From Isoetes taiwanensis (taxonomy: Eukaryota > Streptophyta > Lycopodiopsida > Isoetales > Isoetaceae): a DNA stretch of 64,000 nt. Where the stretch lies: positions 16,578 through 80,577 of the forward strand of contig JAJEKV010000840.1 in NCBI GenBank assembly GCA_021234155.1, written 5' to 3'. Each line of letters opens with the position of its first letter. Within the stretch, counting starts at the first letter, position 1. Below the pieces are notes generated by a model. That model worked only from the letters and a program-made list of their open reading frames with translations, was not told where the DNA came from and made no database searches. The position numbers and the translations under genes are program-made. Positions 1-64,000 of this stretch are shown in pieces.

Positions 1-511
1 AGGTCCTACAGAGACCTTGAACTCCTTAGTCAATTTAATCTTCAACATACTTGTGATAAAGGTTCACTAAATTTGCTTTGCTTTGTATATATGATCCATC
101 ATATATTTGACATGAATACACCTAAGATCCTTTTATTTGAAAAGGAATGCAATGTCATCTACATAATATTAGTATAAAATATTCACTCGAACTTGCAGCT
201 ATTTTGGGAGTGTCTACAATCCCATCTGTAACCTGACTCATTCTTTAAGACAAAGAATTAGTTGGTTGATTTATTATTTTATTACAACCTTCAATGCAAA
301 CTTAGAAATGGATATTTTAGTTATAGAATCACATCAACCTTGTTAATTGTCCATGGTAGGGTATATGCCAAAACACACCAACAGCTTTACAATGGGTTGT
401 AGAATGTGAGCTTGCAAGCACCTCGCAATTCTCTAACAATAGATATGAAATGCAAGCAAGGTCATTTGAACTGCAATTTATGGTGTGTATGGGAAAACAG
501 ACTACTGAAAT

Positions 512-597
512 ATATCATATGCAACTTTGGCTCGCCAAATCTGGTCAAAGATACAATATCATATGCAACTTTGGCTCGCCAAATCTGGTCAAAGATA
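512..597. repeat. Two-copy tandem duplication, about 44-bp unit
   Basis: The segment starting ATATCATATGCAACTTTGG and ending GGTCAAAGATA occurs twice in a row (about 512-553 and 556-597) with no mismatch, separated by two bases. The identity implies a recent duplication. No coding role is seen. Confidence 0.9.
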
Positions 598-683
598 TTG
601 GTATGTTATAAATAAATAGGCTCCTTCAAGGGAAATAATTAGAACATTTGAGGACACTTGGTTCATATTTGTTAATCTGTTAT

Positions 684-905
684 AGCAATTTGCTCCTTAT
701 CATTAGTTTGCAGCAAAATGTCTAGCATCTTACATGATGGTATCGCTTTATTTGCCGCCTTGTCTTCCTTGGCTGTGCGAGGATTTGGTCCTTAGACAGC
801 AATTTGCTTCATGTCAGTAGTTTGCAGCGAAATACCTAGCACCTTACATGATGCAGTGGCTTTATTTGCCACCTTGCCTTCCCTGGCTGCAAGGATTTGG
901 TCCTT
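684..905. repeat. Two-copy tandem duplication, about 114-bp unit
   Basis: Both copies run from AGCAATTTGCT to GGATTTGGTCCTT (about 684-793 and 798-905) with scattered mismatches. On the minus strand both copies read as a similar peptide (KAANKA... then LLQT/SLQT), so the block may come from a short coding repeat. I recognise no family. Confidence 0.85.
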
Positions 906-2336
906 GAAGATCGGCCTAGCTATGGGATCACTTTCAAACATCAGAATGTAAGTTGATGGACCAAGTTCCATAAGATTGTGGAACTTGTTGACTATGTGCA
1001 GAGTCCAAAAGCACCAGGTCCTAAAGCGCAAATCACCAAGCCAGCATCATTATTTCTCTCTTTAAGTATACCTTCTAGTTTCATAATGCAAAAATCGGCA
1101 ATGCCGAACCAAATAATGCCCAACCAAATAATGCGCAACCTTCTGGCCTTCTGCACTGCTTTTGGAGCAAGTTGCAAACGCCTCAGAATGATGTATACAC
1201 CATGAGATTTGAGACATTAAGAGCAACCAACCAGTGAATGTTAGTGAACAGAATTTACAACCTGCAAATACAACCTGCACGAAGATGCATATATAAATAC
1301 CATCCGCCCTAATATGCACTATTCCCTCATCCACATGCATTAGATGTCAAACCGTCCTCTATCCAAATCCATTAGACATGTGAAACATGCGATGCCACAG
1401 AAGAATGAAGGATCAGGAGGATTTATATGCACTTCTGTCTGACTCTGAAATCTGGCCTAGGTTAGCAAAAACAATAGGCGCCTTTCTACAAAACAACTCC
1501 CAAGAAGCATCAATGGATTCGGGCTTGCTTCACCAACATTGTGATCAAAATTTTTATCCCTTTTTGAGCCTTTGACATATGCAAAACTATGTGCACATAG
1601 AAATAATAGAAGTTCAGAGCTACATAACTAATGAAGATAGCAGACAAAGAAAACAATAAAAGATCTAGTGGAATAGGATGATGTATTTTGTTCTGTAATG
1701 ACACTGAACGGATAGTCCCTGCTGCATTGACGATCGTAAAAAAGGATGCACCTTGAAAATCTATAGCTTGCTTTCAGATATTTGTATGAAGTCAGCCAGA
1801 TCTTAAAGAAGTCATCATTGTATCTCCATTACTAAAGAGCAAATCTGTAAAGATGTCCATGAAGAATTATAAACAACAGCAGCGAAATGCGGCCCTTTAG
1901 CTGTTCAAAAATGTGGATTCAAGAATCCAATAATGTGCTGATATACACTCTTGAATTGCAGTGAAATAACCAAATAGCCTTATGTTCAGGTGCTTGAAAT
2001 TCCATAATGCAACTGTCCTTGAAACAATATATCATCTTTTGATGTACTTAGCTCTATTCCTTCCACCACATAATGGCTTGTCCACTTCAGTCTCAAATGT
2101 TTTGGATGCTCCTGCTATTTTAGCCCCTAATTTGTATGGACGCCCTAATTACAATCAAAATGAACTTGTTTTGTATCAACGGTTAGAAATGTGAGCTGCT
2201 AACTAACCTTCAGAGGCGGTAAACCTTTAGATAAAGAAGAGCAAATATTGCTCGACTGAATTCTGCATAGATGATCCGAATTAGGTATGCATGCCATTAG
2301 ATTTAAATTTCAGAAGGTATGTGTAATGCTAGATAC

Positions 2337-2840
2337 CTGAGTTAGAAGAACTGAGAAGGCGGAGCGATGCTTGATGCCCTGGTTTATTGTGAAGGTGTGG
2401 GCAGGGATGAATATGGAAATCACACCTAGAGCTATGGCAACCACCCAAACAACCTTCTTGGGGCCCTTGTGTTTGCTAGATGCACTATGTTTTACTGGCT
2501 CCAACGTTGGAGAATATGCATCAGGAGAGAGTGCAGGGCCATTGAGGTGATCGTTGCTGAGATCCAAGTATGCCAAAGTTGTCATATTGAGTATAACATC
2601 AACAGGAATTGGTCCATTCAAACTGTTTCCACCCATGGCCAATTTCTGTAAACGGCCAGTGAGATTATTTGCAGTCAAGTCCAGAGACTGCACATACTGA
2701 AGCTCACCAAAGAAAGAAGGCAGAGGATCATCTATATAATTCAATGACAAATCTATTGTACCTAGGTTTGCAGGCCATGTCTTAGGCAAGGGAGTCGAGA
2801 CATAGGTAGTGGAAGTTCTGTATCCTTGTTGTTGATGGAG
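2337..2840 (-). CDS. Leucine-rich-repeat protein, one internal exon (LRRs plus membrane segment)
   Basis: This looks like one exon of a plant LRR receptor-like protein. Read on the minus strand, two to three LRRs are visible: LGTIDLSLNYIDDPLP, VQSLDLTANNLTG and LAYLDLSNDHLNG, matching the plant LxxLxLxxNxLxGxxP pattern. A basic linker (KHKGPKK) and a hydrophobic stretch (VVWVVAIALGVISIFI) follow, as in LRR receptor kinases just before the kinase domain. The frame is open from a possible acceptor (ATAG before CTCCATC, at 2841) to a possible donor (CAG before GTATCT, at 2336); the exon is 168 codons, phase 0 at both ends. No neighbouring exon or kinase domain was found, so it may be a gene fragment. 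The protein family is clear; the splice sites are inference. Confidence 0.55.
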
Positions 2841-5800
2841 CTATAATCATGATACCATAGTATCTTGGCAATGTGTAGAAAATACATAAGGCTACTACAT
2901 TTAAAATCTATAAGCATGCCAATACCAACAGATGCCCACATCTTGTACCCTGCATTTAACAGTAGAATAAGACCTCATGGAAAAACGTCCTCTTTCTAGA
3001 AAGATAGAACAATCCCTGCATACTAACTAATTGAATAACATAAAAAAACCTTACCGTCTGCTTAACCCTGTAATAGTTAACATCTCGAATTGCTCTATCT
3101 GTTGGGAACATAATATCTTAAAAGCTCTGCATTTTGCAACTGTCATTTGGTTGAATACCATTCTTCCTCTGTCATAAATTAAGGTCGAAAATCTTTAAAA
3201 ATTCCTGTTCTCTCGTCCTAAATTATCCAGAATTGCTGCCGTGGTATAGATAAAGCATCAGTGTAGAACAAAATTGAATGCTCATTTTTCTAAAATGCAT
3301 GATGGTACAGGATACCTGACCTGTGAAATCATAATTCTTCCTCTTGGAGCAGCAAATTTTCTGAAAATTGGCCTTTGCCTTATTCTTCTCATCGGGATCT
3401 TAGACATACTTGGGAAGGTTTCTCTCACATGTTCTGCAATACCGGTCTTGCATGAGGACCTTCCCAAAATTTAGAACCATCACGCACCAAACAGTTTTCC
3501 CCTTACTTCTGGAGCTAGATACTGTCAGAAATATGACATACTGATGCCGTAATAATGCAAGCAATTCTAAAAAAGGAAACTTGGTCCTTTGAGTTCCATA
3601 ACGTGTTCGACCTCTTTCAGCAAAGCTCATACAAAAAATACCTTTCAAAGTTTTTGGCAGGCTCGGCTTGGACCAAACAGATGTATAAGAATACGAACCA
3701 AAAGCGATCTGTTTTCCTCTAAGGATCTTGAAAATAGAAGAACCCGCATCAATATGTGCCTTGTTTGGTCAAGCAAGCTTCAAATGCAATAGCACATCCT
3801 CCATCGCCACCTGCTCCATCGTGCACCATGGCGACCTGCACTAAACTATAAGATCTGGATCCTTCTAGATGCCACCGAGTTGCATGCTTGTTATGCTGCA
3901 TCATCATGCCGCATGCCATCTCGATTGAATATCATATCGAGGAAATCCATTGATACAAAATCATATATCAAATAAGTCTCCGATTTTTGGCAATCTGAAA
4001 GTTTTTCTGGCAGGTAAAACCCAAAAATCATAGGAAATCGACTTCAAAAAAATTCCAAAAAAGTTTTTGGCCAAACCGGAAAATCCCAAATTAACAAGAT
4101 TGATACAATGCAAAGACAGGAATAAAAACCCAGTGGACAATCAGATCGGTGGCGGGGCCACCCATCTAAGCATTACAAGATAAACAGTTCACACTATTTT
4201 CCTCTCCCTACAAAGAGAAGAATAATATATAATCATATTTATAGAAAAGTTACTTTAACCGGTCGAACTTCCACATCCATAGAATCATTAATAACAACTT
4301 GATCGCTCACGGTGTCTCAAATGCCCTTTGAATCGGGAACATCCAATTGTAACAATGCGTAGCGGAATAAACTTCTGAGAGTGAACTAACGCATTGAGGC
4401 CGAGCTATTTTTGCGGCGTGCAAGCTTCTTCAAAGCGTGGAGTAGACCATCCTTCTTCCAATAATTCTTGCTTGTGAGCAATGTCGAGGAAAAGCGAGAG
4501 TGTTGATCCTCATTAAGAGGATCTACCGATATAAGCCCTGAGATGGAGATGCACTCAAAGAAGCGATGAATGCGAAAAATAGCTAGAGAAGAAGGCACAC
4601 GAAATGGTAGTATCGGGCGGATTAACTAGTCGAGGCGAGATAGGGAAAAAGATGATACAACGCATTAATTTGCTATGTGGCGAGGGGGATAGGGGCGGTT
4701 AGGGAGGTAGAGACAAAAGTATGCCTAGACACGTAAGTAGCGAAGCCTCAACATTGGGAAACATCTTGGCAAGCTCCAGTCCATGCTTGAGGGCGTGGTT
4801 TGTACTTGAAAAAAGTGGGCCACTTTTGACCCTCTTGGCCGGGGAATAGAGACACAAGTAGGAAGAGATACACAAATTCGAGGACCATTAACAATAGAAT
4901 GGGCAAGATGCATACCCAATCTATTGGCAATAGCAATCATAAAATCCGGACACTTGCGGTTCTAGTGGAAAATCCTCTAAGGCAAGCCAACAAGGCATCA
5001 TAATGCACAGAGACTTACTTGGCAAGAATCGAGGAGAATACACGACATAGAAGATAATGTCCCCAAAAGAGGATCAACACCCGCTCCACAAGCACGTCAA
5101 GCGCAAGTGAAGAGTCAAACATGGCCGAGGAAAAAAATTATTATCTTTATCCAAAACTTTTAGAGGCGCATAGTGAGGAAGACCCGGTCTCACGAAGGTG
5201 ATGTTTTAGCCGTAATCCAACTCTCGAGATCAAAAACTGTCCCAGTGAAATGGCAAACAAGCGCATGAGACACAAGGTTTTGAACACACTTTGCAAATGA
5301 GCATTATGATCAATTTTCGACAAGCGGTAGGCCAGCACGTGTAAAAGCATTTGAACAACTGGCGAGTCTCATAGAATACACCGGGGAGGCAAGCCCGAAT
5401 ATCCATACGATCATCTTGTGCTTGTAACTCATTTAGATACGAGCTCACTTCTTTCTTATTATTACGTACCATAATATTCAATGCGGCGGCCGGATACGAG
5501 CAGCGGTGCATACTGGGATGTCAAATCCGTTTGATCAATGGCTAAATCGTGTAGAAGGCATCTAACCTGACATCGAAGAGCCCCAAGGAGCTTGAGAAGA
5601 AGCGGACATACTCAGTAGTAGACAAACAAGAAGAAGCAATAGTAGAAGTGTTTCTGATGGTCTCTACTTGAGAAGTAGACAAAGGTGTGATTTAGAAAGA
5701 GGGGGAAAGTTTTGCAAGCTTGTGCTCATATCAAGAAGAGAAGGGTCAAAAAAAAGAGGATTGAGGCGAGAATTATTGGGTAAATTAGGGGCGGCAAAAG

Positions 5801-7283
5801 GAGAATTCATATCATCGCGCAAAGAAGAAGTAGAAGCACCACCTACCACTTTCTTGGGACGACGTGCCAGGAAGCTATTTTCTTATGATATAGGAGGATA
5901 ATAGAAAGTACATCATTGTGGGAGGCATGTAAAAGAATTCCACATAAGCGCATGTATTATAAGCTTTAATGTAGATCCTAAGAACTGCATAGAGTTTGCC
6001 ATATGTATATGTATCATAGGGAACTAAGTTAAATAACAACGATAAGGTTAGGTAGCATGTTAATTAATCCTTTGCAAGGATGCAATTCCTTCTAAGGATA
6101 AGTATATGACCTCAGGGTCCTTATAAATATAAATAGAAAATAGAATTCAGATATACTTAAGTGTATCTTAGTATATACTTTCAAGGAAGAGAATAAGAAG
6201 CACATCTAATTCTTGTATATGATAATTAAAACCTTGTCTATGTAACAATAGGTCTAAATTAGGATTATTGTTTAATAATCGCGATCTAAAAGTCGTTAAA
6301 TATTGTAAAGCTTAGAGTAAATATAATTGTACTATCGGAAGTAATATATCTGATACTATGATAATGTTAATTCGAAAATATTACCTTAATTATATTAATC
6401 GTGATGCATTAAAGGAGCCAGTGAGAAATCATCACGGGGTTTCAAGTTAGTCTATGTATGCGAGGGTTTACGTATGGACATTAGATGATGAGATCCGCAG
6501 CGGTGTTGTCTAGGGCGTGGTGTGTTGCCAATGTAGCCATGGCCATGTTGGTTTGCTTAGGTTTAGCCAAATGGTGACATTGGCGATGATGAGACCATCT
6601 TAAATGGTTCTCTAGCAAAATCTTTTTGTAATGTCGCATGACCATAGGAAAGGTCATCACGAAGTGGAAGCGAACATAGGCGATGATGAGATCGGAGAGA
6701 TGTTCTCTAGCTTAAATCCCATAGCCATGGTGCTTGGGGGTGAGGTCATGCATAAGGTAGCATCAATCATGGGCAATGATAGGATCGTCTTAAGCTCAAA
6801 CCTTATGCTTAAAACCCTTTGGGGCCATGATCGACCGCAGGTTAGGTAGAAACTTGCAGGCTAGTAGTTGCTCAAGGAGGTAGGTTTAAGCATTATAGGT
6901 ATTTGTCTCCATGGCCGCGATGGAAGAAGCATCCTCTTCCCTCTGTAGGAGATTAGTCTTGCATCCATTTAGGAAATTAATATGGGTGAATCCCTAATAA
7001 CCAACTTTAGATTAGTATTTGGCGTGGTGTGATTAAAGCCGGGCCAATGAGACGAAGAGCAGAGCGGGGAGTAGCATCCGCGAGCACTTGTAATACATAA
7101 ATGCCATTATGTATTACAAAGGCGAAGGCAATTAGAACATTAAAATTTTGACTTGATAATGTAAAAAATAAGGCAATTTTAAAAGCCTTATAAATTAAAA
7201 TAATACTATAAGTAATACGGTAATATAAAGTGGGGGAGGAAATTCCAAAGGTGGGGAGAGCAGGATGCCGCGGACGACATCAA
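2841..7283. other. Intergenic, probable decayed transposon sequence
   Basis: No gene is recognised. Minus-strand frames of 60-93 codons cluster between 4386 and 5849 with similar base composition. They look like broken pieces of one longer coding region, perhaps an element, but I see no gag, protease, RT or integrase motif. Around 6100-6240 an AT-rich stretch carries TATA-like sequence (CCTTATAAATATAAATAG), which could be an LTR promoter; this is weak. Confidence 0.4.
3985..4110. repeat. Dispersed repeat, related to 19055-19165
   Basis: This block shares phrases such as AATTCCAAAAAAGTTTTTGG and AATCCCAAATTAA...GATTGAT with 19080-19165 (ATTCAAAAACTTTTTTGTC, AATCCCAAATTAAAAGAGTTGAT), in the same orientation. 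It is a diverged interspersed repeat of unknown class. Confidence 0.5.
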
Positions 7284-7310
7284 TTTAAGGTGGGGAGAAT
7301 GTGGCGTTCC
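7284..7310 (+). mobile_element. Possible polypurine tract and LTR edge of a Ty3/gypsy-like element
   Basis: TTTAAGGTGGGGAGAATGTGG resembles the common plant gypsy boundary, where a purine tract (AAGGTGGGGAGA) abuts an LTR beginning TG. The following 200 bases contain a TATA-like CCGGTATAAAGGGG near 7500, as expected inside an LTR. I found no second LTR, primer binding site or pol motif, so this is tentative. Confidence 0.3.
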
Positions 7311-10300
7311 AATATAATATCTGCGGTATAAATCATTATATTATACTACGACTACTAGTACATGTAATATGTGGTAATCGACGTGCCAGATCTGCAAAAA
7401 GGTTGTGCCATGGGTACAACTATTTGTAGAGACCATTATGTGCACATGACCCTAGGACATGTGAACATAACCATCAATCAAATATGAGCTCTCTTGGCCG
7501 GTATAAAGGGGGAATTTGAATAAGTGCGGGTTTTCTTTGGCCCTTCGAGTTTTCGATTGAAACCTTACGCCCTTTAGAGTCAACGTGTTGGGAGTTTCAT
7601 GTTGGAGGTTATGTCGGTGAGGGAAGCTCACTAGCTAGGAAATGCCAAAGTGTGGTCTCGATGGTCAAACCAAGGACTTCCTTGATATTTTTTAGAGAAA
7701 AATGCTAGAGGTGGCACCTAGGGATCGATGGGTAGTGCAAGAAATAAAGCTTCCACCTCTAAGTCGAATTACCTCGGATCATTTCTGAGGCGGAAGAAAT
7801 GAAAAGCGGATGGAGCACATAAAGATGAATTTCGACAACCGGTAGGTTAACTATGCGGCCGAGTCAGGTCGCCTATACTTCCAATCACATTTGAAAATCC
7901 GGCCCGAAAGGGGATGTAGAAACGCAAACCAAAGACAAAATCAAAGATGATCACGGGTGGATTCCGGAGCTCTAGTCGAGGTTAGCATAAAGAGTAATGA
8001 AAGTATCAACTATAGTTCAAACACTAAGTGATGTGGTTGACACTTACGGCGGGTCGAAGACAATAGATAGTAAGCTCATCGTGCGAAGTTGAGCGAGGGA
8101 ACCGAAGGTATGTTCTTCAAGCGAAATGAAAATCAGCGCCGGTAGCGATTTCAATTTTCTTTTCCTTGTCTCTCACAAGTGTGTGCTTTCTTATTCTGAG
8201 ACCTAAACACGGTTCCTCAAAATTACGGTGTTGATTTGAATGGTGCTGCGCAAAGCGTTACCTAAAAGCACAATCGACCTATCATGGTATGCGATGAAAC
8301 CATTTGAGACGCGTCTGAAATGGGTGTGTAGTATCGAAGGAGATGTTAAGGCGAAGCTTTCACTTTATTTAGTTGTGCAATTTGGTGCGTCGATGGAGAA
8401 TAGAAATATCTGAGGAAGTTTTGAGAGTAGTTCACGAATTACATAGAGATTGGGCATCTGTTTGGGATCGAGCAAATGTAAGTCATTTAAAAACGAAGGA
8501 TCCGGGGAGGTAAAATATATTTGTGAAATGCTTGGCGACATGATGGATGACTTGGGTGTTCAGGAAAGGAAGACATCATTATAGTTGATGACGATGCTTT
8601 GAAGTGTTGCTTCAATCGATCCGCGATCACTAAATCCACCATCTATCATCGATATGGTTACCACGGATGATTTTACGCTTCAAAGCTTCATTGGTGTCAT
8701 GCAAGAAATAAGCGAGGGGAAAGCGATTAGAAGATATACAAACACTATACCCACTTAACTTGATCCGGACGGGGAAAGTGGCGGGGACCTTGAGAAAATG
8801 GATTCTAGAAAGGGAACTCTTTTGATATATATATTAGAAAAATACACTTTCCATAAAAGTTTTGAATATGAAATATACTTTGCACCAACCTCATTCCCGA
8901 ATATATTGTATTCTTATATCGGCATTATTGGTTACGTATGCGTATTGTTTTTATATTATGTGTATGGTTTGCTATACTTGCAATAATTTGTATGTATATC
9001 GAGTCAATAATTTAGGTGTGTATAAATAGGTATGCATGAAATTGGCAAACCATCGACCCGACCTCCATATACGCTTGTTATTATGGCACATTCTATTACA
9101 CGCAAGATGAACCATGCGGACCTCTGCGGAGTGTGGGAACTAGAAATAGAACTTCAAGGCGGCTTGATGTCGTTGCTATGAATCGAATCCGTCGTTTCTA
9201 TCCTCGATCCCTTTGATGTTGTAATCCATCTTATATGGAATCGAGCATGGTTTGTTCATGATGACGGGATCTCAACTGCGGCGCTTTGTCGGCGATAGTC
9301 CGGAGTAGTTTTTTTAAGTTTATGTTCCATTATAATCGTTATTTATGCGAGAAAATCATGCAGCGATTTGAACCCGAGAATCTACGTTTTTGCAACTTGC
9401 TTGCTATTATTTGTCGTAAAGCACTACAATTTCAATGTTTAGATTTCGTTGTCGTCAAAAGGTGATGAGTGCAATTAATAAGCAATTTCCTACTATTTAT
9501 ATTGCCAACATTACGTCATAATATGGGTCATTTGCATGAATATTTGAATGCCTTTGCATTTCAACATAAAATGCATCTTCCTAGCCGAAAATGAACTTCG
9601 GTGCAAAAGTGTGGTTAATTCAATATAATGGTCAATAAAAGGCTTATCTGACACGATTTTGGAATAGACATAATTCCAATTTAATTGAATGATGGTTCTT
9701 GAGAGCATACTTTGTGCCTCTAACAATGTTGTAGAACTGTTTAGCCTTCATCTTATGAGCAATAGCTCGTTTAGACCCCTTCACATACCATTGAATATCC
9801 ATTTCATCACTCCTTGCAATCTTCCAATGCACCACGGCTTTGAGAACGCCAATGTACCTAAAATTACTCGACTTTTGCATGTTGCATAAACAAGTGCACA
9901 TTAGAAGCGAAAGGAAATGTGGTGAAAGGCCATCAATCATGATTAAAATACTCTAAAATGGCCATAATTGACTTATGTTTGATCTGTTTGATCCACAGTG
10001 CGAGGATGCCTTGATGTTGTTGTATGCCGAATCTGGACATACTTGCATGAGAGATGGCATGTTTGTGGTCAATACTTGCGATATTTAACTTCGTGCACGA
10101 GACTCTAGCGTGTCTTAGAATTCAAGAACAAAAAGGTAGGAAGATAAATGAAAAATGGGGAAGCTTACCGCATAAGAGCTTAGGTCCTACTTGGCCAGAC
10201 CTTTGCTTTTTAATCACCTTGACCAACCTTTTTTTTGTCATATTCCCATCTCGAAAATATTCTCTAGTTATGCAACACAGAACATTACAAATTATGAACC

Positions 10301-11025
10301 ACGAACACTGTGACAATAAACCGATCAGTCTGGCTTTGCTTGCTACGTTTCATCGAATCGATTAAGCATAGTGCTACCCTTATTTAGGATTTTTGCCGGT
10401 TGAGCGGTTTTAGAAGCGGCTTAACAACGGGGACAGCAGAAGCGGTTCTGAGCTATTGGGAGTTTGGGGCGATTTTTGGGATGTTCTTGGTATATCTGGA
10501 ACATATACCGAGGAATATCTTAGAAAAGCAAGGGATTGCCCCCTAGGGAACAGCAAGAACAAACAAAAAAAACAACAATTAATAAAATCTTTTCTTATTT
10601 TTTTAACCCTAAAATCTTTGCTTTTTTTATTTATTTTTTTTTTTTTTCCTTCTTGGATAAATATGTGACTGCATCTCTAGTCCAGGCCTCCAGCGGATCA
10701 GGCCCAAAACATCCACGAATCCTACTTGGGTCTGCTTTGGTTCCCGAATCATTTCGATCATTTTTGTATTTAAATCGGATGGTTTTGGCGGAGTTCGGTT
10801 GCCAAAATCAAGTTCTTTGTTTGCCAAATCTTGCTTTTAGTTCTTTGATTCTACTTGTTTATGTCAAATTGACCCTTCTTAGGTCGCGCCGGTTTCAATG
10901 CTTTTCAAGCACTTCAAGATCGATAAAATTCCACTCTGGATTACGCTAGCGGCATGCAAATAAAACCCTGTCATCTTTGCGGTTATTTGCCTCGCAATAT
11001 TTCTTAGTCCATCCTTCAAGAATTC
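7311..11025. other. Intergenic, no recognisable gene
   Basis: Probably decayed element sequence. Minus-strand frames at 9511-9940 overlap one another in two frames and could be one broken coding region, but I do not recognise it. The 10050-10950 frames are carried by low-complexity A/T runs. No RNA gene is seen. Confidence 0.4.
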
Positions 11026-11029
11026 TATT

Positions 11030-11290
11030 CATTCTAAGCTATCTCGACCTCTTAAGTGATGGATTGAAATTACATGATAGAAATTATTAGATCTATTACA
11101 ACTATACAATCTTCAAATATTCAATAAATAGAATAGAATAAATTGTTTTATAGATCCGCAGGAGACCAATCGGCCCTATGGGACCCAATACAAAAAGCGG
11201 CCGATCTTATTCTTGCGGGATTAAAAACCCGCCAGAAGGGTTTTGAGGAAAAGCAGGTGGCGACAATTTTTTTGAGAGCGGGTGTATTTT
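11030..11290 (-). repeat. LTR-like dispersed repeat, copy 1
   Basis: On the minus strand this contains the blocks ATTGTCGCCACC, TTTTCCTCAAAACCC, GGCGGGTTTTTAAT, AAGAATAAGATCGG and GGGTCCCATAGGGCCGATTG. The same blocks occur in the same order on the plus strand at 51525-51680. A TATA-like TTTTATATATTTAA lies upstream (11300-11315). The layout (TATA, G/C-poor leader, conserved tract) suggests an LTR or a short non-autonomous element. Confidence 0.5.
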
Positions 11291-13238
11291 TTGTATTAAA
11301 TATATAAAAAAGATACAATGTTTCAAAACAAAAAGCGAAATTACTATAGGAGAGTCTCAACTTCTTCATTACGTTCTTGAGAAACTTATTGGATGCTTTC
11401 GGGGGTAGTTGCTAACCTTGAAAGCTCATAGTAGTCCTTCGCATCATAGCAGGCATCTAAATGATGATCCAAGGAAACCAAGCGGCTCATGAAATGAAAG
11501 CCCGATCAAAGAAATAACACGAATAACAAAAAGGAACCCAAAATGCGTTGATGCAATGTCGAGGGTAGCCTTGCTTTCGAGTCCCCAAGGTCCCTACTTA
11601 CGGATAAGAGATCTTGAAGAACATACGACCCATTCATCTAGGAGCTTATCCCTAGGTAGACTTAAATAGAAAATGCCATCTACCGGTCTTGCATTGTTGG
11701 GGAGTGCCTTGATTATATCAACAAAATTCTGGAGAATTTCTCCAAGCGATGGAATCGATGAGGAGGCTCTAAGAACATATAGCCCATTCTAAGGGGAGCT
11801 CATCCCGGGTAGACTAAACTACAATACTCCCTCTTGCTGACAATAGTGAGAAATTCCTTTGTTCAAAATTGTACTTCACGTAATTCTCGACATGGGATCT
11901 TTCTAATCATCAATTCTAGAAATTTTGAATCTTTACGCTGGCAAGAAAGAAGAGAATGGAGGGGCCATAGATAAATTCTTTCCACTGAAGAGCTGATTTT
12001 GATTTCCCACATTGAAAATAGAGTGCAAATAAACTTCTTTACCTAAACTTCTGCTGATTTTAAGTTCTTCATCTTATAGGCCGGCATCAAAGCGGACCTA
12101 CCATTTCGGCGTGTGCGTGCAAAGACATAGTACAAAGCACCAAAAGAATGAAACCTCGTTTAGAGGATTACACTACAAGGCTGTCGTAGAAAAGAAGGAA
12201 TTTGCAAAATTTCAGCGGATCTTTCATACTGCTTACGGCAAATGAAGAATCAGCCCGACTAGCTCCTTAAACATGCTTTGCCCTGCGCAATCGATCCATT
12301 TGTCTTTGGTCCGATTGAAGAAGGGTAGAGCGACGCTACCCTAATGAGCCCAAAACGGCGCCATAACGACCATTGAAGCGCTTCGTGCGTGACAATAAGG
12401 CTGCGGCAGCGATTAAATGGTTGGCCCGGGGGCATATCGAGCCCTCAAGTCCAATACTTCTGAATGTATGATCCGGTGAAGCGCCACAGAAGTGGGTGCC
12501 CGGTATCATGTGTAATAGCGGCTCATCGGATCTAATCAACTGAGCATAGCATGTCAGAATCGATCATATGTCGGGCAGCTACGGAAAGTGTGACACTCAT
12601 CCTCAGCGACTCGTCTGGCGGCGGCCGAACCCTATTACGGCGTGGCTCCCCAATCCATCGACTGTCTCAATCAGGAGATGGTGGGCACCTGTCTTGAATG
12701 GAAGCGATATACTGCGCTTTTCATGGGCGGAATGTGAGCGTAAGGTAGTCTTGTGTGGGCCTCGTTCTAATGTGGAATTTATGTCTTTGCTTGTAATGTC
12801 TTTGTTTTGACTTGCTCGAGGGCCACGGGATCCCAAAGCTTCTTTGGAGAAACAAGCATGAAGGTAACATCTCGGTATCGCGATGCCTTTGTTTCTACGG
12901 ATGCATGTGCTCACGGACATTCCATCTAGATATGCACTCTTTTATCCTTCCAACAATTCTTGAGTCGTTGTGGTCCCATTGCCCTTTGCATAAGCCAAGT
13001 CGCGGTAGGCGATCATCATCCATATTTACCACCTTCGGAAATAGGCGATGTGTCTATCGAGGGCAGCTATTTGAAGTGGCGAAACCTGTCACTCACACTC
13101 ATATAACTATTTATGATCACACTCATATAATCAATTCTAATTCTATGTTGAATTCCATAAACATTTATTGTTAAAATCAAGCATAAACTTTACTACACTA
13201 GAAACCCCCGGATGTAAGGCTTAATCCTCACTTTTGGA

Positions 13239-13352
13239 AATTAGTTTTGCTCATACGCAGCTCGATAGCGCTCCGGCAATCCATCTTAATCCTCCGCGTA
13301 GAAATTGGTTTTCCTCGCCGCAGCTCCGATAGCGGCTCCGACAATCCATCCA
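13239..13352. repeat. Two-copy tandem duplication, about 65-bp unit
   Basis: Two adjacent copies share GAAATT(A/G)GTTTT, CGCAGCTC(C)GATAGCG(G)CTCCG and CAATCCATC. They have diverged by several substitutions and small indels. Confidence 0.75.
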
Positions 13353-14601
13353 CAATCTTTCTCCTTCAAAAGCTCCACCAACACATGCACCAAGATATTC
13401 TTTGTATTTACTATTAACCCACTAGTATTTTTGTACGTATAATCTACGTATATATGACATATATTCTCTGCATGTATAGTATTTTAATTACCATTTATTC
13501 CTTGCATCCCCTTAATAATATAAACTAGTTATGGTGCGTTTAGAACTTTGGAATTTATATATGAACTTCGAAATGTGGCTTTGGGCAATTTGTCCTAAAA
13601 TATATAGTGGAACAGGAGTTTGCATTAACGTTGTGATTTGTAAATGTTCTCAAAATATATACCACTTCATTTATATTTGATGGACCAATTAATATTGTGG
13701 ATGGGTATTCTATTAATCACCCTCGAATAAATAGCATGTGGTTTTCAATGGAAACATGAGTTTATACATATGTATTGTTTGTTCTCCTTGTGTTGTTTAT
13801 CATATTCGATTCTTTTGTGTAGTGCTAATAATATATTTTGTTAAGGTGTGCATTAATGTTTGTGAGTAGAGTAACAAATCATTGAGCCAACAAACTTGAA
13901 GAGTTATTAGACATAGAGATGAAAAGCTACGTGCAATCTGCGTACTACTGGTATTATATCCCCACTTGTCTTTGATGGCATCTGCAATCATTCAAAAGAC
14001 ACTTCTGGTCCATCAATGAGTGTGGCCATGTCACATCATAGCAAGTTTAGCATTGAAGGTCGATCCTAGGAGGGAGTGATTCGACAAGGTTGTCGAACCA
14101 AGATGCGACACATGCATGCTCATTTTAGTGTGGCTATGTTATAATCAAGCTCAAATGTGTGGTAGGGCAACGCAATATTGTATGCTTGTACAATGAAGAA
14201 TTTATGCCTATCATAAAATTTTATTGAAAAGAGCAAAGACCAATTTATTAAATAGTTCTATAAACTTATGCACCATAGCATGACACTTATGCACCTAGCA
14301 TATATATTGAAACGAAGTTGCATAATTATTGAAACACATATATTAGAAAAAATATCTTTTAACTTAGCAAGTTGCACAACCACGAAACTAAAGTGTAGTC
14401 GTATAAAAGTCAGACATTGCACGACTACACACTTAGTTCTATGCACTACGACAATATGATTTTTCAACTACACATTTACATCACATAAACAGTTAAATTG
14501 CCCACAACATCAAGCGGATGTTGGGCACATATTTTTGCAATTTTCAATTTGCACATTCACATCACATAAACATAAATAGTCAAGCAATAATTTAAGCAAA
14601 G

Positions 14602-14796
14602 CTTGGTTGGAGATTTAATTGTAAGTTTTTGCGACATAAGATTGGAGAATTTGGTCAAAACTTCGGTGCTAGTGGTTTGGACATGCTAACATTGTGAATC
14701 TTGGTTGGACATTAATTGTGAGTTTTTGAGCATATGATAGGAGAATTTGGTCAAAACTCAATGCTCCCTGGTTTAAACATGCTAACATTGTGAACC
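14602..14796. repeat. Two-copy tandem duplication, about 98-bp unit
   Basis: Both copies carry CTTGGTTGGA, TTAATTGT(A/G)AGTTTTTG, GGAGAATTTGGTCAAAACT and CATGCTAACATTGTGAA. Moderate divergence suggests an old event. Confidence 0.8.
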
Positions 14797-17766
14797 TTCA
14801 CACAATCTGAAGTTGTTTCTAGATTGGAGTGCCATTATAAAGATCTAACTTAGAAGTCTCTTGAACATGATTGATATAAGACCTGATCCCTGTACCTGAA
14901 GCGTCCACGTATCTGAAGTGCCCGGAAGTGCAAGTTACATCTTTGGAATTGACAACTGGAACTAAAAACAACCCTTCCTTTCATGGACTTCTTCTCGTAC
15001 ATTTAACTACTTCTACATTTAACTACTTTGTCAGAAGTCTTATTTCAAAGTACATCTACTTTTTCCATGAATAGATGAAAAGTCCACCCCTTTTGGATAC
15101 TCAGGAGCATAGCATTGAATTTGAACCTTACAATCTGCACCATGCACACAAATGAAAGTGAAGACAAGCGATAATGCAAAGTACAAAAGCACATGCGTGC
15201 CTGTATCTTCTCAAGATATTTTAGTTCGTTGCTTAATCATGTTAGCTCATCCCTTAAGGCATTTGCAAATTAGTGGCGAGGCGACAACAAACAATACAAA
15301 GGAGAACATATACCATATTGACCTCTTTCTGGCATGAATTAATTCGATCAGTGGATAATGAAATACCAAATAACAGGTTGCAACTGGATGATAGCAATTC
15401 TGAAGACAACTGATTGGTAAGCTAATGGATGCTCATGAACTGGCTGCTCACTAACCGGCTTGCATGTATGTGACTGTTTGGAGATATATACCTCTGAAGT
15501 TCTGTTTTGTGCCAAGACAAAATCAGCACCTATGACGGCAAAAACATTAGTAATGTGCAGAGCAAATAAAAAGTAAAAAGTAGGGTCCAATCTAAATATT
15601 CCTTGACTAATTATGGTCTAGAAGACCCATAGGACCATACCTAATAAATAGTGTCCTTTAAGTATAAAATCTAAGTTGTTTTGCAACTTGAGTCAAAGCG
15701 TTGCATATTTGTCTAAAAATGCCACCTGATTTCAACCCTCATATACAGTTCAAAAGGGCATCTAAAAGAAATCCATCATTAGTTGAAATATACCTTTAGC
15801 GTTCAGGGGCAGGGTTTGGAATTGTTATACGGACCTTTTCTTCTCATCTGTTGGACCTCAAGCAATCCCTCTAGTAGTTTGAAGAATGGGTGAGAGACTT
15901 ATTTAGATGTTAAAGGACATCTCTAAGGATAGAGAGGCCACAAGATTCTTTGTTGTAAAATAAAGATCTGGCAGCCCTCTTAATGTCTTACCTAGTTTCC
16001 CCATTATATGTCCCAAACATTTCCCGGATTCTGGGAAGAAGCGGTTCACAAAACCCATTGGTTAATTTCAAATTCAGCAAGGCACGGAGAATCTTAGAGC
16101 TTTCTAGGCCACTTTAAGGAGAAACATCTCTGCATTTCCGCTTCAAATATTAAGCGGTCTTATTTAAATGCCTAAGATGGATATGAAACACCTCTGTGCA
16201 CCAAAATGTGAATAAATCTAGGCAGGGGACTCATAAACATCAAGTGGGAATGTTGAGCTTTAGCACAATGAAGAAAGTTGAGATGATATTTTTTGGCGAA
16301 AGATGTTCAAAGAAAGCAAGGAACTAACGGATGTTCCTTTGAGATCTCTCGATGTATAGCTCATATTTCAACTCGAACTTAGGAAGCCAAAACAATAGCA
16401 TTACACGGGATGAATGCTGCCATTACTTGTAGATGAGCGAGAAAAGCGATCTCATAATATTTGCTCAATCATAGCGTAGATTCATGCCAAGTTACCTGGT
16501 TAGAGAAAGAACACTTCTTAAACATTTGCTTCCGGCGAAAGATAGCATTGACATAATTGGATTTTGTCAAAATCGTGATTGACATAAATTTCTAAAGGGA
16601 CTCACATGAATATGCAGCTCCACTTGATTGGGTGTCGGTGAGAACCTAAACCTGCCTCCTCAACACAGATACTTCTTATTCCAATGACTGCAAGAGTAGT
16701 AGGTTGTTTGAAATAAAAAAAAAAAAGCTATGTCATACTAATTCAATGACATCTGAAAATGCATAAGCTCTAATATAAGCCAAAAGCGATTGGACAAATA
16801 GTGGTGGCCACATAGAAACATACCCATAAAGTATCCTAAGTCACATGCAACAGATCAAGGGTCATGGAGTGGAAAAAATCTCATGCATATTAATGTCCTC
16901 TATAAACTCATCCTTATATAGTATGTAAACTTGCTTCTCGTGGACCAATGTCAACAAAAATAAAGCATAGTTGCAATATCCCGTAAAATAATATCCATGT
17001 AAAATATAAATTCATTCTTACCTCTAAATGATCAGTCCATAACGATATTGCCACAATATCGACACTGGATTAAATGTGAGCCATTACATTTCGAAATTAA
17101 AACATCAAAATGGCAACATGAGAATAAAATGTGAAAAATTGGTGTCCTCGTGTCCAATACACGTTGCATTCACGTTGGATTGACATGTAGTTGATGTAAG
17201 ATGCCTTGGTCCTCTCCTCTTTTCACATCGGTTATGGCATATGATGGAAGAGCTCCACCTTAGAATCTGAATCGATATGCATGAATATAACATGACAGAA
17301 GATTGTGGGAAGTATATAATTCTGAATATAAGGATTTAGAACTCGAACCTTTGGATAGAATACATATACAAATACATATAGAAACATTTGAACTGTACAT
17401 GAACCTAACCTGCAGGAACCTGAACATGAGGACATAGAAGTGGCCTGATAGCAAAAAAATTGGCCCTCATAGAGACATGAATGAGTTGAGGACATATTAC
17501 CCGAGAGTTTTTGCACAAACTTTGTTCTAATGTCAACTCAAACTTGGGAAATGATGGGCCTTACTTGTAGATAAGAGAAGCTTGAAAAATGGCCTCTCAC
17601 TCTCGCCAAATGATAAAAATTTGAATAAGATAGACTCTTTTATCCTACATGAAAAGCTTACATAGACTTTAACACTCAAAGCCTAACAAGATAATTTGTG
17701 AAGCCTCCATTCAGAAAAATAAGAATCGTATTCTGCAAATAGAACAACTCAGAATTGGAATTTTTA

Positions 17767-17947
17767 ACTTGGAAGTATGTTTATAAAGGAGAGTATAACC
17801 TTGGCGGGGAAATCGGGTAAACATCGACAACCTTAGCATACACATCGCTTTTTTTGGAATTTCCGAACGTGGAAGTATATTTATAAAGGAGAGTATAACC
17901 TTGGCAGGAAATCGGGCTGCATCGACAACCTTAGCATACACATCGTT
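17767..17947. repeat. Two-copy tandem duplication, 100-bp unit
   Basis: Copies begin at 17767 and 17867 (AC(T/G)TGGAAGTAT(G/A)TTTATAAAGG) and end with CATCGACAACCTTAGCATACACATCG. A minus-strand frame reads through both copies, giving a repeated peptide, but no protein family is apparent. Confidence 0.85.
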
Positions 17948-18730
17948 TTTAAAGGAAGATATCATGCTCGCATAAGCTTAACCTCACATTGGCCAGTTCT
18001 TTGGGCCTACATAAAATTAGGAAACCATGAATTCAAGTAACCTAAGTAAATCAAGAGCAAGCAGAGTTTTATCTTAAGGATGCACATCAATGCAAATGAA
18101 TGGCGGTTTGACTTCTTCACACATTGTTACGAACTTATGGGCTATTAATAACATCAAAATAGAAGCAAGAAACAGTTTTTTTAAAAGGGCGAACTTGTTG
18201 AAAACTCAACAAATGCCTAAGTGGATTCTGAACCCATAGTTGAAAGAAGATCAAAGTAAAGTGCCCAAAAACAACTTATCCTGCTATGCCATTCGTGCTG
18301 CGAGAACATGTTTTTCTAATCAAAATATGCAAGAGTTACTGATCCGGGGCGCAGATTACACATTTGACACCAAAGATCAACCTTCATGAAATTTTGTCAA
18401 ACCACGAAAAATATACTCCATAAAACAGTTATAACAGAGATGCAACTTTCCCGAAATGTGTGGATATGGCAACTCCTTCGAATTAACCCATGAGAGAAAA
18501 CTGAAAGGCGGGAAACTCCTCATCATCCAATATCAAACAAATCTCGGTCTGATAGAGCAAGACCAACCCCATAGAAAATATAGTATGAAATATAGTCGGA
18601 TAAAGAAGAACCAATTCAAGAAAAAAACGAATGGATATGGACCAAACAAATCGGGCATATCCTTCGACCTCTCCGATCCAATAATCCTTCCATCTCTACC
18701 TCCTCGCGAATCTGCACCTAGATTTCTAAG

Positions 18731-19080
18731 CCTCCATATCTCTGCATTTATGCACCGCAAACCCGCCAATTTTGCGATAGGGATGCAATCGTGGCATACA
18801 TACCGCCATGCTTGAAAGGAGGAAATTTTTGCAAAAAGGGTTGATCGAACAAATTCTTCTTGATTTTTGGTGAATAGGGAAGTTTTACCGGCAAAAGAAG
18901 CCTCCATATCTCTGCATTTATGCACTGCAAACTGCCAACTTGCATCCTCACAGAACGATAGGGATGCATTCATGGCATGCATACCGCCATGCTTGAAGGA
19001 GGAAATTTTTGCAAAAAGGGTTGATCGAATAAAATTCTTCTTGATTTTGGTGAATCGGGAAGTTTTACCGGCAAAGAAAA
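18731..19080. repeat. Two-copy tandem duplication, about 170-bp unit
   Basis: Copy 1 begins at 18731 and copy 2 at 18901, both with CCTCCATATCTCTGCATTTA. Both contain CCGCCATGCTTGAA and end with GGAAGTTTTACCGGCAAA. High similarity suggests a fairly recent event. The long minus-strand frame over this block is a by-product of the duplication. Confidence 0.9.
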
Positions 19081-20023
19081 AAACCCCTAAACCAGAAAAT
19101 CAAAAAAAATTCAAAAACTTTTTTGTCATACCAGATAATCCCAAATTAAAAGAGTTGATTCCATAACATACTCACAACAAGGTCCTAGGTCCGTTACATA
19201 GTTTAAGGCCATGTATTCCACGTCTATTTAAGGCCACATCTTCCAGTATTCATTCTCAACCAGTTTAGGAAATAACAGACCTATTTTCAGCTATGGTATT
19301 GAACATCATGATTTTTTTTATCATTGTACTATTGTACTTGCTAGTTTTGGCCTTCTAGATACAATCCTACAACAAAATAGACTGCTTAACTCCCATTGGC
19401 TTCCATTTTGAAGTGGCAACAAACATTCTGTAGCCAAATAGTGTGAGTTGAAATTTTCAAATTTGGATTCTATAGCCATTAACATAGCAAATGGCATTTC
19501 GAACTCCGAGCTTGAAATCGAAACGGAAGGGTGATATGGGGAGATTTACTAGAAACCCAAATCTCAGAAAAAGAGCTTTTCCCCTTCTCGTCATGCATGT
19601 ACCAAAACAGCGGCGTTGGCTCGTTATAAGGATCCCTCATAGCCAATTAAGCCTCCTTTGCTCTTCATCCCCAAACCTAGAATTGCTTGAGCTCCAAAAA
19701 GCATTTGTTGCCAAAGGCCACACTCCTCCTTTGGCGATGGTATCAGCAGATAATACCTTTCTCATTTTGTTGCCATGCGCCATATTATCTCCAAGCAACA
19801 ACAACAACTTTTGAGTAAAGGTTCTTGGTGCCTTGTTTCTGATATACAAAAATATATGCCTATTTGAACTTTTCGTATTCTTTTTTGTTGTTAATAAATT
19901 TACATATCTACACTTTGTCATGATGTTAATATTTTCCATTTCTTATCTACATTTTGTGACGTTATATCCATATGCAAATTTATAGCGTTCTTTGAGCTAT
20001 AAAGGCGATCTTATTAAGGAAAC

Positions 20024-20155
20024 CGGGTTATAAAGTAGTCTTATTAAAGAAATTGTTGGACCATAAGGCATTTGCTAAGTCTTATTTTTCTGGGTTATAA
20101 GGTAGTCTTATTAAAGAAATTGTTGGACCATAAGGCATTTGCTAGTCATTCTTTG
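20024..20155. repeat. Two-copy tandem duplication, about 68-bp unit
   Basis: Copies share GGGTTATAA(A/G)GTAGTCTTATT and AAATTGTTGGACCATAAGG. A second, shorter pair follows at 20266-20372, with AATAAGGTCAA(C/G)TTGACTT in both copies. Confidence 0.85.
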
Positions 20156-23100
20156 CATTGTAAATATTGGTTCCATATTAGGGATAAGTTGGGGAATATC
20201 TTGATGACCTTATGATTTAATAGACCAGTGATGTTCATGCAATACTCTTGGGGCTAATTTAAGACTAATAAGGTCAACTTGACTTAGCGTCTTTAATTCT
20301 AAAGCAATGCTGCATAGCATAATAAGGTCAAGTTGACTTTAGCATCTATAATTGTATAGCAATGCAGCACCAACTCGCTTAAAATGAACATGTAGAATCA
20401 TTTTTAGAATTTGCAACATGGTTAGAATAATATGTATGATTTTGAGAAATGAACTTGACATACCACGTTGGAGTAAAAAAAATGCTTCAATATTAATTGG
20501 CATACCATCTACCTAATCACAGTTATAAAAGTTGGCCCAGCCAACACATGTTGCCCAGTTGCACAACACTCTTGCATGAGAGGGAAATTTCTCATCAAAT
20601 AATTGTCTATATGAGCACATCATGAAAACCTTTAGCTGCATCTAAACATCTGAACATAACCGTATGTACATTACGAAGAGCTCAAATGTTTTAGAATTTT
20701 ATTCTTGCAATGCATTTCCAATCAACTTTGAAAATATGTTTATTAAGAATCTCTAAAAATTCTCTGTTTAAGAATATACACCAAGATCATGAACATGCTT
20801 TCACTTGGATGGAACTCTAAACATCATGCTGATTTAAACCATATGCAAGGAATCATGCAAAGCATGAACCTGCCTCCATTTGAAAGGGACTCTGAGCATC
20901 ATCACAATCCAAATGCCACATGGCCTGCATATTTCAACTCAAATTAACGGTATATACATTAAACTATCATTTAGTTTGGTGGACTTTGTATTTTTGTTGT
21001 GTTTAGCTTCCCAATAGCATCCGCCACCACATCGAAAAATGGCCTCATACCGCTTCTCTCGACCATGCATCTTCTAATCGCTTGCGGCTAAGATCGGGAT
21101 TTCCATTTGCAATCGCCCGTCATTATAGAAACCAAATGATGGGTCCTTTTTTAATGCATGATTTGATGGATCTAATAATAAACAATGATCTCTAGAATCA
21201 ATGTTGATTTGGATCAATGCCGCGACGAATGAATCAATCTTTGCAAGTAAAATCTATGGTTACCATATGAAGTCTATCTTTAACCTAGCTTCTATTAAGC
21301 GTGGTAGTGATCTTGCCCCCAATGTGGCCACATTTCTTTGTTACCAAAGCTTGATCTTCTATGTGAATTCCTACTTTACTGGGTTCGACAAACATTAACA
21401 TTAAATGTGGTTATGGTTGGAGCAAATCGGTATTAGCATTAGCAATAAGAAGAGCTTTGAAAAAAAACTGCCCATGACTATCGATCTATTCTCTCTCGGT
21501 GGCGAAAGTCTTGTATCATCCTTGTATCATCATGCAAGAAACTTATTCTACAAACCAAAATTTGCATATAGTAGTGTTCCCGGTGACATCATGAAAGAAT
21601 CATAAATATATGAATAAAAATACATTAGAAACACAGTATTTGTGAGTTGCTAGAAGTATGCCTTCACATTGCTCACCACGATAATTGTAGCACCATAGTC
21701 ACCATCTGATTACATAATTCTAAGAACTGGATTTCCTATTGAGTACATACTTCTCAGCAAGCACATAAAGCAAGCAAGCAAGCAAGATGTACTAAATGAA
21801 AATAATAAAGACTAAAAAAGAACACGAAGCTCTTGCATGTTTCAAATCTAGTTGAAAAAATGTGTGCTTCACCCTATTTTGAAATCACCCTCACCGATAG
21901 CAAATTTATTTATTTTGAGCCACAAATGGCTACCTAAAGAGCCTTCTACGGATCGATTATCATCATCTTTGGACGCTTTAAATCAACATTTGACAGCCTT
22001 TAAATCAACATTTAGAGCAAAACATGCAGATGAGATAGGAGCATCACGGAACATGCGCAAGCATGGGAGCTGATTATTGCCATGAAAAATAGTATTGGCC
22101 ACGATTCACATAGCCATCAAGCACAAATGTTCACACACAATGTCATCGCACAATGTCATTTTAAGGCACAATATTACACCAATAGTTATGCATATTTAAT
22201 TGATTTTCTTGCTCATCTAGGAAGAAGCGGGTTACAAGTTACAGGACATGCCATTTCAACTTATTTGTGTGGTATGGACGACTCTTCTTGGAGCTTCGTG
22301 GATGCATGGTAACTTGGGCTGGAAAAACATGTTGCTAAGCCCCTTCTAATGCATCCGACATTTCTAGAGTTTGGCAAATGCTTTTCATATTCCAGAATGA
22401 ATGATTAATTAGGTTCCTAGGATGTTTGGCAACTATAGCCAAGACCGGAGGACAATGGCAAAGATCTTCGCTTCTTCTAGCTATGGCAACCCCGATCACG
22501 CTTCTTCTATTTATAGAAATCAGTCCGCATGCAATGGGCTTACCGAGATCTGAAAAAATCGGCTCGGTTAGAGTGAGAAGACTAAAAAAAAAATTGTAGG
22601 CATCTCAAACAGTTAATCTTTTAACTCAAAATCAAGGTCCGATCTAGGGCTGATCCAAACAATACAGTAAAACATTATAATATAAGATAAGATATGTTTA
22701 TTGTCTCTCCTTAGAAGATTTGGAAAAGCATTTTTGAATTTATGGAAGATACAATGTTATTTTCGAATGCTTGGGAGATATGGAGATACTAAGTCATAAG
22801 TTGCAAACTGTAGATATATGTCCTGCTCAGGTTAGACTGTGATTTGTACTTGTAAATATTGTATGGATTGCATCTCAAAACAATGTAATGTAAACTTAGA
22901 TGATATGTCCACTTAGCAGTAACCACTGTACTTGTTTTGTGATCTAATAAGATTTCTAGAACTATTTTTGTGCAGTGGTTCTTAGGAACATTATTAGAAT
23001 TTGGCCTTTGTTCTGTTTCAAACATTTATAAATCACAGACCTTAATGAGTTTGCTTAGTACAATTCTTGGAATAAATCCGAAATCTTGGACATGAGATGC

Positions 23101-24227
23101 GTTCAATCCCGAGTGTTGGCTGCAAAGGAAAAGGAACCGAATTGGATGAACAACTATAATTTAACAACTGGAAAAGTAACTGAATTGGGTGAACAACTAT
23201 AATTTAACAACTTCAGGATCAAAAGACTTTTTCTACAGGATTTCCTACAGGTCAATATCAGTTGGTAAAGAGAGATACATTTTAGTAACAATATGATATC
23301 CTGAACTAAGTTCTCCTAATCAGAATATCTGCCACTAATGTTGTTTAGACAAGGACATCAACAAGCATTTCACTGGTAGGGAGAAGATAGCTGAAGCTTC
23401 CGCCACCAAAAACAAAGGTGTTCACATTATTCAACATAATTAGCTACCATGTCATCACCATCTTCATATTGGATATCATATTAGAGATACCAGGCTATTA
23501 TTTGCAAAAGCAAATTGGGGGGAGAAAGTAGTTTGTTCTGGATGCTTCAAGTTACTCAAAGCTCGCAGTACATGGCAGAATAATAACAGCCTGCAGTCAT
23601 GAAGGTTCACGCCATACAAAAGTCAGAAGTTCAGCCCCCCCTTCTGGCCATTGATATACAGCATAATTCAAACCCTCTTTAGGATTGGAAATTTGTTGTA
23701 AATGTGAAAATGCAATTTGGATTACTCACCTCAATAACTCAACCAGAAAGAACTGTAAATGATTTATTGGTAAAGCTATGACCTATCATTCCAGATCCTT
23801 CATTGTATACCCCCAAATTGGAACTTCTTCTGACATTGTTGGATAGAGGATGCAAGAGGAATGAACCAAACTGGCCTGCACAGAAAATACAAGCTGATTT
23901 CTTACATCCCAAATGTATACAAACCTTTTTTTATACTACTTGAAAAATAGACATTGCATCAACATGTCTTCACATTCTAAAACTTTCTTTCATCACATTC
24001 TAAAACTTTCCTTCATTACAGACATAGATGGTGCAGCAGCTTCTATCAGATGATACAGAACAAGATGATTATTTGAGCAAATTCAGTGTTCTAATAACAT
24101 TCTGAAATGCTTAAAGCATCTGTTATAGTACTAAATGATATGGTTGTCAATCTCAGCGTGCAACTGAAAGAGTGCTATTATTTCATTTCTATTATCTCTC
24201 TTCTTCATATGCATATCTTCCAATGCT

Positions 24228-24963
24228 TCATTGAGGACGTGCTGAAAACCTCGTTTTAGCATATTCTACGAGCTTATTGACATCAGAAGCGCAGCCTGTA
24301 CACTGGGTTCCTCTTTTATTGCAACAAACCATTTGTACAAATATGGGCACTCTTCTTGGCTAGGAAACTCCAGCCCATACACTTGATTCAGTAATGGTTT
24401 CCATGCTACAGAAGGGGCCATAATAATATCGGCAAATCCTAGCGTCTTGCCTCCAAAGAAAGGCCCTTCCGTTTGGCTCAAAGCTACGTCCACTATCTTA
24501 GTGCATTCAAAAAACTCTCGTTGCGCTTCCTCCTTTTTGCCTTGCATTAGCTTTCGAACAGGGTCCGACATCTGAAACATCGAAAAAGCTTTTCCTATTT
24601 TAGTACAGTAGATAGAACTAAAAAATAAAAACATCAACTCACCTTGTTGTTGACAAAATCTGCCCAAAATCTGGCCATAGCCCGGCCATAAGGATCTTTC
24701 GGAAAAAATCCAGGACGAGATTCATCTTCAGGCCAGGCTTCGTCTATGTATTCCACAATGAGCAGAGATTCAGAAATAGACTTTTGATTGTGGATCAAAA
24801 CGGGAACTTTTTTATGAACTGGGTTTGAAGAAAGGAGCAATTCGCTCTTATTTTGAAGATCCTGCTCAATAATCTGGTAAGGGATTTGCTTAAGAGCAAG
24901 GGCAACCTTTACCCTAACTACAAAGGGACTGGCCCATACAGACAAGAGCTGAACCTCTTCCAT
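24228..24963 (-). CDS. Tau-class glutathione S-transferase, two exons, frameshift near the C-terminus
   Basis: A cytosolic enzyme that conjugates glutathione to electrophiles or reduces peroxides in stress and detoxification. Exon 1 (24963-24643) encodes the thioredoxin fold: catalytic-serine segment [13 protein letters not shown], cis-proline segment [13 protein letters not shown] and glutathione-binding [10 protein letters not shown], all tau-class hallmarks. A 71-bp intron (24642-24572, GTGAGT...TTTCAG) ends exon 1 after VNNK; tau GSTs usually have one intron. Exon 2 from 24571 encodes the helical domain ([27 protein letters not shown]). The frame then reaches a stop at 24266, giving 208 residues. 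The next frame continues as [14 protein letters not shown] to a stop at 24228, which is the expected tau C-terminal helix. One base therefore seems lost near 24281-24292: either a recent inactivation or shortening, or a sequencing error. The start is the only ATG before the domain. Confidence 0.9.
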
Positions 24964-24991
24964 TTCTATGAATATCTCTCCAAATTTCGAA

Positions 24992-25002
24992 CTTTATATA
25001 TA
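24992..25002 (-). promoter_or_regulatory. TATA box of the GST gene
   Basis: On the minus strand TATATATAAAG lies about 30-40 bases before the GST start codon, so the 5' leader would be very short. Position and sequence fit a plant TATA box. No other element was identified. Confidence 0.5.
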
Positions 25003-25009
25003 GCTAGAG

Positions 25010-26137
25010 AAACGAAACTTCTTTCTCTTCTTCGTTCATGTGCCTTTGTCGACAAGCCATCTTCACTCGAAAGATATTTCCTAGTTATGACATTTTCAAA
25101 GTGTGACCATCCATTCTCAAATATATTCATTCTCAAATATGGTTGTAGGTCAAGGACAAGAGGAAATGGAAAAGAACTATTTCTCTAATGTTCAATAATG
25201 CTCACATGTACTATATAAGAGGGAGTTATCCTCCGGCATAACCTCCTCAAGGGAGAAATTGACTCCATAAATCATCAGCGGAGAAGACTATTTTTAATTA
25301 TAGCCACACAATTCAAATCCTAACAGTCAAATTGGTTTCAAAAGATTATTCGGATAATCTCTCGTAGGTTATCATGATAAGCTCATGTATTCCTGTTCTT
25401 AATTGGTTTTTATTATTCCGATTCTTGTAGGTTATCTTGATAAGCTCATGTATTCCTAATTTTAATTCGTTTTGATCGTAGTGATTAGATCCTCATAATC
25501 TTCGGACACCTATGATTTAAGAGGTAATCATTCACAACATGTACTTAGTATGTCTAAAACTTGAGGCCTTTGCTTACATGTCACCATGTGGAAACCTAGT
25601 CCTTGAGTTTGAGATTTATACTTTATCCCTTGTCAATTAGCACCTCACAAGTATAGAACATGAACCTACCATATCTATTATTCAAATCTAACAAATACCA
25701 ACTCGCCATCTTCCCATGTCAAGGTCTATCATTTATACCCCTATGTCATGCATGTCTCCTAGTTCCAAAGCAAAAGATTGAAGAACGTCAATGAAAATAC
25801 TGATCTAGTTAAGAAAGGACAGTGTTTGAAGTTCCCTTCTAGGACAACCTCGACCAATATAGTAGCATATGGAGATGCTTCTAGAAAGACTCGAGGCCTA
25901 TTTGATCTTAGTGGATCTTTGTGGCCTGTGAACTCTCTAGAACTATCTCTAATCCATGTAAAGCTTGATTCCTTTATTTTGTTAATTGATTCTTAGCAAA
26001 TTAACACCTCATGTAGTTTCTTGTTCCCTTAAAATTTTGATCTATCATATTACTTAGAAAGTCTAAATATTGCTAAGATAGAATACTTTGAGAAATACTA
26101 GCAAAAAGATCAATAATATAATTCATATGGGAGTTTG
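25010..26137. other. Intergenic, no recognisable gene
   Basis: Spacer between the GST gene and the GST pseudogene. It contains a short imperfect direct repeat near 25370-25450 (GTAGGTTATC(A/T)TGATAAGCTCATGT twice) and no recognisable gene. Confidence 0.5.
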
Positions 26138-26443
26138 TCATAATATCTCTTTGAACATAATAGCCACTTCTGCAAGCTTTTCCACATGAGGAAGTGTAAT
26201 CGTAGCAGTTAGTTCGTTCTGCATTGCAACAAACCATTTGTGCAAATTTGGGCATCTTTGTTAATTGGGGAAATCCAGGACAACTAGTTGGACCGTTCGT
26301 TTTGCATTGCAACAAAGCATTTGTGCAAATTTGGGCATCTTTGTTAATTGGAAAAATCCAGGACAACTAGTTGGACCAATGGAGACAAAAAAGAAGACAG
26401 AGCAATATCACCATATCCTATATTACTACCTCCAAGGAAGAGT
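26138..26443 (-). pseudogene. Decayed tau GST C-terminal exon with an internal tandem duplication
   Basis: The minus strand encodes FLGGSNIGYGDIAL (26443-26399), matching [12 protein letters not shown] of the intact-looking gene. Then comes CPNLHKWFVAMQNE, matching [13 protein letters not shown], and TLPHVEKLAEVAIMFKEIL with a stop at 26138, matching the GST C-terminal helix. In-frame stops occur, and about 80 bp around the CPNLHKCFVAMQ segment is present twice in tandem (about 26217-26290 and 26300-26376). It is probably a relic of a tandem GST array, since it lies 1.2 kb upstream of the gene on the same strand. Confidence 0.85.
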
Positions 26444-26599
26444 CATGCATCTTTCCCAAGGCTTCATCCAATACGTGCTTTATGGCCTATCCTAGAGGTA
26501 CGTGAATATGCTAATCTGAACACTCGTTATGTGAGCATGCACCATTAGGACTCGCTCAAATTATATACGCCCGAATTGGGTTAGGGTCCCAAGAAAGAA

Positions 26600-26669
26600 T
26601 GGAAACCTCCCCAGCTTTCGGCTAAAGCCTGGGGAGGTTTCCAATCTTGCTAACCTGGGGAGGTTTCCA
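26600..26669. repeat. Foldback (hairpin) element with GGAAACCTCCCC arms
   Basis: TGGAAACCTCCCCAGCTTT is followed, after a loop of about 6 bases, by its near-perfect reverse complement ending GGGGAGGTTTCCA (26600-26643). An extra half-arm follows at 26652-26669. Just before it, GAATTGGGTTAGGGTCCC is the reverse of the motif GGAGCCCAA(T/C)CCAAAT that flanks sister copies at 37.9 and 45.5 kb. Confidence 0.9.
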
Positions 26670-27709
26670 TAAAATCCCAAAAAAATTTACGACGGCAGCT
26701 ATTCATAATAACCCAAATTTAGTCTATGGCCATCGCTCAGAATATCTTTGGCGCTCATTTCTGCTCGTGGATATGGCGGTCGGTGGGGGGGCCATCGTGG
26801 CCTTCGTCATAGCCAGAAGTGTTGGATCTTCAAGCTGGGTTGCAGCGTACTCCAAAATCTCTGTCTCAGAATCCAGTTATTCCGTTCGTCTTTGGAGCTT
26901 ATTTCTGGCATTCAATCACTTGCTCTATTCTTCTTGAATCCCCACTTTTGTTTGATCATGCAATGCAGGAGTCAGCTATGGCGGCCGCAAAGATGCTCAA
27001 GATGTGCAGCTATTTCTTCGTATCTTGCTCCAGCTTGGAAATGGAGCATCTGGCGATGATTAAACTTGTATGGCATTGCAGATTCCATGTTATATTATAG
27101 CGTTAATAGTGGGCCAAACCAAAATGGGCCCAAAACGAGCTTTACAGCGGCACAAAATCGAGCAGCTCGCGCCCAGTCTGATTGCGGTGGTTACACATGG
27201 CGCAATCCTCTCTCGCCATAGCCTTTCCGGTGGAAGCTTTCTAATCATCCATCGCTTAGGTTTCTCCAGGAATTTCTCCTAAGAAAGATCATTTAGGCTT
27301 ACCTCGGAGTTTTGAGAGTCCTTGCTGTAAGTTCTAAGTACTTTGAACTTTGCACTTTTAATATGTCTAAGCTTCTTTGCCAATCGATTTTTGCGCCGCA
27401 TGGGGTCTTCCTCTTCCTTTTTGTTTGTTGTTATGTAGTGTCGATAGGGTTTGCTGGTTGAGTAAATTTGCCTCGCTCTGTTTGGCTTGAATTGGTAGAT
27501 TTAGCAGGGAAATATGCTTGGAGACATGTGATATATCGTGCCTTGAACGTTTAGCATCTTGAGTGTGAAGTACGCTAGAAGTTAGGAATGTTGTAAAGTA
27601 ATTCTGGTATAAAGGACAATTATGCAATTGATAATAAGAAGTTTGTGGTTCATTTTGCAGATTTGATGCCAGAGCGATCCATTGCTCCTAGATTCTAGTA
27701 TCAGTGAAG

Positions 27710-28403
27710 ATGCATCAGAATACGAAGTCCAATTCTGCATTTGTTGAAGGGGGAGAATATGTGCTGATACAAGCTGATAGCGATGGGAATTTGCCAGGAT
27801 GGCATCATAGTTTGATAGACCACTTCCTTGCTGTGGATGTGGCATTGGGTGGTTCTCGTGAGTGTTTAAAATTGTTTAAAGGCATAATACTGAGAAGAAT
27901 GCCCTGACTTAATGATAATATTTTCGTTTGCAGGTTTCTCTTAGGGTTTTTGCTACCATTTCTGTGGTACTATGAAACTTTCCTTTACTTCTTTTCTCAG
28001 TATCAAAAAGATCCACGAGAACGAGCTGGCTGTGCAGCATGTGCAATTGCAGTAAGCCTTTGTTTGCCTTTGTTTATCTCAAGTGTTATAGGAAGTACTT
28101 TCTTCTGCTTGCCTCTTGCATAATATAATAAACTAGTCAACCACATAGACTAGTTTAGTTTCTTTAGCATGTGAAGATTCACTTATTGAATCAGGAAGGC
28201 AAATGTGAAAGTACGCGAGGTAAGAATTATTGACTTTTCTTGATTGATGATATATTATCAATTCATTATAACTGCTTTCTTTGGCAACCAATTGTGGAAT
28301 TTATGCTTTAAGAAGCAAACAGACGTAAAGCATGTTTTGTTACTGGCAGGCTTTGGTATTCACACTTGGCATTCTGATTTTGGTGCTCGTGCTCTTAATA
28401 TGA
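27710..28403 (+). CDS. 60S ribosomal protein L18a-like (RPL18ae-family) small membrane protein, three exons, one frame break
   Basis: A small plant membrane protein of the L18a-like family; despite the name it is not a ribosomal subunit, and its role is poorly known. Exon 1 from the ATG at 27710 encodes an N-terminal region (EYVLIQADSDGNLPG). Near 27807-27820 the frame must shift by one to enter the conserved core RPLPCCGCGIGWFS. Donor at 27858 (TCTC before GTGAGT), exon 2 at 27934-28051 (FLLGFLLPFLWYY, then QKDPRERAGCAACAIA), exon 3 at 28350-28403 (ALVFTLGILILVLVLLI, stop). Joined exons 2 and 3 give two membrane spans around the family's DPRERAG loop. Splice sites are canonical and phases agree. 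The frame break means a recent pseudogene, a sequencing error, or an exon structure I have misread. A non-coding 5' exon may lie upstream (acceptor TTTGCAG near 27660). Confidence 0.75.
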
Positions 28404-30107
28404 AGCTGAAGGCCATCTGGCCATAACTCTCAAGTTGTGCACAGCTCATAGTCTTTTCATATTTGTTAAGACAACTGACACGGCCTTATTTCTGGTCTGG
28501 CCAGGCATTTACTCTTGCCATTGATGCCTTGGTTGCGCTTCTACTCTGAAGCTGAATGTATAGTGAAGAGGGTTGGGTATAAACCCAACTTGTTAATAGT
28601 TCTATGCTCTTATGGAGCACCTGTAAAATTGTAATTTGTCAAATATTTATGGTCAATCGGAATGGTATCTATGAATCACAGAAGAAGGAACTATGTGGTG
28701 GTGATGCTTCATTAAAATTCACGTAGTTTGACTGAATTAAAAGGGGATTGACAGCAGGCTTAAGAGTGAACTCGAACATCGTTGCTCACTGCCCTATGCG
28801 GAAAGAGGTTTCTACATGAGAAAAAACCAAGGCGGCTTTTGATGAATTTGAGAAGGCACTTCCTCTGGCTAGAAGGCTTAAAGATCCTATTGAAGAGAAA
28901 AAGTCAGTTTAGGTAATTCTCTTCTCTTTGTTGCATCTATTTGTAATCTTCATAATTCTAGCAGACATTATGATTAATCTCCTTTAGTCAAATGGTGCCT
29001 ATTCTTCTTAGGTATGTATTTGATTCAAGTGGTAAATCCAGTTCAAGTGGTAAATCAAGTGATTCAAAATGCAGTTCGCTAAAATGACAACACTTAACCA
29101 TATCTATTTCATGATCCTATTTGGGTTTTCCATGATGCTATTTGGGGTTTTTCTATTGTCAATGGCTTTTCAAAATGCAGTTCGCTAGAGTGACAACACT
29201 TAGTCATGTCTATTTCTTTCTAGGATAACCTAGAAATGTCCCATGTCTGAATCTTTAACCAGTGAATTACAGATGAAAACTAGTAAGCATGAACTGTTGA
29301 TCAAAACCAGATGGTTGCTCTATTTTGCTCAGGCCAATGCATAAATCCATTGTCAACCATTTTGGTTTTCTTGAAGGCCCCAGTCAGCTCCTATCCACCC
29401 ACCTGCTATCTACAATCTAAATAAACACAATAGGACCTGAATACCTACCTTTTTAAAATCTTTTTAAACATGCAATTGCAAGGTATTAAGCCAGATTAGA
29501 TTACTTTTGTTTGTATCCTATCTGCCTCTAGCCAGATTGGTTCAACAACAATGCAGTTTGCTTTGAATGCCAAATCTTGAGTTCTGATCCGGTGAGATTG
29601 TTAACACTGGGAATTAGACCGATTAAGGCTCTCTTTACAAAGTGAATTGAATAAAGATCTAAAAATGCTTTATTAATCTAACTCTTTAATTTAGAGGCTG
29701 TAAGCCTAACAATCATCCCATGCTCGAGTTTCTACCCTAAAAGATGAGAAAGATGTATTCAAGGTGAATAAGAAACCTTATAGAAGTCTGGATATAAGCT
29801 TGGAATATCTAGCATAGTATCTAGGAGAAAGTTATGGTAAACTGCAAGCTACTTAGTGATAAAAACAACCTTGCACTGAGTCTTTTTAGAATTTGGAGTG
29901 GCACCAACCAATGGAGAATTCGGACCAATGGGTGCCAAGGAATCGATACAAGGTTTAGCACTACGATTATCAATTTTGAACTTCAACGAATTAGGTGTCG
30001 TCCAAAATGGGGTTATGTGCATAGTAGTATGATATAATAATCACCACTTAACAAAGAGACGATTTGCTTCAAGAAATAGCTCACTTTGAAATTTTATAGA
30101 CATTTTG
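28404..30107. other. Intergenic, no recognisable gene
   Basis: Downstream region of the L18a-like gene. Near 28830-28915 the plus strand reads KTKAAFDEFEKALPLARRLKDPIEEKK before a stop; this resembles a real helical coding piece but I cannot name it. The remainder shows nothing. Confidence 0.4.
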
Positions 30108-30151
30108 TGGAAACCTCCCCTAGTTTCTTTGGAAAGTTGGGGAGGTTTCCA
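30108..30151. repeat. Foldback element, GGAAACCTCCCC type
   Basis: TGGAAACCTCCCCTAGTTTC pairs with GGAAAGTTGGGGAGGTTTCCA (44 bp in all). It is the single hairpin preceding the larger array at 30294-30535; the same hairpin-spacer-array layout is seen at 45.1-45.5 kb. Confidence 0.9.
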
Positions 30152-30293
30152 TAAAATATTTTAAAAAAAATAAAAAAAAAGTCATTAATGTTGGCAACCA
30201 CCGATGGATCGCATAGCATGACGAGGGACCCAGATGCGGGGGGCTAGTCTTGGTCTTCGTGCAAATTTAGAGACCTTTTCTTTTTTTTTTTTT

Positions 30294-30535
30294 TTGGAAA
30301 CTTCTCCCACCTTTCCATGGAAACCTCCCCACCTTTTCCGGGAAACCTCCCTCTTTCTTGGGAAACCTCCCCGTCATCCAAGAAAGGCGGGAGGTTTCCC
30401 TGGCGAGGGAGGGAAACCCTCTAAATTTTTCTAACTGGAGAAAGTTGGGGAGGTTTCGGTGGGAGGTTTCAGGAAAGGTGGGAGGTTTGGGGAAAGTTGG
30501 GGAGGTTTTCGGGGAAAGTTGGGAAGGTTTTCGGG
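30294..30535. repeat. Inverted array of GGAAACCTCCC / GGGAGGTTTCC units between T-runs
   Basis: The left half holds four GGAAACCTCCC-type units and the right half about five GGGAGGTTT-type units. The block can fold on itself at several registers. Runs of T bound both ends (about 30277-30295 and 30538-30552). Spacers inside units (TTTCCATGG, AGAAAGTTGGGG) are also self-complementary. Confidence 0.85.
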
Positions 30536-31224
30536 CTTTTTTTTTTTTTTTTGAAGAATATAAGTATACTAGAAAAAGTGCCCGTTCTTTGGGCTTTTCA
30601 TTGGGATTAAAGTCAAAAGTTAATGAAGATATGATTGAGAACGTCTTGGTGCCATGTGTAATACATATGATCTTTCATGATGTATAGTCGCATGCATAAC
30701 CTATAAGCGACTCATTGGCTACATGTGAAAGTGTTCCATCGACTCAACATCCATATTAAAGCACTGCGGCATGGCGTAGTTGCATATAATTGTATTTGAT
30801 GTAAGCTTCCTCAACAAAATGAACATGTCACTCTATCAAAAGCTTATATGCTAGCGTTGTTCCCCAGATGAATACGTAATACTTGCCACAAAATGATTCT
30901 CGACCACGAAATTGAAATTAGGCCCTTTTTCCATGACCACGGTGTCTTATTTTTTATTAGATTTGGTTGGTCCAAGTCAAAGCATTTAAGACATGGTTTT
31001 TCCACGGCAATTTTTACGACATGTGTAAAAGCTCTTAAAATTACAATGTTGCGATCTCATTTTCTTAGGGGATTTCCCCTAGCTCTAACAAAGTCTTTTT
31101 GTACAATGTGACCCTGAGCTTTACAAAATGCTCACATGTGTAGTCTTAGCTAAAGTAACAAAAGCCCAAAACACCTTTGGTTTCTTTTGTTGAAGCAACC
31201 CAAAGGCCAAACTATTACCTTCAT

Positions 31225-32055
31225 TTAATTATTGAAAGCTTGATGGTGAAATAACATCATCAATCTTCAAAATCTTCACAACTTGGCTTGCAAGCAATAT
31301 CTACTGCTTTTTACCAATTAAAGTTCCAAAAACATTTTTGTACCCTCGTATCATTTGTTCCAATATTGTTGCAATCTATGTTATGGGTTGTTTTCCTGAA
31401 CCAATAAAAACGCTTTGGTGAATATAATGAACTCACGGATATGTATCACTTATAAAGTACATTCTTTTACCTTCAATTGTTGAGCCTTTATAGCCGTCAA
31501 AGTGTCAATGGACTGCAAACCACTATTTTCGACCAACGCCATAGGAACCGCATCAGCATCCATAAATGCCCTCACATCATAATGTCAAAAAGATAGGTAT
31601 TAGATATCCATAGGTGCCTTGCATGATCAGAAACAAATCTACAATCTCACCAAATATATTTCAAAAAATCTACAATATCACCAGATCTATTTCAAAATGT
31701 ACTTATATGCAAATAATCTAATAAAATATCATATGATTACTCATAGAGATTGATGTTCTTTCAAACCCTTGTTTGCCATTGATTAAGTGTGCGCAAGAAT
31801 TGCCGAGATAGAATAACATAACCCAATATATGTGGGTATGATGAAGGCAATTAGAAACATGTGAGAATGTCAAAGGGGACACATGCATAATCTATACGTT
31901 GTTGCACATGTTGATATAACAAGAGCTCCAATAAAAAGATAGTAAACATACATGTTCAAGACCGGTAATCTTATGCACATAGCGGCTTCAATTGTTAATG
32001 AACATGCTATTTCTGCGCAACCACGTCCATATACAATTTCATTATGGTGCGATTC
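31225..32055 (-). pseudogene. T-complex chaperonin subunit epsilon (CCT5) gene fragment
   Basis: CCT5 is one of eight subunits of the cytosolic chaperonin that folds actin and tubulin. The minus strand encodes NEIVYGRGCAEIACSLTIEAA (about 32047-31985), then HKITGLEH ending at a GTATGT donor. After about 380 bp comes [19 protein letters not shown] and [16 protein letters not shown] (31575-31465). IDCNNIGTND, NVFGTLIGKK and LKIDDVIS follow across frame shifts (31385-31225). These are the conserved C-terminal blocks of CCT5 in the right order. An intron position is kept, so it is a genomic, not processed, copy. Frameshifts and a missing N-terminal half show it is not functional. It abuts the PPR relic at about 32050. 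Confidence 0.85.
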
Positions 32056-32439
32056 CATGAAAGCGCATTTTGGTCCGATATATCATTAAATGCATTATAT
32101 CACGGATTCTAGACATTCACACTTTCCATACATATTGACAAGTGCGGTTCCGACATCCACAATAGGTGATTTTCTACGGTTTTACATTTCTACCGCCATC
32201 TTTTGAAAGACTTTAAAGGGAATTACTTTCTTGCCCATGTTGCACATATGTTGCAAACATAGCATTCGCATGCATGCTTTCAAACATAACCACGCATCTT
32301 TCACACTTCCGCATTTCCCATACATGTTGATGAGTGCATTTTCCTCAAGAACATCGGTTTCAAGTTCGGTGTCAACATGCGTGTAAGTGCTTGCCTCTAA
32401 AAAGTTGATGTTGAAGGATGATTTCTGTATGAGTCTATT

Positions 32440-33072
32440 GTACAACACAAGTCGATTGGGAAGCATTGGCTCCTTGCATATAATCTGCTGCGGCCAGCCG
32501 CTAAAGACTTAGAATGATGGCTATTTATATGTAGAAGGAAGTCCTACATCATTGCGTTGCAAGTTTATCTTAAGAGCAAAATTACAAGCACATACGCCAT
32601 CTGGTGAATCTCTAGTTAGAACAAACTTTGCTTCATGGAAAAGCGTTATGCGGAATATATAAGATTCCAAAAGCGGCATGATAAAATTGATCAGCAAGCT
32701 TGTACCGGAAAGTACGCATGCTTTGTTTCAGTGTCGTAGCACTAAGATTATAGAAGCATAAGCACCAAGAAATCATCGGATAGATTTTTGATCCATCCAA
32801 CCATTAAGTCACCCATCTTCTGTCCCAACAACACCCTACAAATTTAAGCAAACAAATTGGAAGGCAAGAAACTACTTGTAATGTGGCAATCAATTGACAT
32901 TGAAGGGCGATTTTCTGCGAAGTGTTCATTTTCTGACATAAGTTAGTGGGAAGCATCGGTTCCTTGCATATAACTCTGACGACGGGTTGCAACACTTAGA
33001 ATGATGGCTATTATATGTAGAAGGAAGTTCTACATCATTGCATTGCAAGTTTATCATAAGAGCAAAAATCAT
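32440..33072. repeat. Direct duplication of about 130 bp inside the PPR relic
   Basis: TGGGAAGCAT(T/C)GG(C/T)TCCTTGC and CTTAGAATGATGGCTATT with their following bases occur at 32457-32590 and again at 32948-33072, about 490 bp apart. Confidence 0.8.
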
Positions 33073-33533
33073 CGGGCACAAAGCGATTCTGAAGCCTACA
33101 TCAAGCCCGGCCCGACAATCGCCCACAAAAATTTACGAGGAATCGGCGGGGCAATAATTTTTATTTCATATATTATTTACATTGCAATAGAATCAATGGG
33201 GTATCACCTGACTGACCACTCTACGCTTTGAGAACATATATATCATGCTTTGGACTCCAAATCTTTGTCCTACAAGGCTACATAAAAACCAAAGACTTGC
33301 AAAGTTGTAACTGCAAAGGCTTCTCTCATCAATCAAAACTTTCGAAAAACACAATGGAAATCAAATAAGCCATTTTCAAAAGCAAACCCATATCATTCTT
33401 TTGTGGAACCATTCTAGACGATTCCTCGAATGACATAAGGCAATGCATTTCACATATCCACAAAGTGCTACCGGGCCGACAATATCGGTGAATCTTATCT
33501 TGAATGATTTGCTCATGCATATGCCTACCTTGT

Positions 33534-34199
33534 TCTATAGCACCTATCGTCCACATGCCTTCTTGATGTTAAGAATTTTTCTCTCACGCCTTTAACTTCC
33601 GGATCCTCTAGAGTACAAACAAGCATTGAAGAAGTGGAATATGAAACTCGTTGATTTTGCTTCTTTCAAAGAAACACAACCTCAATATCGATATTTTGTA
33701 GAGTAATCTTTGGGAGAAACCACCGGACCTCTACCTTTCTTTGCCCCTCTATATACAGTCTCAACTATATTAATAAATTCTTGCTTGTCTTTCAACGCCC
33801 AATTAATTTTGTTGTTGTTTCGATTACCAAGATCAATCATGATATGTTTGTTCTGAAAAGAAAAAATATACTTGTACATGGATCATAAAGCTTCGTACAT
33901 TGTGTTGAAATCAGGCACCTCTGTACTATCCACCGGGTATATGGCGGCAAAATTCTTTATTGTCTCGCTGGCCGATGCCAACACCTCATCCATACGCAAA
34001 AATAAATGCAGTCTACCATTAAAGGCTGCACAACTCAACACCGAACTCCACTCATTCTGAGCAGTGATTTCAAGCGGTTGGCAGGCTGAATTTACATGAA
34101 GATAATGATAGGCTATGACATTATAAACCAATTAGATGGCGTCATGATGAAGCGTTCTCTATAGCACCTATCGTCCACATGCCTTCATGATGTTAAGAA
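33534..34199. repeat. 42-bp direct repeats flanking the DIM1 retrocopy (long target-site duplication)
   Basis: Copies at 33534-33575 and 34158-34199, TCTATAGCACCTATCGTCCA then CATGCCTTC(T/A)TGATGTTAAGAA, differ at one base. Both encode the same PPR residues (ACGTIGAIE on the minus strand), so the PPR sequence continues across the insert. Confidence 0.9.
33576..34157 (-). pseudogene. Processed pseudogene of DIM1/YLS8 (U5 snRNP 15-kDa thioredoxin-like protein 4A)
   Basis: The functional gene encodes a 142-residue spliceosomal thioredoxin-fold protein. The minus strand carries MDEVLASASETIKNFAAIYP, VDSTEVPDFNTMYE, NKHIMIDLG and NNNKINWALKDKQEF, ending GRGPVVSPKDYSTKYRY at 33682. All are close to the plant sequence. 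A degraded ATG region lies near 34122, so the copy spans nearly the full reading frame (about 441 bp) without introns, with a 3' trailer ending in a short A-run (GAGAGAAAAA). Frameshifts and stops at MYE(A)LYDP and in the first third inactivate it. It sits between two copies of a 42-bp direct repeat inside a PPR coding sequence, the mark of retroposition. Parent gene not in this window. Confidence 0.93.
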
Positions 34200-34460
34200 A
34201 TGTTACTTTGTTTGGGTTGATCCCTTGATGGAGCATGCCTCAAAACATCTTAAGGCATCGAGAACCTTCATCATCTTTGGGTATACCCCGCAATCATCAC
34301 ACTCCATATGACAACATTCCTTTTTGGTAAATTGTCAAAGATTTTGCATGCCTCCTCCAAGCTCATGCACTTGGCATATGTATCAATTAGAGTACTCCCA
34401 ATAATAATATCATTGAATCTTCTTTGGATTTGAAACATTTGTTCCCATAAAACCTATTGA

Positions 34461-35727
34461 AAACAAAGCGATTCTCTATCCATTTTTTACGTTCTTCACA
34501 AATTGCATTGCATGAGAGGGAAAAGAAAAAGTTGAATAAGGAACAACACATTTTTATCTAGTGCTTCACCCCAAGTAGCGGATACTTAATTCTCATCTAA
34601 TATAATCTAAAGGCGACATGGATTATTGATTTCAAGGAGATACGGTAAGCAAGCGGGCTAAAATCACCAGTTGTTTCGGCGACGGACATTCTAGTCGATT
34701 GTAAAAGAGCTTCACTTCACGGAGGTTCGAACCTCGGTAATTTGGAGATCAATACCATGTTCTTACGCCTCAACCTATGAGCAATGAATCCGGGCCAATG
34801 AATTCACAGCTACAAAGAAGACGGCCCAGTGGATGCATTTACCTGCTGGATCGAGGGAAAAAAAAAAATTCAACAAAGGGCAATGTAATTTCGTCGAGTT
34901 TCCTTTTATGCCACCTCGGAAAAATCATGCACAATACATGTGTTTTTTTTTTCTCTTGAAAGCGACAAAGGGATAAACAAAGGTAGAGAAATGATACGAT
35001 ATTTGCCTGCTTGTTGTTGCCAGTCCTACAAAGGAATAACCTCCATTGAGCGCCGGAGAGAAAACTCTGCGCAGAAAAAAGAAGGGTTTAAATGACAAAG
35101 CAAGTAAATGCCATTGAGTCTTCTATTTAAAGGTCGGATTTGCGAGCAAAGCCGACAACAACTCTCGATTATCAGGATCTTTCTCTTAGCCGGGATATAT
35201 GAAGAGCGCTTTGTAGATCTGCAAAAACATAACATACATCATAATATCATAGCCGTTATTTATGTGGAGGCGGATAAAAGATGTGGTAAATAAGCCGTAA
35301 AGGTAAATAAGGTAAATAAAGCGGACGGGTGAGATGTGCGGAAGAAAAACCTTTCTACTTTGGTTTCACAAGAAAAACCTTATACATCCCGCTGCGGATA
35401 AAGCTTTTCAACTCCGACTTACGTTTTGCATGCCTAAGAGACTCTTTGCCAAGCGATTATTCATTGCACACCTTTCTAAGAAAATACTCCGGTCGATTGT
35501 GCAAAATGGTTTGCGGTTGTTTCTTTTCTAAACTCGGTCGATTGTGCAAAATGGTTTGCGGTTGTTTCTCTTAGTCTCGCATGCATCGATCTAGCAAAAA
35601 AAAATGGCAAAATAATAACTAACTACTCAACGGCCCAGAATGAAAGTTGTGGGAAAAGAAATGGACGGCCGAGATGCTATGCACACACTACATTTTGCTT
35701 TTATTACTATATATAGATATTAAACCA
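34461..35727. other. Intergenic, no recognisable gene
   Basis: No gene recognised. GGAGGTTCGAACCTCGG near 34720-34740 matches a pol III B-box core, but I could not build a tRNA around it. A 35-bp phrase (ACTC(C)GGTCGATTGTGCAAAATGG...) is repeated at 35491-35520 and 35530-35565. Confidence 0.4.
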
Positions 35728-37875
35728 CTAGAATCGATCTAAGTGTGGTGCTAAGAAATGGCCCATCATGATCCACAATCTGTAGGAATGTTGACCAAAT
35801 TTCTCGCTTAGTTGTGCGGACAAGCTTGAGACTTGGTAAGCTCGCCACAACTTATGCCTCAAGATCGGAACCAACCAAAAAGGGCTAACACTGCATTCCG
35901 AAGACCTTCGCTCTCCGTCTTTCCAAATCAGCCACAAAATCCAAGCTCTGATAAATGAAACGCCAGCCGCGGCCTTTGCCCACCGCTAGGAAGGACTCCC
36001 AAGAGAATCTTCCGACCGCATAGTGAAGTCCAAAAGAGGCTCTCACCAGACCAAGCTGCCCTACCTCATGCATAGGACAAAGCAAAGGTCTCAATGGTCT
36101 CACGTCGCCTCCCACATAAAGGGCATGTTTACGCTACACGAGGCTTGAACACGTGGTTCGGACATTCACCCCGAGGCTACGATTGCAAGATCTGCCCAAA
36201 AGGGTTGCAATTTTAGGAGGAGGCAATGTATTCCACGTCCACTTCCATATGGCGGGCCATTTACTCCCTGGAAGCTTAAGCGACCACTTATCCGTGCTTA
36301 ACAACGGTCCTGGCGCTTAGGAGCCCATAAGCCGATGCTACAAGCGATATGCATCAAGTCCACTATCGACTTCCAAACGCTGTTGACTTGAGAAGACAAT
36401 CTGCAATGGAATAGCATTGGCAATTTGGCCCAAATCAGAGGTCCCCACCGGAAGGCCAAATCTCTCCTAAAAACTCCCACGGGGCCAGATGACCCTCCCA
36501 ATACACGACACGGAAGGATGTTACCCATGCGGCAATCCATCGGGCGTTGAGTACGGGGGTAGGAAGAGGCCAAGGGAGATGCAGAGTCCAAGGGTACCCA
36601 GAGAAAGGCTTATGGGCTACCATACACCTGCTAGGGTCCAATGAAAGAGAACCTTGACCACCTTCCGTGCCGAGGGAGACCCTTAAGAAAAAGGAAGCAT
36701 GAGGGAATGGGCTGCGAAATCCTCAAACAGAGCCCACGGCAGGCTGTGGAATAGTTGGCTTCCTAAACACAATAGAGTGACGGCGACCGTGCTAACAGAG
36801 CCAAACACTGGGATTGTTGCTCCTGCAACAACCGCGGATGAATTTCACACGAACCTTTAGGTGCAACGACACATCAAGCATACCCAAGCCCCGCCTATCT
36901 ATGGGACGCACACACTTCCACCATGCGACCTTCATCAGAGTCCCCTCCTCATTCCTCCCCAAACAAAATTGCGAATGGTGTCATCCAACTCTTTAACCAC
37001 ACTTTTCGGCGCTAGTATGGGAGGCTGCGTAAACATGGTACAGAAAGCACCGACTTGGCTATCGAGAATCCTACCAGCCCATGGTGAGTTTACTTCCCCT
37101 CCACCAATTCAAATGTCGCTAAGATTACAGAATGTCTCCTCCAAATTGCCCTAGCATTAATGTCAAAGCCAAATGGTATGCCTAACAGTTTGGCGGCCTG
37201 TTGTGTATGTTAGAGCCGGTGGAAACCGACTCAACCCGCTAGGAGGGAGGTTCCTCCACATCCACATGGCCGAGCACTTGACCCGGTTAAGCAAGCATCC
37301 CTAAAAGAAAAGGCATCCAAAATATTCTTGGTTGCACCGGAGATTGAACTCATCTGCATGAAGAAAGAGGAATGTATCATCCCTTAAATTGACCGCAAAA
37401 CCACAATTGCGACCACATTGTCGACCCAATTACACACGAAAAAGGCTGCGAGAGAGCTTACGCCACTATAGTGAGCAGGAAGGGGGGCCAACGGACATCC
37501 CTGCCTAATGCCTCGGGAGGAGAGAGAAGATTGAAGAGGTCTCACCCTCGACACCACCTTTGCCGCCCTAGCGGTGCGTGCGGCTTCATAACCGTTTTCG
37601 AAACTAGGCCCACTCCAAAGGCTGCATCATATCGCCAAGAACTGCCGGTGACCTGCCATAAACCTTGGCAAAATCCAGCTTAAGAAAACAAGGGGCTGCC
37701 CCATCCCTCGGAGCCCAATGCACTCCCTCAAAAGCAAAGAAGCTGTCATAAGCCTTGGCAAAATCCAAAGCTTAAGAAAAACAAGGGGCTGCCCCATCCC
37801 ACGAGGCCCAATGCACTCCCTCAAAACAAGGGGCTGCCCCATCCACGAGCCCAATGCACTCCCTCAAAAGCATCT
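35728..37875 (-). mobile_element. LINE (L1-like) ORF2 relic: reverse transcriptase and C-terminal region
   Basis: Read on the minus strand: FLKLDFAKVY (37690-37664, RT block with catalytic D), RGIRQGCPLAP (37516-37483), RDDTFLFLHADEFN (37386-37350, the (A)DDT catalytic block), IRNFVWGRNEEGT and VAWWKCVRP (near 36975-36880, the post-RT region), then a tail with the zf-RVT-like segment through about 35730. The order and motifs are those of plant L1-type LINEs. The frame is broken many times, and there are no N-terminal endonuclease and no 3' poly-A tail that I can place. The piece carrying FLKLDF is partly triplicated between 37627 and 37870 (repeats of GCCCAATGCACTCCCTCAAAA). A foldback array lies immediately beyond its upstream end. 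Confidence 0.85.
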
Positions 37876-37882
37876 GCGCCAT

Positions 37883-37976
37883 GAGGTTTCGGGGAAAGTT
37901 GGGGAGGTTTCCATGGAAAGTTGGGGAGGTTTCCATTGGAGCCCAATCCAAATCCAAGTAGAAAAAACCATCGATT
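37883..37976. repeat. GGGGAGGTTTCC foldback-family fragment with conserved flank
   Basis: Two GGAAAGTTGGGGAGGTTTCC units in one orientation, then CCATTGGAGCCCAATCCAAAT and ACCATCG. The same flank occurs after the 45.4-kb array (CCATGGGAGCCCAACCCAAAT...ACCATCG), so the family has a defined edge. Confidence 0.8.
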
Positions 37977-38240
37977 AGGACTAGTACCTAAATCTTTGCC
38001 CGGGTCCTAGGCCCCATAAAATTTGGGGTGGCCCTGCTAGACGAGGCAACGCACGAGCAATATAACTGTGAATCTGGGGTAGAGAAGGTTTGTTTCAATT
38101 GAAACTAAGAATTTCCGGTTGAGCTAGCGCATTGCAAAAAAATTCCCGGTAGATTTTTATGCACATTTGGATAAGGGTAATACAACTTTCTGATTGGGAA
38201 CAGAAAATATCAGACTATTGGAAAAAACATTAGGATATTT

Positions 38241-38290
38241 TCTACAAGAAATTTATCGCGGCGGCCTTGGCCGCCGCGAACATTTCTCTT
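38241..38290. mobile_element. CACTA (En/Spm)-like terminal sequence with GC-rich palindrome
   Basis: CTACAAGAAATTTA followed by the palindrome TCGCGGCGGCC-TT-GGCCGCCGCGA (38256-38279; 11-bp perfect arms). Plant CACTA elements begin CACTACAAGAAA and often carry subterminal GCGGCGGC repeats. The CACTA pentamer itself is degenerate here (TTTTCTACAAG), and no partner end or transposase was found. Confidence 0.4.
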
Positions 38291-41127
38291 CATAGACGGA
38301 TTCACGTAAGGATTTTATGCAAGGAAGACTCACGTAAGGATTTTATGGAAGGAAAGCTTTCTGTATGCCCTCTTTTCCTCCTATATGCAAGTTAAAAGAT
38401 GAAATTGATGTCAAACATTTGCATCGACACATGAAATTGAACAAAGTCCCCAATAAAGTCCCCCGTCTATCCACCCATAACTATTTAAGCTATGAGCTAC
38501 ATGAATTTGAACAAAGTCCCCGGATGATCTAATTCAAACTTCTTGCATCCATCTGTTGGGAGATTAAATAAATGCTCATGCATCTTTTGTTTCAACGCAT
38601 TGAGCACAGTTGAGCAAATTATGTGGTTTATCTTTGTTTGCATTATGAGTCAACATTTCAAGGTGTTGAGCAAATTATCTGGTTTTTTTTTTGTAGTTTC
38701 AAAATAGATAGACATCTCTTTTTTATTTTCTTTACCTTGTAAGCAGCATCATAATTGTCCATTGTTAACAATCTTTGCAAGGTGCAATGAAGGAAGAAAT
38801 ATCTTAATGGTTGACATGCATGTCCGTATAATCTTGCCTATATCTTCCACCAAAGACTTGAAAGCCATGATGATACTACATAGAGCAATCCTGGCCTCTG
38901 TCGTGTTTACATCCACATGTATTCATAAGCTATTAATTCCAGCAATGAATATCACATCAATACTTGAAATAACACATTCCAAGACTTGGGCTCGCTCTCA
39001 AGTTCATTCTAATCGTGTTGAATCCGACCTTCACACTTATATCAAGTTTAGATGTCTTCACATTGTACGCATAATTATCAGACATGTCATTATGCCCTAA
39101 GGGACCTAGTTCCTGCATGAAAATTACGATATTACTAATAGCTCTAAACACTTTTCCAAAATTAGAAACAATTCTGTTATTGTAAACAAAAAAAAAAAAA
39201 AAAAAAAAAAAAGAGAACAGAGGACCTGTTGAGTTTGAGCAAATACATTGCCTTAAACTCTCATTATAGCATTCCAGAGCCAAAGAATCCATCTAGAAGG
39301 TATGACTAATACTTCAGTTGCTGCAAAGATAACTGTAGCATAGTTTAAGGGCTTCAGTTTCCACATCACAGTTTATCCCAATTTATCTTTGGAATGCCAT
39401 AAGGTAGTGCATACTCAATTGTGTCCAACATAAGAAAAACAAAAAGTAGTGCTTGATATGCTTTCCAGATGCGTGTATATCTCTTCAAATACCTATAAGG
39501 AAGCCATAATATTAGGCCATATATTTCTCTGTGGTATTCCTCAATAGTGCAATCTACTTTAAAGTATGAATAGCATAGCAGGGTCTCTTCTTCTTGTATA
39601 AGATTGGATAGTCACCAACAGTGGTCCTAATTTGTTGACATCTATGACAAAAGATTAAAGTAGAGATGGAAAATAGTGTTAAACAGCATGGTCAAGAAAG
39701 CTGCACTCATCTTCTATGCTTGTTGTGGAAGAAACCTTTTATATTTTTACCGCTCATGTCAAACTGGAGTCATGTACCATTCACAACATCTTACGTGAAC
39801 TTTTGAGGCGACAGGACCAATTCGGACTCAAAGATCCGGCTCCGGTGGAAGAAGAGTCGTCCAAAAGCCCGAAATGGTATCGATGGTCTCGTTACGCTCC
39901 TTTCATGTTACCCACTAGATAAATTTTAGAACCGCCTAGCCCAAGAGCAACATACCCAAGAGGCATTGATTCATCCCTCGCACTAACGGTATTCTAAAAA
40001 GATTCACAAAAAAAAGGGGCTTTAGCTGCAATTTTACCCGAAAAGCGCTTCTCCAAAGATCGCTTCAAAGACTGGAGAACAAAGATAGCCTAACTACAAA
40101 TCAAAGTAACGTAAATCATTTTCATGCTTTATCTTGCTCTGGCAAAGGCGGCGTAGTCGGACAAAATCGTTTCGGAGCAAAGGTCCAAAATTATGGAACC
40201 AAGGTCGCATAGCTGTTGCCACAACTTGGATCGTAATGGGGTGGCCACCGCCAGGATTCAAAGCTTTGACGCCAGAGATGTTCCAGAGAAGAAAATGGCC
40301 GCCTAAGATTGCGCCCAGATGATTTTTGCACGTAATCAGAGCGCCCACCGCCTTTGATCCGACTGACTAATCGAAATGAATGCAAACGGAAGTACCGCAT
40401 GCAACTACGTAGAGTTAGGGCATGGCGGATTGGTATGCCACAACGTGGATCCATGCCCCGCTGTGGCCGCTATTAATGGTGGATCCGCCTCAACGGAACC
40501 GCCAGATTTTTCCTATTTTTTGTCGCCAGATTTTTTCCTCGAACGGGTGCGTGTCACCTTTAGAAGGAGGCATCGAAAAAGAATATTCCAAAGAATTTTC
40601 ATAGGAGAGTTATATATGTTAGATAGGGTTTAAAAAGTTTGCCCTAACACTCCAAGCAAAATTGCCAAAGCGTAATAAACGCTTTGGTTTAAATTTTGAC
40701 CACCGCAGTTTATGCCACCCGCCATTTAAAGGGTATGTTTGTAGATAATTTTTGGTGACTTCTTGATTTTTCGCAAGAATCAAAGGGCGTTTGATTTCGC
40801 TCGAAAAAAGTTTATCCGATCCAAAGTTAATCTTGTTAATCTCGAGAACCGCCATTCTTATAACGTGGATGCAACCTAGGTTGCATTCTCCTCAATCGGG
40901 TAAAACTTCAGAATCGAGGGTAGAAAGCATCGGAATGAGAGGTAGATGGCCGAATGAGAGGTAAATCGCCCGCATTCGGAGGTAAATCCAAGTAATTTCA
41001 AGAACGCGCCGCTCTTCACTTCATGTGGTTCCGAAGAGAACCTTAGCCGATGGCAATGCCATTGGCGGATATGGCGTAATGCAACCTGTTGCATTTACGA
41101 TGGAGGAAACCGTGATTGGGAGGGTTT

Positions 41128-41193
41128 TTGAAATAAACCCCCGGGTCGCCATGAAGCCCGGCGCCGCGAGGGCGCGCCAGGGGTTTATTTCAA
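41128..41193. repeat. Palindrome with 14-bp perfect arms and GC-rich loop
   Basis: TTGAAATAAACCCC and GGGGTTTATTTCAA are exact reverse complements separated by 38 bases. The loop contains further inverted pairs (CGGG...CCCG, GGCGC...GCGCC). It could form a cruciform in DNA or a stable hairpin in RNA. Confidence 0.9.
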
Positions 41194-41758
41194 GAAACCC
41201 CGAGCCAACGCGCTTTTGGCGCCATCGTGAATGTCCGAAGAGGCGAATTTTTTGCTACGTGGCAAAAATTAGGTCTAAAAGTAAGTTTCGCCTTGGCGAT
41301 TCGTCGCGGATATGCGACCCCCGCTGCGGATCCGCCCTCATTTCTGCGATATAAGCGACCCCATTTTCGCTTTTACGTGATCCGCCCCTATTTCTTGTTA
41401 GATAAGCAAGAAGATTGAAGATAGGAATTTGAAGACATAATCCGGCCCCCGTTCTTGTCTAAAGATTGAAGCAGGAGCTGAAGTTTCTTGATATATAAGC
41501 AAGAAACGCCGGAAATCGTGGTGGAAATCGCCGGATTGGTTACAGGATGCTGGCATTGCACCATTTCCACAGGATGAAAAGGGATTTCTGTGAACCGAGC
41601 TCTAGAGCTCTTGGCGAGCTTGCAAGGCGGTGAAAATCGCCGAGTGTCGGCATTGCATCGTTTCTTCCAGATCCTCCGTGAGCTCGGCGGCGCCACCGAG
41701 CTCCCCACGGACTTCGCTCACACTATCTCCCCCCGATTGGGGTTATTAAAAAAAAAAA

Positions 41759-41799
41759 GGAAACCCTTCCAAATTTCCCTAAAATCCGGAAGGGTTTCC
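41759..41799. repeat. Foldback element, GGAAACCCTTCC type
   Basis: GGAAACCCTTCCAAATTTCC and GGAAGGGTTTCC form a hairpin next to an A-run. This copy carries the CCCTTCC arm type, not the CCTCCCC type seen at 26.6 and 30 kb. Confidence 0.9.
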
Positions 41800-42178
41800 A
41801 CAAGAATATATTTTTTTGGTTTTTTGAGATCCACGGTAATTAATTCTTCGAATTAATTTTTTCTGTTGTTATTGAAGAGGTTTGCAGGAAATTTTTTTGC
41901 TCTTTAGCGCTTCCTCCGGCGGTTTTCTTCTTGGCGATTGAGGAATGCCTACAGTCGATCCAGGAAGTGTTTTTAGGAGCAGTCAGGTACAGAGAAACCC
42001 TTCCGGAGTTCGGCTTCAATTCCGCTTCTTTTTTTTTTTTGCTTTTTAACCGATTGAAAGCTCGGCAGAGTTGCATTGCGTAAAAATCTTCTTTGATGCA
42101 TCCTCAAATCGGCAAAGCAGGATAGCCAGCAAACACGATAGAATAGGAAGGGTGGTTTTCAAAACACATGTTTAGGTG

Positions 42179-42250
42179 GGTTTTGAAGCATTTGGAGCAG
42201 ATTTTGAAGCATTTGGAGCAGATTTTGAAGCATTTGGAGCGGATTTTGAA
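42179..42250. repeat. Three-copy 22-bp tandem repeat
   Basis: TTTTGAAGCATTTGGAGC(A/G)GA is repeated three times. On the plus strand it would encode FEAFGAD repeats, but no surrounding reading frame supports a gene. Confidence 0.9.
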
Positions 42251-42739
42251 AGGGATTGAATCCTGGGGATTGGAGAAAGATGTGAGGATGATTAATCCGG
42301 CTTTTTAAAGCCATCGCATTTTTTTTGCATTAAGCAATAGGTTTAAAAAAACACGAGCATTTGCCACAGGGGCAATGTTTGAAGCGTTCATTCCATCACC
42401 GGGCCAGCAAAGAAGAAGCCAGCCCAAATGCTTTCTACTGTTCCCACTTTTGCTTATTCCCCAAACAAGGATCGTATTTGATCTATCTTGCCATTTCCGC
42501 AAGCACAACGCATATTTTCTCGCTTTCTTGATCCATATTTTCTGCCCTGATGTTACAATATGATCTATTATTTGTTTGTTAAATCTAATGGCAAGCAGGT
42601 ATGTCTCCTCTTCCTACATTTTTTTTCTTGTCAATAAGCATTTTACCCGCCATTCTTTTGTAAGTGATTTTCCCCCTTTCTGTGTTTGCAGTGCAAGCCC
42701 TTCTTCGAATTCTCTGTTTAGCATGTAAGCAAAGGTTTT

Positions 42740-43283
42740 CATTTTGAGTTATTTTCCCATGTGATTTTATGGTGATGTGGCCAAGGAAAGTGAACGATAC
42801 CGATGGATGGGCCCCTCACGTTATGATTATGCTGGGGCTAAGGTCTTCATGAAACATAGGTTTGGTTTCTAGATCTTATTTTGGTTATAAAGCAGCAATT
42901 TCTTTTAGCACTAAAGCACATGTTTATTGCTAGGAAATATGAAGTCGAGTTTTTTCTCGCTTGGAGGTCGGGGAATACTTACGTAGCCTTGGGCAACCAT
43001 TTCAACGTAGAAAGCGTCCCGTTATTCAAATGATACATTCGTGGGGTAAACTGCCCTGTTTGTGCCAAATGCCAAGAACGTATGGTAAGAGCAATACATC
43101 ATGTTTGTCTCATGATTCAAGATGGCACACCTCAAGGGGTCTATTTCATAGTGTTGGTGCTTTTGTAATATCCCGGCCATTGTTGGATAAATCACCAAAT
43201 GGATTGGTGCCTAATGCCCATTTGGTCGATGGTCTTCTTGATCTTATTCTCATCAAGGAATGTTCACGGCCCACGTATTTCTG
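42740..43283 (+). pseudogene. Ceramide kinase (CERK/ACD5-like) fragment, two C-terminal exons
   Basis: Ceramide kinase phosphorylates ceramide at membranes; in plants it restrains cell death. An exon around 42740-42859 encodes FYGDVAKESERYRWMGPSRY and DYAGAKVFMKH, matching the conserved catalytic-domain region. It has a GTTTGG donor. After a 70-bp intron ending TTGCTAG, the next exon (from about 42931) encodes RKYEVEFFLAW, NCPVCAKCQE, then in shifted frames SVGAFVISRPLLDKSPNGLV and HLVDGLLDLILIKECSRP. These follow the family order. At least two frameshifts occur in the second exon, and the N-terminal half and the last exon (FTFTS...WNLDGE) were not found, so it is a non-functional fragment. 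Confidence 0.8.
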
Positions 43284-43989
43284 ATTGGGTTTGTCAAAAC
43301 TCTTCTTGTCTTATGCAATTGAATCAGTAGTTCATGAATGCAAGATGATGGGGAATATATTGGGTTTTGTACGGAATAGATCTTTTATAAATATACACAC
43401 ATACAAATCCAGTGTTGCATTGTTTGCAAGATTGAAACAAATGATGCATTCTCCATATTGTTAGCTTCTGGTCTTGGAGACTGGAAGGTTCTGGATTTTA
43501 TTCCAATAGGATGAAGAAGGCGTAATCGATTATTATAGTGTACAAGGTTCACATTTCGGGAGTATATTATAGGCCGGACTCGGATAAGAAAGTTAACTAG
43601 TGCATAGCAGACATTGCCATACACCATTTAAATGGCGAGATGCTATAAGAATCTTTCCACCTATTGAGTTGCATCACTTATCAAGCTTGAATGTGATTCT
43701 GCGCCACTTTAGTGTAAAGATAATTCAACATAATCAAACATTGGTAAATGAGATAGAAGGTAGGCGCTATTTTTGATAGATCTGTTTTAATCTTCATTCT
43801 TTACATAAGTTTCTGTTGAGTATGTGAAATGTTAAAAATTTGCCTTTCAGTTTTTACAGGTTACAGAACTTTGTACTTAGAATTCTAAAAAACTTTAGTT
43901 TATTGCATAGGAATTAATGTAAGATACTGGAATAGCCAATTTGGCCCTGTGCATAGCTTATTTTCTATTCTTGAACATCTGGGGAAAAA

Positions 43990-44531
43990 TAGTTCATGAA
44001 GCATTTGAAGCGGAGACAAATAGCCAAGGCGAGAGAAAATTGCGAGTGTTCTTTGAAGTAGTTGCAAAGGATGCTAGGAAGGTGAAGATGTTCTAGTAGA
44101 GGTAATAGCTAAATTTGCATCCGCATATCCTCTTACATATACCCTTAATATGGTCATATTTCCTTGATATATTTTTAGGTACAAGAGAAAGCCAAGGTTG
44201 TTGAAGAAGAGCTAGATTCTACTGTAGATAACTTGGGTGAACTTTCTAATAACCTTGATGGCATTGCCAAGAAAGTTATATGAATACTCCAACAGACAGG
44301 CCCATCAAGAAAAATGGTAACTAGATAATTGCTTATCCTATAATTAAATCATAAGTTTGTTAATCGAGCAATGTCTCATGCAGATGAGGTGGTGAAGAAA
44401 GATCTAAAGGGTGCTACTTCAATTTTTTATTAGTTGATGCTTCAATTTGAGCTCAAGATCATCCATATTATTGCAGTCATCATCCTTGCTGCGTTGGCAG
44501 GATATTTTAAGTTGGATGTTTCTAAAACATC
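43990..44531 (+). pseudogene. Unrecognised coiled-coil / membrane-anchored protein remnant, three exon-like pieces
   Basis: I do not recognise the family. Exon-like pieces are bounded by fair splice sites. About 43998-44101 reads VHEAFEAETNSQGERKLRVF then FEVVAKDARKV (donor GTAATA). 44179-44318 reads VQEKAKVVEEELDSTVDN then LGELSNNLDGIAKKV, strongly heptad-like, after acceptor TTTTTAG. 44384-44531 reads EVVKKDLKGATSIFY, stop, LQFELKIIHIIAVIILAALA then GYFKL, which ends in a likely membrane helix, after acceptor CATGCAG. Stops in pieces two and three indicate decay. The pattern (acidic coiled coil then C-terminal anchor) suggests a tail-anchored or organelle-membrane protein. It lies downstream of the ceramide kinase fragment on the same strand. 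Confidence 0.4.
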
Positions 44532-44719
44532 ACTCAATTCCATAACACAATCTCTTCAAGACTATGTACTATGTAAACTTATAGCATGTTAAAGGAAAGT
44601 TTGGCATTTGTTTGGGATTGTATCATGTGGCACTTCACACACAAAGTTGTGTATGTTCTTATTCAGATAAATGAAATGATCTACACAAAATGCACACATG
44701 TATGCCTTAAGCTTGTAGC

Positions 44720-45044
44720 CTAATTGCCTACGCCCATTTCGTATGGAACCAACACGCAAGAACATGACATGCGATCTGCAGACAACTCCTTTCCTCTCTC
44801 TAACATATTACTCCACACAGCTTGGAAATCTCTCGTGTCCAGCAGCATGTTAGCAGTTACCTCTGCAACAGAGGGATGCAAGGGCCGGGACCACTCGTCA
44901 TCTTCAGACCACGGGTTGTGTCCATCATGCCCAACACGAATGTGTATTGTGGCAGAACTATCTGTACTCGGATTGCTCCGTATCACTGTGCGAAGACGAA
45001 ACCCGCATCTTATCTTAAAACTCCTTCTTGTCTGTCTTCCCTAA
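44720..45044 (-). other. Unidentified minus-strand open frame
   Basis: An open frame on the minus strand ends at 44720 and contains TIHIRVGHDGHNPWSEDD and SRPLHPSVAEVTANMLLDTR. Its composition looks protein-like rather than random, but I cannot assign a family. The opposite strand is open as well, so coding status is uncertain. It ends 60 bp from a foldback element. Confidence 0.25.
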
Positions 45045-45101
45045 CACAGGCCACGCCTCCGTGCACTTCCCCTCGCGCCCTTAGAAATTTTTTATCAAAC
45101 G

Positions 45102-45152
45102 TGGAAACCCTTCCTATTTTCCCATGGCTTTGGAAAATAGGAAGGGTTTCCA
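45102..45152. repeat. Foldback element, GGAAACCCTTCC type
   Basis: TGGAAACCCTTCCTATTTTCC pairs with GGAAAATAGGAAGGGTTTCCA around a 9-base loop. It corresponds in position to the single hairpin at 30108-30151 that precedes the array there. Confidence 0.92.
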
Positions 45153-45264
45153 TTTAAATTTAAATTTAAATTCTTGGGTGTCGTGCATAGCGTGCACCAT
45201 TAATGGCGGCGTGCGTGTTGGGTGCCGTGCGGCTTGAAAAAAAAAAAAAAAAAAAATAAATAAA

Positions 45265-45515
45265 TTGGAAACCCTTTCTATTTTCCAAGGAAACCTTTCC
45301 GATTTTCAAATGGGAAACCCTTCCAATTTTCCATTAAAACCAGGAAGGGTTTCCATGAAAACCCTTCCTATTGGAAAATAGGAAGGGTTTAGAAACCCTT
45401 CCTGATTTTAATGAAAGCCTTCCAATTTTCCATGGAAAATAGGAAGGGTTTCCATCGAAATTTGGAAGAGTTCCATGGGAGCCCAACCCAAATAGGGAGT
45501 ACTTAGAACCATCGC
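45265..45515. repeat. Inverted array of GGAAACCCTTCC / GGAAGGGTTTCC units
   Basis: Begins after an A-run. At least four forward units (GGAAACCCTT(T/C)C) and three reverse units (GGAAGGGTTTCC) occur, with spacers ATTTTCC/GGAAAAT that also pair. It ends with CCATGGGAGCCCAACCCAAAT and ACCATCG, the same edge as at 37.9 kb. Confidence 0.88.
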
Positions 45516-46086
45516 ACCAGACTGGTTTCCTGTTTTAAACAAAAACATAAAAAACACGAAAATTCCGCTTTGCAGACGTTTACGTTGTCTGAAATCTGGC
45601 TATGGAGCGAGCGACCCACTAGCAAAAAGAGGCCGGAGCAGAGAGAAGACGGAGTGGCAAAGCATTGTAGCCCAATCCATGATTTTGGTCACAGATTCGT
45701 CACTTTCATCAGACTCTGAGCTCCCTGCAGACTCCAAGCTCATGATTGTCATAAATCAGAGGGCTAGGCCAGACTGATTCGAGATCAAACTCCAGAAACA
45801 ATCAAGTTTTGCAACAATCTACCTAAATGGACTGAAAATTAATAAATTAATACCTGCTACTTCTGCTTTTTCTTTTTTCTTTACGAAGCGGTAGCTATCA
45901 ATCAACTCTGCGCGCCCCCAGAATGAAGATAAGATATTATTTATGCACAATAGCAACAGTAACTGGACCAATTGGGTGTAAAATATAACACACAAGAAGC
46001 AAGAATCAAACATAAGACTGGTGGTACAAAATCTTACAGCATATCAACAAAACCATGTCACCACTTCATAATATACATACAAACTT

Positions 46087-46545
46087 CTAACGGCCAGCAA
46101 TCACCCACAGTGCATAGATAATTCCGGGAAGGTATCCGAAACATGTCAACAGCAGACATATCCAGAATTCGCACTGCAATAACAAACAAGTATGCAACGC
46201 ATCAGCCAGATTTCCTTTTCCCTTCCGTCCATATCTGTTCTCAAGATGGAATAAATTTTTTCTCAGATGGAAGACAGAAAGAAGACAAAACTTTGATAGA
46301 ACAGCTCCAAAAGCAGCTAATTTTACAAGAATAAGAAGCTAAATCTAATCGTTAGCTAAAATCCGATTCTGTTTTGAAGAAACAGGGCTTATTTTTGCAA
46401 TCTTTGTCCATAGGATCAAGATCGAAAGATTTGTAAAGAAGTAGAGCTAAAGAAAGCTTACCTCGCATCCATACTTGAGGAAGACGCCAAGGGGCGGAAG
46501 AATAATAGCGAGCAATATATCTACAAATGTCGCAGTGTCTCCCAT
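46087..46545 (-). CDS. RCI2/LTI6 (PMP3-family) small hydrophobic membrane protein
   Basis: A plasma-membrane proteolipid of two helices, induced by cold and salt, that affects membrane potential and ion balance. Exon 1 (46545-46462) encodes MGDTATFVDILLAIILPPLG then VFLKYGCE. The intron (46461-46174, 288 bp) has GTAAGC and TTGCAG ends. Exon 2 (46173-46087) encodes CEFWICLLLTCFGYLPGIIY then ALWVIAGR and a stop. The 56-residue product keeps the whole family signature (LPPLGVFL, EFWICLLLT, GYLPGIIYA), and the length is as expected (about 54). No disruption is seen, so this is the best candidate for a functional gene in the window. The start is the first ATG and fits the family N-terminus. The W in ALWVIAGR is unusual; relatives end YAIY(A/V). 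Confidence 0.95.
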
Positions 46546-46607
46546 GGCTATGGCGGAATGGCAGCTACGAGAAAGAGGCGCTTTGGATAAATTCGGCAAT
46601 CCGGCGA

Positions 46608-46620
46608 CGGATATTTAAGG
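46608..46620 (-). promoter_or_regulatory. Possible TATA element of the RCI2/LTI6 gene
   Basis: On the minus strand CCCTTAAATATCC lies about 65-75 bases before the start codon. It is a weak TATA match, judged mainly by position. No cold-response element was identified with confidence. Confidence 0.3.
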
Positions 46621-47771
46621 GAAACAGAGCATCAAAATGAAGTAACCAGCCAGCCTATATTATTCTTTGCAAACCAATTTCCAGCTGTCCCAAAAAAGCT
46701 TTCAGTGCTGCCAACAAAAAGCGTTTCCAAAATAACATTACCATTCTTACAATATATTACCACACTTGCGTTTCCTCACTTGCTTTGTAACATTACCATT
46801 CTTTTAATATATTGCTGACACAGTTCTTCAAAAAAAAAAAAAAGTGTTTCCAAAATGCCACCAAAACAGACAAGTTTGTTTGTTGAAATGTTGCTTTGGT
46901 TCCTCTTTCACGTTTCTACCTCTCATAAAAGTCAATTCAATTTCTATTGAATAAAAGTAAATTATGCTTGATATTATAGCTTCTATGGTCATAATCCACT
47001 TTTTTTTTTTTTTCCTTTTCTCGGACTCTTGCCAATTGTTGGTTGGTTGCATATTGCTTTCATTTCTCATGCCCCATTGAAACGAAGTTAATTGTATCTG
47101 ATAATTCAATAGTCATAATTGATGCTTTGGTTTTTCTCAGGTCTATGCCTTCACTCTGCCAACCATTGTGCCACCTTCACTCTGCCAACCATTGTGGCAT
47201 GTATCTCTGCTCACATGCTAATATCCCTCGTATTTAACCTCGTACGTTCCTAGATCTTCGCCATATTTTTATGCATTCTGCATACACTGTAATTTCCAAT
47301 CTGTTGCCCCACCCATGTTCCTCCCAATGGTTATGTGACATTACAAAGATATTCTTCATCATTGTTTGTCGGTGGCATAAAGGATGGTGGCAACTCTTTT
47401 CTCATTGCTGGACCTTTGTTTCATGTGGCCACCCCTATAAAGAATGAGGAAATAATAATGCATTCTCCAAGGTAAAAGCACTTTGCATCCTGTATATCTG
47501 GCTAGCACCTATTGCAAAAAATAAACTAAAAAATAATAGAATAGAATATAATATAATAGAATGGTTTAGGTCCTTTTTTTTTCTCCTTCATCCAAGGTTT
47601 ATGTTCATAAATTTTGATAGGCCTCCCTCTTTAGTGCATGTTGCTAGATATGGTGCCTGCTCCATGACATATTTAATGCCTACGTAGTGAGCATACTTCG
47701 AGCATACATTGGGCATTCTATATCCCACATACTATATAGAAGTTGGCATATAGATTACTGTATATAGGAAG
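46621..47771. other. Intergenic, no recognisable gene
   Basis: Upstream of the RCI2/LTI6 gene. Contains A- and T-runs (46830, 47000) and a 29-bp tandem pair (CCTTCACTCTGCCAACCATTGTG at about 47148 and 47177). No gene recognised. Confidence 0.5.
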
Positions 47772-47975
47772 GACAACCAGTCTAAATTTCGGGGTGGAAG
47801 TACTGCCGACGCATGCGACACCAGTTTAAACTCTGGGCCATCAATGACAACAAGTCTAAATTTCGGGTGGAAGTATTGCCGACGCATGCGACTCCAGTTA
47901 AAACTCTGGGCCGTCAGCAGTACCTCCATGCTGCACGCATGGACACTGTTTCCCAAATTTAGACCAGGGTGTTGT
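47772..47975. repeat. Tandem 70-bp repeat plus inverted copy, upstream of the replitron gene
   Basis: Two direct copies (about 47772-47842 and 47848-47915) share AGTCTAAATTTCGGG(G)TGGAAGTA, GCCGACGCATGCGAC and AACTCTGGGCC. At 47920-47970 the reverse strand carries related pieces (GGTCTAAATTTGGG, CATGCGTGCAGCATGGAGGTAC). The mixed direct/inverted arrangement 250 bp before an HUH-endonuclease gene makes it a candidate element terminus. Confidence 0.8.
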
Positions 47976-48221
47976 TCGTACAACGTGAAAATAGGGAACC
48001 AACAATTCAACAGGATTAAAATCGTGGAACATCGAATTGAAATCATGGAATGTTAGGTTAAAAATGTTGGTATATAGTTGGCTAGTTCATGAAATGGTAC
48101 ATTTGTTACATATGATTTCCAAGGTTTCGGGCATGTATTGTATGTTTTTAGATATGTTTTGAGGACAAAAAGGAATCTGTATTCCTCCTGTATTTAGGGA
48201 AGGGCTTGGAACGAGTTGGAC

Positions 48222-50307
48222 ATGGCGTCTCCATGGTTCGATGCGAGTCCCCTGAAGAGAAGCTCCCCCATGCTTTTTTTTCATGGAAAAACTAGATTAC
48301 TTGGCAATTTTGGCATTCTGTCAGACTATAAATACGCTTCTTTGACGAACCTATCAGGTGAGCATCTTGCTTGTATTTTTTTAGCTTGGTTTATTTGTTG
48401 TATAATGCAATCTTACTGGTACGAGGAGGGAGGCTAGAAAAGGCCATCGTGGCATACATGGCCAGGCAGCCTCTTCTTCAGCTAAGTTTGCTGTGGATGG
48501 AGGCAGCCATGTTGTGGACGATGAGGGCATTGGCCCTTTGGATGTGAGTGTCACACTGGGTGTGGCTGGAATGGATGCACCCAGAGAATTCTTTGACATG
48601 CTTGTTAGCTTCTGTGAACAAGATTGTGTTGCAGGGGCTGTGGCAGCAGAGAGGAGGAGTGATTTAGACCACCTGCACTACCAGTATGCGTTTAGAATTG
48701 CCCTTAAGGCTCCTCGAACGGTCAATCTGGCTTTGAAAAGGAGATTTGGCTAGGGAGCTAGGAAACCTGTTGGTGTAGTTCTTGTTTGCAAGGCATTCAA
48801 GAACACGAGACTGCATTGTTTTGAGGGCCTAATAGGGTACTGCATGAAGGATATGGGCAAGGCCCATTAGGATCCACACTAAGAATGTTTATGAGAGGCA
48901 ATTGGAGATGGGCAAAGATCTGTATTTGCTTTATGGTGCGGGAGACGTGGAGCATGTTGTTGTGCGTGATGACATGAATATATTGGGAAGGGCCCTTCAC
49001 TTCGTGAATTATCACAGAGGGAGGCAATTGATTGCTAGCCTTGTTTACACAATAACCAAAATGCTTCGGACTGGTTAGTTCATCCTCTCAACCAGTTGGA
49101 TCCTCCCTTCAAACACATCATTCATATCTGAGCATAGAGCGAAGGTTGCATGGCACTTGACCTTAAATCCCAGAGTTGCATTGCTTAGTGACGTCCGTTG
49201 TGTGTTGCATGACATCCCAGCTGGGATGGAGCCTATTCAAAGGCTGGGCAAAGGGCGCAAGCGTTATTGGGACGAGCCTGGAATGCCTGGGAACATGGAT
49301 GAGAACTTTGTTGAGGAGCAAGATGATGAATATAGACCTGAAGCCATAGCTAACGAGCCTGGGTGTTCTTACATTCCTTTGGACACCGCAGAATATACAA
49401 TGGTTGTTGGATGAGTTGGTATTATAGGGCATGTTTGTAAATATGTTGCTTGTGTTTTGACATTCTTTATTTCTTTGCAGTTAATTGTTGATGCCTGGAT
49501 TAGAGATGGAGCAAAGCAATGGGGTTGCTTGTTGGCGAGGCGACCTCAGTCGCCATGGACGATGGACAATGTTTCTTGATGGGCAGCATGTGCCTCATGT
49601 CAGCAGTAGCCATGTTGGGGTTGTCAGAGTAAGGGCAACACCAAATAATGGGGTGATTGACATTAGTGATGATGAGCCATCTCCTTCCCCTCCTCGTAGG
49701 CCTGTTGCACTTGGGCCTAGCATTCAGGATCGATACGCCTATGCCATCTCCTGTTGTGTTTTTCTCGAGCAGGGGGCGAGTGCGGGGTAGCCGGGAGGTG
49801 GCCTCTTGTTGTGAACATTAATACTCTTGCGGAATCGGTGGCATCGGGGCAAAAGTATGTGGTGGGTATCAAAAAGAAAGGGGACACATCGACAGCACTC
49901 ATATAGCACCCCATATGGCAGTTTGTTTAAGGTGTTACTGGTACTAGCACACGGTAATTAGGTAATCAATAGAAATATGTAACAACTCCAATTAATAACA
50001 AGTGGAATACTATGATAGAATAGTACATCCAGGGTGCTGATCTAAGTCTTTGGGGCGCGTTTTTTGATACCCACTAGCATACTTTTTGCCCATCATCTGC
50101 TCGGCTATTTAGAATGCAATTGGGCCGTTTATTTGTTTGCTGGAGGATGCCGTGTCACACATGGAATGGGAGGAGGTGGAGGTTAGTAGTGCGAAGAGAC
50201 AATATATGCGCGCTCATATGAACTTGGAGAGGGCATTTCTGATTAGGGAGCTGCGCCGAATTAATGTTATGGCAAGGAGGCACAATGTGGCCATGAACAA
50301 TAACTAG
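48222..50307 (+). mobile_element. Replitron-like (HUH endonuclease) DNA transposon, coding region
   Basis: Replitrons are eukaryotic transposons that encode a single HUH endonuclease thought to nick and rejoin single-stranded DNA. The element is placed by its gene (next entry). Its outer limits are not defined; the 47772-47975 repeats are the best candidate for the left end. It lies 1.4 kb from a Penelope-like element on the opposite strand. Confidence 0.7.
48440..50307 (+). pseudogene. Replitron HUH endonuclease gene, lightly decayed, multi-exon
   Basis: Reading the plus strand: strand motif LDVSVTLGVAGMD (48540-48575); CEQDCVAGAVAAERRSDLD followed by HLHYQYAFRI, where HLH is the metal-binding HUH motif (48672-48680); then TRLHCFEGLIGYCMKD (Y-x-x-K with the candidate nicking tyrosine, about 48835-48850). 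Family C-terminal blocks follow: RIHTKNVYERQLEMGKDLY, LYGAGDVEHVVVRDDMNILG, ITKMLRTG and AKVAWHLTLNPR. Damage seen: TAG after LKRRFG (48751), one frameshift after MGKAH (about 48868), TAG after LRTG (49075). A later exon after acceptor TTTGCAG (49482) gives LIVDAWIRDGAKQWGC, then GVIDISDDEPSPSPP in another frame. A last piece ends NVMARRHNVAMNNN at 50307. A possible first exon lies at 48222-48357 (MASPWFDASPLKRSSPM; donor CAG before GTGAGC). Motifs are seen; the family name rests on remembered replitron proteins. Confidence 0.8.
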
Positions 50308-50449
50308 GTAATGCTTTGATGCCTGTCAGGGATAGGTTCAATACATATATGTTTTATACTCAATACGCGATTATTCGAATGATATCAAGACAAATTTGAA
50401 GTATAATCGCCACAAATCTGACCAAAAAAATTAAAGATCGGAATTTTCC

Positions 50450-50780
50450 ATGTGTTTAAAGTGAAGGTTTTGCTTACGCGAAACTTAAAAAAAAAAAAAA
50501 AAAAGGGAAGAAGAATCACGAAAAAAGTTTTCACAGTGGGTTTCGCTGCGAAAATTAAAAATAAATAAATAAATTTTACAGCAAAAAAAAAAAAAAAAAA
50601 AAAACCGATTTTTTTTTTTTTTTTTGAACTTTCACAGAACGAAACCATATGCATGAAACTTTTTCGCGCAGTAGCTGAAACCGAAGATTACGGAAAAAAA
50701 AAATCGCGTAAGCAAAATCTTTAGTTTCGCGTAAGGAAGATTTCGCTTACGCGAATTTTTTTTTTTTCCGGCCGACGAGG
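50450..50780. repeat. Homopolymer and TTCGCGTAAGC palindrome cluster
   Basis: Contains an A-run of about 22, then CCG, then a T-run of about 17 (50583-50625), which can pair with each other. The motif TTCGCGTAAG or its reverse CTTACGCGAA occurs four times (about 50474, 50703, 50725 and 50744), in both orientations. This has the look of a foldback or MITE relic. No coding content. Confidence 0.7.
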
Positions 50781-51116
50781 GAAAAATACAAAAAATACTA
50801 GATTTACCTAAAAATACGTATTTTTGGACTTTATACGTCCAGATAAATAGTTTCATCGCATGAGAACCTATCCCTCTTTGCTGTATATTCATTTCTTTGT
50901 TGTTTTTGTTATGTGTGGTCTATTGCATTTGGAAAAGCAATAAAAAGCTAAAAAGAGCTTGTGGATTTCATGTGCCAATTTGGATGGGAGATTCTTTTTT
51001 ATTATGTGGGAAGATCTGTTGTATGTGTGATTGCGTTGCATTACTTGATTGGGGTTAAAAAAAGAAAAAGGGAAATAAAAGAGAAGGGGAAAATGATGTC
51101 TGGTTGGAATTGCATG

Positions 51117-51207
51117 CTGCATGGGATTAGCCCCTGCCCTTTAAGGGCGGGCGGCTGCTCGGAGCTGCGCATTGCACAGGGGGTTCGATTCCCCCAGCTC
51201 GTTTCTA
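51117..51207 (+). other. Possible SINE head (pol III B box)
   Basis: GGGGGTTCGATTCCCCC contains a perfect B-box core (GGTTCGATTCC) with a 5-bp stem like a tRNA T-arm. Upstream GGATTAGCCCCTGCCC is only a weak A box. The flanks do not form an acceptor stem, so it is not a tRNA gene. A tRNA-derived SINE is plausible. Confidence 0.35.
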
Positions 51208-51524
51208 CATTTGCATTGCAGGTCGATTGGATGCAGCTGTTGGTGGCGCCTCTCATTGAGGCAAGCTTCATATCTCATGCTACCAGGCATGTCTGTGGTT
51301 GTCGGGTCTTATGAAAAGTTGCCCAAAGATATGATCAAACCGGACACGATATCTGCCGAAGTTGGTCGCCCTGCCGCGTTACATGCTACATTGAGCACGC
51401 CGTGACGGGTCTTTGGGATCATATCTTCAGGAGGTTATGGACATGCGAGATCAGCTATGTCCTCGGGCACACACTTGACATGTATATAAACATTGATGTA
51501 TACTTATGTAGTTTGACAAAGATT

Positions 51525-51680
51525 CTTATTATCGCCACGCGGTTTTTCCTCGAAAACCTTCCTTGGGCGGGGTTTTTAACCCGGACAAGAATAAGTTTGT
51601 CAAGGCCCTTATGGTCCCATAGGCCGATTGGCCTCGATGGACGATAAAAAATCATTCTCATTCTCATTCTCATTCTTTAT
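51525..51680 (+). repeat. LTR-like dispersed repeat, copy 2, ending in (ATTCTC)n
   Basis: Carries ATTATCGCCACGCGG, TTTTTCCTCGAAAACC, GGGCGGGGTTTTTAACCC, ACAAGAATAAG and GGTCCCATAGGCCGATTGG, the same blocks as 11030-11290 but in opposite window orientation. It ends in about four ATTCTC units (51653-51677), exactly where the Penelope-like RT reading frame breaks off. Confidence 0.6.
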
Positions 51681-53231
51681 CATATTTAATCCGTAGTTTA
51701 TTGTTGTAATGTAACCCCTTCATGTATTCCCATGTTTCATGAATTATCATAGAAATCACATGGCATATACCGATTAAGCCCATAAGTGGTATGCATTCAT
51801 AACATCTTGTGATATCAGCAACAAACATGTCAGTGATTTTATCTGGCATATTCACGACCACATCATATATAGATTGGACCATCCAGTTGGGGTATATTTT
51901 ATTCGGGAACAGATTACAAAATTGTTCACATGACTTTCTAGCAATACTAGGCCATATTTCCACTATCATGTTGAGCACAACAGTGATAACATTAAAAAAC
52001 CTAGTGTACACCGTTCTATGTGCATTGGAGATCCATCGATATTCCTTTTTATGGGCTTTATAAATCCCTAACAGATATGGTAATTTTTCACAACTATCTT
52101 CAGTATACTGCAGAATATTTACCATCTCTGTCTTACATTTCCAAATAACAACAAACTTGTTCCATTTCAACAAGTCTGAAATCTTTGCTATTAAGTCTTA
52201 AATCCGCCATTTCTTTCACATGTCTGGGGCATATGAAGACTGGGTTATTTGTAGCTTTGTCTACTCCAGAGACATATAAGAACCTATTGAGCCAGATTAT
52301 GCTGTTAATCACCCTGATATCACTTAGTGGGAATTTTCTAGTAATATCATTCTTAAATGAGTCCTTGATCATTTGTTATGCATACTCTATGGTATGCTCC
52401 TTTACCTGAGCTCTGATCTCATCGTCAATATGAGGATACGTATACTTATGTATTTCGAATAGTTTATCAATAGTGACTTCCATGTCATTTTTGAAGTCCT
52501 TCCAAACTAGGCTCTTGTCCGGGATATGATTCAGACCTTGCATAAGCATCTTCCTCAGTTGTTTATTTTGAACTACATTACAGTCTGTAGTTCTGATGTG
52601 GCCAATACTTGGATCTACAAACTTCTTTAGTTGCAGAATAGAACAGGGGCAAACATCTTCACTATCTTGAGCAAAGATATAGTAGGGTTTGTAACAGAGG
52701 TCTCTCATATTTTCTGTATAGCTCCATGCAAACATAGTATCACTCATGATTGCTTCCCCAATTTCTCCTAGGCAGTCTACCATCACTCTATGTATTATTT
52801 TGGGTATACATACCTTGTCCAGTATTTTGGATAAAAAGGTGCTATGTACAATCTTAAGGTTCTGTTTGGGGGAGATATCTTTAAGATGTAGTCTGCCCAA
52901 CAGATCTTTCTGTAACACTTTGGATTTCTGAAACGAAAATACAGTTAGTTCTACCATCCGATTAGTACATTAGTCCTAAAATATTTCATAAAATTAGATG
53001 GATGCTTAAGGCTTTTCAGACTCTCTGAATTAGAGATCTGAAGCAGGATAGAATAAGCCACATGGCCTAGGATTCCCTCATAAATAATGAAGTATCCATT
53101 GGTGTTAGTGTCATCCAACTAGGATTAGACCCAACTTTTATTCATAAATGCAATCATTTATTAACCATAGAAATAGCACATACATAAATGAGTATATTTT
53201 CAATTAGAGCAAAACATACCTTATTTTTCAT
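51670..53231 (-). pseudogene. PLE reverse transcriptase ORF (N-terminal region to RT block 3)
   Basis: Proposed start is the ATG at 53231, with exon 1 of four codons (MKNK), an intron (53219-52928) and exon 2 from 52927 (KSKVLQKDLLGRLHLKDISP). Family blocks in order: CPCSILQLKKFVDPSIGHIR, KQLRKMLMQGLNHIP, FEIHKYTYPHIDDEIR, GVDKATNNPVFICPRHVKE, LPYLLGIYKAHKKEYRWISN (RT1-2), then FVADITRCYECIPLMG (RT3 with the first catalytic D). These match the PLE pattern of N-terminal domain, CPR.H, LP.L...KxHK and D...Y..IP. Damage is limited to an in-frame TAA at 52376 and one frameshift near 52160. The frame ends at 51670 at an ATTCTC repeat, so RT4-7 are absent. PLE identity is strong; a sub-clade cannot be set without the C-terminus. 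Confidence 0.82.
52928..53219 (-). other. Probable spliceosomal intron in the PLE RT ORF
   Basis: On the minus strand AAG before GTATGT (donor, 53219) and TTTTCGTTTCAG before AAATCC (acceptor, 52928) bound 292 bp. Splicing joins ATGAAAAATAAG to AAATCCAAAGTG in frame. The intron itself contains stops, so the RT ORF would otherwise lack its first codons. Introns in PLEs are known; this one is inferred from sequence alone. Confidence 0.6.
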
Positions 53232-54231
53232 AGACTAGAGCTTGTACAGTGCTGCCCACTTCCGTTTGTTCTGGATTTCTGCTCCTTTTAGTAACAGAGT
53301 GTCCCACATTGCTGGGTGTCCCCAAAACTTCTATATTGCTGCCCTCGGATAGTGTATTCATGCTGGGTGTGCCTGGTCTTATGGTGATTCTAGGTGGAGC
53401 ATTAATGTTAATGCTGCTCCCCTTTGATTTTGATCCAGAATTCTGCTTAGTTGATCTATAACTGTTGGAACTGGCTGTACCATAAGTTTTCTTTAAAAAA
53501 TCCACAGGTTTTATTGTCTTTTCACATACATCCGACATAGGTCCTCTTGGGTGTGTAATTTTAAGATCAACTTTTGGGTCAGCTGCTTGAGTCATAGTCA
53601 TGTCCACAAGCATCTTCCTGACATCTAAGTATGCAACAAATGCTGCCACCCCATTTTTCAATACAGTCTTAAGGCAGTTCCTGAATGCCACCATTTGTCC
53701 AGCAATAGACATATTGGGGTAGATGGAGCTCAGGTTATTCAGCATAAACCAAATGGCCTGGTCGAACCATATCATACTTTCTCCACACTGATTTGGATTG
53801 TACTGATTACTCTGTTTATTCTTGATTTTATCCTCACATATGCACTTAAAGTAAGGGCACATAGTCCGCCACATTCTTTTCAGAAAGAAATCATCCCTTA
53901 TAATGTTGGTGTATGCCATATAGCCTTTTTGGCACAATATCATTTGATCACTTTTCATACACTTCTTATCAAAGAACCGGGTATTAACTTCAAGCTTAAT
54001 TCTGGTTTTTTTCATTCTGACCATCTTGAAAGCATCAGTTTTAGCTTGGCAGACCTTTTCCTTGGAAATATCCCCTAGGATGCACCATGCTTCTTCACTA
54101 ATAGGAGCTAAAGCCCCAAAGTTTTTGGTGCGCCACAGAGCTTGGATACATAGTAAACCTTGACATTCAACTAACCTGCTAGGTATAATAGGAAATTTCA
54201 AGCAGTTATTCAAGTTAATTTTGAAGTCCAT
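53221..54231 (-). CDS. PLE-associated ORF B, 336 residues, family unknown
   Basis: Uninterrupted 336-codon frame upstream of the RT ORF. The N-terminal two thirds look folded and helical, with repeated Cys and Trp positions (RMWRTMCPYFKCICEDK, WFDQAIWFMLNNLSS, GVAAFVAYLDVRKMLVDM). The C-terminal third is low-complexity, Ser/Thr/Pro/Asn-rich and basic (SGSKSKGSS, TIRPGTPSMN, TKRSRNPEQTE), as in many nucleic-acid-binding ORF1 proteins. There is no CCHC zinc knuckle and no RRM that I can see. Its stop (TAA at 53223-53221) overlaps the proposed RT start in ATGAAAAATAA. Its ATG lies 5 bases after the stop of ORF A. The intact frame implies a young copy. Role as an RNA-binding ORF1-type protein is inference. 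Confidence 0.65.
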   Translation of the reverse strand: MDFKINLNNCLKFPIIPSRLVECQGLLCIQALWRTKNFGALAPISEEAWCILGDISKEKVCQAKTDAFKMVRMKKTRIKLEVNTRFFDKKCMKSDQMILCQKGYMAYTNIIRDDFFLKRMWRTMCPYFKCICEDKIKNKQSNQYNPNQCGESMIWFDQAIWFMLNNLSSIYPNMSIAGQMVAFRNCLKTVLKNGVAAFVAYLDVRKMLVDMTMTQAADPKVDLKITHPRGPMSDVCEKTIKPVDFLKKTYGTASSNSYRSTKQNSGSKSKGSSININAPPRITIRPGTPSMNTLSEGSNIEVLGTPSNVGHSVTKRSRNPEQTEVGSTVQALVYEK

Positions 54232-54236
54232 TTCTT

Positions 54237-54833
54237 TTATCTGTGTATTCCGGCCTCTTTGGGTTTTACGTCTTGCCCCCTCCTCCTAAGAGAGATGCGA
54301 CCAAAAATGTCATCCGAGCTGTCTAGATCATTATTAGAATTTTTAGCACTATTCATCCGTATCAAAGCCTCCTCCTTTCCATGGGAATTTTTAATGTTAT
54401 TGGCATCTTCTAGAGCAGTCACCCCTATAATAAATTTTTTGTTGCAGTCATCTTCCTCCTTGGTGCATTCATATACCTTTTGTGGTAGACTTGCATACAA
54501 ATCTGATATAAAGGCCCATACCTCTTCTTCATTGTCTGATAATTTGTTGATCTTTGGAAGTAGTAGAAGCCACTCACTGAATCCCAGATGTGTGACAGCC
54601 GAAATCTGTTCTGGTAGACGAATAGCCTCCCTTTCCAGAATAAGTTCATGCACCTTCATATTTCTAATACAGCAGAGAATAGTTTGAACCGCCGCATTCG
54701 GGCACTCAATTCTATTTTTATCATACCCTATGCCAATCAGATGATTGTTCCAGGTAGGGAGAATAATCTCGAAATCCTCTTCATCGTCATAATTATCCTG
54801 TAGAATAAAATTCTTTAGTATTTCGATATGCAT
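54237..54833 (-). CDS. PLE-associated ORF A, 198 residues, family unknown
   Basis: Uninterrupted frame starting MHIEILKNFILQDNYDDEED. It is acidic at the N-terminus, then helical (CIRNMKVHELILEREAIRLP, WAFISDLYASLPQKVYECTK), with a short basic C-terminus (RISLRRRGQDVKPKE). I recognise no domain. It ends at TAA (54239-54237), 5 bases before the ATG of ORF B, in a different frame. It may be a separate protein made with termination-reinitiation, or the first part of ORF B separated by an indel. An ATG at 54833 is the first in frame. Confidence 0.55.
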   Translation of the reverse strand: MHIEILKNFILQDNYDDEEDFEIILPTWNNHLIGIGYDKNRIECPNAAVQTILCCIRNMKVHELILEREAIRLPEQISAVTHLGFSEWLLLLPKINKLSDNEEEVWAFISDLYASLPQKVYECTKEEDDCNKKFIIGVTALEDANNIKNSHGKEEALIRMNSAKNSNNDLDSSDDIFGRISLRRRGQDVKPKEAGIHR

Positions 54834-55583
54834 ATTTTTTAGTAGTCCATGATCTTCAATTACTATATCAATATCATATATTAATCATTTAGACCATTCA
54901 TTTTTATACAAAATCCCGGAATTAGTTCTGGGTCTTATCTAAAAGCTCAAACAAATAGTAAGAAGGTCAAAGACAACATTGGATGTACCAAATGTGATGA
55001 AGTGTCTAAAAAAAAGCCGGTCTGAACTATTTACTCATAGAACGAACATCCACCTCAGTCAATCCTTTGGTAGTATTATCATCCTATATCTGGACTGAGC
55101 AAATCCAGTATAGTATCTTAGGACCTGCCCATCTCTTCAAATTATATCTATTTTTATTAATCTTAAGCCATATATTCCATAATCAGGTTGTTACCATGCC
55201 TTCATTCATATCAATCTACAACTTCACCTATTCTATGGCTCATTCTCATGTATACTCAAAAATATGTTATACTTCAAAGATCTTAGTCGGGTAAAAGCAC
55301 GTTAGGGTGTCATACATTAGGGGGCAATTCATGTAAACTTTTGAACGGGTTGCTGAATTTTAAATGTACTTATTTCATGTATAAATTTTGTCTTTTATAT
55401 TTAAAAGGGGCAAAATTTCGTTTGTTTGTAATTATGACGTAGAGGCCCTACGGTTGATAAACTCCCTCGGAGGAAATTCCTCCCTCCAATTTTCCTCCAG
55501 GAAAATTCCGTCAGGCCTCTTCCAAGAAAATTCCCGATCGAACTAAAAAGTAGAAATAATTTGAATTTTTTCCGTGATCAAAG

Positions 55584-55716
55584 AAACATGCACCGGGTGG
55601 ATTTTGAAACCGAATGTATGCATCAAAAAAAAACATGCACCGGGTGATTTTGAAACCTAATGTGGGCGATTGTGGGAGAACATGCAACCGGGTGATTTTG
55701 AAAACCGAATGTGGCA
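55584..55716. repeat. Three-copy tandem repeat, about 45-bp unit
   Basis: AACATGCA(A)CCGGGTG(G)ATTTTGAAA followed by CC(G/T)AATGT occurs three times with small indels. Confidence 0.88.
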
Positions 55717-56510
55717 AACATCGATGGCATCCGTGAATTCAAAAAATTGTGAAGAGTAAACAACAGTGGTACGCGAATTTCGAAAGTGGGAGAGATGAGA
55801 AAGGGAAAAAGAAGATGGCGAGCATGATAGCCAAATTGAAAAGGGTAGTACATCCTCAAGGTATGTTACCAAAAAATAAGGACCAAAGGTGCAAAATGTT
55901 GTTATCCTATGAGAAAAGAAGTCAATCTCGCTCCCTAATCAAAGGTAAACTTATTTGCTTCTAGATTCTGTAAGATCACTGTGCTATTGGAGCTTTTTGA
56001 ACCTGCGGATTGGGTTGCCTTCACAAGCAAGCGGTCAAGCATGCAATTTTAGAAAAACCTTAAAGATGGATTGAAGAGGTAAAATGCTCTAATAGTGGTG
56101 GGATAAATTGGCTTCGCCAAGCACTTTCGCTTTTATCAATGGTTGTGGGGAAAATGGTGATTTGAAGCAAAAGGGAATTGCTTGTAAGATGCTCAAATGC
56201 CATCGAAATCTTTCATATGTCGCTAGCGAAAGAAAGAGAATGGCAATTGTCGGGTTCAAACATTTGGGCATTAGCGTGCAAGAAGGCTAGATCCGATCGT
56301 TTGGATGAAGAAACCAAGCTAAAAAAGTCATCCAGCCTCGCTTAACAACACCAAGGTTTCACCTCAAAATATGTGGATGGAGGAAAAAAAAGCGAGGCAA
56401 TCCAGATCTTGACATTCCTCGTATTAAAGCTTTGGTCAAAGAAACTATTACATTTGGGTTTTTTGTTGTTTTCATGTACATTTTCATGCACATATGTGAA
56501 CTCTCTACTA

Positions 56511-56850
56511 ATCTTAGTTTAATTTGCTTTGATGTAGCCTTTTGTCCGAGCGAGCATCAGATTATAAGCATGTAAATGAGGTTTATGGGGTCATCTACTT
56601 GCTCTTGGAAGTATTTCATGTATATTATGTGATATATATGTACATAGTGTAAGGATGTAGGGATTGTGCTTAAGTGAACTCCTTTGCCAATCTTAGTTTA
56701 CTTGCTTTTGATGTAGCCTTTTTCGGTCCCGTTTTTTTTTTAATGTATTATACATGTAAAATGAGGTTTATGGGGGTCATGTACTTGCTCTTCGGAAGTA
56801 TTTCATGTATAATATGTGATATATATGTACATAGTGTAAGGATGTAGGAT
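56511..56850. repeat. Two-copy tandem duplication, about 179-bp unit
   Basis: Copies start ATCTTAGTTTA at 56511 and 56690. They share TTTTGATGTAGCC, GAGGTTTATGGGG and GTGATATATATGTACATAGTGTAAGGATGTAG in order, with a few indels. Confidence 0.88.
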
Positions 56851-57039
56851 TAAATGTGCTATAAATTGATACTATACATAATCTAATCGGTACATATGTA
56901 ATCGGAATATGTATGAGATTCAATCAAATTTTTTACATGTACAACTGATATGTACTGGTATACATAGTATTTCTTTACTTATGTAACCGGATATGTAAGG
57001 CATTCAATGCAATCTGCCTTTCTCCAACTTACATATTTT

Positions 57040-58210
57040 TTTTTTGTGCAGCCGAGTCAGAGCGGCTTGTGGAGGAGAATCCGCATGCGTATGTTGGTAT
57101 TAGAATAACACCGGTAAACCAAGTTGCATAAGGAAATTGAAGGAGAGAAAACACCTTGTTGCTGTTGTCAAGCATGAACAGCGTAGAATTTAAAAGCTTT
57201 CAACCCCATGAGGCGTTTCACATAAATTGGCAGCTGCAATGTGATGTATGTGCAAAATTGGTACACATGATGGGTTTGTCAGCACAAAAGCTTACATTTT
57301 GTAATGTTAGCACTCTTTGGAGAGAAATGGTTTGCCAAAAAGAGAAAAGGGAAGAGCACAATCAACTGGGCGCATAAGGGGGATTGTGAAAAATGTGGTA
57401 AGCAAAAGATCTCCTTATGTCCAAAAAGAGACCGATCGTAATAATGAAGATGATGTTAAATGGCGTGCTTATCAATCGTTATATGGATCTAGAAGCCAAG
57501 GAAGGGCACTTTAGAAGACTAAGATTGGTGGAGAAGCAAACAGATGTCCTTTCATGCTATCCGCCATGTTTGATCACATGAAAAAGTTTGTGCATCACAA
57601 AGCCATTGGCGTAGCAAGGAATTTAGGAGAAGCATTCGAGTCTAAGAGATGATTCTCAAATGATATCGATGTAGTAGACTTTGCAGAAAATTACACATTG
57701 CACCCTCAAAGAAGTACCAACATTGGAATGCGCACCGCATCACTATTTTGGTACACATCACTCTCTTCAAGGTAAATGGTAAGTTGCGTAAGACCGCTCA
57801 CTTATATGTTTCTCGATGATAGAAGTCATGACACACATTTTGTACAACATGCATTTCAACTTCATCTTCAAAGTGGTTGAAAAGAGAATGGGGATCTCAC
57901 ACGCAGGCATCCGCAGGTGGTGGTGATGGTTGTCGCCGGGTTCAAATCCGTAAGATCATTCTACTACATGCAGGTACCCCATTATCGGCGATGGCATTCG
58001 CGGCATAATGGAATTTCTTCGATCGTGGCATGGGAAGGGGAACATGATGCCAAGGCTGCTGTAACCTGGCCAAGCAACTCTTGGGAGAGCAAAGAAGAGA
58101 GCATGGGATTGAAATAAAGGGGTGCTCATGATGCCCGCGTTGTTTTGAGAAACAAGAAATTCAAGTTCAGAGTGTATTGGGAAGCGAAGGAGGCTTCAGA
58201 TTGATGTGTC
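57040..58210 (+). pseudogene. Decayed gene of the uncharacterised DFAENY / HGKG transposon-like family
   Basis: Many eukaryotes carry long, repetitive, unnamed proteins with a Cys-rich segment then a D-rich core; I know the pattern but not an accepted function. Here the plus strand shows, across several frames: FKSFQPHEAFHINWQLQ (57187), TLWREMVCQKEKREEHNQL, GDCEKCGKQKISLCPKRDR (57373-57428; C-x2-C and a third Cys), VVDFAENYTLHPQ (57670), HWNAHRITILVHITLFKVNG then KLRKTAHLYVS (57722), then a frame shift to DDRSHDTHFVQHAFQLHL (57819), GDGC (57918), QFKS-like FKSVRSFYYMQ (57942) and HGKGE-like bases with EHDAKAAV (58040). The conserved acidic residues resemble a DDE-type transposase core, but that is inference. 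Many frameshifts and stops make it non-functional. Confidence 0.6.
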
Positions 58211-58599
58211 AAAAGCCATTTGATGCAACCCTTCCCTCGGTGTCCAAAGTCGCACCGTGGCCTTCTATAAGTCCCGAGAACCCAACCTTACCGATGGTTA
58301 GACCACTATCTTGTTTTGCAAAGGCTCGTGATAAACTTTGAACGGCGTGCATGTGAGTCCATTCAACACCTGGAAAGTGGGATATTAAAGAAGCTAGTCC
58401 CATAAAACATGTCAAGGGTACGTAATTGGAATCTAAACCCAAATAATGTTTAAATGAGGTAGGAGTTGCCATTACGTGATACAGCTTTGCGGATAATTTT
58501 TTTGCCTCTTCCGGTAATGAGGAAGATGTACATACTATGTTCTTCGCTTGGTAACTAGAGAAAAGCATGTATTGATCAAACGGGGCCATTGATGATTAC

Positions 58600-61500
58600 A
58601 AGAATGAGCATCATGTAGGTGGACGCTATTCATTACCGCTTACTATTATCAGAAATTGCCAAAGTTGCCATAACAAATATAAGTCGCTGGATGATAGAGA
58701 AGCATTGCGCCGCAGAGAGTCCTTATTGGAGCTAAATTTCCCATGAAGAAAGATAAATCACGGTTGTGGTTAAAGAAAAGTGCTTCTTTGCATCACCCGA
58801 TGATGCATGAGATGTTGTTAGAAGTCTTCCTAAATGGTGGATGCCTGATTAGGTGGAAGGCTTTGAATTTGCGCTGCTTTGTATTGTGTTACTTTTGAAT
58901 CGAATTGAATTTGGTGCTGGTTTGCACTGCGGTGAACTACTCGGTTTGTAAAATATAGCATGGAACATGTTGAAGTCTTCAAATTGTAGACAAGTGCAAA
59001 AGGTACACATAATTATATTTGGAGTAAAATAGTACGCTGTACATAACTTTAATAACTTTAAGAAGCGCCCAATCACTCATGTCATTTGGGAACACAATAT
59101 CTCAAGCATTCATTGCATCACGCACGTTTCTTCTTCCACCCGGTTCTCGGATTTATATGTGTCGCGCAAAGAGTAGCCTTGTCAGCAAGTATTGCTATTG
59201 GAAGGCCAGTCCACCCCATTGGCTGGACAACTACTTCAAAGGATGTTGGTCTCCCCTGGGGATTATGTAGTAAACCTTGACCTTAGTAGATTTAGCAAAT
59301 TGCTTTTCGGTATCTGAATCTCACCATTTTCCCTCTTCTAAACTGATCCCCCCAAAAGTCGAAGCATGGTATTCCTCGACCTTTTGGGATTAGTCCCCTA
59401 ACAGTGATATTTGGGAACTTAGATTTTCTTCTAGATCGGGCTTGGTTGAAGATCTAGCTTGGTTGAAGAATTTGACACTTGTTTTGTAGATCATTCCCTT
59501 ACACCTACAATGCATACAAAATTATTAGTATATCATGTGAAAGCTTGAATCCATTACCTAAGTTATATATATACAAAATTGCATTGCAAAAAGCCTTCTA
59601 CAACATACAAACATCTAAGCATAATTCAGGTATTACCTGTTAGATACATACATCAAGATGCCCCGTGTCCCACACTTTGTTTTGAGTATCCATGTACCAC
59701 CAAAACACACCATCTTGAAATTCCCAATTTCATCATCTTCACTAGATTCTTTTCTATTATTGTGAATCTCTTTCACCGGGTGGATGCTAGGCTTCTTTAA
59801 TTAGCAAGCAACCCTACGTAAAAAGCTCCATAAACTATCAATGTCTTCTCATTATATTGAGATTTTATGCATTTCACCATCGGTGTCATTGTATGCACGA
59901 AGTATCAAATTGATGCTCTTTGGACATAAGTAGTGGAAAGTCATTTGCATTCTTCAAAAGCCTACAAACCACCAAATAGCCAACACAAATCTTTTGTCTT
60001 CACCAGCTAGTCGGGATGCCATAACGGGTATGCAGCAGTTGAGCAACCCTCATTGAAGATACATTTGAAAGGAAGGTCGAAGAATCATAACACATCTATT
60101 CCGTGATTCGGATAATTTGAGGAGTGGAATATCCAAAGGAAAAGAAATATGCCCGTTCCATCATTGGCCTCTAAGAAGAGGGTCCAACATCTATTGCCAA
60201 ATTATAAATGAATTTAAATCTTGGTATGCCTTGCCATACAACTTGTCCACAATGGCTGCCGAACATCCCAAGGGAAGATTCCACCAAACAGCCAAACCCC
60301 AATGGCTGGAACACCAAAGTATCAAACGATTTCCTCGAATAATGGATCTACGTACAAAAAGAAGACTCATCGTAATTGATTGGCACTTGAGCATTATCAA
60401 GGGCGCCGATTTTACAATAGTAACCCAAAATGCCTTGAGATCGGAATATAATAAGCCCCGTAGTAATCCAGGCGCTTAGGTTAGCCATACATCTAACCCC
60501 ACCAAGTTTAAGGATAAGACGAAAGTCTTAAACTTAATTCTAGTTTTAACCCCTTGATAGAAATTAAAGCGCTGCAAACAATTTCTTATTCAAATAAATT
60601 TCAAAGTACAATAGTCAATTAGCTTTAAATTCCATAAGTTGAATGAGTTTAACTACCACTCTTTCCCGCCTGTGCCCCAAGGACAACTTGTTTTGTCTCA
60701 TCTCTTCCTTCTCAAAAACCATATTCAATCATGGCTTTTATTAATATTATTTCTTCGCCAAGTGCAAAACTTTGTCGAACCAATGTTGATGAAAACGCAA
60801 CAAACACAGAATTAAGATCCTCTACAATAAAAACATCCCAAAAGATTTATGTGGAAATAAAGAACAACTCACCATGCTTTTAAATTCACTTGGCATCCAC
60901 AAAGCTTTGCATAAAGCGCTATCAAGAGCATAAAGACATCGGCTTACATTATCAAGGTTGTTGGAACCTCGAACAGTTTCTTCAATCTGCATTCTTCATA
61001 TATATAATCTAACTCTAATAATAGAGTTGTTGATATGCGATGACATCCCATGAAGCCCCAAGTACACACAAAATGAGAAATACAACCAAGATTTAAGTAA
61101 AGCAAAGTTAGCAGGCATATAATCGAAAGAAATGCGTTTCCGGCATATTTAGAGTTTTACCGCCCACCGTGGTTATACCTACCATGGAACAACAACAATA
61201 ATTGCGGTAGAAGCTTATTGAGGTGGTAATCGCAATTTTTATGTGACTCTAAAAACAAAAAAATCACCAAAACATGATGTAAGTGTGGTCCTCAATCCTT
61301 GAATCACCGAACCATAATATAATCGGCATTTATCAATAACAATGTGTCTTTGTAGCCCTTTCAATCGCGACTGGCCTCGACTGTCCCATACCATTAAAGA
61401 GATCCGTAGGGTAATCTTTAAATGCCGTCCTCGATAAGTCAAGTCATGGAAGAAAGAAGACATCTCAGCTACTTGATACAATGTCGCCACATACCTTCCG

Positions 61501-64000
61501 ACATGTTCAAATGTTCCAGATTACAAAATTCCATCTTTGCAATGTTCCCCCACACGTGCATTTTGGACTGCCTTAATCGAGAGTCCAGCTTGAACTGAGC
61601 AGAATAAACGCCATTGTCCTGTTAACCGCCGTCACCGCAAACCAAGCATCAATGTAACTAGAATAAACACATATTTACTTTCAATCCACCATAATTTTAC
61701 AGCTTGCCTAACCCTGGATGTTCCATTTAGTTCTCTTAGGCTGGCTGGGCCACCCTTTCAGATTCTTTCTTTTCTTTGACTCTCATTTTCACACCACTCA
61801 ATCAGATTCTGCTTCAACCTCGATTCCTCCTTCTCTTGCTTCTACCACAACCACCGCCTTCATATCCTCAGGAACACATTCTCCAAATTCTTTCTCAGCA
61901 CTTTGTATATGTTCCCCTGCCTTTATGATTCTTCACCTCTTCGACGAAATTCCGGAATCCAAGCCATATCCACTTAGTTTCCCCCTGCTTCTCACAATAA
62001 TAAAATGTATGGAACATGCAATAACTAAAATGCAATAAGTAGTTTTGACTCCCCACCAGCAAAACAAGATTTTCCAGTTTAGGTCACGATGATGTGCATC
62101 AGTTTTTTAGGAATTGCACCTTCCGCATTACTGTTCCAACCCGTTTTCTTTGAATTAGGTCAAGACCCTACAATAATACTTTTTTTCTTTAAATTATGAG
62201 ATGGCCTCATTGTTCTCCCTCTTTTCATTTGGTTCGATTACTACAAAGATAACTCATTGTCAACAACGGCATAAACATCAAAAGAAAATGTAAGGAATTA
62301 AACTAATATGACACACACAATGTTGCCTACATAAGCCCACTTGTAGGAGCTCAATTTGTTGTGCATATGAAGCCAATTGTCTTTTCTTAGTCAGGAATCA
62401 GATCATATTAAAAAAAATGAGCTCAATTTTGTTTTATAAAATCCGACAAATTCATTTAGAACTAATTACTTTCATCATGTTTCCTTTTCCCTCCTCTCAT
62501 GCTCACATAAAATGTGTTGTGTCAGGTTCGGGGAGGGTGACCTAGGATGTGTGGACTTCGGCTGACTTATCATGTTTCCCCTCCATAATAATCATTCCGC
62601 CAACTTGGAAAACCGTTGCCCTTTATGTGATCTACCGTTTCCACGCGATCCGGCAGACACGAGGTGGGAAATTGAAAATACATACGAAAAACAGCACCTG
62701 CCATATCACATACCTTTCTCTGGCTTTTATACCAATTAACGCATACAATGAGATGACGATTAACTAGATGATCGAAGAACAAAGAAATCCAAAAGCAATG
62801 TGGCCAATCCAATTTCAAATGTATTCCATGTATCCGATTATAATCCAAAAATGCCTTTATGTACACATCCAAATGTGGTGGAAAGCTCGGGAAAAAATTC
62901 ATTATAAATGCATTCCATGTAGTCAGGAAAGATATATTAGATATATGCATTTGGAGCAAATCGAAAAAGCTTTACTGAAAAATCGTGTTCGTACTTCAAA
63001 TAATTTCATGTAGAGTGCAAAAGATGCATCGTCCCCGTGAAGACCCGCCATGTTATACAATGTACAATACTGTGCAGCTTTTACTCTACTTATCCCATTT
63101 TCTTAGTAATATAAAAGTAACTCCTCATCATTATCCTATAATGATCATTACACCATGCACATTACTACTATGTATGTACTAATACGTTTACACCAGCCTA
63201 GGAAAAGCAAAGACCCATCCAACCCCTACAAATCTTCAATTTCCAACCTACATTTTAAAAACCCAACCGTAATTAATATACTACGTAACAATTAATGCAG
63301 TAATAACCATCGCACAACTTCTAACTAATATCCATCTACCAACTTACACCGAATCAATAAAGAAAGACATGAAAGAAAATCGGGATTATGGTATGCCACC
63401 CTTTTCCAATCAGCCCCAATGCACGAGTAGTGTAGACTGACATCCCATGCAGTACCTTCGCCAAAACCGCGCAGTTTGTTCCCTTTGAAGGCAGATAGGT
63501 ATGCCATGGTCAGGCGTAGTTGAACCGCACATAATACCACTGGGAGGAACCAAACACCTGTCATAATTTGTGTGCAGGACTGAAATCAAGATTTATCGCT
63601 CGTGAATCAAAACCAAAGAAAGAGGAGGAGGGTCGGTAAGCTAAGGACCCAGGAGGATTCGCTGAACTCTCAACCTGGGAAAATCCTGGTGTCCCTTCTC
63701 TAATTGTTTCCCTTTCTTTGAAGCACCTGCAAATTCTGAGGCTCCTGTAATCTTAGTCGGGCTTCTAACCTGGGAGCAGTGCTTTGTTTCCCACTTCCCC
63801 TAAGTTCGGGCCGACTCGCCTCGGCTGTTTCTTTCAAGCACTGCATCCTCCACCTCCATTTCAGAGGTGTTTCAAACTTCATACTCACCACACCTAGTAT
63901 CCCATCTCATGAGCCTGCCTCCCAACTCCCACATCAGATTCAAGTAATGGTCTCTGCCTCAAGGGATCTGCTTAGAATATATAACGCCTTTCCTTCCCTA
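58600..64000. other. Intergenic, no recognisable gene
   Basis: About 5.4 kb without a gene I can name. Frames at 58620-58850 (plus), 59080-59280 (both strands), 60117-60479 (plus), 61239-61490 (minus) and 62570-62959 (minus) are protein-like in places but matched nothing I know. They are probably remnants of decayed elements. No tRNA or rRNA sequence is seen. Confidence 0.4.

Follow-up and report, generated by a model that had tools for sequence, protein, structure and literature searches.

Whether a run of protein motifs in the DNA of a lycophyte marks a mobile element, whether that element is still alive, and how its relatives join the genome are the questions raised by a locus in the 64,000-nucleotide stretch of Isoetes taiwanensis analysed here (the window; positions count from its first base). 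Craig 2023 (PNAS 120:e2301424120) is said to be the founding paper on replitrons. In PMC10741241, replitron hosts include lycophytes, and the elements are described with short direct terminal repeats of 5–11 bp and target duplications of 2–8 bp. A first-pass annotation had placed a replitron-type HUH endonuclease transposon at 48222–50307, about three lesions away from an open gene and for that reason recently active. It is very probable, in our judgement, that an autonomous replitron, assigned here to family A, left a dead copy at this locus that is truncated at its 3' end, and we propose with this reading a mechanism by which such elements insert. The searches covered an assembly of 1,658,258,908 bases in 1110 contigs.

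The plus strand of the window carries VSVTLGV, DHLHYQ, GYCMKD, NVYERQLEMGKDLY and MLRTG in that order, so that the strand motif, the HUH motif, the Y-x-x-K segment and both C-terminal blocks of the first-pass annotation are all present and in sequence. Translated with its in-frame TAG as X, the HUH stretch matches Pfam Replitron_HUH (PF21859) with 40.3 bits (E 4.9e-10), over the cut-off of 28.5 bits, the profile search being one of the checks suggested at the outset; the open piece of the window alone scores 14.3 bits, under that cut-off. Two pieces of the window align with the exon-1 protein of L016, a relative (104/154 and 139/181 identities, joint E 1e-142), so that the motifs reflect homology and not chance. 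All 20 of the aligned relatives match Replitron_HUH, relatives' scores lying between 58.6 and 72.1 bits, and the D-S-T of the first strand, E-R-G, D-H-L-H-Q and Y-C-K-D are invariant in the 20 aligned rows. Replitron_C (PF21860) is matched weakly, by 7 of these 20 at E ≤0.1 (best 0.0052), and L019 reaches 14 bits against its cut-off of 27. Neither a helicase family nor a Y1 transposase family was found in Pfam for exons 1 and 2 of L015 and L019 or for the 20 exon-1 rows; a search of the PDB by sequence gave no match, PHROGs gave a weak match to one family of unknown function, and none of 20 pattern stretches in the prokaryotic set genome_contigs was confirmed as a relative. Reading by eye found no terminal inverted repeats at the element ends (left ATATAG or ATAATG, right CGATA). 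The ends of family C, ATAATGTG on the left and ATAATRCA on the right, are candidates at most for short direct repeats, and the ends of families A and B have ATA alone in common.

The copy in the window is longer than the span first given to it, although the end of that span, 50307, does coincide with the stop codon of exon 2. Its left limit is set by L005, L007 and L009, which start at the base matching 48072 and have flanks unrelated to those of the window; L006 starts at the same base, but its flank is common to the window. By the empty-site reading described below, the first base of the copy itself is 48074 (ATAG), the preceding AT being target. Homology to L008, L009, L040 and L056 stops at 51314, and the final ~245 nt of L009 are unmatched in the window, so that the copy lacks its 3' end.

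Features of the replitron copy in the window, with the evidence that places each
Feature	Position	Strand	Basis
3'-truncated replitron copy of family A bearing two nested insertions	48072..51314	+	Left end common to L005/L007/L009; end of homology
HUH endonuclease stretch of exon 1 (strand motif, HLH, YCMKD)	48406..48867	+	PF21859, 40.3 bits; tblastn against L016 exon 1
Exon 1, second part, in a different frame	48869..49411	+	139/181 identities to L016 exon 1
Region of the relatives' intron	49412..49480	+	GT...AG keeps frame in relatives; inferred
Exon 2 remains (acidic part, helical C-terminus, end MNNN and stop)	49485..50307	+	tblastn with L016 exon 2
Nested 247-bp insertion, inverted ends GGGGCAAAAGTATG / CATACTTTTTGCCC	49844..50090	.	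Missing in L005, L006, L007, L010
Nested 554-bp insertion, inverted ends AGGGATAGGTTC / GAACCTATCCCT, downstream of gene	50327..50880	.	Missing in L005, L006, L010

The count of about three lesions is right for no more than the HUH exon, which has in-frame TAG stops at 48751–48753 and 49076–49078 and a frame shift near 48868. For the whole copy it is an undercount: the remains of exon 2 lie in three frames and are split by the 247-bp insertion (tblastn with L016 exon 2 gives 43/62 identities and shorter pieces), there is no ATG at the position where relatives are taken to start, the 554-bp insertion lies downstream, and the 3' end is missing. Both nested insertions, of the GGGGCAAAAGTATG and AGGGATAGGTTC types, are MITE-like. 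Elsewhere in the window, a run of overlapping open frames of 80–197 codons occupies the minus strand at 51670–52969, with no Pfam match over cut-off and no useful match in a PDB search of one frame, and direct and inverted copies of TGGAAACCCTTCCTATTTTCC cluster at 45102–45463.

The recent activity that had been read from few lesions is not supported by the longer list of lesions or by the comparison with L006 (C1035:15640400-15647600), a paralogous segment that has the same insertion. Pieces in common extend over window 37982–50993 at 83.2–93.5% identity, the replitron included, and the piece with most of the element (window 47854–49843) is 88.5% identical; the insertion is thus older than the duplication of that segment. 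In-frame stops occur in 9 of the 10 best genome matches after the window itself, the exception lying on C1069, and some shorter matches beyond these ten are also free of them. Activity later than the window copy is seen instead in B-type and C copies, from open first exons, from a nearly identical pair of copies and from insertions whose flanks are 97–100% identical to the empty site. Families B and C are about 65% and 45% identical to the window piece, and six of the 10 B/C copies examined (L012, L013, L015, L016, L019 and L020) keep a stop-to-stop first-exon frame, 347–443 codons long, that extends as far as the closing TMA(I/V)G. The pair, at L110 (C996:20093212-20097000), consists of two short B-type copies, oriented alike and separated by 205 nt, which are 99.5% identical over 1632 columns and both extend 8 nt past CGATA. 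The reading of later activity extends to the B-type and C copies and not to family A as a whole.

The relatives are numerous. The Replitron_HUH profile gave at least 150 matches in the genome from 2165 first-look candidates, with 150 of 150 scored over the cut-off, and matched none of 14 control genomes; a search with the window piece gave at least 150 relatives from 1900 candidates. The exact 19-base right end of family B occurs 27 times, and its reversed control not at all. Four full-length B copies measure 2888–3147 bp, and short derivatives with both ends comprise ten of 688–1400 bp and one of 2214 bp, none of which has a match of at least 120 bp to the HUH exon of L016; the size of the full-length B copies lies within the replitron range of 0.9–4 kb. 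These derivatives bear on the proposal that the locus belongs to a decayed host gene family, domesticated from a replitron and no longer mobile. Long open frames are kept in some copies, as such a family would have them, but copies of 688–1400 bp retain both ends without the HUH exon, and insertions, for which there are empty sites, lie within satellites and other repeats, so that we regard this proposal as scarcely credible. The alignment of genomic copies that the first-pass annotation had recommended thus yielded ends, empty sites and the open first exons of B and C.

Several further observations were made on the family. In L040 (C1090:1964600-1968500), at about 627, a family A right end abuts a left end in a head-to-tail junction. 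A satellite-like array spaced at about 620 nt, noted at the site of L109 and on C319, C358, C369, C454, C612 and C933, holds a replitron derivative. Further lineages in the same genome (L084/L085/L089/L090/L094, L091/L095/L099 and L088/L096/L097) have different N-terminal parts, which are basic, RG-rich or coiled-coil-like, and are 39–49% identical to L016 where aligned.

In the relatives with open frames, exon 1 is predicted to encode an HUH endonuclease of the single-tyrosine, Rep-like kind, and exon 2 an acidic, helical part; removal of a putative GT...AG intron, worked out by hand, leaves the two exons in frame. Overall confidence in the AlphaFold2 model is low (mean pLDDT 66.7, pTM 0.46), but ten-residue blocks from 41 to 170 average 78–97. 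Ranks 1–7 of VIA-align, over about model residues 36–161, are Rep nucleases of circoviruses, nanoviruses, geminiviruses and smacoviruses with Z of 9.9–8.0, followed by polyomavirus origin-binding domains with Z of 8.0 and below, in a program that warns that Z of 7–8 is common; the Y1 transposase of IS200/IS605 is not among the structures listed, an absence to which we give no weight. Foldseek against the PDB gave no match at E ≤0.001, its best being a circovirus Rep (E 1.2e-2); against viral models it gave 93 matches at E ≤0.001, of which the named ones among those listed are Rep or NS1-type and most rows are nameless. Modelling, which had been recommended at the outset for the HUH active site, thus gives a predicted fold of the HUH/Rep-like kind.

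This likeness raises the alternative that the locus is the remnant of an integrated CRESS-DNA virus and not a transposon. Strand motif, HUH and Y-x-x-K are names used for the motifs of CRESS Rep, and both their order and the predicted fold are Rep-like, with CRESS Reps heading the structural list. Unlike CRESS Rep, these proteins have no helicase domain that we found, show at most 17% identity over the aligned part and belong in a transposon context. Replitron_HUH is the sole Pfam family over cut-off in the relatives listed, no viral Rep family was found in Pfam at E 0.1 for 20 members, dispersed copies have both ends in common and empty sites, and none of 43 candidate stretches in viral_contigs was confirmed as a relative; a viral origin is already disfavoured and, on this evidence, highly improbable. 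The original identification, a vascular-plant HUH transposon of the replitron type, is therefore supported by the Pfam match, the genome family, the common ends, the empty sites and the Rep-like model.

How such elements insert can be read from their junctions, because the genome supplies many ends and empty sites, along with short derivatives and open frames. The 50 left ends compared have C at position -2 in 28 cases, A at +1 in 45 and T at +2 in all 50 (base frequencies at the loci: C 0.20, A 0.27, T 0.30), where +1 and +2 lie inside the search motif and the informative cases are the exceptions (CT, GT, TT) and the empty sites. The 50 are drawn from 12 C copies, from 29 A/B copies that retain both ends and from 9 more A/B copies; the window and L006, one shared insertion, are both counted, and L010, L011, L015, L021, L040 and the second left end in L038 are left out. 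A search with the joined flanks of 24 insertions gave empty sites for 14, and at 11 of these 14 loci the left-flank dinucleotide is present in every empty site examined. It is present in 1 of 4 empty sites for L031, in 1 of 4 for L039 and in the single one for L016 not at all, cases that we count against our preferred explanation. The left junction of the relatives is exact in flanks and empty sites and follows a target that usually ends in AT. From these empty sites and the agreement of filled and empty sites, as in L113, where the dinucleotide is TT in both, we conclude that the dinucleotide is target and that the element itself starts with ATAG (A/B) or AATG (C).

The right junction is of another kind. 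Among 31 A/B right ends (L009, L011, L014, L015 and L022 being left out), 27 end in an exact CGATA and the next base is A in 26, after which conservation fades; since the 31 were found through that end, this conservation is partly by construction. L014 and L022, one shared insertion, end in CCATCAAC, short of CGATA, and also count against our preferred explanation. CGAT was tried and rejected as an exact right cut, given that the right end of family C continues as CGATAATRCACCC in 6 of 9 copies (less in L017, L044 and L047) and that the L110 pair has 8 nt in common past CGATA. A right-end hairpin was likewise rejected as a feature of all families: z is -5.7 and -3.0 in two C ends and about -2 in 3 of 4 folded B ends, and it is -0.05 in L031 and +0.4 in L011 and L009. 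We make no claim for a branched structure observed at the right end in B.

We scored the right junction as the length from CGAT to the resumed target, minus the same stretch in the empty site. The 11 loci scored give values from -4 to +32 nt: L112 -4, L027 +1, L102 +4, L106 +8, L113 +10, L031 +11, L029 +14, L036 +20, L109 +29, L033 +32, and L025 +2 (by eye, from the closest anchor; a more distant anchor gives +8). L030 and L039, whose empty sites are too diverged, and L016, substituted at the site, are unscored, and small differences are less sure at L106, L025, L029 and L036, where one or both flanks are less than 90% identical. At L033 and L109 imperfect target copies stand at the right junction, and since the flanks there match the empty site at 97–100% identity, these odd junctions are unlikely to stem from later decay. 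The window copy has lost its right end, and the target duplications discussed here are those of relatives. In the 29 A/B copies the left flank resembles the right one more closely than in swapped pairs (0 of 5000 permutations), but 4 of the 29, and no more, exceed the 99% control, and 8 C copies give no target duplication (1531 of 5000 permutations); both of the latter results again count against our preferred explanation. Candidate target duplications are 5 bp after extra bases in L029 and long imperfect copies in 4 of 29, and none is evident in the others. Exact suffixes of the left flank were rejected as target duplications, as 18 of 30 copies have none and the lengths are close to those of swapped pairs, with the exception of 17 bp in L013.

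We propose, as a tentative account to which we give somewhat less than an even chance, that insertion is asymmetric. The HUH enzyme would cut one strand after NNAT, its tyrosine would hold the 5' end of the element and transfer it to a target that had been cut behind a similar sequence, and a seamless left junction would result. The 3' end would be released less exactly, near CGATA, and error-prone host repair would close it onto the target, leaving extra bases and imperfect target copies. The 8 nt that the L110 pair has in common past CGATA fit such an imprecise release, and derivatives with both ends and without the gene presumably moved in trans. The exact left junction, the target preference, the variable right junction and the short derivatives are seen on relatives; the roles of the enzyme are inferred from them.

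The same junctions might have been made by ordinary, concerted joining of both replitron ends, with a short target duplication or none, the odd right junctions being later mutations, older nested events or wrongly chosen empty sites. The nearly clean junction of L027 (+1), with L025 at +2 by eye and L102 at +4, fits this, as do the rarity of exact suffix duplications and the position of most A/B copies and of 8 of 8 C copies inside the control range. Such joining has more difficulty with L033 and L109, whose +32 and +29 and imperfect target copies occur between such well-preserved flanks, and with the left junction, which lacks this scatter at the same loci. We consider concerted joining a serious possibility, at roughly two chances in five.

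Asymmetric insertion would set these elements apart from better-known ones. IS200/IS605 elements have a single-tyrosine HUH enzyme and insert next to a short target motif that is kept at the left flank, and the replitrons here resemble them in both respects; they differ in a right junction that is not exact. Helitrons are eukaryotic HUH elements with a RepHel helicase, the target A^T and a hairpin near the 3' end. Unlike Helitrons, the copies studied here have no RepHel helicase that we found, other termini and a target that is not A^T; they are like them in being eukaryotic, in the HUH enzyme and, for family C, in a hairpin near the 3' end, Helitrons being among the subjects reviewed in PMC10741241. 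With replitrons they have in common HUH scores over the Pfam cut-off, ends at which no inverted repeats were seen, full-length B copies of 2.9–3.1 kb and a lycophyte host; unlike the 2–8 bp given in PMC10741241, their apparent target duplications are variable, often displaced and imperfect. The window copy is accordingly a fossil of a known kind, lycophyte replitrons being already in print (PMC10741241), and heterogeneity of the right junction may already be described in the founding replitron work, so that we do not claim it as unpublished. What the Isoetes taiwanensis genome supplies is replitron ends and empty sites in numbers, with short derivatives and open frames besides, and a junction pattern that makes a testable prediction as to the strand held by the HUH enzyme and the agent that closes the opposite end. 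Asymmetric joining, if true, would separate replitrons from both IS200/IS605 elements and Helitrons.
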